53,719 nucleotides of DNA from Candidatus Levyibacteriota bacterium (lineage in GTDB: Bacteria > Patescibacteriota > Microgenomatia > Levybacterales > UBA12049): the NCBI GenBank assembly GCA_016180725.1, contig JACPAR010000015.1:1-53719 (forward strand), written 5' to 3'. Positions 1 to 53,719 of this stretch are shown here, one piece after another (position 1 is the first letter of the stretch; each line of letters begins with the position of its first letter). The notes beneath the pieces are model-generated. The model made no database searches and was not told where the DNA came from. It was given only the letters and a program-made list of their open reading frames with translations. The translations under genes were made by a program, and so were the position numbers.

Positions 1-128
1 CCTGAAGATTTGCTCAAAAAAAAGATGGTGGTGAAATAGTAGGACGCTTTGAGGAATGTATTTATATTCCAAAGGAAGGCAATACAGTTATATTAGGTAG
101 TAAGAAACCAGTACCCTTAATAAGGTAG
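1..128 (+). pseudogene. 3' end of an unrecognised gene, split over two frames
   Basis: Frame 1 enters from outside the window reading PEDLLKKK and stops at 39. Frame 3 takes over across a run of eight A (16-23) and stays open to a TAG at 128, reading DGGEIVGRFEECIYIPKEG and ending in PVPLIR. Joining the frames by a -1 shift on the A8 run gives one continuous C-terminus. I do not recognise the family. A real frameshift, slippage on A8, or a sequencing error are all possible. Confidence 0.35.
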
Positions 129-208
129 TACAAAACACGTTGAAAGGGTCAAAAATGTGATACATAATACAATAATTATGCAGTCTGGAAACAGGCTGTT
201 ATCAACCA

Positions 209-233
209 CCCGTTGTAAAAGACGGGCTTTTTT
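209..233 (+). terminator. Rho-independent terminator
   Basis: The stem CCCGT (209-213) pairs with ACGGG (222-226) over an 8-nt loop and is followed by a T run (228-233). Flanking AACCAC and GTGGTT extend the pairing. It probably ends the transcript entering from the left edge. Confidence 0.55.
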
Positions 234-278
234 GTGGTTAAAATTATTACTTCACTATTACGATATTTTTATATCCTA

Positions 279-309
279 TTGACAATGGTTTGATTAAATG
301 TGCTAAAAT
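279..309 (+). promoter_or_regulatory. Promoter of the PIN toxin module
   Basis: TTGACA at 279-284, then a 19-nt spacer and TAAAAT at 304-309. A TG at 301-302 gives an extended -10. Transcription would start just ahead of the ATG at 322. The spacer is longer than ideal; the extended -10 compensates. Confidence 0.5.
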
Positions 310-321
310 GAAATTGAAGAT

Positions 322-486
322 ATGATTATGAAAAATAAACGAGTTGCTAAAAAATCGCAAAAAATAACTTACGAGGAGGGACTAAAAATTGTTAAAGCAA
401 TACAAAAAAAGATAGAAATACTAGAGAAAAAAATAAAATCTCCGAGCGCCACTTCTGCAAATGAACGTTTACTACGATTCCCTTAA
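322..486 (+). CDS. Small basic protein, candidate antitoxin partner
   Basis: A 54-codon ORF that starts M-I-M-K-N-K-R and is rich in lysine, with a short helical stretch around residues 17-40 (EEGLKIVKAIQKKIEILEKK). Its 3' end overlaps the next gene by 26 nt, a layout typical of toxin-antitoxin pairs translated together. No antitoxin DNA-binding fold is recognisable, so the antitoxin role is inferred from position and size only. The start fits the upstream promoter; the ribosome site is weak (GAAG). Confidence 0.45.
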   Translation: MIMKNKRVAKKSQKITYEEGLKIVKAIQKKIEILEKKIKSPSATSANERLLRFP

Positions 487-1021
487 ACTTGGAACAATTA
501 AAAATAAGTATCTGGTTTTAGATACAAACGTCTTATCCTCTTGTTCCTCTGATGTAGAATATTACAAAGTATTCTTTGAAATATTTAAAGCTAATCCTAT
601 TTTAATTGATCCTATTGTAAAATTGGAATTTTTAAGAGGAGCCTACAAGGAACAAACTTACAAAGAAAAAAATAAATTTTTAACAATTGAAAAATTCTTT
701 CCAATGGCTGATCATCAAGATATTTATAAAAGGATGTATGACAACGCTTTCAATATAGCCCGCATATATAGTCATCATGGAAGAAGTGATGTTCCTCTAG
801 GAGATATTTTAATAACTGCCAGATTTGGAATTTATAAAGACGATAGATTATTCTTGACAGAAGACATGAATGATTTTTTAACACTTCTATTTGATAGAAT
901 TTCAATCATCACTTTTGAGAAAATTAGAAATAAAGATAAATCCGAATACTTAGAACATACTCAACTTTTAAGGTTTAATCACAAAAAATATGAAGATTGT
1001 TTAAAAAATTTACCTGAATAG
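461..1021 (+). CDS. PIN-domain ribonuclease, VapC-like toxin
   Basis: A 186-residue protein with the PIN nuclease signature. YLVLDTNVL places the first acidic residue at D21, LEFLRG gives E56, LGDILITAR gives D115 and FLTEDMNDF gives D135. These four acidic residues normally hold the Mg2+/Mn2+ of the RNase active site, and all are present. It is somewhat longer than a typical VapC (about 130-140 aa), with an extended helical middle. It overlaps a small basic ORF upstream, so I read the pair as a toxin-antitoxin module, although the antitoxin family is not recognised. The 3' end abuts a decayed cutA, so the module may have landed in or beside that gene. Target RNA unknown. Confidence 0.75.
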   Translation: MNVYYDSLKLGTIKNKYLVLDTNVLSSCSSDVEYYKVFFEIFKANPILIDPIVKLEFLRGAYKEQTYKEKNKFLTIEKFFPMADHQDIYKRMYDNAFNIARIYSHHGRSDVPLGDILITARFGIYKDDRLFLTEDMNDFLTLLFDRISIITFEKIRNKDKSEYLEHTQLLRFNHKKYEDCLKNLPE

Positions 1022-1241
1022 AATGGCTATGATTTTTATCTACATAACAAATCCATTGTATCCCTGGAAAGGAGAAGTTGCTGATGAGACCGAATGTATT
1101 TTGATTACAAAAACTACAAAGGAAAATTACGAAAAAGTAAAAAATGAAGTTGAAGAAATTCACTCTTACACAATCCCCTACATCATCAAAATACCTGTTG
1201 AACCTAATTCTAAATACTCATAGTGGTTAAAAAGCGTCCTT
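1017..1241 (+). pseudogene. cutA: Decayed CutA divalent-cation tolerance protein
   Basis: From about 1050 the reading PLYPWKGEV, ILITKTTKE, then a conserved HSYTIPYIIKIPVEPNSKYS stretch matches the second half of CutA, a small trimeric protein usually about 105 residues long. The first 40 or so residues, including the first beta-alpha unit, are missing: stops close the frame at 1002-1004, and the PIN gene occupies that place. At the other end a TAG at 1221-1223 interrupts the last strand, and the next codons read WLKSVLF, as expected for the CutA C-terminus. Both ends being damaged argues for a pseudogene. An ORF of 66 codons from 1023 survives. Confidence 0.72.
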
Positions 1242-1308
1242 TTTTCTTCTAAAATTCTTACAAATTTTTGCTTGATAACTAGTTTTAATCTTCTACACTT
1301 TTTAAGCA

Positions 1309-1746
1309 ATGAAAATTATTCTTATTTTTGTCTGGATATATGCCGCCATGATAGCGATGTCTTTTTGGGAATCTTATACCGAAGGAAGACATGCCTGGGA
1401 TAAAAGAAAACTTGGCTGGAAATTAAGAATAACCAAAAGATTTGTACTCCCAGCTTATCATTTTTATCTTTTTTTTGTTATGTGGCCTTTACTTTTAACT
1501 CTCCCTTTTGTAATTTATGGCTTTGACTTAAAAATGTTTGGGGTTGTAATGAGCGCTTATTTTTCCGGATTGGTAGTTGAGGATTTTTTCTGGTATGTTG
1601 TTAATCCTGTAGTAAAACTTTCTGAATTCAATTCAAAGTTTGCTAAATTTTATGCATGGATAAAACTTGGCGAACTCGAAGTTCCACTTCTTTATATAAT
1701 TGGCCTCTCTATGGCAATTACATCCTGGTATTTTATTTGGAGATGA
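1309..1746 (+). CDS. Small multi-pass membrane protein of unknown function
   Basis: A 145-residue protein with four hydrophobic segments, roughly residues 2-20, 48-72, 76-95 and 122-143. Polar conserved-looking features sit between them: ESYTEGRHAWDKRKLGW after the first helix and VVEDFFWYVVNP after the third. I do not recognise the family. It converges on the FTR1 permease gene, and the two 3' ends overlap by 14 bp, so they may share one termination zone. No signal peptidase motif is visible. Confidence 0.6.
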   Translation: MKIILIFVWIYAAMIAMSFWESYTEGRHAWDKRKLGWKLRITKRFVLPAYHFYLFFVMWPLLLTLPFVIYGFDLKMFGVVMSAYFSGLVVEDFFWYVVNPVVKLSEFNSKFAKFYAWIKLGELEVPLLYIIGLSMAITSWYFIWR

Positions 1747-2533
1747 CTGTTTTTTGTAGTCTCAAGGCAATTAAAATATAAAAACTATAAAAAAATATTT
1801 CAAGCAATGTTGGTTTAGCTGTATAGCCAAAAATAGTCCTAAGAAAACTACCAAATATACTATCGTTACTTAATATAAAAGATATATTTAAAACGGGATC
1901 GAAGAAAAAAACAGGTAAAAGCCCAACTTCCTGAAATTCATGCACTCCATGTGAAATAAGACCGGCTGCAAATAAAAGCAAAAATATTGATGAAGCAGTA
2001 AAAAATGCTGAAAGATTAATCTTTACTGCCCGCGCAAACAATAAGCATCCTAATATTAAAGCCAAAATTAAACCTAAAACCGCACCGATCAACTGATTTG
2101 TTGAGCCCGTCATGCCAACTGCCCTTAGATATAAAACTGTTTCTACACCTTCTCTTAAAACCGAAATAGCAACCATTGATGCTATGCCTAAACCATATCC
2201 TTTTTCTATATGTGGCGCTAGCTTTTGCTTGATTTTTTCACTTAAATTTTTTTGCTTATGTACCCAAATTATCATCCACGTTAGGAATAAAGTGGTAACA
2301 AACATAAGCGTCCCCTCAAATACCTGTTCTGTTTTTCCAGAAAAACCACCGAAAAAAAATTGTAAAAAGTAAGCAGTTATAACAGAAAGTAATACCCCAA
2401 CAAATGTTCCAAACCAAACAAATTTTTTAAGTTTCCAATTCGCTGATTGCTTAGAAAGAATGGCAAAAACAATACTAATCACTAAAATAGCTTCTATTGT
2501 TTCGCGGAAAGTGATTAAACTGGAAGTAAACAC
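1733..2533 (-). CDS. FTR1/EfeU-family iron permease
   Basis: A high-affinity iron permease of the FTR1/EfeU family, about 266 residues with seven hydrophobic segments. The family hallmark R-E-x-x-E appears twice: RETIEAIL about ten residues from the N-terminus and REGVETVLYLR in the middle; in yeast Ftr1 these glutamates carry Fe3+. I place the start at the GTG at 2533, which gives MFTSSLITFRETIEA, the usual short lead into helix 1. A longer reading from TTG at 2569 would make the -35 box code for protein, so I reject it. The promoter lies almost on the start codon, so the mRNA may be leaderless. No EfeO/EfeB partner is nearby. Confidence 0.85.
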   Translation of the reverse strand: MFTSSLITFRETIEAILVISIVFAILSKQSANWKLKKFVWFGTFVGVLLSVITAYFLQFFFGGFSGKTEQVFEGTLMFVTTLFLTWMIIWVHKQKNLSEKIKQKLAPHIEKGYGLGIASMVAISVLREGVETVLYLRAVGMTGSTNQLIGAVLGLILALILGCLLFARAVKINLSAFFTASSIFLLLFAAGLISHGVHEFQEVGLLPVFFFDPVLNISFILSNDSIFGSFLRTIFGYTAKPTLLEIFFYSFYILIALRLQKTVISK

Positions 2534-2542
2534 AAATAATAA

Positions 2543-2569
2543 TGTATACAACAAAACTAACACTGTCAA
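2543..2569 (-). promoter_or_regulatory. Promoter of the iron permease gene
   Basis: On the minus strand TTGACA lies at 2569-2564 and TATACA at 2548-2543 with a 15-nt spacer (or TACATT with 17). The expected start point is around 2536, only a few bases ahead of the GTG at 2533, which suggests a leaderless or near-leaderless transcript. Confidence 0.55.
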
Positions 2570-2583
2570 GATGTTAGTTTTGT
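2551..2583. promoter_or_regulatory. Perfect 12-bp inverted repeat, likely repressor operator
   Basis: ACAAAACTAACA (2551-2562) and TGTTAGTTTTGT (2572-2583) form a perfect inverted repeat around a 9-bp centre that contains the -35 hexamer of the iron permease gene. A dimeric repressor bound here would block the promoter. It does not match the classic Fur or DtxR boxes as I know them; an iron- or manganese-responsive regulator is a reasonable guess. Confidence 0.6.
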
Positions 2584-2604
2584 TAAACAGTCAAAGCTTA
2601 AAAA

Positions 2605-2850
2605 TTAAGCAATGTTGCCTGAATTTGCTCCTCCCTGATTTACATCTCCTGCTGGATTAACTGGTGGTTCTTGAGCAGGAGGTACTTGTTCTGGCGTAGG
2701 GTTTACAACTGGTTCTGTTGGTTGTACAGGTTCGTTAACCGGAGGTACAACGGGCTCCGCTGGCTGAGATGGTTGTTGTACCGGCTGCTCGCCAACAGGG
2801 TTTACTGGGTTTGGCGTAACTGGCGTACTTTGATTTTGTTGATCATCCAT
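2605..2850 (-). CDS. Proline-rich low-complexity protein coupled to dnaB
   Basis: An 81-residue protein made mostly of P, V, Q, E and N in loose repeats of the form PVNPVGEQPVQQP and EPVVPPVNEPVQ. It has no hydrophobic segment and no recognisable domain, so it is probably disordered. Its ATG overlaps the TAA of dnaB (TAATG) and a GGGAGGTGAT ribosome site lies inside the dnaB tail, so translation is coupled. Function unknown; similar tails elsewhere act as flexible linkers or protein-binding segments. Confidence 0.6.
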   Translation of the reverse strand: MDDQQNQSTPVTPNPVNPVGEQPVQQPSQPAEPVVPPVNEPVQPTEPVVNPTPEQVPPAQEPPVNPAGDVNQGGANSGNIA

Positions 2851-4181
2851 TATCTATCACCTCCCTCTTCTCTTTTTTTGTCCACATTATAAAATCTTAT
2901 CCTATCTCCCCTAAAAAGTAAATCTATTTCTCCGGTTGGACCGTTTCTATGTTTTGCAATTAATAATTTTACATTCATTGTAGGAGATAATTGGTCTTCC
3001 GGTCTGTATAAAAACATCACTACGTCTGCATCCTGCTCTATTGCGCCCGACTCTCTTAAGTCGGCAAGCTGTGGCTTCTTCTCTCCTCTGTGTTCAACCG
3101 CACGAGATAACTGGGATACAGCTACAACCGGAATTTTTAATTCTCTGGCTAAATTTTTAAGGGCTTGTGAAACAATCGAAACCTCCTGAACTCTGCTATC
3201 ATATCTCCTCCCCGGATCGGCCAGTTGAAGATAATCAACCATAAGAAGTTTAATACCGTATTCCAACTGCAGACGCCTTGCTTTTGTACGCATTTCCGAA
3301 ACAGATATGCCAGGTGTATCGTCTATAAAAATCGGCGCGTCTGCAAGCTGACCCATTGCTTCTGATAATTTACTGAAATCATCCTCCGAGAGCTTACCTG
3401 TTTTTAATCTCCATGCGTCAACATCTGCCTGACCCACTAGTAGCCTGTCAACCAACTCTTCTTTACTCATTTCAAGTGAAAATATTCCAACCGGTAATTT
3501 TTCGATTACGCTTATATTTTGGGCAATATTTACAGCCATAGCCGTTTTTCCCTGACCCGGACGGGCTGCAAGAATAATAAGATTTGAATCCTGCATACCG
3601 GAAAGCAAAGAGTCGAGGTCAAAAAATCCGGTCTTTACCCCACGAAATCCAATTCCGGTTTTATGCAATTCATCTATTCTGTCAAAACTTTCTGCCAACG
3701 CTTCTTTGATTGGTGTAAAACCTCGTAAGATTTGCCCTTGAGAGATAGAAAAAATGGATGATTCAGCCTTATCTATAATTGACTTTATATCTTTATCATC
3801 AACAAATCCCATTTCTGCGATTTCTGTACCTGTTTTTATAAGCAATCTTTTTGTAGATGCCTCTTTAATTAAAAGAGCGTAATGCTCCACATTTGCAGCC
3901 GTTGGTACGGAGTTAACAATTTCTATTAAATAAGAAGAGCCGACTTTATCATAAACTTTTTTCTTTTTAAGCTGAGTTGTTAAAGTTAAAACATCTATTG
4001 GTTTTCTGTCTTCGTATAAAAAAAGCATGGCCTCAAAAATTATTCCGTTTGTGTCGTTGTAGAAATCTTTTGGGGTGATTATTTCAGACACAATATTAAT
4101 TGCGTCTTTATCAAGAAGAATTGCTCCTAAAACGCTTTTTTCTGCATCTTCGTTATGCGGCAGTATTTTTACGTTAGCCAT
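2850..4181 (-). CDS. dnaB: Replicative DNA helicase DnaB
   Basis: 443 residues, the normal DnaB length. The N-terminal helical domain starts PHNEDAEKSVLGAILLD, the DnaG-interacting collar domain. The RecA-like motor carries Walker A ARPGQGKTAM (K212), Walker B LLMVDYLQL, and the conserved VVAVSQLSRAVEHR and LRESGAIEQDADVVMFLYR segments. It unwinds DNA at the replication fork as a hexamer. No intein is present. It heads a pair with the proline-rich protein and follows the degenerate MBL-fold gene by 14 bp. Confidence 0.97.
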   Translation of the reverse strand: MANVKILPHNEDAEKSVLGAILLDKDAINIVSEIITPKDFYNDTNGIIFEAMLFLYEDRKPIDVLTLTTQLKKKKVYDKVGSSYLIEIVNSVPTAANVEHYALLIKEASTKRLLIKTGTEIAEMGFVDDKDIKSIIDKAESSIFSISQGQILRGFTPIKEALAESFDRIDELHKTGIGFRGVKTGFFDLDSLLSGMQDSNLIILAARPGQGKTAMAVNIAQNISVIEKLPVGIFSLEMSKEELVDRLLVGQADVDAWRLKTGKLSEDDFSKLSEAMGQLADAPIFIDDTPGISVSEMRTKARRLQLEYGIKLLMVDYLQLADPGRRYDSRVQEVSIVSQALKNLARELKIPVVAVSQLSRAVEHRGEKKPQLADLRESGAIEQDADVVMFLYRPEDQLSPTMNVKLLIAKHRNGPTGEIDLLFRGDRIRFYNVDKKREEGGDR

Positions 4182-4195
4182 AATTTAATTTTAAA

Positions 4196-4720
4196 CTATT
4201 TTAATACTACCGTTTCCATCTCTTCCGGTAATTTTTCAAATGTAACTGAATATTTAGAAACGGCGCTTGTCTGTTTTCCCAAAGCCTTTACTGCCTCCTC
4301 TGCACCATCACCGTAAAAGATAACAACATTCGGTTCAAGAGCTGCGATTGTTTCTTCATTTAATTTTCCTTCTACTTTAATTAATAAAACATTATGTTTG
4401 TCCAGCTTTTCTTTTGCAGCTTCGATTGCATCGGTCTTACCAAGTAAAATGCTTAATCCATCAATCAAAATACTATAAACTATATTTTGTGCATTTCTAA
4501 AAGCGGTAATTTTTGTTCCGGAAACTTCGTATTCACCCGGCCCTTTAATAGTTACCCTGCTTTCTTCAATTTTTGATAAGTCGTATTTTTCCTGCTCATT
4601 TAAAATAATCACCGCGTCTGCAGCTGTTTTAGACTTAAGCGCCACTGTTGGATCAACAACAAACGCAGAACGTTTTCCTTTTAACCTTAAACAACCTTGA
4701 GCAACAATATAAATATCCAT
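4196..4720 (-). CDS. Metallo-beta-lactamase fold protein without metal motif
   Basis: 174 residues that follow the MBL-fold pattern MDIYIVAQGCLRLKGK...FVVDP and carry the GPGEYEVSGTKITAF strand pair seen in UPF0173-like MBL proteins. The HxHxDH metal motif that should follow the second strand is absent: the segment reads DAVIILNEQEKYDL. The fold therefore seems kept without hydrolase chemistry, and a binding or structural role is more likely. It lies directly upstream of dnaB on the same strand. Related degenerate MBL proteins occur in CPR and archaeal genomes, from memory. Confidence 0.65.
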   Translation of the reverse strand: MDIYIVAQGCLRLKGKRSAFVVDPTVALKSKTAADAVIILNEQEKYDLSKIEESRVTIKGPGEYEVSGTKITAFRNAQNIVYSILIDGLSILLGKTDAIEAAKEKLDKHNVLLIKVEGKLNEETIAALEPNVVIFYGDGAEEAVKALGKQTSAVSKYSVTFEKLPEEMETVVLK

Positions 4721-4774
4721 CGCATTTAAAACAAAAGCTGAGCAGTTTATTCATCCTAGCACAGCTTTTTTTCC

Positions 4775-4803
4775 TTGACAAGAGGATCTTTTTAATTTAT
4801 TAT
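4775..4803 (+). promoter_or_regulatory. Promoter of the 4.9-8.1 kb operon
   Basis: TTGACA at 4775-4780, a 17-nt spacer and TATTAT at 4798-4803, close to the sigma-70 consensus. It lies 53 bp before the ATG at 4856 and can drive the co-oriented, tightly packed genes up to 8051. Confidence 0.65.
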
Positions 4804-4855
4804 TAAGCACATCTTGAGCTACTCTTCTGCCCGGAATTTCCAGGTTTTATAATTT

Positions 4856-5281
4856 ATGAAAGCAGAAAAAATTGTAATTTCTTTTATTGCAGTCCTTATT
4901 GGCGTTCTTGTAGCAGGAGCTGCTTTTTATTTTTACCAAAGTACAAAAATCGTTTCGCCATCTCAAATTAAAACCGTTTCTATAAAATCTCCCACCCCAA
5001 CACCTTCTTCTTCTATTTTTCTGTCTGTTGAAAATCCTAAAAACGAAGACGTCGTGGACACAAAGACAATTACTGTTAACGGAAAAACAACATCGGATGC
5101 TGTAATTATTTTGTCAACAATCTCGGATGACCAGGTATTTACACCAACAAAAATCGGCAGTTTCTCAACCACAACAACTCTTAACGATGGTGCAAATCTT
5201 ATTACAATAACGGCAATTGCTCCAAACGGAGAAGAAGTAAAAATAACAAAAACTGTTACATATTCAACTGAAAGTTTTTAA
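4856..5281 (+). CDS. Membrane-anchored Ig-like domain protein
   Basis: 141 residues. Residues 6-26 are a membrane anchor (VISFIAVLIGVLVAGAAFYFY), then a proline/threonine-rich linker SPTPTPSSS, then one beta-sandwich domain (about 52-141) with the pattern FLSVENPKNEDVV, TITVNGKT, FSTTTTLNDGANLITITA, typical of glucodextranase-B or bacterial Ig-like folds. It is probably an extracellular domain tethered to the membrane. It is first in an operon with the next secreted protein, 3 bp away. Specific ligand unknown. Confidence 0.65.
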   Translation: MKAEKIVISFIAVLIGVLVAGAAFYFYQSTKIVSPSQIKTVSIKSPTPTPSSSIFLSVENPKNEDVVDTKTITVNGKTTSDAVIILSTISDDQVFTPTKIGSFSTTTTLNDGANLITITAIAPNGEEVKITKTVTYSTESF

Positions 5282-5284
5282 TTT

Positions 5285-6121
5285 ATGAAAACAAAATTTA
5301 GTTTTATTTTTCTATTTGCTATTTGCTTTTTTACCCTGAGCGTAGTCGAAGGGCTATTTGCTATGAATGCGATAGCATTATCTCCAACGCCAACAGATTC
5401 CGACGCCCCAACACCTACAAAGACTGAAGTAAAAAAGGATACGAACACCAGTGAGGTTATTAATGATCTAAAAGAACGTATCGCATCAAGAGTAGCACAA
5501 TTAAAATTAGTTAAAAGAAAAGGAATTCTGGGAACCGTTACCGATATATCCGGCACTCAAATTACTCTCTCTGATCCACAAAACAATACCCGCTTTATAG
5601 ATGTAGACGAGCTAACGAAATTTTCCTCCCCTTCTACGTCTGCAAAAGAATCTTTCGGACTTTCCGATATTACAAAAGGAACCAAACTTGGTATTCTTGG
5701 CATTTATAATAAACAATCAGAAAGAATTCTTGCCAGATTTGTTAATGTTATTTCTTTGCCAACAATAATTAACGCAGCTGTTACTTCTGTTAACAGCGAT
5801 GATTTTAGTTTTAAAATAGTTGAAGAAGAAGGAAAATCAAATAGCGTTGATGTTGAGAAAATAACAAAAACATTTTCCTACAGCAAGGAAACAGACCTTG
5901 TAAAATCAGGATTTTCAAAAATAAAAGAAGGTCAGCACGTTATGATTATTGGATTTCCGGATATAAAAGATAAGGCAAGAATTGTTGCCTCCAGAATTAT
6001 TATTTTTGCAAACATTCCTAAAAATCCAAGAATAATTATTCCCCAAGAAGCATTAGATCCTCAAGACACTACAACTCCATCGACCGGCAGCGGCAAAAAA
6101 CTTACACCAATTACTCGCTAA
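5285..6121 (+). CDS. Secreted protein with OB-like (DUF5666-type) repeats
   Basis: 278 residues with an N-terminal signal sequence (residues 1-27) followed by two short all-beta modules. The first holds GILGTVTDISGTQITLSD and LGILGIYNKQSERILARFV, the second AAVTSVNSDDFSFKIVEE and QHVMIIGFPDIKDKARIVAS, the style of DUF5666/OB-like domains. The C-terminus is low complexity. The signal peptide contains a palindromic repeat translated as TLSVVEG (5334-5353), flanked by a repeated CTATTTGCT, so the element seems to have inserted there. Extracytoplasmic; role unknown. Confidence 0.6.
   Translation: MKTKFSFIFLFAICFFTLSVVEGLFAMNAIALSPTPTDSDAPTPTKTEVKKDTNTSEVINDLKERIASRVAQLKLVKRKGILGTVTDISGTQITLSDPQNNTRFIDVDELTKFSSPSTSAKESFGLSDITKGTKLGILGIYNKQSERILARFVNVISLPTIINAAVTSVNSDDFSFKIVEEEGKSNSVDVEKITKTFSYSKETDLVKSGFSKIKEGQHVMIIGFPDIKDKARIVASRIIIFANIPKNPRIIIPQEALDPQDTTTPSTGSGKKLTPITR
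5334..5353. repeat. Palindromic element inside a signal peptide
   Basis: CCCTGAGCGTAGTCGAAGGG, with CCCT/AGGG ends, lies in frame in the secreted-protein gene and is translated L-S-V-V-E-G. CTATTTGCT occurs on both sides. It belongs to the same family as the CTTCGACTTCGCTCAGG copy in the intergenic repeat at 14.1 kb. Confidence 0.65.
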
Positions 6122-6124
6122 AAA

Positions 6125-6859
6125 ATGCTTGAACAAATCGCAGAAAGAATAGGAAGAGTTATAAAACCACATTTTTATACACGTGTTGAAAATAGTATTA
6201 ACGCTTATAATCTTTATGTTTATAACATAGAAAACTTAGAACTTTTAAAAGGAAACCCGTGTGTTTTTGTTGCAAACCACATAAAGCCTGAAGGTGATAA
6301 AAATGTTTACCGTTCCTCAGGTTTAAGTCCCGATTCGTTTTTATTAAGAAGAGTAATTCTTAATACACTTGGTCAAGACGTGCATTTTGTTGCTCAATAC
6401 GATCCTAATGATCTTGGGACATTAAGAGATAAAATTCCAGGCGCACGCAGCGTACTTAAAAGATTTCATAAAGGCATGCTTCGGGGATTCGATGTTATTC
6501 CTGTGTCAAAAAGAACCGGTGCTGTAAATGTTGATTTTTTCAGAGACGCAAAAACAGCCGTTGCAAGAAAAGAATCGATATTCATTTACCCCTTTGAAGA
6601 TTGGATGGATGACTTTAATCCCGAACAAAAAATTGAGTCCGGAGCAGCTTACCTTGCGCAAAAGTTAGATGTCCCAATCTTTCCTATTTATGTCTTTGGT
6701 TGTAAAACATGGAACCCAAAGCCAAACCAAGAAACAACAATCGTATTTGGTAAACCATTCTCCGCAAAAGGGATAACGATTGAGCAAACAAATAGTAAAA
6801 TAAGAGAAGAACTAACAGCTTTACAAAATTTAGTAAGAGCTAAAAACCATGAACAATAG
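6125..6859 (+). CDS. PlsC-like acyltransferase
   Basis: 244 residues with the lysophospholipid acyltransferase layout. The catalytic block is VFVANHIKPEGD (NH...D, with one residue more than the usual NHxxxxD), and the second block reads IFIYPFEDWMDDF followed by ESGAAYLAQKLDVPIFPIYVFG, equivalent to the FPEGTRS...VPVVPV region. It would acylate a glycerophosphate or related acceptor at the inner membrane face. No long N-terminal membrane helix is present. It starts 3 bp after the secreted protein and overlaps the M24 peptidase by 11 bp. Given the unusual spacing, the substrate is open. Confidence 0.7.
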   Translation: MLEQIAERIGRVIKPHFYTRVENSINAYNLYVYNIENLELLKGNPCVFVANHIKPEGDKNVYRSSGLSPDSFLLRRVILNTLGQDVHFVAQYDPNDLGTLRDKIPGARSVLKRFHKGMLRGFDVIPVSKRTGAVNVDFFRDAKTAVARKESIFIYPFEDWMDDFNPEQKIESGAAYLAQKLDVPIFPIYVFGCKTWNPKPNQETTIVFGKPFSAKGITIEQTNSKIREELTALQNLVRAKNHEQ

Positions 6860-8051
6860 GCTTAACCAAACAAAAAATTTATTAACAAAAAATTCCCTGG
6901 ATGCAATTCTTGTCTCCTCTATTCCAAATATTACTTATCTCACAGGCTTTTCTAATTTTTCCAAAGACGAACGGGAAGCATTTGTTGTTATCGTGGCTCA
7001 ACCCCTGGCTCAACCCCAGGGGTTGACGCACAAAACCCCTGGGGTTACAGGGTATATTATTACCGATGGAAGGTATTCCGAAGCAGTACAGATTTCTGTC
7101 CCCCACTTTGAGCTTATCGAACGAAATGTCAATAATACTTTAAAACAGATCTTTTCATCTCTTTTAAAAAAACATCGCATAAAAACAGTTGGCATAGAAG
7201 AAAATAACATCTGTGTTGCAGAATACAAAGCATTCAAAAAACTTTTTCCCAGAATAAAACCGTTCGATATATCGTTGTTACGAACAATAAAGTCAAACGA
7301 TGAAATTAAAGCAATCGAAAAAGCTTGCGAGATTGGAGACAAAGCATTTGAGTACATATTGGAGCAGCTTAATGAAGATTTAACCGAAAAGGATGTAGCA
7401 TTCCTACTTGAACATTTTATTAAAAAACAAGGCGCTGACCTTTCGTTTCCAACAATAGTCGCCTTTGGTAAAAATTCTTCCATCCCCCACCACCAAACAA
7501 GTAATCAGCGCCTAGCGTCCAGCGGTCAGTTTGTGTTAATTGATTTTGGAGTAAAATTGAATAATTATTGCTCCGACATGACCCGCACGGTATTCTTTGG
7601 TAAAGCAACTGATGAACAAAAAAAGATGTACCAAACTGTGTTAGAAGCACAACAGAAAGCCATCGACTTTCTTACTCAACGTCATTCTGAGCGAAGCGAA
7701 GAATCCCCAAGGGCTTCTTTAAAGCGGAGTGGATCCTTCGGCCTGCGGCCTCAGGATGACGGTCGGATGAAAGCAAGTGACATTGACAAAGTTGCACGTG
7801 ATTACATTGTTAATAAAGGTTATCCAACCATTCCCCACTCCCTCGGCCATGGCATTGGCCTTGAAGTTCATGAAGCTCCACGGCTTTCCCCAAACTCCAG
7901 TGATGAACTTAGAGAAGGCATGGTGTTCTCGATAGAACCTGGAATTTATTTACCGGGCTTTGGAGGCGTGAGAATCGAAGATCTTATCGTTCTTGAAAAA
8001 TCCGGCCATAGATCTCTAACAAAATCCCCAAGAGGCATGATTATAATTTAA
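6849..8051 (+). CDS. M24-family Xaa-Pro peptidase with two in-frame repeat inserts
   Basis: A cytosolic proline-specific aminopeptidase of the PepQ/PepP type. The N-terminal creatinase-like domain is followed by the pita-bread fold with its five metal ligands: DFGVKLNNYCSDMTRT (two Asp), SLGHGIGLEVHEAP (His), SIEPGIY (Glu) and GGVRIEDLIVL (Glu). At 400 residues it is longer than the usual 350-360. The excess is two palindromic elements read in frame: one at 6994-7050 between strands of the N-domain (translated QPLAQPQGLTHKTPGV) and one at 7681-7761 in the catalytic domain (translated RHSERSEESPRASLK...). Both sit at surface loops, so the enzyme is probably still active. Confidence 0.9.
   Translation: MNNRLNQTKNLLTKNSLDAILVSSIPNITYLTGFSNFSKDEREAFVVIVAQPLAQPQGLTHKTPGVTGYIITDGRYSEAVQISVPHFELIERNVNNTLKQIFSSLLKKHRIKTVGIEENNICVAEYKAFKKLFPRIKPFDISLLRTIKSNDEIKAIEKACEIGDKAFEYILEQLNEDLTEKDVAFLLEHFIKKQGADLSFPTIVAFGKNSSIPHHQTSNQRLASSGQFVLIDFGVKLNNYCSDMTRTVFFGKATDEQKKMYQTVLEAQQKAIDFLTQRHSERSEESPRASLKRSGSFGLRPQDDGRMKASDIDKVARDYIVNKGYPTIPHSLGHGIGLEVHEAPRLSPNSSDELREGMVFSIEPGIYLPGFGGVRIEDLIVLEKSGHRSLTKSPRGMIII
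6994..7050. repeat. In-frame palindromic element in the M24 peptidase gene
   Basis: GGCTCAACCCC occurs twice, then CCCCAGGGGTTGA and ACCCCTGGGGTT, giving nested inverted repeats around the CAACCCC/GGGGTTG core. It is translated without a frame break between FVVIVA and GYIITDG. A relative is found at 52590-52615. Confidence 0.75.
7681..7761. repeat. In-frame MITE-like element in the M24 peptidase gene
   Basis: The element begins GTCATTCTGAGCGAAGCGAA and ends CCTCAGGATGAC, so its ends are inverted (GTCAT...ATGAC). Inner parts GAATCC and GGATCC also pair. 81 bp, a multiple of three, adding 27 residues inside the catalytic domain without breaking the frame. Confidence 0.8.
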
Positions 8052-8104
8052 AAGCTAAGCGATGTTTCGATAAGTTCATCTACTCTACCACTCTCAATGT
8101 ATTT

Positions 8105-9250
8105 TTACAACTCTTTCTCTGCAAGTCTTGCACCCTGCACAGTTGCTTGCAATTTTCTAAAAGCTACTTCCCATGCTCTAGTCCTAAGTCCGCAGTCAGG
8201 CGTTGGATTAACCAGACTTGAATCACCAAGTAATTTTGCCGAATAAAGAATACGGTCCCTTACAAGTTCCGGGCTTTCGAGAAAATTTGTATGAATATCG
8301 GTAACGCCAAGACCAATACGTGATGGAATCTTATATTTTTTAAACCAGGAAAGAATTTCGTATCCTGGACGGTTCCCCTCTTTAGTTCCTAATGTTTTTG
8401 AATCCCGATTAGATAACTCTAATGCATACTGGCTACAATTCTCCATTTTTTGGATATGGGGAAAAAGAAGCCGGTAATCAGAATAACAAATATGCACGCT
8501 AAACTGCCCTTTTAAACCCTTTACCGACTCATTAAACGACTCAACAAATAGCGGAACTTCTGATGGAATTGTTGTTGCAGCCGGTTCATCAATTTGTATC
8601 CAACCTGCACCATTTTCTATAAGCATTTTTATGTTTGGACGAATTAGAAACTTAGCAATATCTAAAACAAATTTACGCCGCGCTTTTTCCTTGTTTTGAA
8701 GCGCAACTTTACCACCTAGTCTTTGAGCTTTCTTTCCATAGTATTCATCAAAAGACCATGCAGCAATAGTATATGCTCCGGTAATTGGGATTTTTATTAC
8801 TCTGTCCGTATGCTTTTTTAAAAATGCTAATTCTTCTAAATGCCAGGGTTTTTTTAGTTTTGGCTTTCCAACGCATGCCGCTTTTTGATAATATTTATTA
8901 TCAAAAGACCTCACCAATCCTCTAAATACAAAGCCATAACAACGATTAACCGCGTATTGATACATCTCGCTCCGCTGCTGCTCCCCATCGTAAACAATAT
9001 CAAGCCCAGCCTTTTCCTGCATGCGGATTGCGTAAATAGATGCCCATTTTTTAATTTCATTCCTGTCACGGGTGCCAGGGTTTTTCTTTTGAAGAAGCAA
9101 TATTAATGGGTCATAGTCAATATCGAATCGCTTACCCCAAGAAACTGCATCCTTGATATCTTCATCTGTAATTTTTTTTCCTAGCGCAACCTTTACCCGC
9201 CATTCGGGTTTTGCAAGACTTCCTATTTCGTGCGTAAGTAAATGTATCAT
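8105..9250 (-). CDS. MetE-type methionine synthase, catalytic barrel
   Basis: 381 residues from the ATG at 9250, matching the C-terminal half of cobalamin-independent methionine synthase. It opens MIHLLTHEIGSLAKP. The zinc ligands are all visible: H and C in VHICYSDY, E in ALELSNRDS and C in NPTPDCGLRTR. IQIDEPAAT is the conserved substrate loop. It would move a methyl group onto homocysteine. A full MetE has a second, N-terminal barrel; here a separate barrel gene lies 1 bp upstream (TAATATG), so the pair may be a split MetE or a core-MetE taking methyl from another donor. I use ATG 9250 because the longer start adds nothing conserved. Confidence 0.82.
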   Translation of the reverse strand: MIHLLTHEIGSLAKPEWRVKVALGKKITDEDIKDAVSWGKRFDIDYDPLILLLQKKNPGTRDRNEIKKWASIYAIRMQEKAGLDIVYDGEQQRSEMYQYAVNRCYGFVFRGLVRSFDNKYYQKAACVGKPKLKKPWHLEELAFLKKHTDRVIKIPITGAYTIAAWSFDEYYGKKAQRLGGKVALQNKEKARRKFVLDIAKFLIRPNIKMLIENGAGWIQIDEPAATTIPSEVPLFVESFNESVKGLKGQFSVHICYSDYRLLFPHIQKMENCSQYALELSNRDSKTLGTKEGNRPGYEILSWFKKYKIPSRIGLGVTDIHTNFLESPELVRDRILYSAKLLGDSSLVNPTPDCGLRTRAWEVAFRKLQATVQGARLAEKEL

Positions 9251-9251
9251 A

Positions 9252-10202
9252 TTATTTTTGGAAATATGTTTTAACATCTTTTAGAATTAAAAGTTTTTTT
9301 GCTGCAACTTCTTCTGGTAAAAATTCTATATCTGAATTGTTTGCAATATATAAAACTTTAGGGTCAAGTCTTTTAAGAGTCTCTTTTATAAAAGACCTTA
9401 ATATAGCTTTATTTTCAAGAAGCGAATTCCTTCCGTCAACAATACCGGCAATAATATCAAATGGTATACGCCTTGGTAATGACTTAAGTGTTGTTTTATA
9501 AAAATCAACACCAACAACATCTGCTAATTTTTCATTACATAATTTTAAAACAAAAGGCGCCGCATCACCAAAATAAAAATGCACTGCAAATAAAGAATTT
9601 CCTTTTGATTTATATAAAGTTTTAAGTGAATCGATAAATAATTTTAGATCTTGATCATTTGCTCCGTGATATGGAAGATAAGGCTCGTTAAGCTGAATAA
9701 ATGATACACCCTTTTTATTTAAGTATTTTATAATTAATTGCAATATTTCTGTTGTTTTTGCAAGTCTTTCCTCAAAGGAGGCATCTCCTTCGCTTAATTT
9801 TGCAAATGTAAAAGGAGATGGCAGTGTTACTTTCCATTTTTTTGAGGGTTTTGTGTTTGGGAAAAAATCATCAAGCTTTCCGGTGTTTAAACGAACCTTT
9901 TTGCTAAAAATCGGTTGGCGGAAAAAGCTGTTGTTATTGAACCACCGGGTAAGCGCACCAACTTCTAAACCTTGCGTTGCTAAAACAATGGGTCGGAAAA
10001 TATCTTGCCAAGAAAGTTTCCCATCTTCGATGTAATCAAACGCTGCAGATTTCTGAAGCTTAAAAAGTTTTACAAGATCTGCTTTTTCTTGTTTTAATAA
10101 ATCCTTTTGAGAAAGGCGATTACGATCTACATCTCTACTTGTTTGGACAAGTTTTGCAGAGCGTGGATAAATACCATGTATAAAGTTTGCTATTTGTGTC
10201 AT
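9252..10202 (-). CDS. MetE-like barrel lacking the zinc ligands
   Basis: 316 residues with MetE family landmarks: FIHGIYPRS at the N-terminus, LSWQDIFRP, FIQLNEPYLP for the substrate loop, and AVHFYFGD where active enzymes have HxC. The Cys is replaced (HFY), and the C-terminal Cys position reads YIANNSDIEFLP with none. It therefore cannot bind the catalytic zinc as MetE does. It overlaps metF by ATGA upstream and sits 1 bp before the zinc-competent barrel. I infer that it plays the part of the MetE N-terminal domain, folate or partner binding, in a two-protein enzyme. Confidence 0.7.
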   Translation of the reverse strand: MTQIANFIHGIYPRSAKLVQTSRDVDRNRLSQKDLLKQEKADLVKLFKLQKSAAFDYIEDGKLSWQDIFRPIVLATQGLEVGALTRWFNNNSFFRQPIFSKKVRLNTGKLDDFFPNTKPSKKWKVTLPSPFTFAKLSEGDASFEERLAKTTEILQLIIKYLNKKGVSFIQLNEPYLPYHGANDQDLKLFIDSLKTLYKSKGNSLFAVHFYFGDAAPFVLKLCNEKLADVVGVDFYKTTLKSLPRRIPFDIIAGIVDGRNSLLENKAILRSFIKETLKRLDPKVLYIANNSDIEFLPEEVAAKKLLILKDVKTYFQK

Positions 10203-11170
10203 ATTATTTTTCTTCTTGGTTGATTTAAATATATATTAGATAATTCTTCAACAAGAATAAAAGAAAGTTCAAGATTGTGAATACTAACATGCTCTACGTT
10301 TAAACCTAATGGAATACAAATACCATTTTCTTTTACAAAACGCAAGATATCAGAAAGAATTTTTTTGCACACCTGAATTGAATTCCATCCCATACCAATC
10401 CACCCTGTTGCCAACTTTTTGATGGTTTTTTCGGGAACATTAACGCCTAACCACCTAAGAAGCTCCACATCCTTTGGTGTTGCAATAGGCGCAAAACTTA
10501 AAAATACCATTGGAGGTTTAATATGTTTTTTCACGCACTCTTCCCACAACTGCTTAAGAAATTGCTTGATAAACCAATCTTCGAAAAGAATTTGTGTTGT
10601 AAAAAATGTAATACCTGATTGTGTTTTTTGCAAGACCCGCAATATCTCGTGTTTGCGAGTTGGAATAATAATACCACCTAAACAAATATTTGGAAATTCT
10701 TCTTGAAATTGACCTTTCACCCACGCTGCCGCATCGTTTACCGATAATCCAGGATATGCAATTTTACTTGACTCCCCCCCAACAAAAACATAATTTTGCA
10801 CATTATATTTTCGACAGGTTTCTTTTAACCACAATTGCTGTTTTTCCCATGGCAAATAGACAATGGGTCTATTAATAATAAGATCCCACATACCGTACTT
10901 TTGCAAGAACGGACAGACGAGTCTTGGCTCCATTTTTGCCAATGCAGGCGAGATTCGAATGCCATTACGGGTTTCTTCCCGAACTTCCGGTAGGTTAATC
11001 GCATCAACCGGGAATTTCGAAAGAATAGTGGCAAAGAGCGAGATCGACTTGTCGATGTCTTGAGAAGATAAGTTTTTTGGCGGCGGAAGAAATTCATAAA
11101 GAATTGTTTTATCCCCTCTTCTAATTTTTTGGGCAAATGTTTTTTTGATGGTATTTTTTTTCATTTTCAT
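10199..11170 (-). CDS. Methylenetetrahydrofolate reductase-like protein
   Basis: 323 residues of MTHFR type, an FAD-dependent TIM barrel that makes 5-methyl-THF for methionine synthesis. Seen in the sequence are ILYEFLPPP near the start, VFVGGESS, ITFFTTQILFE (MTHFR FF-TQ strand) and GLNVEHVSIHN near the C-terminus. It lies three bases after the stop of the homocysteine methyltransferase remnant and overlaps the next gene by ATGA, so it is part of a methionine operon. Sequence is divergent from E. coli MetF, so I leave the symbol out. Two ATGs (11170, 11164) could start it. Confidence 0.72.
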   Translation of the reverse strand: MKMKKNTIKKTFAQKIRRGDKTILYEFLPPPKNLSSQDIDKSISLFATILSKFPVDAINLPEVREETRNGIRISPALAKMEPRLVCPFLQKYGMWDLIINRPIVYLPWEKQQLWLKETCRKYNVQNYVFVGGESSKIAYPGLSVNDAAAWVKGQFQEEFPNICLGGIIIPTRKHEILRVLQKTQSGITFFTTQILFEDWFIKQFLKQLWEECVKKHIKPPMVFLSFAPIATPKDVELLRWLGVNVPEKTIKKLATGWIGMGWNSIQVCKKILSDILRFVKENGICIPLGLNVEHVSIHNLELSFILVEELSNIYLNQPRRKII

Positions 11171-11173
11171 ATC

Positions 11174-11290
11174 TTAATGATGCCTCTTTTCTTTTAATGT
11201 ATTTACGATAATTTTTATATACGATGGATTTGTCCCACAACATCCGCCAATTAACAATGCGCCATCTTCAACCCATCTCGAAACTGAACT
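11174..11290 (-). pseudogene. C-terminal remnant of homocysteine S-methyltransferase
   Basis: In the frame ending at the TAA 11176-11174 the sequence reads SRWVEDGALLIGGCCGTNP followed by SYIKIIVNTLKEK. GGCCGT is the zinc-binding signature that closes homocysteine/betaine S-methyltransferases (MmuM, BHMT, MetH N-domain). Only about 35-40 residues are left of a family normally near 300. Upstream, the C39-like gene overlaps it in another frame, so a deletion or insertion joined the two near 11290. The remnant stops three bases before the metF-like gene, which suggests that an HMT once belonged to this operon. Confidence 0.78.
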
Positions 11291-11742
11291 TGCATTACCA
11301 CCAATACTTCTTCTATTTCTCGACTTAAATAATCTTCTGCTGGTTCTGTCCTACCAGACAATGGATCTGCAACTTCCTCCCCAACCCTGATAAACCAATG
11401 GGTTACAGGATCTCCATTTTTGCCTCTTTGTCTTTTTTTACCTGCCACTAAATATGGTACTTGCGAATCATATGTATCTGGCGGAAATTCCAATTCAGCT
11501 CCTGTTAATGCTGTAACCTGATCTGAAGATAATCCATCTGCACTAATGGGCAAAGTGCCTATCGGCCAACCAAGCATACTTAGACATGCTTCTCCACAAT
11601 AACTTGATCCTTCCGGTTGTCTTAACACAAACAATGCAACCTCACCAACATGAAAAACATCTCCTGTTGGAGTAAACACCCTTGGATCAGGTTGAACTTT
11701 TTGATCTATTCTTCCCTGTCTGTATGCTTCTATGTCTGCCAT
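11251..11742 (-). CDS. C39-like cysteine peptidase-fold protein
   Basis: 163 residues. The papain-like triad of the C39-like group can be placed: Cys in SSYCGEACLSMLGW, His in VTHWFIRVG, Asp in VADPLSG. No signal peptide or transporter domain is present, so it is a free cytosolic domain. The last eleven residues (QFRDGLKMAHC) come from reading the homocysteine methyltransferase remnant out of frame, so the true C-terminus has probably been replaced. It follows the PLP enzyme by 4 bp and should be under the same SAM riboswitch. Substrate unknown. Confidence 0.6.
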   Translation of the reverse strand: MADIEAYRQGRIDQKVQPDPRVFTPTGDVFHVGEVALFVLRQPEGSSYCGEACLSMLGWPIGTLPISADGLSSDQVTALTGAELEFPPDTYDSQVPYLVAGKKRQRGKNGDPVTHWFIRVGEEVADPLSGRTEPAEDYLSREIEEVLVVMQVQFRDGLKMAHC

Positions 11743-11746
11743 AAGA

Positions 11747-12922
11747 TTATTGGAATTTTCTTAGTCCTTCTTTGAAAGCCGTTGTTAATATTTCCATTTG
11801 CTCTGGAGTTTCTAATCCACCAGAAACGCGAACCGCAGAATAACTTGGATCAAACCATATACGTGTTTTAGGAAAACCAAAACTTTGTCCTAACTCACAA
11901 AGTTCTCTTACAGTTGGATTATCCCATAAAGCCTGTGCCATGGCGTATTGATCTTCATCGTTAAATCCCATGGATTGAATATAAAACACTGGCGATGCTC
12001 CATCTGGAAATAACCTTTGCGCTAATTTAAAATTGGGATGGGAAGGTAGATTTGGGTGAAAAACAGCAAATTTTCCAGTCTCCTCACCAACCTCAGCACA
12101 AGCTTTTGCAAGTGCAAGTGTGTTTCTAAAAATTACTTTATTTCTCCTATCAAATTCTTCTTTTGTAGGCAAAATTACTTGCTCTACTGTTCTAACTGTA
12201 GACGGCGGTGTTAAAGACCCTATCATTTGCCTTCTTCCTCTTAATTTAGCAAGAATATCTTGATTATTTGTTGTTGCTATACCAAATATATCTTGATTCA
12301 ATGCATAAAACTTTGTTCCACTTTCTACAACAATTACGGGAAATGGCAAATCTTTTATTCTCTTTGCCAACGGTAAACCAGTAGGTGTTGCAAGTGTATT
12401 ATCTAATATAATTAGGGGTTTCTTTTCTAAAGCTGCAACTTCTGCAAACAGCTCCTCGGTATCCAGAACTGGCATATCCTGCCCGTTTGTTACCGTCTCG
12501 AAAAAAACAATATCTGGATTCATCCTTCTAATTGCGCTGGAAACAGAAGTTGGAGAACCTGTATCAACCATTGCAACGCGAGCGCCCCGTTGATCCCTCA
12601 GAACATTTTCTACATACCGTCCTATCTGGCTATAAAATTGCTCTGGATACAGGGTAACCGTATCCCTACTTGGGCCGGCTATTTCCAATGCATCAACAAC
12701 TGCACTCATACCTGTGTTGTATAAAACAACATCTTTGCCCTCTACCCCCATTAACGTACCTACGTGTGCCTCCAGCCTCGCTAACGCAAGTGTTCCGTCA
12801 CGAAAATACAAATTTTCAGGCTTTCCTGTTCGCTTTGCTTCCAATGCACACCTTGCCGCCTCAATTGACGAAAAAGGTGGTACTCCGCTTATTCCTCTTT
12901 CTATAAATGTTGCTACTGCCAT
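11747..12922 (-). CDS. Cys/Met metabolism PLP enzyme (transsulfuration family)
   Basis: 391 residues with the fold-type I PLP layout of cystathionine synthases/lyases and O-acylhomoserine sulfhydrylases. LYNTGMSAVVDAL is the PLP phosphate site, LIILDNTLATPTG holds the Asp that contacts the pyridine nitrogen, and VVESGTKFY carries the Schiff-base lysine. The C-terminus has YSAVRVSGGLE, corresponding to the usual RLSVGLE that grips the substrate carboxylate. Which reaction it runs cannot be told from motifs. A SAM riboswitch directly upstream supports a role in making methionine or its precursors. Divergent from textbook MetB/MetC. Confidence 0.8.
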   Translation of the reverse strand: MAVATFIERGISGVPPFSSIEAARCALEAKRTGKPENLYFRDGTLALARLEAHVGTLMGVEGKDVVLYNTGMSAVVDALEIAGPSRDTVTLYPEQFYSQIGRYVENVLRDQRGARVAMVDTGSPTSVSSAIRRMNPDIVFFETVTNGQDMPVLDTEELFAEVAALEKKPLIILDNTLATPTGLPLAKRIKDLPFPVIVVESGTKFYALNQDIFGIATTNNQDILAKLRGRRQMIGSLTPPSTVRTVEQVILPTKEEFDRRNKVIFRNTLALAKACAEVGEETGKFAVFHPNLPSHPNFKLAQRLFPDGASPVFYIQSMGFNDEDQYAMAQALWDNPTVRELCELGQSFGFPKTRIWFDPSYSAVRVSGGLETPEQMEILTTAFKEGLRKFQ

Positions 12923-12927
12923 AAAAA

Positions 12928-12950
12928 AACCTCTCTAAAAAAGAGAGGTT
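12928..12950 (-). terminator. Riboswitch expression-platform hairpin
   Basis: On the minus strand AACCTCTCT and AGAGAGGTT form a perfect 9-bp stem around TTTTT, followed by a T run and immediately the ATG at 12922. It can act as an intrinsic terminator, and its 3' arm AGAGAGG is also the only ribosome site of the PLP gene. SAM binding could therefore stop transcription, translation, or both. Confidence 0.7.
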
Positions 12951-12959
12951 ATACTTTTT

Positions 12960-13117
12960 TCCCACTTCGCATTAAGCTCCGCGGGACGCATCCTCCCCTT
13001 TAAGGGCTGGGGTTAGCACCGTGCTCGAATGAAAGGTCCTTCGTCGCAAAGCTCCTCAGGACGACCTTCGGTCGGTTGCTGGGTGAGTCATCGGGCCAGT
13101 CCCCTCGTCACCACTCT
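12960..13117 (-). ncRNA. SAM-I (S-box) riboswitch
   Basis: Minus-strand RNA carries the S-box core: GGGGACTGGCCCGATGA (13103-13087), then CAGCAACC, and GGTGCTAA (13020-13013) followed by CCCCAGCCC...GGGG, which makes P4. These are the conserved P2 internal loop, J2/3 and J3/4 elements that hold SAM. P3 is unusually long and contains a GTCCTGAGGAGC...GCGACGAAGGAC palindrome; a second palindrome (TCCCGCGGAGC...GAAGTGGGA) lies at the 3' side. Both resemble the repeats scattered through this window. P1 is weak as I draw it. The riboswitch precedes the PLP gene and its terminator hairpin. Confidence 0.85.
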
Positions 13118-13135
13118 TTATGTTTAATTGTTATT

Positions 13136-13165
13136 ATTATAAAGATATTCTTCGCCACTTGTCAA
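13136..13165 (-). promoter_or_regulatory. Promoter of the SAM-riboswitch transcript
   Basis: TTGACA at 13165-13160 and TATAAT at 13141-13136 on the minus strand, spaced by 18 nt: both hexamers are perfect consensus. The start point would be near 13129, just upstream of the aptamer. The -35 box overlaps the -35 box of the plus-strand promoter. Confidence 0.75.
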
Positions 13166-13187
13166 GATGGGCTTTTTGTGGTATATT
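13159..13187 (+). promoter_or_regulatory. Promoter of the T-box/hisS transcript
   Basis: TTGTCA at 13159-13164, a 17-nt spacer and TATATT at 13182-13187. The start point would be near 13194, at the beginning of the leader RNA. It shares five bases of its -35 with the divergent riboswitch promoter. Confidence 0.65.
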
Positions 13188-13194
13188 ATTAATA

Positions 13195-13372
13195 ATCGAA
13201 AACTAAAAGCGCCCAAGCGAAGTCACGATTCGCGATGCTGATCCCCAAAATGGGATACGGAAGTTGAACCGTAAAATCCAACAGTCGATGTCAGCCTAGC
13301 GGAGTCGGCCTGAGAGTCTTAAAGGAAAATACTTTAAGAAATAAGGATGGGACCGCGGGAGGTCCCGATTTT
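13195..13372 (+). ncRNA. T-box-like leader RNA
   Basis: A structured leader between a promoter and hisS. Its 3' end has AAGGATGGGACCGCGG (13343-13358), close to the T-box consensus that binds the tRNA acceptor end; GGGACC (349-354) and GGTCCC (361-366) can instead fold into a terminator stem before TTTT. Upstream is a perfect CTTAAAG/CTTTAAG hairpin (13318-13338), and further hairpins TCCC/GGGA and ACGG/CCGT lie in the Stem I region. T-boxes sense uncharged tRNA. hisS in the same transcript suggests tRNA-His, but I could not assign the specifier codon with confidence. Confidence 0.62.
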
Positions 13373-13374
13373 AG

Positions 13375-13440
13375 TTTTTAGGGGTTAGGTTTTAGGTATT
13401 AGAGAAACTAATAACTACAAACTAATAACTAATTACTAAC
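13375..13440 (+). repeat. Low-complexity TTAGG/AACTAATAACTA tract
   Basis: GGGGTTAGGTTTTAGG followed by several AACTAATAACTA-type units. It contains stops in all forward frames and sits exactly where the epimerase-like gene should have its first codons. Confidence 0.6.
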
Positions 13441-14091
13441 TATCGCCTCTCGTTCCTTACTTTACTCGTTGAGGATTGTCCAAGAAACGAGTGGGATCGT
13501 ATTGCTAAAGAAGGCTTACAAACTGTTGAGCAAGTTGGATTTATAGCAACAAATATACCATTCCCCACTCTTACCATGATGGGCGGAGAATTAAGTATTA
13601 ATGGTACGCTTGCATTCGCCAGACGACTGGACGGATCCGGGCAACTACAAACAAGCGGACTTTCTTCGTTGATAGATTACGAAAATAGAAATGGAACAAC
13701 ATCCATTAGAATTAACATGCCTTACAAAACTGATCGTTCAATTTTCGCAAATGAAGACGGAAAAAACAATATTGTTTTATTTGAAGGTATTGGCTATTTA
13801 TGCACTAACAAACAATCTGCCCCTACGATGGGCGAACTTGTTACCTTAGCTGAAAAATACAAATTACCTGCTTTTGGAATAGTTATCTATAGCAATAATC
13901 AAATTTTTCCGTTTGTTTATGTTGGTAAAACGCAATCTATGGTCGCTGAAAGTGCTTGCGGCTCTGGAAGCATTGCGTTGAATATTCTTACCGGTCAACA
14001 ACGGATAGTACAGCCAACAGGAAAAACAATAGAGGTTAATCATGTTAAAGATAGATTTACTATAACGGCTAAAGTTGATATGATAAGGTAA
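13429..14091 (+). CDS. CntK/DapF-like amino-acid epimerase, start missing
   Basis: The open frame resembles the staphylococcal histidine racemase CntK and diaminopimelate epimerase. TVEQVGFIA matches the CntK EQVGFI strand. GGELSINGTLAFA stands where CntK has the first catalytic-Cys motif (EFCGNATMS); the Cys is Ser here. ESACGSGSIAL keeps the second catalytic Cys. Homology begins around 13460 (FLTLLVEDC), about 15 residues short of the usual N-terminus, and no ATG, GTG or TTG exists in frame before 13576, which would delete the first strand. Either a repeat destroyed the 5' end or a non-standard start is used. It lies between a T-box-like leader and hisS. Racemase identity is likely, substrate inferred. 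Confidence 0.6.
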   Translation, partial: LITNYRLSFLTLLVEDCPRNEWDRIAKEGLQTVEQVGFIATNIPFPTLTMMGGELSINGTLAFARRLDGSGQLQTSGLSSLIDYENRNGTTSIRINMPYKTDRSIFANEDGKNNIVLFEGIGYLCTNKQSAPTMGELVTLAEKYKLPAFGIVIYSNNQIFPFVYVGKTQSMVAESACGSGSIALNILTGQQRIVQPTGKTIEVNHVKDRFTITAKVDMIR

Positions 14092-14099
14092 AGATATAA

Positions 14100-14205
14100 A
14101 GACACAAACACTTATCCTTCGACTTCGCTCAGGCCTTCGGCTCTGAGGCTCAGGTCTTCGACTCCGAAGACGCTCAGCCTCGAGGAGCTCGAAGAGATAA
14201 AGTTT
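14100..14205. repeat. Cluster of palindromic repeat units before hisS
   Basis: Contains CCTTCGACTTCGCTCAGG, CCTTCGGCTCTGAGGCTCAGG, TCTTCGACTCCGAAGACGC and GCCTCGAGGAGCTCGAAGA in a row, each able to fold back. The units belong to the family seen inside genes elsewhere in this window. Confidence 0.65.
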
Positions 14206-14215
14206 TATTAATTAC

Positions 14216-15481
14216 ATGAAAAATGTTGAACCAAAAACTTTAAAAGGATTTAGAGATTTTTTACCCAAGGAGACAAAAAAGAGGCAGTATGCAATTGATA
14301 CCTTGAAAAAGGTGTTTGAGTCCTATGGCTTTGAGCCACTAGAAACTCCGGCGCTTGAATACGAAGAGGTTTTACTTGGTAAATACGGCGAAGAAGGAGA
14401 TAAACTTATGTATCGGTTTGTGGATAACGGTGGCAGAAGAGTTGCATTGCGATATGACCAAACCGTTCCCCTTTCCCGCGTTGTTGCGCAGTACTCGCCT
14501 CGCGGCGGAGCGGGCCAGAATGAATTATCAATGCCGTTTAAAAGATATCAGATTCAACCAGTTTGGCGGGCGGAAAACACGCAAAAAGGAAGATTTAGGG
14601 AATTTTTACAGTGCGATGTAGATATCGTAGGCACTACCTCTCCCCTTTCTGATGCCGAGGTTATTGCTGTTGCTACAAACGCACTCAAAACCTTAGGTTT
14701 TAAAGATTATAAAGTTTTAATAAACGATAGAAATAATTTTTCTTACTTTCAGGAATCGATGAATCTATCCCAAGAACAAGTAATGGCAGTTATTCGCGCT
14801 ATTGATAAACTCAAAAAAATTGGCAGAGATGGAGTTATAAACGAACTTAAGGAAAAAGGATTTTCTTACGATCAGGCCGCAACTGTAATCGACAGCATCA
14901 GCAACATTAAACCAACAGAATATATTCTTGAGATTATGCAAAACCTTAAAAAAATGGGCATTAAGGAAGAGCGCATTCAATTCTATCCCACACTTGCTCG
15001 AGGCCTCGACTACTATACAGATTTAATTTTTGAAATTGAGATCGAAGGGTATACTGCCGGTTCTGTGTGCGGTGGAGGCAGATATGACAAACTCATTGCT
15101 ATGTTTTCCGACAAAGATATTCCTGCTGTTGGTTTTGCCTTTGGGTTTGACAGATTGATTGAGGCGATGGATGCCCTAAAGTTATTTCCAGATAATTTGG
15201 AAACAACCAAGGTGCTTGTAACTATTTTTTCTAAAGAACTAAAAGAAAAATCCATTGAAATCAGTTCTCGACTTCGCTCGAACAATATTAATACCGAAAT
15301 TTACCTAGACGAAAATGCAAAGCTAGAAAAACAACTAAAATACGCAGATCAAAAAGGAATCCCTTATGTTGTTGTTATTGGCCCTGAAGAAGCAGAAAAA
15401 AACCAAATAACCCTTAAAAACATGCAGACTAGAGAGCAAAAAACATTTAATCAAGAAGGTTTAGTCAAAGAACTAGCCTGA
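14216..15481 (+). CDS. hisS: Histidyl-tRNA synthetase
   Basis: 421 residues, the normal class II HisRS length. Motif 1 region GFRDFLPKE, motif 2 YQIQPVWRAENTQKGRFREF, the histidine-binding loops ARGLDYYTDLIFEIE and GSVCGGGRYDKLI, motif 3 AVGFAFGFDRLIEAM, then the anticodon-binding domain from about residue 325. Two small oddities: an extra SPRGGAG loop just before motif 2, and a palindrome TTCTCGACTTCGCTCGAAC (15265-15283) in the anticodon domain, translated SRLRSN. It is last in the T-box-led transcript and overlaps the convergent HTH gene by 9 bp. Confidence 0.97.
   Translation: MKNVEPKTLKGFRDFLPKETKKRQYAIDTLKKVFESYGFEPLETPALEYEEVLLGKYGEEGDKLMYRFVDNGGRRVALRYDQTVPLSRVVAQYSPRGGAGQNELSMPFKRYQIQPVWRAENTQKGRFREFLQCDVDIVGTTSPLSDAEVIAVATNALKTLGFKDYKVLINDRNNFSYFQESMNLSQEQVMAVIRAIDKLKKIGRDGVINELKEKGFSYDQAATVIDSISNIKPTEYILEIMQNLKKMGIKEERIQFYPTLARGLDYYTDLIFEIEIEGYTAGSVCGGGRYDKLIAMFSDKDIPAVGFAFGFDRLIEAMDALKLFPDNLETTKVLVTIFSKELKEKSIEISSRLRSNNINTEIYLDENAKLEKQLKYADQKGIPYVVVIGPEEAEKNQITLKNMQTREQKTFNQEGLVKELA
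15265..15283. repeat. Palindrome inside hisS
   Basis: TTCTCGACTTCGCTCGAAC reads in frame in the anticodon-binding domain. It shares the TCGACTTCGCTC core with the intergenic repeat just upstream of hisS. Confidence 0.55.
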
Positions 15482-16564
15482 TCCAGGCCGTACCCTTTCC
15501 CTATTTAGCCGTCGCTCCTTTGCAGCTTCTGCTCTATCAAAGATTATCCCCTCCTCTCCAGATTCTACAAGCTGCCGAAATTTTCGTCCGTCTACCATCC
15601 TATAAGTTCCTCTTTGATCCTGCCCATATCCTCCACTACGAGTGCCAACCACAATAAATGCTTCTTCTTGTAAAAGACTGGTCTGAAACCATCCCAAATT
15701 AACTTCGCTTCCTAAAGTCTTGTACGCAAGCAGCAATGTCCTGTCTCCCTGTCTTGCGCGCAGCACAGCATCAAAAAATACTTCAAGACGTAATTGCTGC
15801 ATGGGACTTGCTGGTAAATTTCTTTCATGCCTTTTGTAAAATGTTATTAACCGCTCTTTCATTGCCATGCTAACAGGTATAAATCCTGCTACTAATAATT
15901 TCCTGGCAATAGCAAAATCAAATTCCTGCTCTTGTGTGTAAGAAGGTTTTTTTTCGCCTCTTTTTATCCCTACGTGGGCTATACTCCTTGCTGCACTTGT
16001 TTCATTTTGGGTTGGTTTAGGAAGTAGTCCTGAAGAGGCTTTTGCTTTTTTTCTAACACCGTGAAGCGATCTTTCTACCTGTTCGTGTTTTAACCCTGTT
16101 GTTTCAACAACATCTCTTATGGAAAATCCCCTTGCAAGCAATGGCAGACAAAAAAGTGTAATGCCGCCTCGACTTTTGCTCATGGCAAGTCTATATTCCT
16201 CTGTTCTGGGGTAATTACCAACACCAATTGGTTCACAATATCCAGATTTACCAAGATCGGTAGCAGTATCAGAGACTTGTCCCCTTGTTAAATTACCCAA
16301 TTCCTCTGTAATTTCGTCCAAATTAAGACCGCGCCTTAAAGCCTCAAGGACCCTAGCCCTATGCGATCCTGGTTTTGGCTCATTACTCCTGCGTTCTTCT
16401 CGCGTAATCACACCATCTTTGTAGAGTTTTCCTGTTGCAGTAGTAACCTGTCTTCTGGAAAGACCTGTTTGCGCTGCTATATCCTCTACTGATCGTTGTG
16501 CGCGAAGATATGGAAGCACTATATCCGTTCTTGTTATCCGACGAGGATCTTTTTCTGCACCCAT
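15473..16564 (-). CDS. Multi-HTH protein of unknown function
   Basis: 363 residues. The first two thirds contain three winged-helix-like helix-turn-helix units: SVEDIAAQTGLSRRQVTTA (about 26-44), NLDEITEELGNLTRGQVSD and SIRDVVETTGLKHEQVERS. The C-terminal third has no recognisable fold; it is rich in aromatic and Arg residues (FYKRHERN, GTYRMVDGRKFRQLVESG). No catalytic motif is visible. It is probably DNA-binding, but the target is unknown. Base composition is more GC-rich than its neighbours, as are other orphan genes here. It is divergent from rpmE, 68 bp apart. Confidence 0.55.
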   Translation of the reverse strand: MGAEKDPRRITRTDIVLPYLRAQRSVEDIAAQTGLSRRQVTTATGKLYKDGVITREERRSNEPKPGSHRARVLEALRRGLNLDEITEELGNLTRGQVSDTATDLGKSGYCEPIGVGNYPRTEEYRLAMSKSRGGITLFCLPLLARGFSIRDVVETTGLKHEQVERSLHGVRKKAKASSGLLPKPTQNETSAARSIAHVGIKRGEKKPSYTQEQEFDFAIARKLLVAGFIPVSMAMKERLITFYKRHERNLPASPMQQLRLEVFFDAVLRARQGDRTLLLAYKTLGSEVNLGWFQTSLLQEEAFIVVGTRSGGYGQDQRGTYRMVDGRKFRQLVESGEEGIIFDRAEAAKERRLNRERVRPGSG

Positions 16565-16632
16565 AAGCCGCTAGTATAGTATAGCCATATTTTAATTGCA
16601 ATTTTTAGGCCTCTCTGGTAAAATAGATTTAT

Positions 16633-16929
16633 ATGAAAGCAAATATCCACCCAAAATATAACCAAGCGCAGGTTTCTTGTGCTTGCGGAAACAAATTTAC
16701 AATTGGTTCTACCCAGGAAGTAATTAGAGTGGAACTTTGTAATAAATGTCACCCATTCTACACAGGCGAACAAAGATTTGTAGATGCAGCTTCCAGAATT
16801 CAGAAATTCCAGAAAAAACAGCAATCTGCACAAGGTTATGTAAGTAAAAAGGCTAAAAAAGAAGAGAAAAAAAAGGTAAAATCTTCCCAGCCCCGAACTC
16901 TCCGCGAAATGCTTGAGTCATTAAAATAG
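16633..16929 (+). CDS. rpmE: Ribosomal protein bL31
   Basis: 98 residues: [19 protein letters not shown] opens the zinc-binding form of L31, with CACG and [16 protein letters not shown] giving the four-cysteine set. A lysine-rich tail of about 30 residues ([17 protein letters not shown]) extends beyond the usual 65-75 residues. It is a component of the 50S subunit at the central protuberance. It lies just ahead of prfA, an order found in many bacteria, with a hairpin element between them. Confidence 0.95.
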
Positions 16930-16937
16930 CTTGGTGC

Positions 16938-17039
16938 GAATGCATCCGAATAAAAATACTCCGAATATATCCGAATCCTTCTATGGTATTCGAAACGATT
17001 ATTCGGATTCATTTGAATTAATAATTCGGATCAATTCGT
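16938..17039. repeat. Imperfect 100-bp inverted repeat built on CCGAAT/ATTCGG
   Basis: The left arm carries CGAATGCATCCGAAT, CCGAATATATCCGAAT; the right arm carries ATTCGGATTC and ATTCGGATCAATTCG. The right arm read backwards matches the left arm at most positions (CGAATtgATCCGAAT against CGAATgcATCCGAAT). The element would form one long hairpin between rpmE and prfA. No coding or terminator T run is visible. Confidence 0.7.
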
Positions 17040-17047
17040 ATTTCACA

Positions 17048-17965
17048 ATGGATAACTCATATTTACTTGTACAAATTGAAGAGTTGGATAAAAAAATCAA
17101 AGAAACCGAAAGCTTGTTACAAGATCCGGAACTTTCCCCTATGGCAAAAGAAGAAATACAAAAATTAACCCAGCAAAAAGAAGTACTGCAAAATGCCCTT
17201 AAAGCTTTGAATCAAGAAACAGCAACTACTTCAGGCGGTAATTCAGACCTCGATGAGCGAAACGTTATTTTACAAGTAAGCGGCGCAGCCGGCGGAGAAG
17301 AAGCTAAAATATGGGCGCAGGATTTAATCAGGATGTATTCAAGATTTGCCCAATTAAGAGGCTTTAAAGTAGAGGCTTTAGATGAGGATGTCATTAAAAT
17401 CTCAGGAAATAATGTATTTGGAACTTTTAAATACGAAGCAGGTGTACACAGAGTACAAAGAACTCCCGAAACCGAAAAAAGAGGCCGTATACACACCTCT
17501 ACCGCTACTGTTTCTGTGCTGCCTGAACTAGAAGATATTGATTTACATATTAGTCCAGAGGATATTGATTTTGAAGCTTTTCGGGCAGGCGGACACGGAG
17601 GCCAAAACGTTAATAAAGTTTCCTCTGCTGTTAGAATTGTTCATAAACCCAGCGGAATTGTTGTAGTTTCGCGGGCAGAACGTTCCCAAGGACAAAACCG
17701 GGAAATCGCAATGGAACTTTTAAGGGCAAAATTGTGGGAGATCGAACTAGAAAAACAACACGAAGAAATTAGTTCTCTAAAATCAACCCAGGTAGGCCGC
17801 GGCATGCGGGCAGAAAAAATCAGAACCTACAACTTTCCTCAAGACAGACTAACTGATCACCGGATTAGCCAGTCCTGGCACAACCTTCCCTCTTTGCTTG
17901 ATGGAAATATTAACGAAGTCGTAGAAAACGTTAAAACAGCTCTAGAAACTACCCAAGCCGCATAA
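17048..17965 (+). CDS. prfA: Peptide chain release factor 1
   Basis: 305 residues from the ATG at 17048. The upstream in-frame extension runs through the CCGAAT repeat and is unlikely to be protein. GGQ lies in [17 protein letters not shown] and would trigger peptide release; the stop-codon reading tripeptide is PET in [18 protein letters not shown], which marks RF1 (UAA/UAG). Domain 1 is only about 55 residues long against roughly 100 in E. coli RF1, so its first helices are missing, as I believe is common in CPR bacteria. It overlaps the convergent antiporter gene by 17 bp. Confidence 0.95.
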
Positions 17966-19679
17966 AATCTTTGGAAGATTTTCTGCCGTCGATTTTGTCA
18001 AGCGTGTTTTCCTTGATCATCTTGGCCAGGTGCTTGCCGCCGATTATGTGCGGAATAACAACATAATCTGCACCTGCATCGTAAAGTTTTTTCGCGTCAT
18101 CAAAATCCTGAGCAACTACTATAATTTTTGCGCTTACCTGCCTTTCGCCCGCCTGACGGACGGACAGAGCAGGCAGGTTTTTTGTATGATGCAACCCGTC
18201 TATTAGAAGAATGTTGTCATCAACATCCGAAACAGTCGAGATAACAAGCTTTGCTCTATGCAACTGAAGCCTTTGCTGAATATCTATGTCTGAAATATCG
18301 CCAAATATGCTTATTACCCCTTTTTCTTTTAAATCTTTTATTATATCCGGATCGAAATCTACAACAATAACTTTTTCTCCCTCCTCCAAGAGAGCATCTA
18401 AAATACCACTTCCCATTCTATTTGCGCCTATTAAAGCAACATGATCGGAGAGATCATCTAAACCCTCCGATTCCTCTTTTCCCTCTCTTATTTTCCCTAT
18501 TTCAAAAATACCGAGATAATTTTTTGTATGTTTATAGAACGAATTAGCATGCGTACTCATGTAAGTTGAAGCAGCAAATGTAACAAGACCAACTGTAGTC
18601 ATTAAAATTACAATATCGTTAGTTACATGCCCTAATTTACTTCCTAAAAATATAATAATAAGCGAGAATTCCGAAATCTGAGCCATATGAATTCCTGTTA
18701 AAAGAGAGGTTCTTTTCCGGTGACCAAATAAACCCATGATTATCATAATAATCAGAGGCTTTCCTAATATTACAAAAACCGAGAATATTAGAGCCGGCAC
18801 CAGTACTTTTCCTAAATCTCCTGTTGCTGCCTCCATTCCCAAAACAACAAAAAAGATTGTAATAAAAAAATCCTGAAGCGCCCTTACTCTGGCAATAATT
18901 TGGAAATTTTCTTTACTGTTTGCCAAAGCGACTCCGGCTAAAAACCCTCCTATTTCGATAGAAAAGCCGATAATTTGTGAACTAACTAAAGCCGACAATC
19001 CCAAAACCCAGGCAAGAGAAAAAAGTATTAGTGTTTCTTCCGACCTTGCCAGCTTATCTAAGATTAACGGAAATACTTTCTTACTTAAGAAAATAACAAA
19101 GGCAAATAATAAAATTGCCTTTACAATAATTAAGGCTAAATGCTGGGTTAACAATAATTCTTGCGAACCCTTATTAAATACCGAAAGAAATATTAAAACA
19201 AATACAGCAAAAAAATCCTGTATTAAAAGCATGCCAATCGAGATTTTCCCATAAAGGCTTTGCAGATCTTTTTTAGCCGAGAGGAGCTTAACAATAATAA
19301 TTGTACTTGAAAATGAAAGAGCAACTGCAATATAAAAAGACGAAATTAACGAAAACCCAAGTAGAAAAGATATAAAATATCCTAAAGCTGCTGTTAAAAT
19401 AATCTGCGGTATGCCAATAAAAAAAGCGGTGGAGCCGATTGAACGAAGGTCTTTTAATTTTAATTCAAGACCTAGCATGAATAACAAAAGCGTAATGCCA
19501 AATTGAGCCATCATTCGCAAATCCGCATGATTTTGCAGTTGTAACTGGCCAAATGGCCCGATAATAATTCCGGTTAAGATGTAAGCTAAAATAGGAGGTT
19601 GCTTTAAAAACCTAAAAATAATAGAAATAAGTGCTGCAAAACAAATAATAACCGTTACTTCAAACAAAATCCCGGACAT
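17949..19679 (-). CDS. Kef-type CPA2 cation:proton antiporter with RCK domain
   Basis: 576 residues. The N-terminal 380 or so form 12 to 13 membrane segments with CPA2 landmarks: [32 protein letters not shown] and the [16 protein letters not shown] helix. The C-terminal RCK/TrkA-N domain (about 410-560) begins [19 protein letters not shown], a nucleotide-binding Rossmann motif with the third Gly altered, and has [11 protein letters not shown]. It probably exchanges K+ or Na+ for H+ under nucleotide control. A 43-bp palindromic element (18136-18178) sits in frame in the RCK domain, translated [13 protein letters not shown]. Confidence 0.88.
18136..18178. repeat. In-frame palindromic element in the Kef-type gene
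   Basis: ACCTGCC and GGCAGGT form 7-bp inverted ends, with GCCCGCCTGACGGACGGACA between. On the coding strand it translates [12 protein letters not shown] inside the RCK domain, between a HHTKN loop and [10 protein letters not shown]. Confidence 0.75.
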
Positions 19680-19722
19680 ACTTTAAGATTAGCAATTATT
19701 TGAAGAATTTACAAATTAAAAT

Positions 19723-19836
19723 TTATTTAGTTATTAAGTATAAGATCACGGCGATGGCGATGCCGATTGAAGCGATGGTAAATCCTATGGCTAGTAACCT
19801 TAACCACTCAAAATTAGGCGGCTCACTTTTTACCAT
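19723..19836 (-). CDS. 37-residue single-pass membrane protein
   Basis: The ATG follows the TAA of the HtrA gene by 2 bp, which suggests coupled translation. The protein starts MVKSEPPNFEWLRLLAIGF and its second half is one hydrophobic helix (LLAIGFTIASIGIAIAVILY) ending ITK. It is too short for most gene callers. Placement right behind a membrane protease suggests an accessory or adaptor peptide, but this is inference only. Confidence 0.55.
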   Translation of the reverse strand: MVKSEPPNFEWLRLLAIGFTIASIGIAIAVILYLITK

Positions 19837-19837
19837 A

Positions 19838-20971
19838 TTACTGGTTTGGAGCAGTATCAAGAGTTGCCGTAAGCTCGATTGTTTTTCCTTGTCCTGATTC
19901 TTCCTCCCGCCATACCTTAATCAAAACCCTATCTCCAACCTTCTTTTTTGCTATAAGCGCAGCAAGACCACCATTGTTATCCTTTACCCGCTTTCCGTCA
20001 AATTCAGTAATAATATCGCCAAGCTTTATTCCCGCCTTTTCGGCAGCTGCGCCCTCTACCACTTGCTGTACAAAAGCTCCTTCGGGAAGATTATTTCTAA
20101 GCGCTGCTTCCCGACTAACCATCTGGTATGCAACGCCAAGATAAGGACGTGTAAAGCCGCCTGTTTGCCTAAAATTACTTAAAGCATCTCTAACAACGTT
20201 TATGGGGAGAGCAAAACCAATATTCTCTGCGCCGCTTGCTACTGCAGTATTAATACCAATAACTTGACTTGCGGAATTCACAAGCGGTCCGCCGCTATTA
20301 CCGGGATTTATTGCCGCATCTGTTTGGATTACATCATCTAACCGTTCGGCAAGCCCTTCAAGCGGCGATCCTGCAGTAATACCTCGTCCAAGACCACTCA
20401 CAATCCCTTTTGTCACGCTGCCGCGAAACTCTCCAAGAGGCGTACCAACCGCAACTACCAGCTGCCCTACCTTAATCTTAGAAGAATCTCCCATCTCAAC
20501 CGTTTTTAACCCGCTTGCGTTTATTTTAATAATTGCAATATCGTTTGCCGGATCTCTATAAACACTCACTACGTCATATTTTTTTCCATCGTGGGCTATG
20601 ACTTTATACTTCCCAGCCGAAGAAACAACATGCTTGTTTGTAACAATAAGCCCATCCGAAGAAACAATAAATCCGGAACCGATATCCTGCTCCTGCTGTT
20701 TTCCCCTTGGACGCTCAAAAAAACTAAAAGGATCAAGCGGATTAATCTCGACAATCCGCTGCTCAATACCAACCGTTACAACAGAAGGAGTAATCTTTTC
20801 GACAATATCAACAACAACAGAGTCTTCCGACACCACTTTTACACGTTCTGACGGAAGTTGCAGATTCGGTGCTTTAAAAATATTTTGTAAATTTGGCGCG
20901 TATTGCTCAGCGACGCCAAACGCAGCCAGTAAAACAATAAAAACTGTTGCTAAAATAATTAACCTTCTCAT
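19838..20971 (-). CDS. HtrA/DegP-type serine protease with one PDZ domain
   Basis: 377 residues. An N-terminal membrane anchor (about 3-19) puts the protease outside the membrane. Trypsin-fold catalytic triad: His in VTNKHVVS, Asp in DPANDIAIIKI, Ser in NPGNSGGPLV. One PDZ domain follows (RPYLGVAYQ, GAAAEKAGIKLGDIITEFDG). This is the S1C envelope quality-control protease layout. It lies 5 bp after the Ctp protease gene on the same strand, so two extracytoplasmic proteases and the 37-residue membrane peptide form one unit. Confidence 0.93.
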   Translation of the reverse strand: MRRLIILATVFIVLLAAFGVAEQYAPNLQNIFKAPNLQLPSERVKVVSEDSVVVDIVEKITPSVVTVGIEQRIVEINPLDPFSFFERPRGKQQEQDIGSGFIVSSDGLIVTNKHVVSSAGKYKVIAHDGKKYDVVSVYRDPANDIAIIKINASGLKTVEMGDSSKIKVGQLVVAVGTPLGEFRGSVTKGIVSGLGRGITAGSPLEGLAERLDDVIQTDAAINPGNSGGPLVNSASQVIGINTAVASGAENIGFALPINVVRDALSNFRQTGGFTRPYLGVAYQMVSREAALRNNLPEGAFVQQVVEGAAAEKAGIKLGDIITEFDGKRVKDNNGGLAALIAKKKVGDRVLIKVWREEESGQGKTIELTATLDTAPNQ

Positions 20972-20976
20972 GATAA

Positions 20977-22230
20977 TTATTTTATTAACTCTCCCACTGC
21001 TTTTTCTAGTTGTAAATCGTGACTTTGATCTTTTTCATCAGCTGCAACTGCAATATCCGGTTCCAATCCCTTTCCATTTACCCATGTACCGTTGGGAGTT
21101 AACCACTTAGCAATGGTTACATGCAAACCTGCGCCGCCACCTAAATCTTCGGCCTGCTGAATTGTTCCTTTTCCAAAAGATGTTTCCCCAATCAATTTTA
21201 TTTTTCTTTGGTCTCTTAAAGCTCCGGCAACTATTTCGCTTGCGGAAGCAGATCCTTTGTTAACAAGCACAACTACCGGCAGGTCTGTAAACACTCCCTG
21301 TCTTGTAACGGAAAATGTTGTTCTGTCTCCGTTTGCTTTTTCTTCCATTACAACCGGCCCGCTTCTTAAAAATTCCGAAGCAATAAATGTTGCATCGGTT
21401 AAGTATCCCCCCGGGTTATTGCGAAGGTCCAAAACTAATCCGGCGATATCTTTTTTACCATTCATCTCAAGCGATAATTTATTTACTACTGCCAACCATT
21501 CCTGATTTGTGTTGTCTCCAAATTGCGAAACTCTAATATAAAGAACCTGCTTTTTACTATTAGATACTTTTATACCGTCTATTTTGTCTGCTTCTTTTAG
21601 GAAGCCTTCAACGCTTTTTACTACAATCGAATCCCTTTCAATTTTTATATCTGTTGGATCGCTTGCACCTTTATGAAGAATTGTAAGGGTAACTGTTGTT
21701 CCCTTTGGTCCTCTAATTTTATCTACAGCTTGCGCAAGCGTCCAGCCCGTTGTAGGTTGGTTGTCAACTTTAAGAATTGCATCTCCGCTTCGAATTCCAG
21801 CTTTTTTTGCCGGCATTCCGTCCAGAGGAGCAACTACTATTATTTGTTTGTCTTTCATACCAAGCTCGGCCCCTATGCCTTCAAATTTTTGACCAGCCAG
21901 TCCTTGCTTAAAATTATCATTTTGTACGGGAGGTAGATATACGGTGTAGGGATCGCCTAAACTTTGCACCATACCGGAAATTGCTCCGTTAACAAGTTTT
22001 TGGGGATCTAAAGCTTTTTTGTCGTAATAAGAATCTTCTATTTTTTGCCAAACAGTCCAAAATGTGGAAAAATCAACGTTAGATAAAGATGCCGGCGGTT
22101 CACGGCTTATTACAGAAAGATGGGGTTTGTAGTTTTTCCAATCAAAAGTAATTTTGGAAACACCAAGATAATAACCCAAAAATCCCGATATTAATACTAT
22201 TAAAATAATATGCAGCGAACGTGTTTTCAT
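20977..22230 (-). CDS. C-terminal processing peptidase (S41, Ctp)
   Basis: 417 residues from the ATG at 22230; a longer reading overlaps rpsR and is rejected. Residues 5-25 are a membrane anchor. A PDZ domain (GIGAELGMKDKQIIVVAPL, GIRSGDAILKVDNQPT) precedes the S41 core: LRNNPGGYLTDA, the Ser in NKGSASASEIVAGALRD and the Lys in GETSFGKGTIQ form the Ser-Lys dyad. It trims envelope proteins from their C-termini, with the PDZ gating the active site. Same unit as the HtrA protease. Confidence 0.93.
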   Translation of the reverse strand: MKTRSLHIILIVLISGFLGYYLGVSKITFDWKNYKPHLSVISREPPASLSNVDFSTFWTVWQKIEDSYYDKKALDPQKLVNGAISGMVQSLGDPYTVYLPPVQNDNFKQGLAGQKFEGIGAELGMKDKQIIVVAPLDGMPAKKAGIRSGDAILKVDNQPTTGWTLAQAVDKIRGPKGTTVTLTILHKGASDPTDIKIERDSIVVKSVEGFLKEADKIDGIKVSNSKKQVLYIRVSQFGDNTNQEWLAVVNKLSLEMNGKKDIAGLVLDLRNNPGGYLTDATFIASEFLRSGPVVMEEKANGDRTTFSVTRQGVFTDLPVVVLVNKGSASASEIVAGALRDQRKIKLIGETSFGKGTIQQAEDLGGGAGLHVTIAKWLTPNGTWVNGKGLEPDIAVAADEKDQSHDLQLEKAVGELIK

Positions 22231-22262
22231 GTAGATAAAGTCACCCAAACAAAAATTTTGAG

Positions 22263-22508
22263 CTAACGTCCTGCAGTATAAGGCAGGAGTGCTAAATGTC
22301 TTGCTTGTTTTATTGCAATTGTTACATCTTTTTGATGTTTTGAGCAAACTCCGCTTCTTGCTCTTCCGATAATTTTTCCTCTCTCTGTTAATACCCTGCG
22401 TAAAACCTCAACATCTTTAAAAATTGGGTTTTTGTTTTCTTTGCACAAAAAACACTCTTTTGGCACACTGATTTTTTTTCTTGTTCTTACTTTACTTTTT
22501 GGTCGCAT
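22263..22508 (-). CDS. rpsR: Ribosomal protein bS18
   Basis: 81 residues. CFLCKENKN and VCSKHQKDV give a C-x2-C...C-x2-H set, so this is a zinc-binding S18. The core LRRVLTERGKIIGRARSG and QARHLALLPY is typical. A component of the 30S platform, binding with S6. Part of the conserved rpsF-ssb-rpsR operon, here read on the minus strand. Confidence 0.95.
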   Translation of the reverse strand: MRPKSKVRTRKKISVPKECFLCKENKNPIFKDVEVLRRVLTERGKIIGRARSGVCSKHQKDVTIAIKQARHLALLPYTAGR

Positions 22509-22517
22509 ATAAATTTT

Positions 22518-23057
22518 TTAAAAGGGGATATCGTCTGGGGCAACATCTGTAGTCTGATTCTCGCTGGTTTCTGCCGAGGAATCTTCGCCAGGTCCTTTTT
22601 CTCCTTTCTTTTTATCTTTTTGACTCTTAGAAGCTTTTACTTCGGGACTAACCTGAACTTTTTCTTCGTTAACCGGACTTGCCGTACTTATACTTGTTTT
22701 TGCGGCCTGAGATTCATCCGGTCGTTTGTTATCTAAAAGAATCATATCGTCAATTACAACCTCTGTTGCATTCCTTTGTGTTCCGTCTTGAGCTGTCCAG
22801 GACCTGGTTGAAAGTCTTCCTTCAACATAAACCTTTCGTCCTTTAGTTAAAAATTGGCTGCACAATTCCGCCAATTTATTCCAGGAGACAATTCTGTGGA
22901 ATTCTGTTTCTTCGTGTTTTTCTCCCGTGTCGGTTGTCCAAGACCTGTTAGTTGCCAAACCAAACGAGCAAACAGCTGTGCCGTTTGGAGTGTATCTCAA
23001 TTCCGGATCGCGTGTTAAATTCCCTATCAATTGAACTCTGTTTAAACTTCGTGCCAT
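22518..23057 (-). CDS. ssb: Single-stranded DNA-binding protein
   Basis: 179 residues. OB-fold landmarks: SLNRVQLIGNLTRDPELRY, FGLATNRSW, EFHRIVSWNKLAELC, YVEGRLSTRSW. A disordered tail of about 65 residues ends in the acidic tip DVAPDDIPF, the usual docking site for replication and repair proteins. It sits between rpsF and rpsR as in many bacteria, separated from rpsF by a palindrome cluster. Confidence 0.96.
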   Translation of the reverse strand: MARSLNRVQLIGNLTRDPELRYTPNGTAVCSFGLATNRSWTTDTGEKHEETEFHRIVSWNKLAELCSQFLTKGRKVYVEGRLSTRSWTAQDGTQRNATEVVIDDMILLDNKRPDESQAAKTSISTASPVNEEKVQVSPEVKASKSQKDKKKGEKGPGEDSSAETSENQTTDVAPDDIPF

Positions 23058-23061
23058 AATT

Positions 23062-23150
23062 TTTAGCGTTTAGTTATCAGCGTCGCGTCAAACGCGACTG
23101 CCACGTTTGACGTGGCGTCTAACGTCTAGTTAACTGAACGCTAGTTGCTA
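23062..23150. repeat. Palindrome cluster between rpsF and ssb
   Basis: CGCGTCAAACGCG and CCACGTTTGACGTGG are back-to-back palindromes, flanked by diverged GCGTTTAGTTATCAGCG and GAACGCTAGTTGCTAGACGC stretches. It would form two stable hairpins inside the rpsF-ssb-rpsR transcript. A related CCACGTCTGACGTGG lies at 32.1 kb. Confidence 0.65.
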
Positions 23151-23154
23151 GACG

Positions 23155-23433
23155 CTATTTCTTCCGAACCAATAGGTGTCTTAAGATATTATCCTGACCA
23201 AAGAGTCTTTTTTCAAAATCCGAAGGAATAGAACTCTCTGTCTCGAGTGCCAATAATTTATAATAACCGTTTGTTTCCCTTTTAATCGGAAAACTCAGGT
23301 TTTTTTTACCCCATTCTTCTTCGGAAGCAATTTTAACATCCTTTAACCATCCTTTAATGGTTTCCTGAAGTTTTTTTCGCTGATCCTCGGATAAAGACGA
23401 CTTTAAAATCAAAACTAATTCGTACAATCGCAT
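23155..23433 (-). CDS. rpsF: Ribosomal protein bS6
   Basis: 92 residues: MRLYELVLILKSSLSEDQ, WGKKNLSFPIKRETNGYY, and a C-terminal ILRHLLVRKK are standard for S6. It binds S18 on the 30S platform. First gene of the rpsF-ssb-rpsR unit. Confidence 0.94.
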   Translation of the reverse strand: MRLYELVLILKSSLSEDQRKKLQETIKGWLKDVKIASEEEWGKKNLSFPIKRETNGYYKLLALETESSIPSDFEKRLFGQDNILRHLLVRKK

Positions 23434-23485
23434 TGTGCTGTTATCCTATCAATTTACTCAAAAAAATGCAAGAAGCAAAAGAATT

Positions 23486-23815
23486 CTATGCCACCTTTAC
23501 TTCAGCTGATAAAATAGCCTGTCTTACTTCTTCCTCAGATAGTACATTGTCCCAAATTACCGTGTTACCATCATCCGTATAAATAACACTCATACCCTTG
23601 GACTGATCTCCTCCTGTTTTAACAACAATAAGACTCGTATTAACCGTATTTCCCAATACAGATACTCCATTACAAACATGTCTTATTGTTGATGGGTTTC
23701 TAGGATCTGGCTTACCAACCCCCATTACAACACCACGTAAATCGGAAATAAATCTTGAAGTAATACCTGGTATTCTAGACGATCCTCTCAACTCGGGTTT
23801 TTCTTTACCTGCCAT
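23486..23815 (-). CDS. Small protein of unknown function
   Basis: 109 residues without membrane segments. The middle reads RHVCNGVSVLGNTVNTSLIVV followed by MSVIYTDDGNTVIWDNVLSEEEV, an alternating pattern suggestive of a small beta-rich fold with a C-terminal helix (EEVRQAILSAEVKV). No motif is recognised. It stands alone between rpsF and the C39-like gene, on the same strand. Probably real because the frame is long and the composition regular. Confidence 0.45.
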   Translation of the reverse strand: MAGKEKPELRGSSRIPGITSRFISDLRGVVMGVGKPDPRNPSTIRHVCNGVSVLGNTVNTSLIVVKTGGDQSKGMSVIYTDDGNTVIWDNVLSEEEVRQAILSAEVKVA

Positions 23816-23864
23816 ATAAAAATCATTATAAATAATTCTCTAAAATTTAACAATATTATTATTT

Positions 23865-25055
23865 TTATTGGCCAATAATAACAACGGCATCAAAAGGCAA
23901 ATCTTGTGTTAAATCAGAAGAAATACTGGCAATTTTGTATTGCGCCAAATCCAAATCTTTTTTAAGAAGACCTGTGTAGTCAATCTTACTGTTTTTAATT
24001 TTTATTGTTACATTTTCGTAATCGGAATTTTCGGCATTACCGGTTGATGTAACGTGATAGCCAAAATCCCGCAAAATATCAATAGCCTCACTTGCCGCCC
24101 CTATTTTACCCGCTCCGTTTAAAATAGAAAGGGTAAGCTTGCTTCTGTCTAAACCACTTATTGAACCCAGAACGATCGACTCTTCAATGCTAGTAGAATT
24201 ATTAGAAACTGCAGGATAAACTTCTAAAAAAGGCAAAGGGAAAGGCTGTATCGAGTTAAAAAGATTATTATAAATAATATATCTTTCTGTGCCGCTTGCA
24301 GGATCTAAAATAAAAACACCCTGATGGTCGTAACCGGTTATAACAACCGTATGTTCGCCTTTTACAACCGGCACGCTGCCATAAGAAAGCTCTACATCTA
24401 TCGGCTGTCCGTAACCAATACGAATCCAGGTTATTATTAAATGCTCGCTTGATATTGCTTTTTGAATAGCAACAGTTAAATCCTGATTTTTACTTAACAG
24501 TTTAGCTTCTAATCCATATTCTCTAAAAAGATCTATAAAAGGCGGCGCGTGAACGCCGTAATAATCTGCTCCCCCAAAAAATTTGTTTAAATTTTGTAAA
24601 AGTGAGCTAAAATCGTTTTTATCGGTAACTCCCATTCTTACTCCAATATTTGGGTTGTCGGAAATCCCGACTTTTTTCATTAATGTCTCCTCCGCTCCCC
24701 TTTCGTTTGTCGGATTAAAATCCTGATTATTTGTGTAATGAAAAATAACTGCAGACGCCGCCGCAAACTCGCAGCTTAAATTAAAAACCTGTCTTCTTGA
24801 AACAAGACTGATCTTATAACTTTCCGGCAGTGGAGCTAACGAAGGTATAAGTGAATTTGAACTTTCTGATAACTTTTGTTGCCGCTTAACAAAGCTATTT
24901 CGTTTAACAGTAGTGCCTAAAACCTTAGAGGATGGAGAAACAATATGTTCTGTTTTATCTAATTTAAAAAAAGAAAAATTTAAAACCTTAAACCAAAAGA
25001 GAGTGTAAAAAAGAAAAAAGACAACAACTGTAAAAACCGTTTTTCGTGATAACAT
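23865..25055 (-). CDS. Membrane-anchored C39-like peptidase with LytR_C domain
   Basis: 396 residues. A membrane anchor near residues 7-26 is followed by a linker, a C39-like papain-fold domain (about 78-280) and a LytR C-terminal-type domain (about 300-396, LTLSILNGAGKIGAASEAI...). The triad can be placed: Cys in NLSCEFAAASAV, His in GEHTVVITGYD, Asp in VFILDPASG. It should act outside the membrane, perhaps on cell-wall or secreted proteins. The LytR_C part is usually found in LCP wall-polymer ligases and alone in actinobacterial and CPR proteins. No neighbour explains it. Confidence 0.7.
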   Translation of the reverse strand: MLSRKTVFTVVVFFLFYTLFWFKVLNFSFFKLDKTEHIVSPSSKVLGTTVKRNSFVKRQQKLSESSNSLIPSLAPLPESYKISLVSRRQVFNLSCEFAAASAVIFHYTNNQDFNPTNERGAEETLMKKVGISDNPNIGVRMGVTDKNDFSSLLQNLNKFFGGADYYGVHAPPFIDLFREYGLEAKLLSKNQDLTVAIQKAISSEHLIITWIRIGYGQPIDVELSYGSVPVVKGEHTVVITGYDHQGVFILDPASGTERYIIYNNLFNSIQPFPLPFLEVYPAVSNNSTSIEESIVLGSISGLDRSKLTLSILNGAGKIGAASEAIDILRDFGYHVTSTGNAENSDYENVTIKIKNSKIDYTGLLKKDLDLAQYKIASISSDLTQDLPFDAVVIIGQ

Positions 25056-25078
25056 TTCACAAAGGCTACGCGCCTATC

Positions 25079-25777
25079 TTAAATTCTACCACTTTCCAAA
25101 GGCATTGAATAATTACGAGTATTTACAAGTCTTACATCTATAAACTTCTTATTCCCATTAGGAAGTATGACTGCATTAAGTGAGTTGTTTGCGCTTCCTT
25201 CTCCTTTATTACCAACATAAATTCCATGTATGCGCTCTAGTCTTTCTGCAAGGTCACTCAGCTCTGGATCATCGCAAATTTTTATCGGATCCCCTTGTAT
25301 AAATGGAATTGAATATCCAATAGCATAAGGCAAACTACTATCGCCTATAAACCATATGCATAATGGAGCATCTATATGTGCTGGGTCAACTATATTTCCC
25401 AAGACATGTCCTGCAACTTGCCGCCATACTGTTACTTGCGCAAATTGATCTCCCCACGGATTTTTTGGACATAATGCATCAATTTCGTCTTGCTCAACAT
25501 CTTGATAACCAGTTGCGCCAAACATTTTTCTCATTAATTGTTTAATATTAAGATGGTCAACGCGACTGATTTTTATCGCCATATCTTGTTGATCTGAGTC
25601 TGAAGTTTTATACCGAAAAACAACACCATGACTTCCATAACCTACAAAAGTTAATTCACCAGCGTCTAACAAACACTCTAAGCCATCATAAAAATTTAAA
25701 ACAGGTACTTCAGCTAACAAGGGACGATTTCCCCATCTAGTAGATTCTGCGGGAATAGGTGTTAACTCCTTAAGCAT
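25079..25777 (-). CDS. Protein-kinase-like fold protein, incomplete
   Basis: 232 residues. A glycine loop GYGSHGVVFRYK and a following AIKIS lysine look like the N-lobe of a eukaryotic-type or aminoglycoside-type kinase. Near the C-terminus NNSLNAVILPNGNKKFIDVR resembles a catalytic-loop and D-x-G region (HxDxxxxN, FIDxx), but the HRD-type Asp is absent and no activation loop follows. It may be a pseudokinase or a short phosphotransferase. It lies 8 bp behind ychF on the same strand. Function unknown. Confidence 0.5.
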   Translation of the reverse strand: MLKELTPIPAESTRWGNRPLLAEVPVLNFYDGLECLLDAGELTFVGYGSHGVVFRYKTSDSDQQDMAIKISRVDHLNIKQLMRKMFGATGYQDVEQDEIDALCPKNPWGDQFAQVTVWRQVAGHVLGNIVDPAHIDAPLCIWFIGDSSLPYAIGYSIPFIQGDPIKICDDPELSDLAERLERIHGIYVGNKGEGSANNSLNAVILPNGNKKFIDVRLVNTRNYSMPLESGRI

Positions 25778-25785
25778 ACTAAAAT

Positions 25786-26943
25786 CTATGCGCCGATTTT
25801 AAACTCTACAACATCTCCATCTTGTATAACATAATCCCTTCCTTCAAGACGGGCTTTGCCGACTTCACGGGAACCCTTCCAACCTTTGCTTTGAACAAAA
25901 TCTTGATATGAAACTACTTCTGCTTTAATAAACTTTTTTACGAAGTCTGTATGAATAGTGCCGGAGGCCATGAGGGCTGTTGAACCAGCCCGAATGGTCC
26001 AAGCTCTCACTTCTTTTTCCCCCGCTGTTAAAAATGAAATTAAACCTAATTTTTCGTAGGCTTTTTGAATTAATCTCTCAAGTCCTGATTGCTGTAATCC
26101 TAAATCCAAAAGATATTGTTTTTGTTCATCGGTTGATAATTCCGAAAGCTCTGATTCAATCTTTGCGCAAATGGCAATAATGTCATTGCGAGGAGTTGAA
26201 GACGACGAAGCAATCTCTTGAGACTGCTTCGCTTCGCTCGCAGTGACAGGATTAAGAAGCTCTGTGTATTTTTTAATAATTTCTGGGATTTTTTCTTCTG
26301 TATAATCTTCTTCCGAAACGTTGATTACCACAAGTTCCGGCTTTGCGGAAAGTAAAAATAAATCTCTCACCGCTTCTTTCTCTTCGTCAGTCAACTGAAC
26401 TTCTCTCGCCGGTATTCCCTTATCAAGATTGTCTATCAATCGCTGTATCACTTCTGCATAATTCTTAATTCTTGATTCATGCTTCTTTACATTAACATTT
26501 TCAAGCGTTGATAAATCTGCAAGTATTAGCTCTGCTTCAATAGTTTCTAGATCGGATTTTGGATCAACTGATCCCTCTTTAATCACGTTCTCATCCGCAA
26601 ACGCTCTAACAACATGAGCAATAATACTAACTTCCCGAATATGAGATAAAAATTTATTTCCCAACCCCGCGCCTTCTGATGCACCTTTAACCAATCCGGC
26701 AATATCGAGGAATTGAACGGTCGCAGGCTTTATCGGCGGAAATCCGCTCATTTTTTCCTCATCCTTTGTTATCTGCGCTAATCTTTCCAAACGTTCGTCC
26801 GGAACAGGAACTACCCCCACATTTGGTTCGATGGTAGCAAACGGATAATTTGCCGCCAACGCCTGCTGTTTTTTTAAAAGCGCATTAAACAAAGTAGACT
26901 TTCCGACATTGGGCAAGCCAATAATTCCAACCGAAATATTCAT
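25786..26943 (-). CDS. ychF: YchF/Ola1-type GTPase with in-frame repeat insert
   Basis: 385 residues against about 363 in most species. G1 GLPNVGKSTLFNAL, G3 LDIAGLVKGASEGAGLGN, and the C-terminal TGS domain ending RDYVIQDGDVVEFKIGA are all present. YchF binds ribosomes and prefers ATP; it is a stress-linked translation factor. The extra residues come from a 67-bp palindromic element (26182-26248), translated TASEAKQSQEIASSSSTPRN, inserted in the helical domain between the G core segments. The G motifs are intact, so function should persist. Confidence 0.94.
   Translation of the reverse strand: MNISVGIIGLPNVGKSTLFNALLKKQQALAANYPFATIEPNVGVVPVPDERLERLAQITKDEEKMSGFPPIKPATVQFLDIAGLVKGASEGAGLGNKFLSHIREVSIIAHVVRAFADENVIKEGSVDPKSDLETIEAELILADLSTLENVNVKKHESRIKNYAEVIQRLIDNLDKGIPAREVQLTDEEKEAVRDLFLLSAKPELVVINVSEEDYTEEKIPEIIKKYTELLNPVTASEAKQSQEIASSSSTPRNDIIAICAKIESELSELSTDEQKQYLLDLGLQQSGLERLIQKAYEKLGLISFLTAGEKEVRAWTIRAGSTALMASGTIHTDFVKKFIKAEVVSYQDFVQSKGWKGSREVGKARLEGRDYVIQDGDVVEFKIGA
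26182..26248. repeat. In-frame MITE-like element in ychF
   Basis: It opens GTCATTGCGAGGAG and closes CTCGCAGTGAC, inverted ends of one family; GAAGCAATCTC and GAGACTGCTTC pair inside. The same family occurs at 38731-38759. Confidence 0.8.
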
Positions 26944-26972
26944 AAGAGGATTATATCAAGAAACAATTAATT

Positions 26973-28109
26973 TTATTCGTTTTGTTCTTTAGTAGATACG
27001 ATTTTTTTATACACCCTTTTATACTCCTCCACCATTTTCTCAATTGTAAAATTCTTTTCTATGTGTTTTCTACATGCTTCTCGCATTGCAAGATATTCGT
27101 TTTCCGGCATAGAATAAATTCTTTCAACAGCTTCGATCAACCCCTCTATCCCCGTTTTTTTAACAATCCAATCTCCTCGAATATCACTATCTGATGAATT
27201 TACTATAAATCCGGTTTCACCATCTTTAATAATTTCAGGTATTGAACCTCTCGCATATGCCACAACAGGTGTACCACAGCTCATCGCTTCGATCAAAACA
27301 AGTCCGAATGGTTCTTCCCATTGTAAAGGGAATAGAAAGAGCTTACTCGTTTGAAAATCTTTTATAAGATCTAATCTGTCTTTCCCCAATGTCAGAGAAA
27401 TATTTTTGAAACATTTAACATCTGGAAGCACTTTCTCTTCAAACCATTTCTCATATTCTTTTCTTATTGTTCCAAATAATTTTAAACTGCGTTCTGTCCT
27501 ATTGGCAAGATCTATAGCAATATCCATACCTTTATCGGGAACTACCCGTCCTGCCCACATCATGCTTAATCCTCCCTTTGAATAAAATTTAAAATCACCA
27601 GTATTTATTCCATGAGGAATGGTTGCCACATATGGTAAATCAGGTATCATTTCGCGCTGTCTGTTTGTGGGAACAACGAAGAAAATATTTTTACAATCTT
27701 TGAAAAGATTTAAATATTTTTTTGCATACTCAACATCTGTTGGATGATAAAGTGTAACTAGTAGTGGCTTTTTTACAAATCGTGCAAATGGAAGCGCTAT
27801 ATCACCGTCACCGAGATTGATGTGATATAAATCAAACTCTTCTTGCTCTGAAAATGCTTTTGAAAGTAGTGCCAGCTCAAAGAGAATATGTCTATTTGCT
27901 CGCATAACAGCCTTGTCCTCAATTGTGGAAAGATACGATACACTTTCAATACGTACTGGTAAATCAGAATCTCCAGATGCAAAAGCAACAACTTCAATAT
28001 CCTTTTGATTTACTAAATTATTAATAAAATCTCTAACAATAATTCTCGTTCCGTTTTTAGTGTGCTTGTTAATACTTAAGTAATTTGAGCAAACTATAGC
28101 AATTTTCAT
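26973..28109 (-). CDS. GT4-family glycosyltransferase
   Basis: 378 residues, GT-B fold. The N-domain reads MKIAIVCSNYLSINKHTKNG and the C-domain has LSMMWAGRVVPDKGMDIAID and the GT4 donor site EPFGLVLIEAMSCGTPVVA, with the E-x7-E pair that grips the nucleotide sugar. Acceptor unknown. It starts 3 bp behind the trehalose-synthase fusion gene, so both probably act in one glycan or trehalose-derivative pathway. No signal peptide: cytosolic. Confidence 0.88.
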   Translation of the reverse strand: MKIAIVCSNYLSINKHTKNGTRIIVRDFINNLVNQKDIEVVAFASGDSDLPVRIESVSYLSTIEDKAVMRANRHILFELALLSKAFSEQEEFDLYHINLGDGDIALPFARFVKKPLLVTLYHPTDVEYAKKYLNLFKDCKNIFFVVPTNRQREMIPDLPYVATIPHGINTGDFKFYSKGGLSMMWAGRVVPDKGMDIAIDLANRTERSLKLFGTIRKEYEKWFEEKVLPDVKCFKNISLTLGKDRLDLIKDFQTSKLFLFPLQWEEPFGLVLIEAMSCGTPVVAYARGSIPEIIKDGETGFIVNSSDSDIRGDWIVKKTGIEGLIEAVERIYSMPENEYLAMREACRKHIEKNFTIEKMVEEYKRVYKKIVSTKEQNE

Positions 28110-28112
28110 AAT

Positions 28113-30338
28113 TTACCCCAAACTTACCATTGTTTTTAAGAATTCAGCCGACCAACGGTAAATATTGTGGTTTTTAACTGAATTTCGCAACTTTTTCATT
28201 CGTTTCGTCTGCTCAGATAAAGGCATTATTAATGCTGTATATATTGCTTCTGAAGTTTGTTCTCCGCTATATGGGTTAACTATTAAAGCATCTTTAAATT
28301 CTTTTGAAGCGCCTGTAAATTGACTTAAAATAAGAACACCTTTTTCATCACTTCTGGCAGCCGCAAATTCTTTAGCAACAAGATTCATTCCATCATGAAG
28401 CGAGGTTACCAAACATACATTTGCAAGTTTATAATATTGGTTCAGTTCTTTATGGGTATGAAGCTTTTTTATAAGCACAATTGGTTTCCAATTTTTAATT
28501 TTATATAATAAGTTTACTCTTTCTACTTCTTTTTCTACGGCTTGAGCAAATTCCTGATATTTCTTAATTTTGCTTTTTGATGGCGGTGCAATTTGGATAA
28601 AAGTAAATTCTCCTCGATATTCAGTATATTTTTTGAGGAAAAGTTCAATAGCTTTTATGCGTTCAAGAATTCCTTTTGTATAGTCTAAACGATCAACACC
28701 AATTCCGATATATTTTACTTCAATTCCTAAATTCTTTAACAGTTTTTTCTTTTCAATTTCAAGTTGTTCATCATCGGGTTTCTCTTCATGATTTGAGAAA
28801 GCAATACTGATAGGAAAAGGTTTAATAAGCGATATGTGCTCACCTCTTGTAACTGTAAACTGCTCAAAATCAATAAGCGATTCAAGTTCTCTCCCGACTG
28901 TTTCTATGAAATTATTGCAATGCAACTGTGTATGAAAACCTATTAAATCAGCGCCAAGCATCCCGTCCAGCAGTTCTTTTTTCCAGGGACAAATACTAAA
29001 AGACTCAGGACTAACCCATGGAACATGCCAAAACAAACCAATTGTTGCGTCTGGCCTTGCGTTTTTTATCATTCTTGGAAGCAGTGCAAAATGGAAATCT
29101 TGAATACAAACAATAGGTTTTTTGAGGTTTTTTATTTCAGAAAGGACAGTTTTAGCAAATTTAGCATTTACTTTTTTGTACTCATCGTAATCTTCCTGAC
29201 TAAAAATCGGCCTCGTATGCGCATTAAGACATAGTGGATAAAGCGCTTCATTTGAAAATCCGTAATAATATCCTTTTTCTTCTTCCTCTGTAAGCCACAC
29301 TCTTTTTAAAGTGTATTTCGGATCATCCGGAGGCACTTGAATAGAATTATTTTCATCAACAACTAACTTATCTGCATCTCCGCTTCCGTGAGCAATCCAT
29401 GTTCCGCCTGTTGCCTGCATAACCGGCTCTATTGCCGTTACCATACCGCTTGCCGGAAAGAAATAATCAATTTTATTGCCGTTTTTTGTATGAATATAAG
29501 GCTCACGATTGGAAACAACAATAATCGTCCTGCCTTTAAGTATGTCTTTGACAAACTGCTTTAATCGTTCTGCTGTCCAGGGAGAATCTATTTTTTCCAA
29601 ACTAAGTCTTGCTTCCTCACTTGCTGCAAGCTGCGCTTGAATAAGACTTCTATTCATGTTTGTGATTTCTTTGACTAATGGCTGAAAAAACGGACTATTT
29701 GGTATATTTGGAGATTTGTTTCCCGATCTTGACAATTTTAACGATTCAACTAAATTATGCATCGGTCTAAAAATAATCCATCTCAAAAACAAAATTGCTG
29801 CTATTGATAATAGAAGAATTTGAAGGAAAAGACGCAGTAAATTATTTTTCCAGATTTCCTGCAAACGTGTATCTATATATCTTGCATTTTGCACAACTAT
29901 TAAGGATCCGACTACACTAGTTTTATCATGGAGGGGAACAGCAAAAACATACATCTTATTTTCTTCAAGCTTAACAAAATCTCCATTTGCATTATCGCCA
30001 TCCATTGCATCGGCTACAATTTTTTGGGAGTCGGAATTATCTTTAGGTAGATTCGAAGAAACAGCAATAACTTTTCCCTTGTTATCATATATTGCCAAAC
30101 CGGCAAGTCTTTCCCTATTGGCAAATTTTTCGACAACCGTTTGCAAGTACTCGTCTGATTTGTTGATGAAGTTTGGTTCGACAGTTTCTCTTAAACTTTC
30201 CGCAAGAAGCGTTGATCTGTGCTGAAGATCTACACTTAATCTTTTTTCTTCCTGATCAACTTGCTTTATAGTAAAAGAAAAGGCTACAAGACCAACTATC
30301 GCCGCAATTAATAATACGATTGCAATAATTTGTTTCAT
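28113..30338 (-). CDS. Membrane sensor fused to trehalose-6-phosphate synthase
   Basis: 741 residues. Residues 4-24 and 168-188 are membrane helices that bracket an extracytoplasmic Cache-like domain (about 25-165, GLAIYDNKGKVIAVS). A HAMP-like linker and helix (about 190-250) leads into a complete GT20 domain from about residue 270: VVSNREP, ASGMVTAIEPVM, LFWHVPWVSPE, GIGVDRLDYTKGI and DGMNLVAKEFAA, with the usual UDP-glucose and glucose-6-phosphate contacts. The layout is a histidine-kinase-like input with a sugar transferase as output, so trehalose-6-phosphate synthesis may be switched by an outside signal. No OtsB phosphatase is nearby; the GT4 gene follows. Confidence 0.88.
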   Translation of the reverse strand: MKQIIAIVLLIAAIVGLVAFSFTIKQVDQEEKRLSVDLQHRSTLLAESLRETVEPNFINKSDEYLQTVVEKFANRERLAGLAIYDNKGKVIAVSSNLPKDNSDSQKIVADAMDGDNANGDFVKLEENKMYVFAVPLHDKTSVVGSLIVVQNARYIDTRLQEIWKNNLLRLFLQILLLSIAAILFLRWIIFRPMHNLVESLKLSRSGNKSPNIPNSPFFQPLVKEITNMNRSLIQAQLAASEEARLSLEKIDSPWTAERLKQFVKDILKGRTIIVVSNREPYIHTKNGNKIDYFFPASGMVTAIEPVMQATGGTWIAHGSGDADKLVVDENNSIQVPPDDPKYTLKRVWLTEEEEKGYYYGFSNEALYPLCLNAHTRPIFSQEDYDEYKKVNAKFAKTVLSEIKNLKKPIVCIQDFHFALLPRMIKNARPDATIGLFWHVPWVSPESFSICPWKKELLDGMLGADLIGFHTQLHCNNFIETVGRELESLIDFEQFTVTRGEHISLIKPFPISIAFSNHEEKPDDEQLEIEKKKLLKNLGIEVKYIGIGVDRLDYTKGILERIKAIELFLKKYTEYRGEFTFIQIAPPSKSKIKKYQEFAQAVEKEVERVNLLYKIKNWKPIVLIKKLHTHKELNQYYKLANVCLVTSLHDGMNLVAKEFAAARSDEKGVLILSQFTGASKEFKDALIVNPYSGEQTSEAIYTALIMPLSEQTKRMKKLRNSVKNHNIYRWSAEFLKTMVSLG

Positions 30339-30710
30339 GGTTGTTTATTTTAGCATATTGGCCACATTAATGAGGATCTAAGCCTTATTATTTTCTAAAT
30401 TTTTAGAAACACTGAAAATGAAACCACTAAAAATATCCCAATTGCATTTCTATAAAAATATATGAAATGGTTGATACTGCATGTCGGGTTGTGTTCGACC
30501 TTTTTAGAAAAATCCGAACTCGCTTCAAGTCGAATCGGTAGGCGCAATCTGTGGACTCAATTTCGAATCGCTTCTAATCATCCTATTGCGCCATTAAAAA
30601 ACACAATCTGCAAATAACTGAGTCCACGAAAAATTTAGCAGTTATCAGTCATCAAAGCAAGATGGATTTTCTATTGCAAAGTACCTCAAAAACTGATACA
30701 AAATACCTGT
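30339..30710. other. Intergenic region with hairpins and a pseudoknot-like motif
   Basis: No supported ORF. TTTCTAAATTTTTAGAAA near 30392 is a perfect hairpin. At 30541-30627 two inverted repeats interleave: GGCGCAAT (30541-30548) with ATTGCGCC (30585-30592), and GTGGACTCA (30551-30559) with TGAGTCCAC (30619-30627). As RNA this would be an H-type pseudoknot; as DNA it could be two overlapping protein sites. It lies at the left edge of the phage-like segment. Confidence 0.5.
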
Positions 30711-31574
30711 ATGGTAAAGTCAACTAAAATTGCGGTTTTTGAAGGAAAGAAAATCCGCAGACATTGGGATGAGGAGAAAGAAAAATGGTATTTTTCAGTA
30801 GCTAATGTAGTATCAGTACTCAGCAATAGTACCAGCCCCTTAGCTTATTGGCGTAAGCTCAAAGAAAGATTGAAAAAAGAGGGTAGTGAAACCGTGACAA
30901 AATGTCACAGTTTGAAAATGTTGGCAGCTGATGGAAAAATGAGGTTGACTGATGTTGCAGATACAGAAACTATGTTTCGGATTATCCAGTCAATCCCTTC
31001 TCCCAAAGCAGAGCCTTTCAAAAGGTGGTTAGCCAGAGTTGGATATGAAAGGGTACAGGAGATAGAAGATCCAGAACAAGATCCAGAACTTGCTCAGAAA
31101 CGAGCTCGAGCCATTTATAAAGCAAAAGGATATCCAGAGGATTGGATAGAAAGACGGATGCGCTCTATTGCCATCAGGGAAGAATTAACAGATGAGTGGC
31201 AAAAACATGGTGTAGAACTGGCAAAAGAGTATGAAATATAAACTGCCGAAATATCCAAAGCTACGTTTGGTGTTACTCCATCAGAATATAAGAAAATAAA
31301 AGGACTCAAACGTCAAAATCTGCGTGACCATATGAGTGATTTGGAATTATTATTTTCCCAGTTGGGTGAAGCAGCCACCACAGAAATTACCAAAACAGAA
31401 CATCCCAAAGGATTTGAGAAAAATAAACATGTCTCAAGACGTGGAGGTAAAATTGCCGGAGATGCCAGATCTAACCTTGAGAAAGAAACTGGCAGAAAAG
31501 TAATAAACTCACAAAATTATTTACCTAAGAAACAAAACAAAAAACTATTAGAGGAGAACAAATTTAATGTTTAG
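30711..31574 (+). pseudogene. BRO-N-type phage antirepressor-like gene with one stop
   Basis: The first part (176 codons) starts MVKSTKIAVFEGKKIRRHW and carries WYFSVANVVSVLSNSTSPLAYW, the BRO-N/antirepressor-type N-domain, with the LTDVADTETMFRIIQSIPSP segment. A TAA at 31239-31241 interrupts it. The same frame continues at once with TAEISKATFGVTPSEYKKI, KGLKRQNLRDHMSDLELLF and a lysine-rich tail to 31574, the normal C-terminus of this family. Restoring that codon gives about 287 residues. One base (for example TTA to TAA) explains the break, so the damage looks recent. Part of the phage-like segment. Confidence 0.78.
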
Positions 31575-31908
31575 AAAGTTTTTCTTCCCAGGTTTTAAGT
31601 CCAGTTTTTACGACTGAGGGGGTAAAAAGGTTTGGCTTGATTTGTTTCAACAGTTTTTTTGCATCCTCATATCTTTTAGCTCCGTGATAAGCAGCCAGAA
31701 GGTTAAATTTTCCCATTACATTTAACTTACTCAAAGAAACTGATTCTCCTAACTTGATAGCCTCCTCAAATTTTTCCTGCATTACAAGGTTTGCAATGTT
31801 GTTCGCTCGTTTCATATAAAGTCTGTCATACAAAATTCGAACGATAAGCATGATTATTCCTAAAAATATTAAGGTTTGTATTATAAGCGAAAGAGAATTG
31901 TTATCCAT
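31564..31908 (-). CDS. Membrane-anchored TPR-like small protein
   Basis: 114 residues: a membrane helix at about 7-28 (LIIQTLIFLGIIMLIVRILY), then helical pairs NLVMQEKFEEAIKLGES and LAAYHGAKRYEDAKKLLKQ that look like one and a half TPR units. It is probably a cytoplasm-facing scaffold. It converges on the broken BRO-type gene and overlaps its end by 11 bp. Partner unknown. Confidence 0.6.
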   Translation of the reverse strand: MDNNSLSLIIQTLIFLGIIMLIVRILYDRLYMKRANNIANLVMQEKFEEAIKLGESVSLSKLNVMGKFNLLAAYHGAKRYEDAKKLLKQIKPNLFTPSVVKTGLKTWEEKLSKH

Positions 31909-31949
31909 GATTAGTTTTATCTTAACATAAATAACTCAGGTTTGAAAAG

Positions 31950-32200
31950 ATAAAATGGCGTACTCCGTTTAGGTCGTTATATCAACCTAAAGACGGTTCT
32001 GGTTTACCATCGTTTGGAGCCATTGTACCAAATTGCTCGAACTTATTTTACCAAAAATTACTAAAAATTGACAGCTCCGCATTGTATTAGCTCGCCTCGC
32101 TTCGCTCGGCCTTCGCCACGTCTGACGTGGCTTCGCTTTGACTTTGCCGGAAAAATTTTCGTGTCCTTTCTCTTTTTTATTTCCTGCTTGTGCTAAGTCT
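31950..32200. repeat. Repeat-rich intergenic region
   Basis: TTTAGGT...ACCTAAA hairpin at about 31965-31988, then GCTCGCCTCGCTTCGCTCGG and CCACGTCTGACGTGG, members of the palindrome families seen elsewhere. A minus-strand reading frame of 75 codons crosses it but is Arg/Trp-rich where it passes through the repeats and has no protein character. I see no gene here. Confidence 0.6.
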
Positions 32201-32254
32201 AATATATTGAGCAAATATTATTGACTATATTTTTATACTCGATATAGTTTAGGC

Positions 32255-33511
32255 TCACCCAATAATATACAATTCCTTCACTGCTCTGGTTACTGCTGTA
32301 TATAACCATCTGCTCCAAAGCTCATCTTCCCAGTAGGCTGATGGTTCTTCAAAAAGCAAGACTCTGTCTGCTTGGGATCCTTGGGATTTATGGACAGTTA
32401 AAGCATAACCAAAATCAAACCTATCACCAATCTCTTTGTAATGAATACCTTTGACCTCGGTTAAATATTTTTCTTGATGAAATTGGTACCTGGAGATTCT
32501 ACCTTGGTATGGAATATCTTCACCATGGAATAATATCTCGGCTTCATACCAGTGTTTATCAGATGGAGTAAGTTTAATTAGTTTACCAATCATGCCATTA
32601 TAAATTGGTTTACTTAAGTTTTTGTAGTTATTCTTCAAACAAATAACCTGCTCACCAATAACTGGTTCATCTGATGAAAAATCTAGCCTACTTCTAATTT
32701 GTTGGTTAAGTTTGACCCTGGTAGCATTTCTACCACAAAGAATCAGGGTATTGTCATCAAAACTGTTAAATATCTTATCAATTATTTCCTCTGCTTCTGG
32801 GCTGTGTCTAGCAACTTTTTTAACAGTTGAGGAGAAATTTTGAAATGGAATTTTACCAGTAGTTCTGGCTAAAGTAGCCACTTGTAGAATTGGGTTATCC
32901 TGGGCATGTCTATGAATGGTTTCTAATCTAAGTTGTGGTTTATCCATTAAGCTGTAACTGTCTCCGACTGGTGGTAATTGTCCATGATCCCCAATAGCAA
33001 TGATGGAAACTCCGTATGAGCAAATATCTTGCCACATATCTTGGGTTATCATTGAAGCCTCATCAATAATTATTAAATCTGAATCAATAGCACTTACTTT
33101 TTTCCAACCAACAATATGGCCATTTTTATCAACCTTTGGTTTATACATTAAAGAATGAAGAGTTCCAATACTGTCTCCTTTGAATATAGACTTTTGCTCA
33201 ATAAGTTTACTTTTTAATACCTGGCTGGCTTTACCAGTAAAGCAGGCAAATGCAACAACAAGATTAGGTAATTGTTTTTTCAGGAGAGTCCGCAAAATTG
33301 CAGTAATAGTAGTTTTTCCTGTACCAGCATATCCACCTACTGTAATATACCCATATTTAGGATTTCTGACCCAAGAAAGTAAAGATTCTAAGACAAACTT
33401 TTGGTCAGAAGATAAATGGTCTTCTTCCTCAGTCCAAGGGTCATAGGCTTTAGTAAAAGTCTTTCTGATTTCATCAACACCGTAAGCCTTTGATTTAACA
33501 GCAGGGATCAT
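32255..33511 (-). CDS. Dda/RecD-like superfamily 1 DNA helicase
   Basis: 418 residues. Motif I GGYAGTGKTTITAIL, motif II DLIIIDEASMI, motif III AIGDHGQLPPVGDS, and at the C-terminus ALTVHKSQGSQADRVLLFEE (motif V) and LYTAVTRAVKELYIIG (motif VI). The size and layout match phage T4 Dda and the RecD C-terminal core rather than full RecD2. A 5'-3' DNA helicase is expected. Overlaps the SWIM gene by 4 bp, part of a three-gene minus-strand unit that looks mobile. Confidence 0.88.
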   Translation of the reverse strand: MIPAVKSKAYGVDEIRKTFTKAYDPWTEEEDHLSSDQKFVLESLLSWVRNPKYGYITVGGYAGTGKTTITAILRTLLKKQLPNLVVAFACFTGKASQVLKSKLIEQKSIFKGDSIGTLHSLMYKPKVDKNGHIVGWKKVSAIDSDLIIIDEASMITQDMWQDICSYGVSIIAIGDHGQLPPVGDSYSLMDKPQLRLETIHRHAQDNPILQVATLARTTGKIPFQNFSSTVKKVARHSPEAEEIIDKIFNSFDDNTLILCGRNATRVKLNQQIRSRLDFSSDEPVIGEQVICLKNNYKNLSKPIYNGMIGKLIKLTPSDKHWYEAEILFHGEDIPYQGRISRYQFHQEKYLTEVKGIHYKEIGDRFDFGYALTVHKSQGSQADRVLLFEEPSAYWEDELWSRWLYTAVTRAVKELYIIG

Positions 33512-34266
33512 GGAGAAATTATATCATCATGTTTGTCGCTAATCAGTTCCAAAAGTGGCTTTTCCCAACCAAAACAAGTCTCTCTGTTCTCTAATTGTCG
33601 AAATGTTGGTGTACATTTTGGATCAAGTTTGGTGTATTGTATGAGTACCTCAACAGTTTCCCGAATAAATTCACCAACTGTTCCGTCAGAATCATCAACA
33701 CCGCCTGAGATAAGTTTTTTATCAAGCCGCAGGAGCAAATCTACCAAAAGTTGTGTGGTCTGTTCATTTACTGGTAAATTAGACACAATAGCTGACAAAC
33801 GTTTACACCCTTCTTGCAAAGAATTTTGGTACGCAAACCAGGTGCGGGATGGGCCATTGTATCCCTTTATGTATCGCAAAGCTTCGGTAAAAGATTTTTT
33901 AATCACAGCCAATTCTTCTTTTTCTAATTTTCCTAATTTGCCGCTACAGCTTGGAGAATCTATTAGTTTCTTATCTTCATCTGTCAGTGGTTTGCCATAC
34001 ATAACCACGAAAAGAGCCAATGCTACCATATGCTTGCAAAGGGTATCACTTTGCCCCAGATAGCAGTTACAGTGACCGTAGTCGTATCGGCGTGCCTCTA
34101 CAGATACCCGATATGGCTTGGTGCCAAGTACAACCGCTGCATAAGATCTAATCCCTTCCTCAAATTGGGTTACCTTCCCGCTTTCATATAACACAACTGC
34201 TTTCTCAAACGTTGGTTGATCAGTGGCAAATTTAATTTTACTTAGATCATAGTCTGGTCGCTGCAT
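33508..34266 (-). CDS. SWIM zinc-finger protein
   Basis: 252 residues. The SWIM motif C-x-C-xn-C-x-H is seen as HCNCYLGQSDTLCKHMVALA (about 71-90), with a preceding basic strand typical for SWIM domains that bind DNA or partners. The rest is helical with no other known motif. It lies 7 bp after the KilA-N gene and overlaps the helicase gene, so the helicase and this protein probably work together in DNA metabolism of the element. Confidence 0.75.
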   Translation of the reverse strand: MQRPDYDLSKIKFATDQPTFEKAVVLYESGKVTQFEEGIRSYAAVVLGTKPYRVSVEARRYDYGHCNCYLGQSDTLCKHMVALALFVVMYGKPLTDEDKKLIDSPSCSGKLGKLEKEELAVIKKSFTEALRYIKGYNGPSRTWFAYQNSLQEGCKRLSAIVSNLPVNEQTTQLLVDLLLRLDKKLISGGVDDSDGTVGEFIRETVEVLIQYTKLDPKCTPTFRQLENRETCFGWEKPLLELISDKHDDIISP

Positions 34267-34273
34267 TTTTTAT

Positions 34274-35113
34274 TTATTTCAATTTTTTTATTCGTAGAAA
34301 AGCTTTGCTTATTGATGTATTTCCAACAAGCGATTGCATTTGTGCAATAGCAATCTGGTTTAACTGGGTTAAACGCTCACTTTGGGGTAATCCACGACGA
34401 ATGAGTTCAGCATTTATTCCTTCCAAATTTGCCAACACCACCAGTTGAGTTACATCTGAGTAGTCGCGGATATTGCCTTCTTTCCTGGGATTTCCGTCTC
34501 TCCACTCTTTGGCAGTTTTACCAAACAAAGCGACGTTTAAAATATCCGCTTCTGAAGCATAAATAACTTTGGCCTGACTCTCAGTAACTGACTTCGGGAT
34601 TAAGTTTTCTTTGATTGAATCTGTATGAATAAGATAATTAATTTTTGTTAACTGGCGTTTAATATCCCAACCCAAAGCTAATCTTTCGTTTTCCTCAGAT
34701 TTAAGTCGCTGAAATTCTTTAATCAAGTAAAGCTTAAATTCTGCACTTATCCAGGAAGCAAATTCAAAAGCAATATCTTTGTGTGCGAATGTTCCACCTC
34801 CATATCTACCTGATTTTGCAATAATCCCAATCGCATTGACTGAAAGAACCCATCTTTTGGGAGTTAAGGAAAAACTATTTAAGCCTGCCTCTTTTATTAA
34901 CCCATCGAATTCGATGGGTTTAAAATTTGGGTTGTTGATTCGTTCCCAAATACCTAAGAATTCTATAGTATCTCTATTTCTCATCCAGTTTTGGATGATA
35001 TAGTCAGTTCTTTCCTTATCTTTGTACCTTGCAATATCAGTGAGGGAGATGTAATCTATTTCATTTTGTTGAAAGGTATACACTTTTATGCCTTTGGTTA
35101 TAATTTTTTTCAT
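34274..35113 (-). CDS. KilA-N domain protein
   Basis: 279 residues. The N-terminal half matches KilA-N: YISLTDIARYKDKERTDYII, then WMRNRDTIEFLGIWE, RWVLSVNAIGIIAKSGRYGG and GTFAHKDIAFEFASWIS, a DNA-binding domain common in phages and large DNA viruses. The C-terminal half (about 150-279) is helical and carries KTAKEWRDGNPRK, as in bacterial relatives annotated as KilA-N plus a DinD-like tail. It heads the minus-strand unit with SWIM and helicase genes and supports a phage or plasmid origin of the block. Confidence 0.85.
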   Translation of the reverse strand: MKKIITKGIKVYTFQQNEIDYISLTDIARYKDKERTDYIIQNWMRNRDTIEFLGIWERINNPNFKPIEFDGLIKEAGLNSFSLTPKRWVLSVNAIGIIAKSGRYGGGTFAHKDIAFEFASWISAEFKLYLIKEFQRLKSEENERLALGWDIKRQLTKINYLIHTDSIKENLIPKSVTESQAKVIYASEADILNVALFGKTAKEWRDGNPRKEGNIRDYSDVTQLVVLANLEGINAELIRRGLPQSERLTQLNQIAIAQMQSLVGNTSISKAFLRIKKLK

Positions 35114-35337
35114 ATTTTTAAAGCAATAGAATTTATTTTAATTATGACAAATTCGCCACAGTTAAAATCCAGTTTCTCCTGCTGCTATTATAGACGTAGA
35201 CTATAACAAGCTACGCTTATTATACAGGATTTTAGATCCGTAGGATCGCAAGATTTTCTTATTCAAACTAAATCAAAATGGCTATTGCATTTGTACGATC
35301 AGTTTGGTTCAATTAAGGTAGTCATAAGTTTTGATTT

Positions 35338-35368
35338 TTGACATTTGAGTTTTGAATTTTTTTATATG
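35338..35368 (+). promoter_or_regulatory. Candidate promoter of the surface-protein gene
   Basis: TTGACA at 35338-35343, then TATATG at 35363-35368 with a 19-nt spacer (or TTTATA at 35361 with 17). The start point would fall at or next to the ATGs at 35366/35375, so the message might be leaderless. No ribosome site is visible. Confidence 0.4.
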
Positions 35369-35374
35369 TATGTT

Positions 35375-38300
35375 ATGGAATATCTTCAGAAATTTAGACA
35401 AGGTAAGCCCGACAGCTCACAGCTCACAGCTCACAGCTCACAGCTCACAGCTCACAGCTCACAGCTCACAGCTCACAGCTCACAGCTCACAGCTCACAGC
35501 TCACACTAAAGTTTAGGCGTCAATTCCCAAAAATCAAGAGGCAAACCCTCACTGTCCTCTTAATTATTTCTTTATTAATATCTCAACTCACTTCTCTTTT
35601 TGTTCCCTCAGTTTATGCCGCAAGTTCACCTTGGAGCCAAACTAATTGGAATGGTGGGAGTGGGCAGACTGCTTGGAGTGATACAACCAAGTATTCTTCT
35701 GGCTCAAGTGTTGATGCCACTACTACTTCTGGACAAGTAACATTGACTAATACAGAAAAATTTTCTAATACAGGGTTTGAATCAAACCTGACAGGGTGGA
35801 CCGTATCAGGCACCACCAATGATTTAACTTTGCAGCCTGATGGAGCTACTGGAATTGATACCTGGATATTATCAGTTGGCACAGGTGGTAGCGCTGGGTA
35901 TCAGAATACCAATAACGGTGCGCAGAATGTTTTTCAAGTGGGTCTCACAGTATCAGGCACAGATATTGAACGTGGACTTATAAAATTAGATCTTTCTTCT
36001 ATACCCTCAACAGCGAAGGTTTCATCTGCCACTCTTTCAATATATGCTACTAGTCAAGTAGCATCTGGAAATGCTCAAACATTTTCTGTTTACAGAATGC
36101 TCCAAAGTTGGGTGGAAGGAACAGGGAATTTTAGCACTACTGGGGATGGAACCACATGGTTAACCTATAATGGTGTCAGCAATTGGCAAACAGCAGGAGG
36201 GTCAGGGTCTAACGATCGAGAGACTACTGCTATCGGTTCTAGCGCATTCGCAAGTTCTGAAACTTCTGGTGAGTTCAAGAATTTCAGCTTGACAGCAAGT
36301 GCAGTTCAAGAATGGATTGATGGAACGATGACTAATAATGGGGTTATGATTAAGAGTGAGGAAACAGGAACAAATAGATTTACATTTGCTGCAAGTGATA
36401 ACGCTACTGCTGCTAACCGGCCTAAGTTAGCAATAAGCTACTATAACTACTCACGAGATACATCCATCAAATATGGAGGAAGTAATGCTTCGGCACAAAT
36501 AATCACACCTTCAGGTGGTACTAATAATTTTCTTCAAACTGTCAATGTGGGAGATACAAATACTTACAATTTAGTTTCTTATGCTTATACAGATGGTAGT
36601 GCCATAACTTCTTCTGATGTAGAGCTTTTTTATAACGGTTCAACGATTGCAACAACATATACTTCTGTTGGTTCTGGTTGGTATAAACTTACTGGAACTT
36701 TAACAGGAGCAAATGCGTCAAGGGTTTATGGAGTTCAAGTAAAAGCAAATAAAACTGTTTATGTAGACAACTTTAGTTTGAATAATTATGCTTCTTCCGG
36801 AACTTTGACCTCATCTATTTTTGACAGCGAATTTACAGCAGGTGCAGCTTGGGGTACCCTAACTTATACGGCAACTACTCCAACTAATACAACAGTTTCA
36901 GTAAAAATGAGGACTTCTAATTCATCTTCAATGTCTGGGGCTACAGCTTTTGGTTCATGTACCGCAATAACAAGTGGTTCCGACATTTCTTCTAACACTT
37001 GCGTAGCTGATGGGCAAAGATATATTCAATATCTCCTGACATTATCGAATAGCAGTACAGAAGTTACACCAACTTTTTCAGATTTATCACTAACATTTGC
37101 AACCTATGATACTGACGCACCATCTATCTCTTTAACAGCTTTAACCCCTGACCCAAATTCTGATAATACGCCAACTCTATCGGGAACAGCTACTGACTTA
37201 ATAGGCACTGTTTCCAATGTCCAGTTTCAGATGGATGCAACTTCTGGCTCCTGGACTGCTTGTACAGCGGATGACGGCAGTTTTGATGAAGTGACAGAGA
37301 CATTTACATGTACTCCTTCTGCATTATCTGACGGTAGTCATACGATGTATGTCAGGGCTACCGACAGTAACAGCAATACGACTGCTTCGGGAAGTGAATC
37401 TTCTGACACTTTTACCATTGATGTGACAGCCCCGGCTTCTTTTGACCTGGATTCTCCTGGCCATGAGAGTTACACTACCAATGAGCGACCCACTTTTAAG
37501 TGGAAGGCAACCACCGACCCTTCGGCAGGCTCAGGGCAAGTGCCTTCAGGTTTATCCAGCTATACCCTGGAAGTAGACAATGGGGATACGGGAGACTTTA
37601 GTATTACGGGTATCCCTACCAGCAGGACTACAGATTATGACACCAATAAATATCTTGTCCATTATGATAACTTTTCAGATTCAGATTCCAGTAATAATTA
37701 CATCTCAATTTATACTAAATCACACAGTGACTGGAGTTCCTCTGAAAACTATGGCAAGTTAAAAGAAGGCTCAAGATCCTGGAAGATTAAAGCCATTGAT
37801 GCCGCAGGTAATGAAAGGTCAGAGGGCAGGACTGTGATTGTTGATTTAACAGGCCCGACATTATCCTCCCTTTCCTCATCTGGCTCGGCAGGCAGCAAAG
37901 ACGGTTATTTTCTGGTGACCAACCAAAAGCCAAGCCTAACAGGCACTATTACTGATAATTATTCTCCTGATAAGGTAGAAATCTCCATCTACAAGGAAAA
38001 CTACTTTCTGGGTGCCATCACCTCCAAAGAGCTGTTTACTTCCATTACTTATTCACTCTCCAACAGCAGTAATAATAAATCCCTCTCTTTTTCCATTCCT
38101 GTCCCTGATTCCCTGGACTTCGGCAGTTACGAAGTAAATATTAAAGGACAAGACAAAGCAGGCAATAAATCCGGCGCTTCTACCATATATTTTAAGGTTT
38201 TGACTGCCCGGCAGGCAAAAGAACTTTTGCAGGGTAAACTTTCAGAAAAAGAAAAGAAAACAATTCAGGAGAGATCACAGGTATCTCTGCCGGAATTGGA

Positions 38301-39243
38301 GAAAAAAGCAGTTTTAAGACGGGAAAAAGAAGCAGCGGAATTTGATAAGTTAATTACCCCATTCTCCCAAACATTCTCTGTCATCCCCAACCTGATTGGG
38401 AATCTATATAAATCATCTACTGCGGGACTCACGATGACAGGAAACGCCATTAGCCATGGTTTCCTCGAAGTGACAAATGGTATAGGTAAAGGTTACAACA
38501 ACCTAGCTCAAAAAGCGCCTGGGTTGGTAAAAAATACCATGTTAGCTTTAGAAAATGGAGTAAATACGGTTAGCTCAACTATCAGTAACACTAACCAAGT
38601 AGCGCTTAATACTCTTAATAAATCTCAAGGGAAGTTAGAGAATAAAATCAGCAAGAGTTCTAGAGAAACAGCACAAATTTTTAATTCTCAATTATCAAAT
38701 GTTAAAAACATAGCAGGCGGCACCACTAAAGTCATTGCGAGCGCAAGCGAAGCAATCTCTAATTCGTTGGCCAGATCGCAGGAAGAAACCCAAAAACAAA
38801 TCGCAAAAACTCACCAGAATACAAGCGATGCTATTAAGGATAAAGGTCAAAGAATAAGTAAAGGAATAAATCTTGCTTTCCGCTCTTTCCAAAAACCAGT
38901 CAATGATACAACTGGTTTCCTGGACAGAACTAAAGTATGGTTTCTAACTTTTGGATCAATAGTTATAGATCCAAATCCAACAACTATTTCTGGTGTTGCT
39001 ATTGATGAGTTAGGAAAAGATTATGCAGTTGTTTCCTGGAAAACAAACCATTATGCTTGGGGTAAAGTTAATTATGGTAAAGATTTAACTTATGGGAAAG
39101 AAGTACTTTTAACCAAAAGAGAGAAAGTCCATGTTGCCCGCTTAACAGGGCTTAAACCAGGGGAAAAATATTATTTTGAAGTAATGTCCCAGAACAAAAA
39201 TTATGCTTATGACGCCTACTATAGTTTTGAGACTAAAAAGTAG
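35375..39243 (+). CDS. Large surface protein behind a heptamer repeat, currently out of frame
   Basis: From 35404 to 39243 one frame is open. It starts within the repeat, then gives a signal peptide (KFRRQFPKIKRQ, hydrophobic core, PSVYA-AS) and about 1200 residues: a DNRLRE/CBM96-like domain (ERGLIKLDLSSIPSTAKVSS, AVQEWIDGTMTNNGVMIK), a second beta-sandwich, an Ig-like domain (PTLSGTATD), an FN3-like one, a charged helical region (RQAKELLQGKLSEKEKK), a long amphipathic stretch and a C-terminal FN3/PapN-like domain (YAVVSWKTNHYAWGKVNYG). No ATG/GTG/TTG lies in this frame before TTG 35743. The ATGs at 35366 and 35375 read into the repeat in another frame and stop at 35509. With 14 or 11 units the frames join into 1291 or 1284 residues. 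Confidence 0.8.
35413..35503 (+). repeat. 13 tandem copies of the heptamer CAGCTCA
   Basis: 91 bp of perfect CAGCTCA units without interruption. Three units code for the heptapeptide SSQLTAH in two frames without a stop. Because 7 is not a multiple of 3, each gain or loss of one unit shifts the reading frame between the upstream ATG and the downstream surface-protein frame. No spacers, so not CRISPR. Confidence 0.95.
37516..37542. repeat. Small palindromic element in the surface-protein gene
   Basis: CCCTTCGGCAGGCTCAGGGC reads in frame as PSAGSGQ between KATTD and VPSGLS. Same style as the TTCGACTTCGCTCAGG family. Confidence 0.6.
38380..38439. repeat. In-frame MITE-like element in the surface-protein gene
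   Basis: 60 bp with GTCAT...ATGAC ends; CCCCAACCTGATTGGG lies near its left end. Translated VIPNLIGNLYKSSTAGLTMT. The length is a multiple of three. Confidence 0.65.
38731..38759. repeat. Second MITE-like element in the surface-protein gene
   Basis: GTCATTGCGAGCGCAAGCGA followed by AGCAATCTC, the left half of the family in ychF. Translated VIASASEAIS. GCGAGCGC and GCAAGC fold back. Confidence 0.65.
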
Positions 39244-39262
39244 TAAAATATTTGTATAACCT

Positions 39263-40114
39263 ATGCCAAACGAATTTATACGCAATCTAAATATAAATCA
39301 AGAGAATAAGACTCCTGGAAGGTGGCCCGCTTCGACTCAGCGAGGCGAGCCAAAAGGACTCCTTCCAGGTGGCGTTGCCATGCCGGTTATCACAATCCTG
39401 GTATATTTTCTGACTAAAAATCCTTTAACTGGCAACCTAAAATTACAGTTCACGCTTTTAAGCATCATAGCTTTGTTAGTTTTTGGGTATTTTCTTAAGA
39501 AAAAAGGGCTATCTGTTATTCAAAATGTAGAATTTAATTATCTTCTAACAGTTGCTGTGCTGTTTTTGATTGCCTCCACCGGCTGGTTTTTCTCTCCCTT
39601 TTTCTTTGTTTTATACCTTTGGGCAATATTTTTGGCTTTTATCTTTTCACCTACGGCTTCCTTAGGTTTTATTATTACCCTGGTAATCCTTTTTTCTTTT
39701 AATATTGGACAGGTAGACTTAGCTTATGACTTTATGATTGTCTTATCATTACTCACCACAATCCCGTTAAGTCTATATCTTAGAAAAGAATATCTTCGGC
39801 TTAAAGAATCGGAAAAAGAAATTTTGGTACTGCAAAAACAGAAAGAAAATTTTAACAGCATAGTTGAGGAAGTGTTAGCCAATAAAATCAGCAGTATTGC
39901 AGCGAATTTAAGACAGCCGATTAATGATATTAAGCAGTTAGCTTTTAGAATGGGAGATATTAAGGAAAAACAAAAATTAGAAACTGACAGGGAAAGAATA
40001 CTTGCTTCCTCAGAAGAAGCCCTAAGGGTTCTAAAAGAATTTGAAGAACAATCAACAGGAAAGAAATTAGTAGTTAACCCCGGCTCTCCTCAGGCGGCTC
40101 CAGGAACTTCTTAA
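39263..40114 (+). CDS. Six-helix membrane protein with histidine-free DHp domain
   Basis: 283 residues. About six membrane helices (roughly 38-180) are followed by a cytoplasmic coiled coil and an H-box-like segment SSIAANLRQPINDIKQLA. In a histidine kinase this reads SHELRTPLxAI; here the His position is Ala. No ATP-binding domain follows, so it cannot autophosphorylate. It may dimerise and act as a sensor or phosphatase-like partner for the response regulator encoded convergently, whose end it overlaps by 41 bp. A 9-bp inverted repeat (CCTGGAAGG/CCTTCCAGG, 39314-39369) codes part of the N-terminus; ATG 39380 is an alternative start after it. Confidence 0.65.
   Translation: MPNEFIRNLNINQENKTPGRWPASTQRGEPKGLLPGGVAMPVITILVYFLTKNPLTGNLKLQFTLLSIIALLVFGYFLKKKGLSVIQNVEFNYLLTVAVLFLIASTGWFFSPFFFVLYLWAIFLAFIFSPTASLGFIITLVILFSFNIGQVDLAYDFMIVLSLLTTIPLSLYLRKEYLRLKESEKEILVLQKQKENFNSIVEEVLANKISSIAANLRQPINDIKQLAFRMGDIKEKQKLETDRERILASSEEALRVLKEFEEQSTGKKLVVNPGSPQAAPGTS
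39314..39369. repeat. Palindromic element at the start of the membrane DHp gene
   Basis: Perfect inverted ends CCTGGAAGG (39314-39322) and CCTTCCAGG (39361-39369) around a GCTTCGACTCAGCGAGGCGA core. Translated PGRWPASTQRGEPKGLLPGG. Confidence 0.7.
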
Positions 40115-40463
40115 TATTTTGCAGAAACTGGTCAGGATTCATGTCTGATTTAATGAGGTAAGATTTAGCTCCGTTTTGCATGGCTTCATCTATAACTTTA
40201 TCATGGGCTAAATTAGTAAGAAGTATAATGGGGCCATTGGCCAGTTTGGCAGGGTTTTCTTTAAGCTCTTTTAAAAACCCCAAGCCATCTAATTTAGGCA
40301 TCATGGCATCAAGTAAAATTAAATCAAAACCACCTTCCTGGGCTTTGAGTAATCCTTCCTGGCCATCAACAGCAGTTTCAACCTGGTATTTTTCACCTTC
40401 CAAAACTTCACGGTAAACATCACGGATATACTGGTCATCATCAATTACTAATACTTTTTTCAT
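40074..40463 (-). CDS. Single-domain CheY-like response regulator
   Basis: 129 residues: VLVIDDDQYIRDVYREVLE gives the acidic pocket D8-D10, LILLDAMMPKLDG the phosphoacceptor D52, IILLTNL the switch Thr and SYLIKSD the conserved Lys. No output domain. The last codons read EPPEESRG. It is convergent with and overlaps the membrane DHp-like gene by 41 bp, which ties the two physically, although no active kinase is encoded nearby. Confidence 0.9.
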   Translation of the reverse strand: MKKVLVIDDDQYIRDVYREVLEGEKYQVETAVDGQEGLLKAQEGGFDLILLDAMMPKLDGLGFLKELKENPAKLANGPIILLTNLAHDKVIDEAMQNGAKSYLIKSDMNPDQFLQNIKKFLEPPEESRG

Positions 40464-40531
40464 CTGGTTTTAGAATAGCAAATAACCTTGGATATTGCAA
40501 TTGTTTTTTTCTTTAAGAATTTAACAAAAAA

Positions 40532-43201
40532 TCAACCTATATGTCTTCTAATAAGTTTTCTAATTTCTTCAACTAATACAATTGATGCTGCAATAGAAAT
40601 AATTAATAGCCAGTCTTGTAAACTCAAAACGGTTGTATGAAGTATATTTTGCATTAAGGGATTATAAATCGCAAAAAGCTGCAAAATAATAACAGTTAAG
40701 GTAGCACCAACTAAAAACCTATTTGAGAACGGATTTAATTGAAAAATAGATTTGCTTTCATGTCTGCAGTTCCAGGCATTAAACCACTGGAAAACTGCCA
40801 GTACTGTTAGTGACACTGTCCATGCTTTTACCATATCCTGCTGATAATAGCCTTTGAACAAAAACAGTGTTCCTATCATCATTGGTATTGCCATCAAAAA
40901 CATTCTTTGAGCAGTTAATCCGTCTATTAAATACTTTTTTGGATGTTCAAAAGTGCCTTTTAGCAAACCTTCTTCTTTAGGTTCCATAGCCAAAGACACA
41001 TCAAGAAAACCATCAGTCACAAAGTTTAGCCACACAATTTGGGCTGCTAAAATTGGTAATGGAAAACCTAGAAGCAATGCCCCTATAATGGTAAATGCTT
41101 CACCAAAACCGGTTGAAAAAAGATACAGAATAACCTTTTTAATGGTCTTATAAATACTCCTGCCTTCCTCTACTGCTGAAATAATACTGGCAAAGTTATC
41201 ATCAAGCAAGACTATATCTGAAGCCTCTTTGGCTACTTCCGTACCAATCTTACCCATAGAAACACCTAAATCTGCTGCTACCAAAGAGGGAGCATCGTTA
41301 ACACCATCTCCAGTCATAGCTACAATAACACCTTTTCTTTTATATGCCCTGACAATCTTTAACTTATGGTCCGGTGTAACTCGGGCAAAAACAGATACTT
41401 TAGGGAGCATATCAGCAAACTCATCATCAGAAAGTGAATCAATATCTTCCCCTGTTAGAATAGTGTCTCCTTCATGGTAAATGCCAGCCTCTTTGGCGAT
41501 AGCTTGAGCTGTTATTTTGTGATCTCCAGTAATCATTACTACCTTAATTCCGGCAGATATAGCTTTTCGCATAGCATCATGGACTTCTGGACGAAGTGTA
41601 TCTTTTAGACCAAAAAACCCTACAAAAGTAAGTCCTTCCACATCTTTAGGTTTAATATCATCATTGACATCATCCTTTAAGGCAAAAGCCAGAACTCTTA
41701 GCCCTTCTTGGGATATTTTGACTAACATTGCCTCAAGCTCTTTTTTCTTCTCCTGGGATAAAGGATGACTTTTGCCTTCATGCCAAACTTTAGTTGTAAG
41801 TTTTAAAATCTCCTCAGAAGCACCAAGCACAGTCAAATTTACCTGTCCATCAATTTTGTGTGAAACAGCATGGTATTTATTTTTGTAATCAAATGGTATT
41901 TCAGACAGCCTGGGAGATTCTTTCTCTAAAACTTGCTTTTGAAACCCTACCTTTTGGGCAAAGACTGACAAAGAGGACTCTGTTGGATCGCCAGTTGCCT
42001 GCCACTGCTTTAATTCCTTATCAAAAACCACTCCATTATTAGTAACAAAAGCTGCTAGTTTGCCTGCTAAAAGTAATTCTGGGTGATTAAGAGGGTCAAT
42101 TTTACTGTCATTTAAAATTACTTCTCCCTCTGGTTTATAACCTTCACCAGTTACGCTGAATGTTTTTCCGTCAACATAGACCTTCTGCAACAGTATTTCA
42201 TTTTTGGTAAGAGTGCCTGTTTTATCAACAGCAATTACCCTGGCTTGCCCTAAGGCTTCAACTGCCTGAAGTTTTTTAACCAAAGCATTCCTTTTACTCA
42301 TTCTCCAAACACCTGTTGCCAGCACTAAAGTCATAACAATTGGTAGACCTTCGGGAATAATAGATACTGCCAAGGACACAACTGTTGTAAACATTTCTCT
42401 TACTGAATGACCTAAGAAAATTCCTATGGTGAATATAGAAGTACAAATAGTAGCAACAGTAATAATGATTAACCTGGTAAGGTAACGAATATTGGCTTTA
42501 AGGGGTATTTCGGTATTGATAACAGCAATTTCTTTTGAGATTTTACCTAAAACTGTTTCCAGCCCTGTGGCAACAACAATTGCTTTTCCATTACCGGCCA
42601 CAACATTGGTTCCTTTAAAGACCATATTTCTTTGATCAGCAGTTGGTAAGTTTTGAGTAGATAATACTTCATCAAATTTAGAAACTGGCTGGGATTCACC
42701 GGTCATGGCAGCTTCATTAATTGTGAGATTGTTTGATTCAATTATTCTGCCGTCAGCCGGTACTTTATCTCCTTCTTGTAAAATAACCACATCTCCTGGT
42801 ACAACCTCATAGTCAGGGATAACCATCTCTTTGCCATCACGCAGGACTTTAGTATTAGTCTCAGCAAACTTTTTTAAAGCTAGTAGAGTATTTTGAGCCT
42901 TACCTTCCTGGATTGCGCCAACTATTGCATTAAAGAAAAGTACAAACAGAATAATGGAGCCATCAATAAATTCCTTCATAAAAAACACAATTAAACTGGC
43001 AATAAGGAGGACATAAATAAGAGGGCTTTGGAATTGTCGAAGAAAGATGATTACTAGATTGTCTAATTTGGCTTCTGGAAGTTTATTAAACCCGTACATT
43101 GCAAGACGATTTTTTGCTTCTTCCTCTATTAAACCATTTTCATTGGAATTAAGTATTTCAAAAACACTAGAAACATTTTTGGAGTACCAAGCATTTTCCA
43201 T
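40532..43201 (-). CDS. P2-type cation-transporting ATPase (Ca2+-ATPase-like)
   Basis: 889 residues, the normal P2A/PacL-type length. Actuator loop TGES (167-170), PEGLP (283-287) in helix M4, the phosphorylated Asp D326 in VDKTGTLTKNE, nucleotide-binding GDPTESSL, and the hinge MITGDHKITAQAIAKEAG and TGDGVNDAPSLVAADLG. PEGLP with its Glu in M4 fits Ca2+ export, but related Mn2+ and Na+ pumps share it. Ten membrane helices expected. It stands alone on the minus strand, divergent from the secreted Cys-rich gene by 137 bp. Confidence 0.93.
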   Translation of the reverse strand: MENAWYSKNVSSVFEILNSNENGLIEEEAKNRLAMYGFNKLPEAKLDNLVIIFLRQFQSPLIYVLLIASLIVFFMKEFIDGSIILFVLFFNAIVGAIQEGKAQNTLLALKKFAETNTKVLRDGKEMVIPDYEVVPGDVVILQEGDKVPADGRIIESNNLTINEAAMTGESQPVSKFDEVLSTQNLPTADQRNMVFKGTNVVAGNGKAIVVATGLETVLGKISKEIAVINTEIPLKANIRYLTRLIIITVATICTSIFTIGIFLGHSVREMFTTVVSLAVSIIPEGLPIVMTLVLATGVWRMSKRNALVKKLQAVEALGQARVIAVDKTGTLTKNEILLQKVYVDGKTFSVTGEGYKPEGEVILNDSKIDPLNHPELLLAGKLAAFVTNNGVVFDKELKQWQATGDPTESSLSVFAQKVGFQKQVLEKESPRLSEIPFDYKNKYHAVSHKIDGQVNLTVLGASEEILKLTTKVWHEGKSHPLSQEKKKELEAMLVKISQEGLRVLAFALKDDVNDDIKPKDVEGLTFVGFFGLKDTLRPEVHDAMRKAISAGIKVVMITGDHKITAQAIAKEAGIYHEGDTILTGEDIDSLSDDEFADMLPKVSVFARVTPDHKLKIVRAYKRKGVIVAMTGDGVNDAPSLVAADLGVSMGKIGTEVAKEASDIVLLDDNFASIISAVEEGRSIYKTIKKVILYLFSTGFGEAFTIIGALLLGFPLPILAAQIVWLNFVTDGFLDVSLAMEPKEEGLLKGTFEHPKKYLIDGLTAQRMFLMAIPMMIGTLFLFKGYYQQDMVKAWTVSLTVLAVFQWFNAWNCRHESKSIFQLNPFSNRFLVGATLTVIILQLFAIYNPLMQNILHTTVLSLQDWLLIISIAASIVLVEEIRKLIRRHIG

Positions 43202-43338
43202 AAGTTAATAGCTGCTACCATTTCTAGTTTATCATTATTTTCGTTATCATGTTGCCAATCTACTTTGAATTTCTGGTGGTTTCGAGTGGACAATTCTCAC
43301 TAAAGCATCCCTTTTAGACAATGTGATAATATAGGGGT

Positions 43339-44646
43339 ATGACAAGATGGAAGCATGTGTTTAGGAAAACGTATTTGATCATTGTATCCCTCGCCGCATT
43401 ACTGGCTACTGCTGTCTTTTTTATCCTGCAATCTCCTAATCCGAAGACATCTATAGCGGAGTTTACCGGAGAAATCAGCGGACTTCCGCCATCAAGTACT
43501 GGTACCGCTTCAAAAAGCGCAGTTCTTAATGTTGTAGATCCGACTACCGTGCAACTAATCACCGGAAAAGAAATTGAAGGTAGTTTTTCTTCATACCAAA
43601 TAGAAACCTCTCCCGGCCGGAGGATGGCAATCCTGAAAGTATGGGATTTTGACAGTAAGGTTTTGTACAGCGGCTCAAGCAGGATTTTTAATCTTTCCGC
43701 AGGGCAGACTCAAAAGGCGGATATTGCACTTAAAGAGGCAGGTGCTTTCAATGACATTTCTGCTCCGGTGTCTTTCCAACCTGCGGTCTTTAACACCCTT
43801 ACTATATTCTCCAAAAGTTTCATTGCCCATGCGGCAGAAGAAAAACCGGTTTTTGCTGTCATCCACAAACCCGGACCACGCGGACCATATTCAGACCAGG
43901 TAGCAGATGTTCAACTCACCTTAGTTTTAAGCGGCAACAGTGTAATAGCAACCGATCAACAATCACTGGATGCTATCGATGAAGAGCGCAATTTAAAAGA
44001 TCTTGCTCCCGATACGTACGGGGATTTTAAGCCTTTAGAACCAAATTTTGTGGTGGAATTGGATATAAAGTTTGACCTTACCTGGCCGATAATAACAATT
44101 TCGTTAATAAATGTGGAAAATCAGGAAGTAATCTGGAAAGACACAACAGATTCTAGAGTAGAGACGAAAGCTTATGGTTTTAGTAATATTGTTAATCTTG
44201 CCGCAGAAAAATTAGTTACAAGTCTTAGCGGAAAAGGTCCAAATCCGGTTAAGCTCCCCGCATTTACTCCATCAATCCCAAAACCTGTCAAATCAATGGC
44301 CCAGTGGAGAATAAAGTTAAGAAAGTTACTGGGTTTGGACAAACAATCCGAATCCAAACCCCAATCATTACCGCCTCCAACCACAGCGCCTAAGCTATCT
44401 TGTAACATCCCAGCTTTTCGGGAATGCGCGAACACTTTTAGTTTGCAGGTATGTATTGACGCATGCCCGTATGTAGATACCGTTTGTCCGGCCAGCGCGC
44501 CGCCGAACACTGAGTGCAAAGAAACGGACAAGGCTTGTTCCGATGCTTGCTGGAACAAAGCCGATGCGCATATTAACAATTGCTTGACAGTAAACAACTG
44601 CACCAAGGAAGAAGTTATTGCTGGCGGTGGCGGAGCACAAAGGTAA
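43339..44646 (+). CDS. Membrane-anchored protein with Cys-rich C-terminus
   Basis: 435 residues. A membrane anchor (about 10-30), an extracytoplasmic beta-rich segment (about 45-130), a domain with YSDQVADVQLTLVLSGN and ITISLINVENQEVIWKDTT that weakly recalls the CsgG/FlgO fold, a proline-rich linker, then about 75 residues with ten Cys. CIDAC and CSDAC form a twin CX3C pattern like that in two of the neighbours on the other strand. The Cys-rich part is probably disulfide-bonded outside the cell. Start ATG 43339 has a good AGGGG ribosome site. Function unknown. Confidence 0.6.
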   Translation: MTRWKHVFRKTYLIIVSLAALLATAVFFILQSPNPKTSIAEFTGEISGLPPSSTGTASKSAVLNVVDPTTVQLITGKEIEGSFSSYQIETSPGRRMAILKVWDFDSKVLYSGSSRIFNLSAGQTQKADIALKEAGAFNDISAPVSFQPAVFNTLTIFSKSFIAHAAEEKPVFAVIHKPGPRGPYSDQVADVQLTLVLSGNSVIATDQQSLDAIDEERNLKDLAPDTYGDFKPLEPNFVVELDIKFDLTWPIITISLINVENQEVIWKDTTDSRVETKAYGFSNIVNLAAEKLVTSLSGKGPNPVKLPAFTPSIPKPVKSMAQWRIKLRKLLGLDKQSESKPQSLPPPTTAPKLSCNIPAFRECANTFSLQVCIDACPYVDTVCPASAPPNTECKETDKACSDACWNKADAHINNCLTVNNCTKEEVIAGGGGAQR

Positions 44647-44719
44647 TTACTACAAGAGCTTTATCCGCAACCCTAGATGAACAATTTTTAGGACTTTTTT
44701 AAGGTAAGGGTTTGTCCAT

Positions 44720-45040
44720 TTAATAAATGGGGGTACCAGCATTTTTGTCGTTTTGAATCCGCCCCAGTAAGATAAACAGTTCAGTTATCGCTTCGACATC
44801 ATCTTCACCAACAACATTAAACTTTTCCTGACAGGCTTCGGAGAATAACTCCTCTTTCTTAAGATTACAAATAGTAGCCCGTGCTTCTGCTGCTGATACT
44901 TCGGGCATTAGTTGCGATGGAGTTATCGGTATTTTTTCTCCTCTTGATTGTTGTTGCCCCAAGAATAAAACTGCCAGAACAATGATAATTATTATGGCAA
45001 TAATAAGACCTGGGAGTGCAAATCTTTTTTGTTTTTTTAT
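44720..45040 (-). CDS. Small membrane protein without a normal start codon
   Basis: The frame codes KKIKKQKRFALPG, one membrane helix (LIIAIIIIIVLAVLFLG), then about 78 soluble residues (VSAAEARATICNLKKEELFS, NVVGEDDVEAITELFILLGR). The helix is clearly part of the protein, yet no ATG, GTG or TTG precedes it in frame; TTG 44962 would cut it off. An ATA at 45040 overlaps the TAA of the upstream FecR gene (ATAA) with AAGGAG 12 nt before it and could be a rare start. A sequencing error near 45040 is the alternative. Last gene of the CX3C/FecR operon. Confidence 0.5.
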   Translation of the reverse strand: MKKQKRFALPGLIIAIIIIIVLAVLFLGQQQSRGEKIPITPSQLMPEVSAAEARATICNLKKEELFSEACQEKFNVVGEDDVEAITELFILLGRIQNDKNAGTPIY

Positions 45041-46206
45041 TTTCTTCCCTTACTCCTTTTCTTCAAAAATAAAACAGTGCCACCAATAATTGCTATTAAA
45101 ACTAAACTCACTATACCGACTTTAACAAGTGACAGTTTTTGGGCAATAACCATTACTCCCGGCTTATCACCTTCTGGTTTAACACTAACTGTTTTCCCAT
45201 CTTTGGTTTTGACTTCTACCTCACCTTCATAGACAACAACTGCTACCAATTTTTTATCGGTGTCTTTCAAAACCCAAAAATGGGTTCTGCTGACTGTTAC
45301 CCCCAACCAGCCTGCATCTACACCAAATTTATTTTCCGTAGGGTTGTTATTTCTTACTCTTACCTCTATTTCTCCTTCACTCAATTCTACAATGTGAGAG
45401 GTAACCCCATTGGCTTTAACCGGTTCTTGAAATTTAATCTTCTCCCAGTTACTAGATTGCATCACCGCCCCCGAATCCTCACCCCAAGAATATTTCTTGA
45501 TATTCTGCATTCCGGGAATGACAACAAACACAGGTTCGCCTTGAGGAACAGGCCGTATCCAAGCGTCCGCTTCAACCTTATCATTGATCCGCCCTTTTTT
45601 GTCAGCCTCCTTCATAGCCTCTTCGTACCACCATGGTTTTGTCTCCGCTTCCTTTTGACTAATACTTTTTCTGCCGAACAGGTTAAGAAAGCCTCCTTCC
45701 AGAGATTCTTCCAAATCACCGCTTGCGAAAAATTCCGAAACTTCAGCTACTTCTCTTAATCTCAACCAAGTTTGATAGGGATTAATGCCCAAAAACTCCA
45801 ACCATGACGGTCCCTCTTTTTGGCTTGGTGACGAAGTTTCCTTTTTTGAATCCAAAGTTGGGAGATTTTTGCTCTGGCCTTCATCTACTTCGGAAACTGT
45901 AGGAGTTTTTGGCTTAGCCGACAAACATGCTTTATAATCAGCCTCTACCTGTTTTTCACATGCGTCTTTAGATTGAGTACAGGTCTTATAGCACGCGCTT
46001 ACATCTTTGGTTTGATCTACGCATGGATAATAACATTTAGTCCATCCTGTCAAACAATTATATGAGGCGCGGGCACGGATTTTGTCACATTCCTCTATTG
46101 TCTGGGCATTGGCTTCCGGAGACAAGAAAAGCACAGCAGTTAAAATAAGCAGTACGGGCAGGATGCCTGCCCGCCAAAACTTTAGCGTAGACGGGAATTT
46201 TTTCAT
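45037..46206 (-). CDS. Surface protein: signal, Cys-rich CX3C, FecR-like, membrane anchor
   Basis: 389 residues. Signal peptide (about 13-34), then an eight-Cys segment with twin CX3C (CYYPC and CYKTC), a charged linker, and a FecR-type beta domain (about 225-345): HIVELSEGEIEVRVRN, FGVDAGWLGVTVSRTHFWV, VVVYEGEVEVKTKDGKTVSV. A C-terminal helix IVSLVLIAIIGGTVLFLKKR anchors it. FecR domains usually bind or sense at the envelope. The signal peptide carries a CGGGCAGG/CCTGCCCG palindrome (46155-46176), read WRAGILPV. The protein resembles the one at 47400-48443 over its whole length, so the two are paralogs. Confidence 0.7.
   Translation of the reverse strand: MKKFPSTLKFWRAGILPVLLILTAVLFLSPEANAQTIEECDKIRARASYNCLTGWTKCYYPCVDQTKDVSACYKTCTQSKDACEKQVEADYKACLSAKPKTPTVSEVDEGQSKNLPTLDSKKETSSPSQKEGPSWLEFLGINPYQTWLRLREVAEVSEFFASGDLEESLEGGFLNLFGRKSISQKEAETKPWWYEEAMKEADKKGRINDKVEADAWIRPVPQGEPVFVVIPGMQNIKKYSWGEDSGAVMQSSNWEKIKFQEPVKANGVTSHIVELSEGEIEVRVRNNNPTENKFGVDAGWLGVTVSRTHFWVLKDTDKKLVAVVVYEGEVEVKTKDGKTVSVKPEGDKPGVMVIAQKLSLVKVGIVSLVLIAIIGGTVLFLKKRSKGRK
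46155..46176. repeat. Palindrome in a signal peptide
   Basis: CGGGCAGG (46155-46162) and CCTGCCCG (46166-46173), an 8-bp inverted repeat with a 3-bp loop, translated W-R-A-G-I-L-P-V on the minus strand at the start of the hydrophobic core. Confidence 0.7.
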
Positions 46207-46215
46207 AAAAGCTAA

Positions 46216-47403
46216 TTAAAAAATACTCTGAACTTTTTTAGTCAGATTACCATCTTCGTCGCGAGCTGTAACAGTCACTATCGCATCAACACATTCTCCT
46301 GGAGTATTATAACGCCATTCTACATCCCCTCCTCCAACTGTCGAGCCAACAAAATACCCACAATTTATTTTCCAGAAATAAGTAAGCTTACTACCCTCGG
46401 GATCACTGGCAACAGGTTTCAATAGGTACCTGTGAGGTAATTCTTCATAAGAACCATGAAGCTGCGTATAATCGACTCTTTCTATCACTGGAGACTTGTT
46501 AACTGTTTTTCCCGCTCTCTCTTCTCCCGAGCATTTCACCTCTCTGCCTACAAGCACTTTTTGATCAAACGGTTCAGTGTGTGCAAAATCCCTTTTCTCA
46601 TCAGCAGCGTGTCTAAAAATTGCTGTCCATTCACCTCTAAGACGGGCATCAAGATTAATCAAAGCTGAACCTTCTTTTCTACAAAAGAAGGTTTCTTGGG
46701 TAGAAACAGAATTGAATGATTTAAGTGTGGTTAAAGCCGGACGATCTTCAACTAGAACTGGACCTACAACTTCACTAGTCTGGTCAACAATAAACCTGCC
46801 TTTAACGTTTGAAGTGCTAATGTTGTCTGTAGTTTTAGTCTCAGGATCTAAAACGAAAGTCACAAGTTTACCTGTGTTTTCTATTGCTGCATGTACCAAG
46901 AATGAATCAGCAAAATCAACTGGCTCAAGAGGCCCAGTTATATCTATCTTGAAAAATCCAAAGGTAACAACTAAGGAGCTAAAATGATTTATTTCCGTGA
47001 AGATTTTAGTCTTACCTTTTGTATCTACTACCACCTTTACATTTTTAGGAGTCACTAAATCATTACCAGAAAAATGAGAAATTATAGGGATCGAGTCTCC
47101 TGCTTCAAGAGTAATTTCAACAATGATTGGTTGAGATACTGTTAAACCACTTGGGGCCAACTCATATACTAAAACATTATCGTCATCTTGGGCCACCCGC
47201 TTTACAGAAATATCGCTTGTCGACATACCCTGGGGCAAGCTAACTTTAGGAATTGTAAGAACGACCTTTCCGTCATCAGAAGTAAACTTCAATATCTTAC
47301 TGGAACTGCGGTTTGTGAGCCAGACTGCTGCTCCAACAACAAGCAGGATTAAAATAAGGATCGCAATATGTACTGCCTTTTGGGTAAAAAAAGGATGCTT
47401 CAT
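46216..47403 (-). CDS. Membrane-anchored ZU5/PKD-like surface protein
   Basis: 395 residues. A helix near 10-30 anchors the protein; the next 130 residues resemble a ZU5-type fold (GKVVLTIPKVSLPQGMSTSD, LTVSQPIIVEITLEAG). The C-terminal 100 residues look like a PKD or cadherin-like domain (SPVIERVDYTQ, VASDPEGSKLTYFWKINC, VTVTARDEDGN). Four Cys sit in the second half. It overlaps the upstream FecR paralog by ATGA and precedes the second by 9 bp, so all are translated from one message. Function unknown, likely structural or adhesive. Confidence 0.6.
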   Translation of the reverse strand: MKHPFFTQKAVHIAILILILLVVGAAVWLTNRSSSKILKFTSDDGKVVLTIPKVSLPQGMSTSDISVKRVAQDDDNVLVYELAPSGLTVSQPIIVEITLEAGDSIPIISHFSGNDLVTPKNVKVVVDTKGKTKIFTEINHFSSLVVTFGFFKIDITGPLEPVDFADSFLVHAAIENTGKLVTFVLDPETKTTDNISTSNVKGRFIVDQTSEVVGPVLVEDRPALTTLKSFNSVSTQETFFCRKEGSALINLDARLRGEWTAIFRHAADEKRDFAHTEPFDQKVLVGREVKCSGEERAGKTVNKSPVIERVDYTQLHGSYEELPHRYLLKPVASDPEGSKLTYFWKINCGYFVGSTVGGGDVEWRYNTPGECVDAIVTVTARDEDGNLTKKVQSIF

Positions 47404-48443
47404 TTTTTCTTTTTCAAAATTAAGACCACTGTTCCAATAGCCACCGCCAAAACCAAACCAAACATAGCAAGCTTGGCAAGTGAAAGTTTTTGAGCAACCA
47501 CAACTACTCCTGGCTTACCATCTTGAGGTTCAACAGTCATAACTTTTCCATCCTTAGTTTTTACCTTCACCTGCCCTTGATAAACCCCCACTATTGTCTC
47601 TTTTGTTGGTTCATGGGTTATCCAATAGTGAGTACCAATAATAAAAAGATCTATAAATTCTGTACTTGCATCATGTTGTCCCTCCAGCTCAACAGTACCG
47701 TTTAAAATATTTATGGGACCGGTTTCCGGCAAGGTCGCTTCTGAACCAGGCGTAATGATAATTACAGTACCATCTGAAGAGAACAACTTGACTGGCTCAT
47801 CAATGGCTTTAATTGTCGATCCTAATGGAAAATCCCACAAACGTGCCTTGTCTATCTTAATAAATTCCGATGAACCCGGTAATTTAATCAGTCCCGTCTC
47901 GGAAAAACTCATACCTAAATAAAACTTATTTTTTGCACCTGCTTTTTTTGCTGCTTCTTTATCTTCCTGAGTAATATTTGGCGTTCTTTCCAGTTGAGCG
48001 CCAGTTTCAATTTTTTCAATATTCAAATCTAAACCATTGGAAATAATCCAATCATTTACTTGTTGCGCGTTCGTTAGCCAGCTTTCATTGGACGAAACCT
48101 CGGGTTCTTTTTTTAACCTGGCTATGTCAGGCTTTTTATCGGACTTCCTGCAAGCCCAGAAATCCTCCAGGGCTTTGGCGCTACAGTCAGAACTTTTTTC
48201 GCTGCACTGCTCTCTTTTTGTACATCTTGAATAAACTTCTCCGGAATTAAAATAAGTATCCCCGTCCGGTTTTTTTGTTTCCTCACCGCATAAATGAATA
48301 CAGGCATTAAAATTTTCCGTGCATTTTTTCATATCCTGATCAAAAATAGGCCTGCATTCAGCATCAGTACCTGCATAAGTTACATGAGGGCTCAGAAGAA
48401 AAATAAAAACAACTAAAATTATGGGCAGGATAAATTTTTTCAT
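47400..48443 (-). CDS. FecR-like surface protein with Cys-rich N-terminus (paralog)
   Basis: 347 residues: signal peptide MKKFILPIILVVFIFLLSPH, an eight-Cys segment with CIHLC, linker, FecR-like beta domain (INILNGTVELEGQ, TIVGVYQGQVKVKTKDGKVM) and a C-terminal anchor helix ending KKKK. The stretch before the anchor (DGKPGVVVVAQKLSLAKLAM) matches the paralog at 45037-46206 (DKPGVMVIAQKLSLVKVGIV) nearly residue for residue. The pair arose by duplication around the ZU5/PKD gene. Both should display Cys-rich heads outside the membrane. Confidence 0.7.
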   Translation of the reverse strand: MKKFILPIILVVFIFLLSPHVTYAGTDAECRPIFDQDMKKCTENFNACIHLCGEETKKPDGDTYFNSGEVYSRCTKREQCSEKSSDCSAKALEDFWACRKSDKKPDIARLKKEPEVSSNESWLTNAQQVNDWIISNGLDLNIEKIETGAQLERTPNITQEDKEAAKKAGAKNKFYLGMSFSETGLIKLPGSSEFIKIDKARLWDFPLGSTIKAIDEPVKLFSSDGTVIIITPGSEATLPETGPINILNGTVELEGQHDASTEFIDLFIIGTHYWITHEPTKETIVGVYQGQVKVKTKDGKVMTVEPQDGKPGVVVVAQKLSLAKLAMFGLVLAVAIGTVVLILKKKK

Positions 48444-48445
48444 TG

Positions 48446-49414
48446 TTACTGCGCCTTTTCTGCGGGCGGCTTATAATTTGGATTGAAATACTTGTAAAAA
48501 TCTTGAATTTCACTATAAATTCTTTGTGATTCTGCCGCTAAACCATTATATCGATAAACCATATTGTTATATTGTCCTAGTAAATTGTTGAAGTTTGTTG
48601 CGTCGCCTGCGTTTTGATATGCAGTCAGCTGGTTTTGCATCGAAGTAAGTTGAGGAGCAAGCGTTCCCAATTCATATTTAATCTCATCCATTCTTCTCAC
48701 CCTGCTGTTGAATCCTCCGTTTTTAAAAAGCCCTACAACTTTTGGCCGGTCGCTAAAATACTGTTTATAATATTCTTCTAGTTCCGGTGAAAGATCACTA
48801 TACTCAACTCCAAACTTAGAATGCAATTCGCTGAGAAAACTTTGTTTAATTTTCTTTTCATCTTTTGCTTTCTCCAAAATGCTCTTTACAGAAAGCAGAT
48901 GAGAATCATCTGCATGTTTTGAGAATTCTTGTTCGAGTAAGGAATTAACATTAGTTTTTTCATCCGGACTTAACCGATCATATATTGCATGTAACATTTC
49001 GTGTATTGCGGCTGCATATTTGTGATCGGCAAACTGCGGATCATCAATCTTTAAAAGATGTATCTGCCGTCCGCCAAACGGTCCTCCCCCTCGCTTTGGC
49101 CCAATGCAAGCAAGCGCCTCTACTCCATTAACAAGACAATACTTTCTAAAAACTTCTCCGTTAACAAATTCCGGCTGTGCCCGATAAAATGCTGCTTTCC
49201 CTTTACCTGTGAGGGTATTTTTTTCGGCAATCTCTACTATTTCGGCAGTTGGCTGATACGTTTTTAATACTTCTTCATCAGACTTTCTAAGATCTGCCGT
49301 TGCAAAAAAGAAAAAACCTCCAATAAGAAGCACAAGAACAAAAATTACAATCAAAGCTATGGTCAAACATCCCATGCCTTTTTTTTCTTGGGGTCCTTTT
49401 GATTTCTGCGCCAT
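48446..49414 (-). CDS. Membrane-anchored zinc metalloprotease (HEMLH)
   Basis: 322 residues. A cytosolic Lys-rich tip, one membrane helix (about 17-39), then an extracytoplasmic domain with H138-E-M-L-H142 in YAAAIHEMLHAIYDRL, the HExxH zinc motif of gluzincin/metzincin proteases. The third ligand is not certain; E163 or H166 in EQEFSKHADDSH are candidates. After it come about 120 helical residues (LTSMQNQLTAYQNAGDA). I do not know the exact family. It leads the minus-strand operon with the FecR/CX3C proteins and stops 2 bp before the next gene, so it may process or shed them. Confidence 0.65.
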   Translation of the reverse strand: MAQKSKGPQEKKGMGCLTIALIVIFVLVLLIGGFFFFATADLRKSDEEVLKTYQPTAEIVEIAEKNTLTGKGKAAFYRAQPEFVNGEVFRKYCLVNGVEALACIGPKRGGGPFGGRQIHLLKIDDPQFADHKYAAAIHEMLHAIYDRLSPDEKTNVNSLLEQEFSKHADDSHLLSVKSILEKAKDEKKIKQSFLSELHSKFGVEYSDLSPELEEYYKQYFSDRPKVVGLFKNGGFNSRVRRMDEIKYELGTLAPQLTSMQNQLTAYQNAGDATNFNNLLGQYNNMVYRYNGLAAESQRIYSEIQDFYKYFNPNYKPPAEKAQ

Positions 49415-49466
49415 AAAGTTATATATTAATATATTAATCTTAAAATTTAGACTAAGTCAAGGCTTA

Positions 49467-49946
49467 TTATTCTACTTCTTCCCAATTATCGGTTGTTGCT
49501 CTTTCTAGGAATTGCGTAAATATTTTACCCGTATCCGGATAATAACGATACCATCTGAAAGTTGTTCTATGATCCGCAAGAGTTTCAAAAACTTGAATTA
49601 AATAATAAGGGTTATCTTTCGTTAGTTCCGCAGCAACTACGACATTAAACGTTGAACGGCCGTTCTCCTCAACTGCCTTTTTAAACTCTTGAACTTCGGA
49701 AAGCTTTGAAACAAACTCGACCCCTCTTTGACCTTTATTCACTTTAGGCTGTATCTTGTAAAAAACTAACCACCCACAAAAAATAATAAGAATTATAAAA
49801 CCAGTAATTATTAATAATTTATTTGGTTGTTGAACTTTATTTTTTGTATTTTTCTCCTTTAGCTGCAGCTGTTGCCAAAGAAACAACGCTACTATATCAC
49901 CGACAAGTAAAAACAAAACCGCTTTTTTGACAATATTTGGCAACAT
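49467..49946 (-). CDS. Two-helix membrane protein of unknown function
   Basis: 159 residues. Helices at about 5-25 and 43-63 are joined by a basic, Gln/Lys-rich loop; the C-terminal 90 residues lie outside or inside as one alpha/beta domain (STFNVVVAAELTKDNPYYLI, HRTTFRWYRYYPDTGKIF). No family recognised. Divergent from the Fic gene with a 39-bp gap that holds direct repeats; its start lies over the TTGACA of the Fic side. Confidence 0.5.
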   Translation of the reverse strand: MLPNIVKKAVLFLLVGDIVALFLWQQLQLKEKNTKNKVQQPNKLLIITGFIILIIFCGWLVFYKIQPKVNKGQRGVEFVSKLSEVQEFKKAVEENGRSTFNVVVAAELTKDNPYYLIQVFETLADHRTTFRWYRYYPDTGKIFTQFLERATTDNWEEVE

Positions 49947-49950
49947 ATGG

Positions 49951-49976
49951 AAATATTAGGTAATATTTGGTAATAT
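49951..49976. promoter_or_regulatory. Three direct repeats before the Fic gene
   Basis: AATATTAGGT, AATATTTGGT and AATATT follow one another at 10-bp spacing, that is one helical turn, between two divergent genes. This layout suits cooperative binding by a repressor on one DNA face. Fic proteins with C-terminal winged helices are known to regulate their own genes. Confidence 0.5.
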
Positions 49977-49985
49977 TAAAGCACA

Positions 49986-50972
49986 ATGCTTATTCCGCCA
50001 AAGTATTTCTTAACACCAAAAATTTCCCAGCTTCTCGCATCAATAGAAGCAAGTAAGGAAGTGATTGATGCTATTTCTATTCCGGCAGAAGTAGAAACAA
50101 ATATTCGCCGTAGTTCAACGCTTAAAAGCTCGCTTTTTTCTGCAAGAATCGAAGGTAATACCCTTACCCTTGACGAACTTTCTAGTAGACCCTCCAAAGA
50201 TCAAAAAAAGGCAGAGGTGTTTAATATTTTAAAAGCCCTCAATACTATTTTCCAAAAGAGAAACAAAGATATTACTTTAAAAGATATTTTAAATCTACAT
50301 AAAATAGTAATGGAAGGATTAACGCATAAAACACAGCAGGGGAAAATAAGAAACGAAGTGAGCGCAATTTTTAACAGCGCCGGAATTGCTGTTTATATGC
50401 CTCCGCCTCCACGCTCGATCCCCTCTTTTTTAGAAAAGCTTATTAAATTTGCCAATAGTCAAAAAGAACAATTTGTGCCGATTCGTGCCTGTCTTACACA
50501 TTACACTTTTGAAAAAATTCACCCGTTTTTAGACGGCAATGGCCGGGTTGGAAGACTTCTTCTTCAGACAATAATGTATAAAGGCGGGTATGGCATGAAA
50601 GGACTTTTAACAATTGAGGAATATTTAGATAATAATCGCAGTGATTACTACCGGGCGCTCGAAGAAACAGAGCGGGATGCAAGCCCGTATCTTGAGTTAA
50701 TGCTTGAGGCAATAGCCGAAACTTCAGAAAAAGCAAAGCAACTTGTGCTTGAGAAAAAGCAATTACAAGCAAAAGATTATTTGCTGCCGCGCAGAGCCGA
50801 AATTCTGGACATTATTAAGGATCACAGGCTTGTGAATTTTGATCAAATAAGGCGAAGATTTATGGCTGTAAACGAAAGAACACTGCGCTTTGATCTTAAA
50901 AAACTTACAGACGCGGGGTTAATAAGAAAACTTGGCAATACCAAAGGCGTCTACTATGAATATCTCGACTAA
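49986..50972 (+). CDS. Fic-family AMP-transferase with inhibitory helix and winged helix
   Basis: 328 residues. Fic core motif HPFLDGNGRVGR (H179, D183, R190) for AMP transfer to hydroxyl side chains. The inhibitory helix motif S-x3-E-G is at residues 52-57 (SARIEG), N-terminal to the core, hence a class II Fic that is off by default. The C-terminal 65 residues form a winged helix (ILDIIKDHRLVNFDQIRRRF, NERTLRFDLKKLTDAGL) that likely binds its own promoter repeats. No separate antitoxin is needed or present. Target protein unknown. Confidence 0.93.
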   Translation: MLIPPKYFLTPKISQLLASIEASKEVIDAISIPAEVETNIRRSSTLKSSLFSARIEGNTLTLDELSSRPSKDQKKAEVFNILKALNTIFQKRNKDITLKDILNLHKIVMEGLTHKTQQGKIRNEVSAIFNSAGIAVYMPPPPRSIPSFLEKLIKFANSQKEQFVPIRACLTHYTFEKIHPFLDGNGRVGRLLLQTIMYKGGYGMKGLLTIEEYLDNNRSDYYRALEETERDASPYLELMLEAIAETSEKAKQLVLEKKQLQAKDYLLPRRAEILDIIKDHRLVNFDQIRRRFMAVNERTLRFDLKKLTDAGLIRKLGNTKGVYYEYLD

Positions 50973-51111
50973 ACCTTAGCCACAAATCGCAGATAAATTA
51001 TGAAAGTAAAGGTAGCGAGGCTGTTGCACCCGAAAGGTGAAAATATTACTACTAATTTAACTCTTGCATAAGCGTAAAACTTCTTTGCCTAATCCTGTAT
51101 AATATTTTGAT

Positions 51112-52314
51112 ATGAATAAAAGGCTTATTTTTATCTTAGTCACGATGTTTCTAAATTTTTTGGGTTTTAGCATTGTTATTCCTATTCTCCCCTTTCTGGT
51201 CCAACACTACGCCCCGGATCAAAACACAATCGCTCTGCATGTTGGACTTTTGATATCTGTTTATGCTTTGTGTCAATTTATAGCAGCGCCCGGACTTGGC
51301 GCGTTAAGCGATCTTTACGGAAGAAGGCCGATTTTACTGATAAGTCTTTTTGGTTCGGTTATCGGATATGTTCTTTTAGGCGTAGGCGGTTCGCTCTGGA
51401 TATTGTTTTTGGGCAGAATTATTGATGGCCTAACAGGGGGAAACACTAGCACGGTTTATGCTTACATGGCAGATATTACAAAACCGAAGGAGAGAGGAAA
51501 ATATTATGGCATGCTTGGCGCAGCCGGCGGATTTGGATTTATGTTTGGACCGGCAATTGGAGGATTTACTGCTCATATTTTTTTAACTCTACCTCTTTTT
51601 TTAGCAGCCGGTGTAACCTTAGTAAACATGGTTTGGGGATATTTTGTTTTACCCGAAAGTTTGCCAAAAGAGCACAAAAGTATAAAACTTGATTTTAATC
51701 ACCTTAACCCATTCCAACAGTTTTCTCATATATTTGAAATTATTGCTTTAAAAAGACTATTTTCTATGGCGTTTCTTTTTTTCTTGGCATTTAATGCAAT
51801 GTACGGCAATGCTTCCGTATATTTAAAAGATGTTTTTAGCTGGAGTGCTGCACAAATCGGCATACTTCTTTTTGTTGTTGGTCTTATGGATATTTTTTCT
51901 CAAGGGTATTTACTAAGAAAACTTTTATCAAAATTTGGAGAAATGAACGTGATTATAATTGGAACAATCTTAAGCTTTATTGGACTATTTATCGCAGCCT
52001 CTACTTCGTTTTTTGTCTCAACTTATTTAATTTATTTAGGAGTAATTATTTTAATTATTGGCTATGGTTTATTTGAACCATCCACAAGTGGAATGATTTC
52101 AAATGCGGTTGGGCCTAAAATGCAAGGAAGGGTACAGGGAGCAAATCAGGGTATGCAGTCAATTGCCAGAGTTTTTGGCCCGCTTTTGTCTGCTTTTGCG
52201 TATCAATATTGGCGCGGTCTCCCCTACTCTCTAGAAGCATTACTCGTAGTTGGATCTTTTATAGTATTTACCTCTTCTTTAGCTCTGATCAAATCCCACA
52301 AAATTCAGAGTTAA
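51112..52314 (+). CDS. MFS drug-exporter-like transporter
   Basis: 400 residues, 12 membrane helices. MFS motif A appears as GALSDLYGRRPILL between helices 2 and 3, and motif C as GGFGFMFGPAIGG in helix 5, which marks the proton-drug antiporter (TetA/DHA1) branch; the N-terminus ILPFLVQHYAP is also TetA-like. It probably exports small hydrophobic compounds. A TATAAT at 51100-51105 lies just upstream. Single gene; a 23-codon ORF at 51000-51071 before it is not convincing. Confidence 0.88.
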   Translation: MNKRLIFILVTMFLNFLGFSIVIPILPFLVQHYAPDQNTIALHVGLLISVYALCQFIAAPGLGALSDLYGRRPILLISLFGSVIGYVLLGVGGSLWILFLGRIIDGLTGGNTSTVYAYMADITKPKERGKYYGMLGAAGGFGFMFGPAIGGFTAHIFLTLPLFLAAGVTLVNMVWGYFVLPESLPKEHKSIKLDFNHLNPFQQFSHIFEIIALKRLFSMAFLFFLAFNAMYGNASVYLKDVFSWSAAQIGILLFVVGLMDIFSQGYLLRKLLSKFGEMNVIIIGTILSFIGLFIAASTSFFVSTYLIYLGVIILIIGYGLFEPSTSGMISNAVGPKMQGRVQGANQGMQSIARVFGPLLSAFAYQYWRGLPYSLEALLVVGSFIVFTSSLALIKSHKIQS

Positions 52315-52754
52315 AATCTGCAAAATATCTTAAATTTTTGGCTTGCCTGGCGGATTAAACTGTGCTAATTTTTACATACTTCTTGCGCATTTATTAAACA
52401 ATTCTTGTTGCTGTCTTACGCTCAAATACTATACTTAATAATATGAATAAATTCGGTCATTTAAACAAGTCTTGTGACGATAAAGATAAATAAGACTCCT
52501 TAACTTAAAACCCCAAGCTTTTCTTTGACTAAAATAAGCTTAATTCTTCCGGGCTGAAATTCTTTGTTAATGATTAAAATTTTATTAGAGGCTCAACCCC
52601 AGGGCTCGCCGCAGGAAAAAGAATTACAACTTCTCCAATAATTATTGTTTTATTCACATCCTCACCTCCTTTTCGAAGATTCCTGTTATCTTATTATAAC
52701 ATCTCTAATGCTCAAATAGCCTTTGTGAATTTTAACCGCTCGTAAGTTTTACAC
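52315..52754. other. Gap between the MFS and ZIP genes
   Basis: About 440 bp. The only supportable gene is the 27-codon ORF on the minus strand described separately. A 16-codon plus-strand ORF starting at 52443, behind TATACT, has no protein character. The rest is AT-rich with no further structure I can defend. Confidence 0.5.
52574..52657 (-). CDS. 27-residue ORF with strong expression signals
   Basis: GTG start at 52657 behind a strong AAGGAGGTGAGG ribosome site; an extended -10 TGTTATAAT lies about 40 bp upstream on the same strand. It reads MNKTIIIGEVVILFP, then a CAACCCC/GGGG-type repeat translated AASPGVEPL, and ends IKF. The good signals but a repeat-derived second half suggest a small gene cut short by repeat insertion, or a new peptide built on the repeat. 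Function unknown. Confidence 0.45.
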   Translation of the reverse strand: MNKTIIIGEVVILFPAASPGVEPLIKF

Positions 52755-53450
52755 CTAAAAGTTAGTGTTCGAAGAATTCTCATAGTGAATTTCTGGAATT
52801 AAATCAGACGTTGCTATGTAGATAAAAAAACCTGCAGTTAATGCAAGAAATATAGGAATATATCCTTCCAAAACATTACCAAGCAGGTATGTTGTTATTG
52901 CGCCAATAAATGCAACAGCAGCACTCAGAATATTTACAATTATTATCTTTTTTCTAGCTAATCCTTTGTGAAGCATTAACCCAAAATCACCTATCTCTTG
53001 GGGTATTTCATGCGCCGCAACCGCTATAGTTGTCACTATCCCCAACGGTATATTAACCATAAACGTTGCTGCAATAACAATGCCATCAATAAAATTATGA
53101 ACCGTATCTCCAATAATAATTAAAGGAAGTGTAGATTTTGATTCTCTTTCATGCTCCTGATATTCCTCGTGGTGATGAAACCAATGAATAAAACGTTCTA
53201 TAAGAAAAAACAGCACAATACCTAAAAGCGTCCAGAAAAAAATATTTATCTCGGTTTTTTCGGCCTCATGAGCTGCCTCCGGCAATAAGTCAAAAAATGC
53301 AGTACCAAGCAAAACTCCAGCTGCAAACGAAGCAAGAAAATGAGAAATCTTTAACGCAAGTTTTTCATGAGATAATAGAATAAAACCTCCGATAAGAGAG
53401 GCTACACTCCCTAAAAATGTAAATAATAAAATATACGCTAGAGTTGACAT
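52755..53450 (-). CDS. ZIP-family metal transporter
   Basis: 231 residues from the ATG at 53450 (a TTG at 53459 lies further inside the regulator gene). Eight hydrophobic segments with the ZIP signature helices: VHNFIDGIVIAATFM (helix 4, HN...DG) and AAHEIPQEIGDFGLML (helix 5, HExxQE) whose His and Glu bind Zn2+/Fe2+. A His-rich loop HWFHHHEEYQEHE lies between helices 3 and 4. Imports or balances divalent metal. Its start overlaps the Fur-type gene by 13 bp, so both are in one operon and probably in one control loop. Confidence 0.92.
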   Translation of the reverse strand: MSTLAYILLFTFLGSVASLIGGFILLSHEKLALKISHFLASFAAGVLLGTAFFDLLPEAAHEAEKTEINIFFWTLLGIVLFFLIERFIHWFHHHEEYQEHERESKSTLPLIIIGDTVHNFIDGIVIAATFMVNIPLGIVTTIAVAAHEIPQEIGDFGLMLHKGLARKKIIIVNILSAAVAFIGAITTYLLGNVLEGYIPIFLALTAGFFIYIATSDLIPEIHYENSSNTNF

Positions 53451-53719
53451 AGATTGCAAATTCCAAAAAACTCAAGCGAATGACTTTTTACTTTGAACTT
53501 CTTTTTCTTTTCAATATCTTTTTCAAGCGCTTCAATATTGCAGTCTGAAATATCTTCAATGTTGCCACATTTTTCACATACTAAATGATGATGGTCTGCT
53601 TTTGCACTGTGCTCGTATCTAAGTTTTCCTTCGTTTAATTGAACCGATTTAACAATTCCCTTTTCAAAAAGAGCATTAATAATCCTAAAAACAGTAACTT
53701 TATCTACTTTAATTTTGTT
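53438..53719 (-). CDS. Fur-family metalloregulator, N-terminus beyond the window
   Basis: The 93 residues in the window are the C-terminal two thirds of a Fur/Zur-type repressor: VDKVTVFRIINALFEKGIVK is the recognition helix, followed by the metal site HHHLVCEKCGNIEDI and the C-terminal CNLC. The two C-x2-C pairs form the structural zinc site. It overlaps the ZIP gene by 13 bp, so a zinc- or iron-responsive regulator of that transporter is likely. Whether it is Zur or Fur cannot be told here. Translation start lies outside. Confidence 0.9.
   Translation of the reverse strand, partial: NKIKVDKVTVFRIINALFEKGIVKSVQLNEGKLRYEHSAKADHHHLVCEKCGNIEDISDCNIEALEKDIEKKKKFKVKSHSLEFFGICNLCQL

Follow-up and report, generated by a model that had tools for sequence, protein, structure and literature searches.

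A putative translational contingency locus for a large surface protein in a bacterium of the Microgenomatia

We report a gene for a large predicted surface protein in a Candidatus Levyibacteriota bacterium, located on a contig of 53,719 nucleotides (JACPAR010000015.1, the whole of which is termed the window hereafter). Judged from its sequence, the gene is likely to belong to a translational contingency locus, that is, a phase-variation locus in which a heptanucleotide repeat sets the reading frame; variation within a population and production of the protein have not been shown. Most known contingency loci come from host-adapted pathogens and commensals. Then, could an ultra-small symbiont carry one? 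If the locus is real, episymbionts with sub-megabase genomes would switch a large surface protein stochastically, which would offer a handle on host-attachment variation or phage escape. Such a locus had been suggested in an earlier note on this DNA. The suggestion predicts that relatives vary in the number of units, keep the array pure, have an intact gene body and carry repeat units whose length is not divisible by three; each of the four predictions holds, and the reading is supported accordingly.

The surface-protein frame runs from 35407 to 39243 on the forward strand, with 1,278 intact codons and no stop, and contains no start codon of its own that could be used. The earlier note had opened this frame at 35404, which is off by one codon (35404–35406 is TAA), and had rightly recognized the long open frame itself as well as its first ATG, GTG or TTG, the TTG at 35743, which the ORF analysis places inside the mature part. 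Near the 5' end of the frame is a perfect array of CAGCTCA at 35412–35505 (94 bp, period 7, 100% matches, 13.43 copies according to TRF), corresponding to the 13 units first counted between the upstream ATGs and the surface frame. It is by far the top tandem repeat of the window (TRF score 188 vs. 59 for the runner-up) and, as had been claimed, free of stops, being open in all three frames. Upstream of it, on the same strand, three ATGs are present. ATG 1 (35366–35368) and ATG 3 (35375–35377) share a frame, which enters the array and ends at the TAA at 35507–35509; the resulting ORF of 47 codons (35366–35509) reads MYVMEYLQKFRQGKPD(SSQLTAH)n...SH before its stop. ATG 2 (35370–35372) lies in a second frame and was overlooked at first, when the other two had been placed correctly. 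The sequence ATGTATGTYATGGA at ATG 1 is kept in the homologue L027 and in two leader copies at the locus L032, both described below. Thus, a unit of 7 bp, not a triplet, sits between the ATGs at 35366, 35370 and 35375 and the signal peptide, as the definition of a contingency locus requires.

With the 13 units of the assembly, none of the ATGs shares the frame of the signal peptide, and the locus is OFF. With 14 or 11 units, the ATGs at 35366 and 35375 are in frame with the protein, which would have 1291 aa (one unit gained) or 1284 aa (two lost) counted from 35375. With 12 or 15 units, the ATG at 35370 is in frame instead, giving 1288 aa (one unit lost) or 1295 aa (two gained). The arithmetic of the first of these ON registers had already been given correctly, while the second had been missed. 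Consequently, two of the three registers of the repeat are ON and one is OFF, and the assembly represents the OFF register, which has no valid start, so that genes of this kind will be truncated or overlooked by gene callers.

Based on this observed geometry, with start codons upstream of the heptamer array and the signal peptide downstream, slipped-strand mispairing would most likely gain or lose units of 7 bp and thereby rotate the reading frame. The two ON registers may be expressed at different levels, since different starts would be used. The ON product would be a secreted protein of the Ig/FN3 type with roughly 1,290 aa, and the (SSQLTAH)n stretch of variable length, which is read in every frame, would form part of the cytoplasmic n-region of the signal peptide only, where we infer that length matters little. 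Slippage in living populations and the making of the protein in ON cells are likewise inferred, as is an adhesin or binding role toward a host, a substrate or phage.

By inspection, the core of the signal peptide was located at about 35548–35610 and the cleavage site near VYA-ASS at about 35619, and the conserved motif AASSPW-QT-W follows. Next come a head, a conserved Ig-like stalk (Big_13), a long helical region and a C-terminal FN3-like domain. The head occupies about residues 120–300 (in the frame counted from 35521) and is swapped among relatives: it is DNRLRE-like (PF06848) in the window, LamG in the relative L026, and DUF2341 plus LamG in the relative L029. Such a layout would suit a binding protein at the cell surface whose head can be exchanged, a binding role being inferred from the domains alone. 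The AlphaFold model of the protein (mean pLDDT 41) was too poor to serve for a fold search.

Homologues were sought with the signal peptide and body as query in 84,980 prokaryote species genomes, and were found in Daviesbacteria, Blackburnbacteria, Roizmanbacteria, Beckwithbacteria and two unplaced genomes. A profile of the signal peptide and mature N-terminus was next applied to 374 genomes of the class. The N-terminal profile revealed no additional members when the search was extended to further families or orders, and a viral collection yielded no more relatives. The loci L100 and L065–L067 were discarded as unrelated chance matches, and four IMG/VR matches to the heptamer were set aside for want of the shared leader. 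Arrays of at least three CAGCTCA units are present in two of the 374 class genomes, both times at the surface-protein gene, and the array is the single one of its kind in its own assembly (769 kb). Wandering intergenic heptamer repeats of the type found in Beggiatoaceae or Cyanobacteria, which have many copies scattered over a genome, were therefore rejected as an explanation: the CAGCTCA array is single in its own genome and is restricted to one locus in 2 of the 374.

A counterpart of the switch region is L027 from Blackburnbacteria, whose leader is as in the window (ATGTATGTCATGGAATATCTTCAGAAATTTAGG...), with 41 of 47 nt identical before the array and 35 of 40 after it. Its array contains 7.43 perfect CAGCTCA units (52 bp) vs. 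13.43 in the window, and its long frame is also out of frame and without a start of its own, with an identical offset. The unit number is therefore observed to differ among relatives, as the earlier note had asked one to compare, at the level of species and not of strains, and 7 units give the same register as 13. In the same Blackburnbacteria genome, two further copies of the leader (L032) lack the array, and in both a single frame leads from the same ATG to the n-region LTLKLRHKFPKI, showing that the ATG and the n-region are parts of one protein. A truncated gene follows one copy; the other has more inserted sequence and then a second signal peptide. It should be noted that the duplicated promoter-leader segments of L032 (735–1021 and 2700–2918) carry different small insertions exactly at the position of the array, and that the frame is kept in both. 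A normal start codon behind the repeat in relatives would have refuted the switch, and this outcome was not seen: L026 and L028, which do start normally, lack such an array between the start and the signal peptide.

Two unrelated repeats, with units of 4 and 2 bp, were observed at the same place in other members of the family. A second type of leader (ATGTATGCAAACACTGAAAAAAGTGAG...) is followed by ACTC repeats in L029 (Blackburnbacteria) and L039 (G115, another family), the leaders being nearly identical. With 3.75 units L029 is OFF, and with 11.75 units L039 is ON from its second ATG. The ACTC tract has no stops in any frame and is confined to the surface-protein gene in eight surveyed genomes. 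A third type (ATGATATGC...) is followed by GA repeats in L030 (Beckwithbacteria, a complete genome), L031 and L033, and this leader sequence was found solely at the surface-protein gene in the class sample. L030 with (GA)9.5 is OFF and L033, on another contig, with (GA)6.5 is ON, a difference caused by an indel of 1 nt before the GA tract and not by the number of GA units; L031 was left out of the frame reading, as a gap of N interrupts its signal-peptide region. ATGs in two of the three frames precede the tract in the window, L027, L029, L039, L030 and L033, although their activity as starts is inferred only. Over 180 kb of the window and its relatives, eight of the ten strong non-triplet repeat runs fall at start regions of the surface family, against an expectation of about 0.02. 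These eight include L028 (Roizmanbacteria), which is not counted as a switch: its (GTATTAT)3.6 at 4741–4765 overlaps the start codons, but a normal start is present downstream. Every unit of this GTATTAT heptamer supplies an ATG. In addition, on the minus strand of L029 (7879–7897), a (GA)9.5 tract lies directly behind several ATGs and before a small reading frame, and may represent a further type of switch locus in that Blackburnbacteria genome.

Could the OFF state of the window be merely an error of counting? The true array might have 12, 14 or 15 units, with the gene simply ON and the repeat no switch, and 94 bp is indeed near the limit that short reads can span, where assemblers may lose or gain units. 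We consider this unlikely, because tracts that are easily spanned are also out of frame, namely those of L029 (15 bp), L030 (19 bp, in a complete genome) and L027 (52 bp). Moreover, the design and the differences in unit number among relatives hold even if the count in the window is wrong.

A fixed arrangement deserves attention as well, in which the leader is untranslated or a uORF and the protein is reached from a non-standard start (ATC, ATT or CTG) after the array or by programmed frameshifting. The leader DNA is well conserved, and the window, L027 and L029, all of them OFF, have one frame offset relative to ATG 1; for the arrays of 13 and 7 units, a shared register has a chance of 1 in 3 and would also be expected of a fixed arrangement that does not switch. 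However, the offset of L030 differs, and L033, L039 and the leader copies of L032 are in frame from an ATG. Frameshifting was rejected on account of these differing offsets and because no –1 slippery heptamer was seen by inspection. A non-standard start after the array was rejected too: no near-cognate start is shared by the loci at a consistent place, and conservation of the nearest candidate, the ATC in KIKRQ, does not extend across leader groups. We therefore regard a fixed leader as very unlikely.

Against L026, L027 and L033, the long frame has a dN/dS of about 0.2, a rough ratio since dS is near saturation, and from these comparisons the surface gene is under purifying selection, not dead. 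That the repeat expanded neutrally and broke the gene, leaving a pseudogene in the making, is hardly credible, for although the assembled state has no in-frame start and copies of this leader and N-terminus are cut short or disrupted in L032, the 1,278 codons contain no stop, the ratio is low, and the same state recurs in several lineages with different repeats.

For the contingency locus favored here, the arrays themselves provide further support. On the minus strand at 32255–34266, a gene for an SF1 helicase and a gene for a 252-aa protein are syntenic with L027 (93% and 84% aa identity), with dS values of 0.77 and 0.58, respectively. Despite this divergence of the flanking genes (dS 0.58–0.77), both heptamer arrays are perfect. 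If dS is halved per lineage, we infer that without turnover the 94-bp array should have gathered roughly 30 substitutions and the 52-bp array about 17, and none was observed. Consequently, slippage turnover or re-acquisition must keep the arrays pure, and the contrast between pure arrays and diverged flanks implies that turnover is ongoing, which is indirect support for frequent, reversible change within a clonal population.

As for transcription, the TTGACA at 35338, proposed in the earlier note as the promoter, is doubtful. It lies within a degenerate interspersed repeat of the TTTTGAA type (35329–35360, forward strand, identified by TRF), which is probably not a promoter. This heptamer element has matches in 223 of the 374 class genomes, often at several candidate places per genome, and is missing at the corresponding place in L027. 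Conserved instead is an element beginning with TTGCAT at 35283 (TTGCATTTGT, 35283–35292, forward strand), which we infer to be probably the –35 region of the promoter in actual use; a CTTGCATTTG-like motif occurs upstream of all array leaders compared. An SD-like motif precedes the start in just 3 of the 38 genes of the window, suggesting mostly SD-less initiation, so that its absence from the leader ATGs is normal here.

The mechanism is of a known kind. In lic2A of H. influenzae, a contingency locus, start codons in two frames precede the 5'-CAAT tract (PMC3116884; PMC4235727), as in the window; unlike the present locus, lic2A has a tetranucleotide unit, encodes an LPS glycosyltransferase, has been proven in culture and belongs to a Gammaproteobacterium. 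The neuO gene of the CUS-3 prophage in E. coli K1 has a heptamer, AAGACTC, in its 5' coding region and is ON or OFF according to the number of units modulo 3 (PMC13001214). It resembles our locus in this heptanucleotide tract translated as repeat peptides, whereas its product is a cytoplasmic O-acetyltransferase with one ON register in three; in the window the tract lies in the n-region of a signal peptide, with starts in two frames. Since neuO is OFF in 65.6% of complete genomes (PMC13001214), assemblies in the OFF state are unsurprising. A heptamer tract also controls an adhesin of H. influenzae (hmw1A/hmw2A; PMC2651432), but it is located in the promoter and grades transcription, unlike the frame switch proposed here. 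Among CPR bacteria, the nearest case is Gracilibacterium BD1-5, with a predicted hypervariable PTD-repeat surface protein, whose tandem repeats may undergo slipped-strand mispairing (PMC6851277). Like ours, it is a predicted surface protein with tandem repeats in a CPR bacterium; its repeats, however, are in-frame 9-mers inside the protein with synonymous variation, which alter length or codons and switch no frame. In line with the earlier note, no phase variation driven by simple sequence repeats was found in the literature on CPR, Patescibacteria, Saccharibacteria or Microgenomates, in a search that did not cover most subscription journals. The occurrence of this kind of system in CPR bacteria, in a family with a switch built from three different repeats, appears to be new.

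The window gene is a mosaic, with a 5' block like that of L027 and the last 100 codons at 91% DNA identity to L026. The downstream gene (39263–40114, forward strand, 283 aa) is also closest to L026 (83% by tblastn), where it is likewise conserved after the surface gene. A broader proposal can be put forward, for and against which we see the balance as even: phase-variable surface proteins with swapped heads would move as mosaic cassettes among CPR (Microgenomatia), the switch having been built at least three times (from units of 7, 4 and 2 bp) behind starts in two frames, and would give ultra-small symbionts stochastic surface variation versus hosts or phages. The region upstream of the switch gene (32255–35113 in the window, 1577–4651 in L027) encodes the helicase (SF1, Pif1/RecD-like), the 252-aa protein and a third protein, which is KilA-N in the window and Bro-N in L027; common to different families at up to 93% identity, it is likely a mobile block. 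Near two members of the surface family, ORFs resembling large serine recombinases were noted by inspection (9112–10626 in L029 and 3321–4856 in L033), which may explain the transfer of members of the family.
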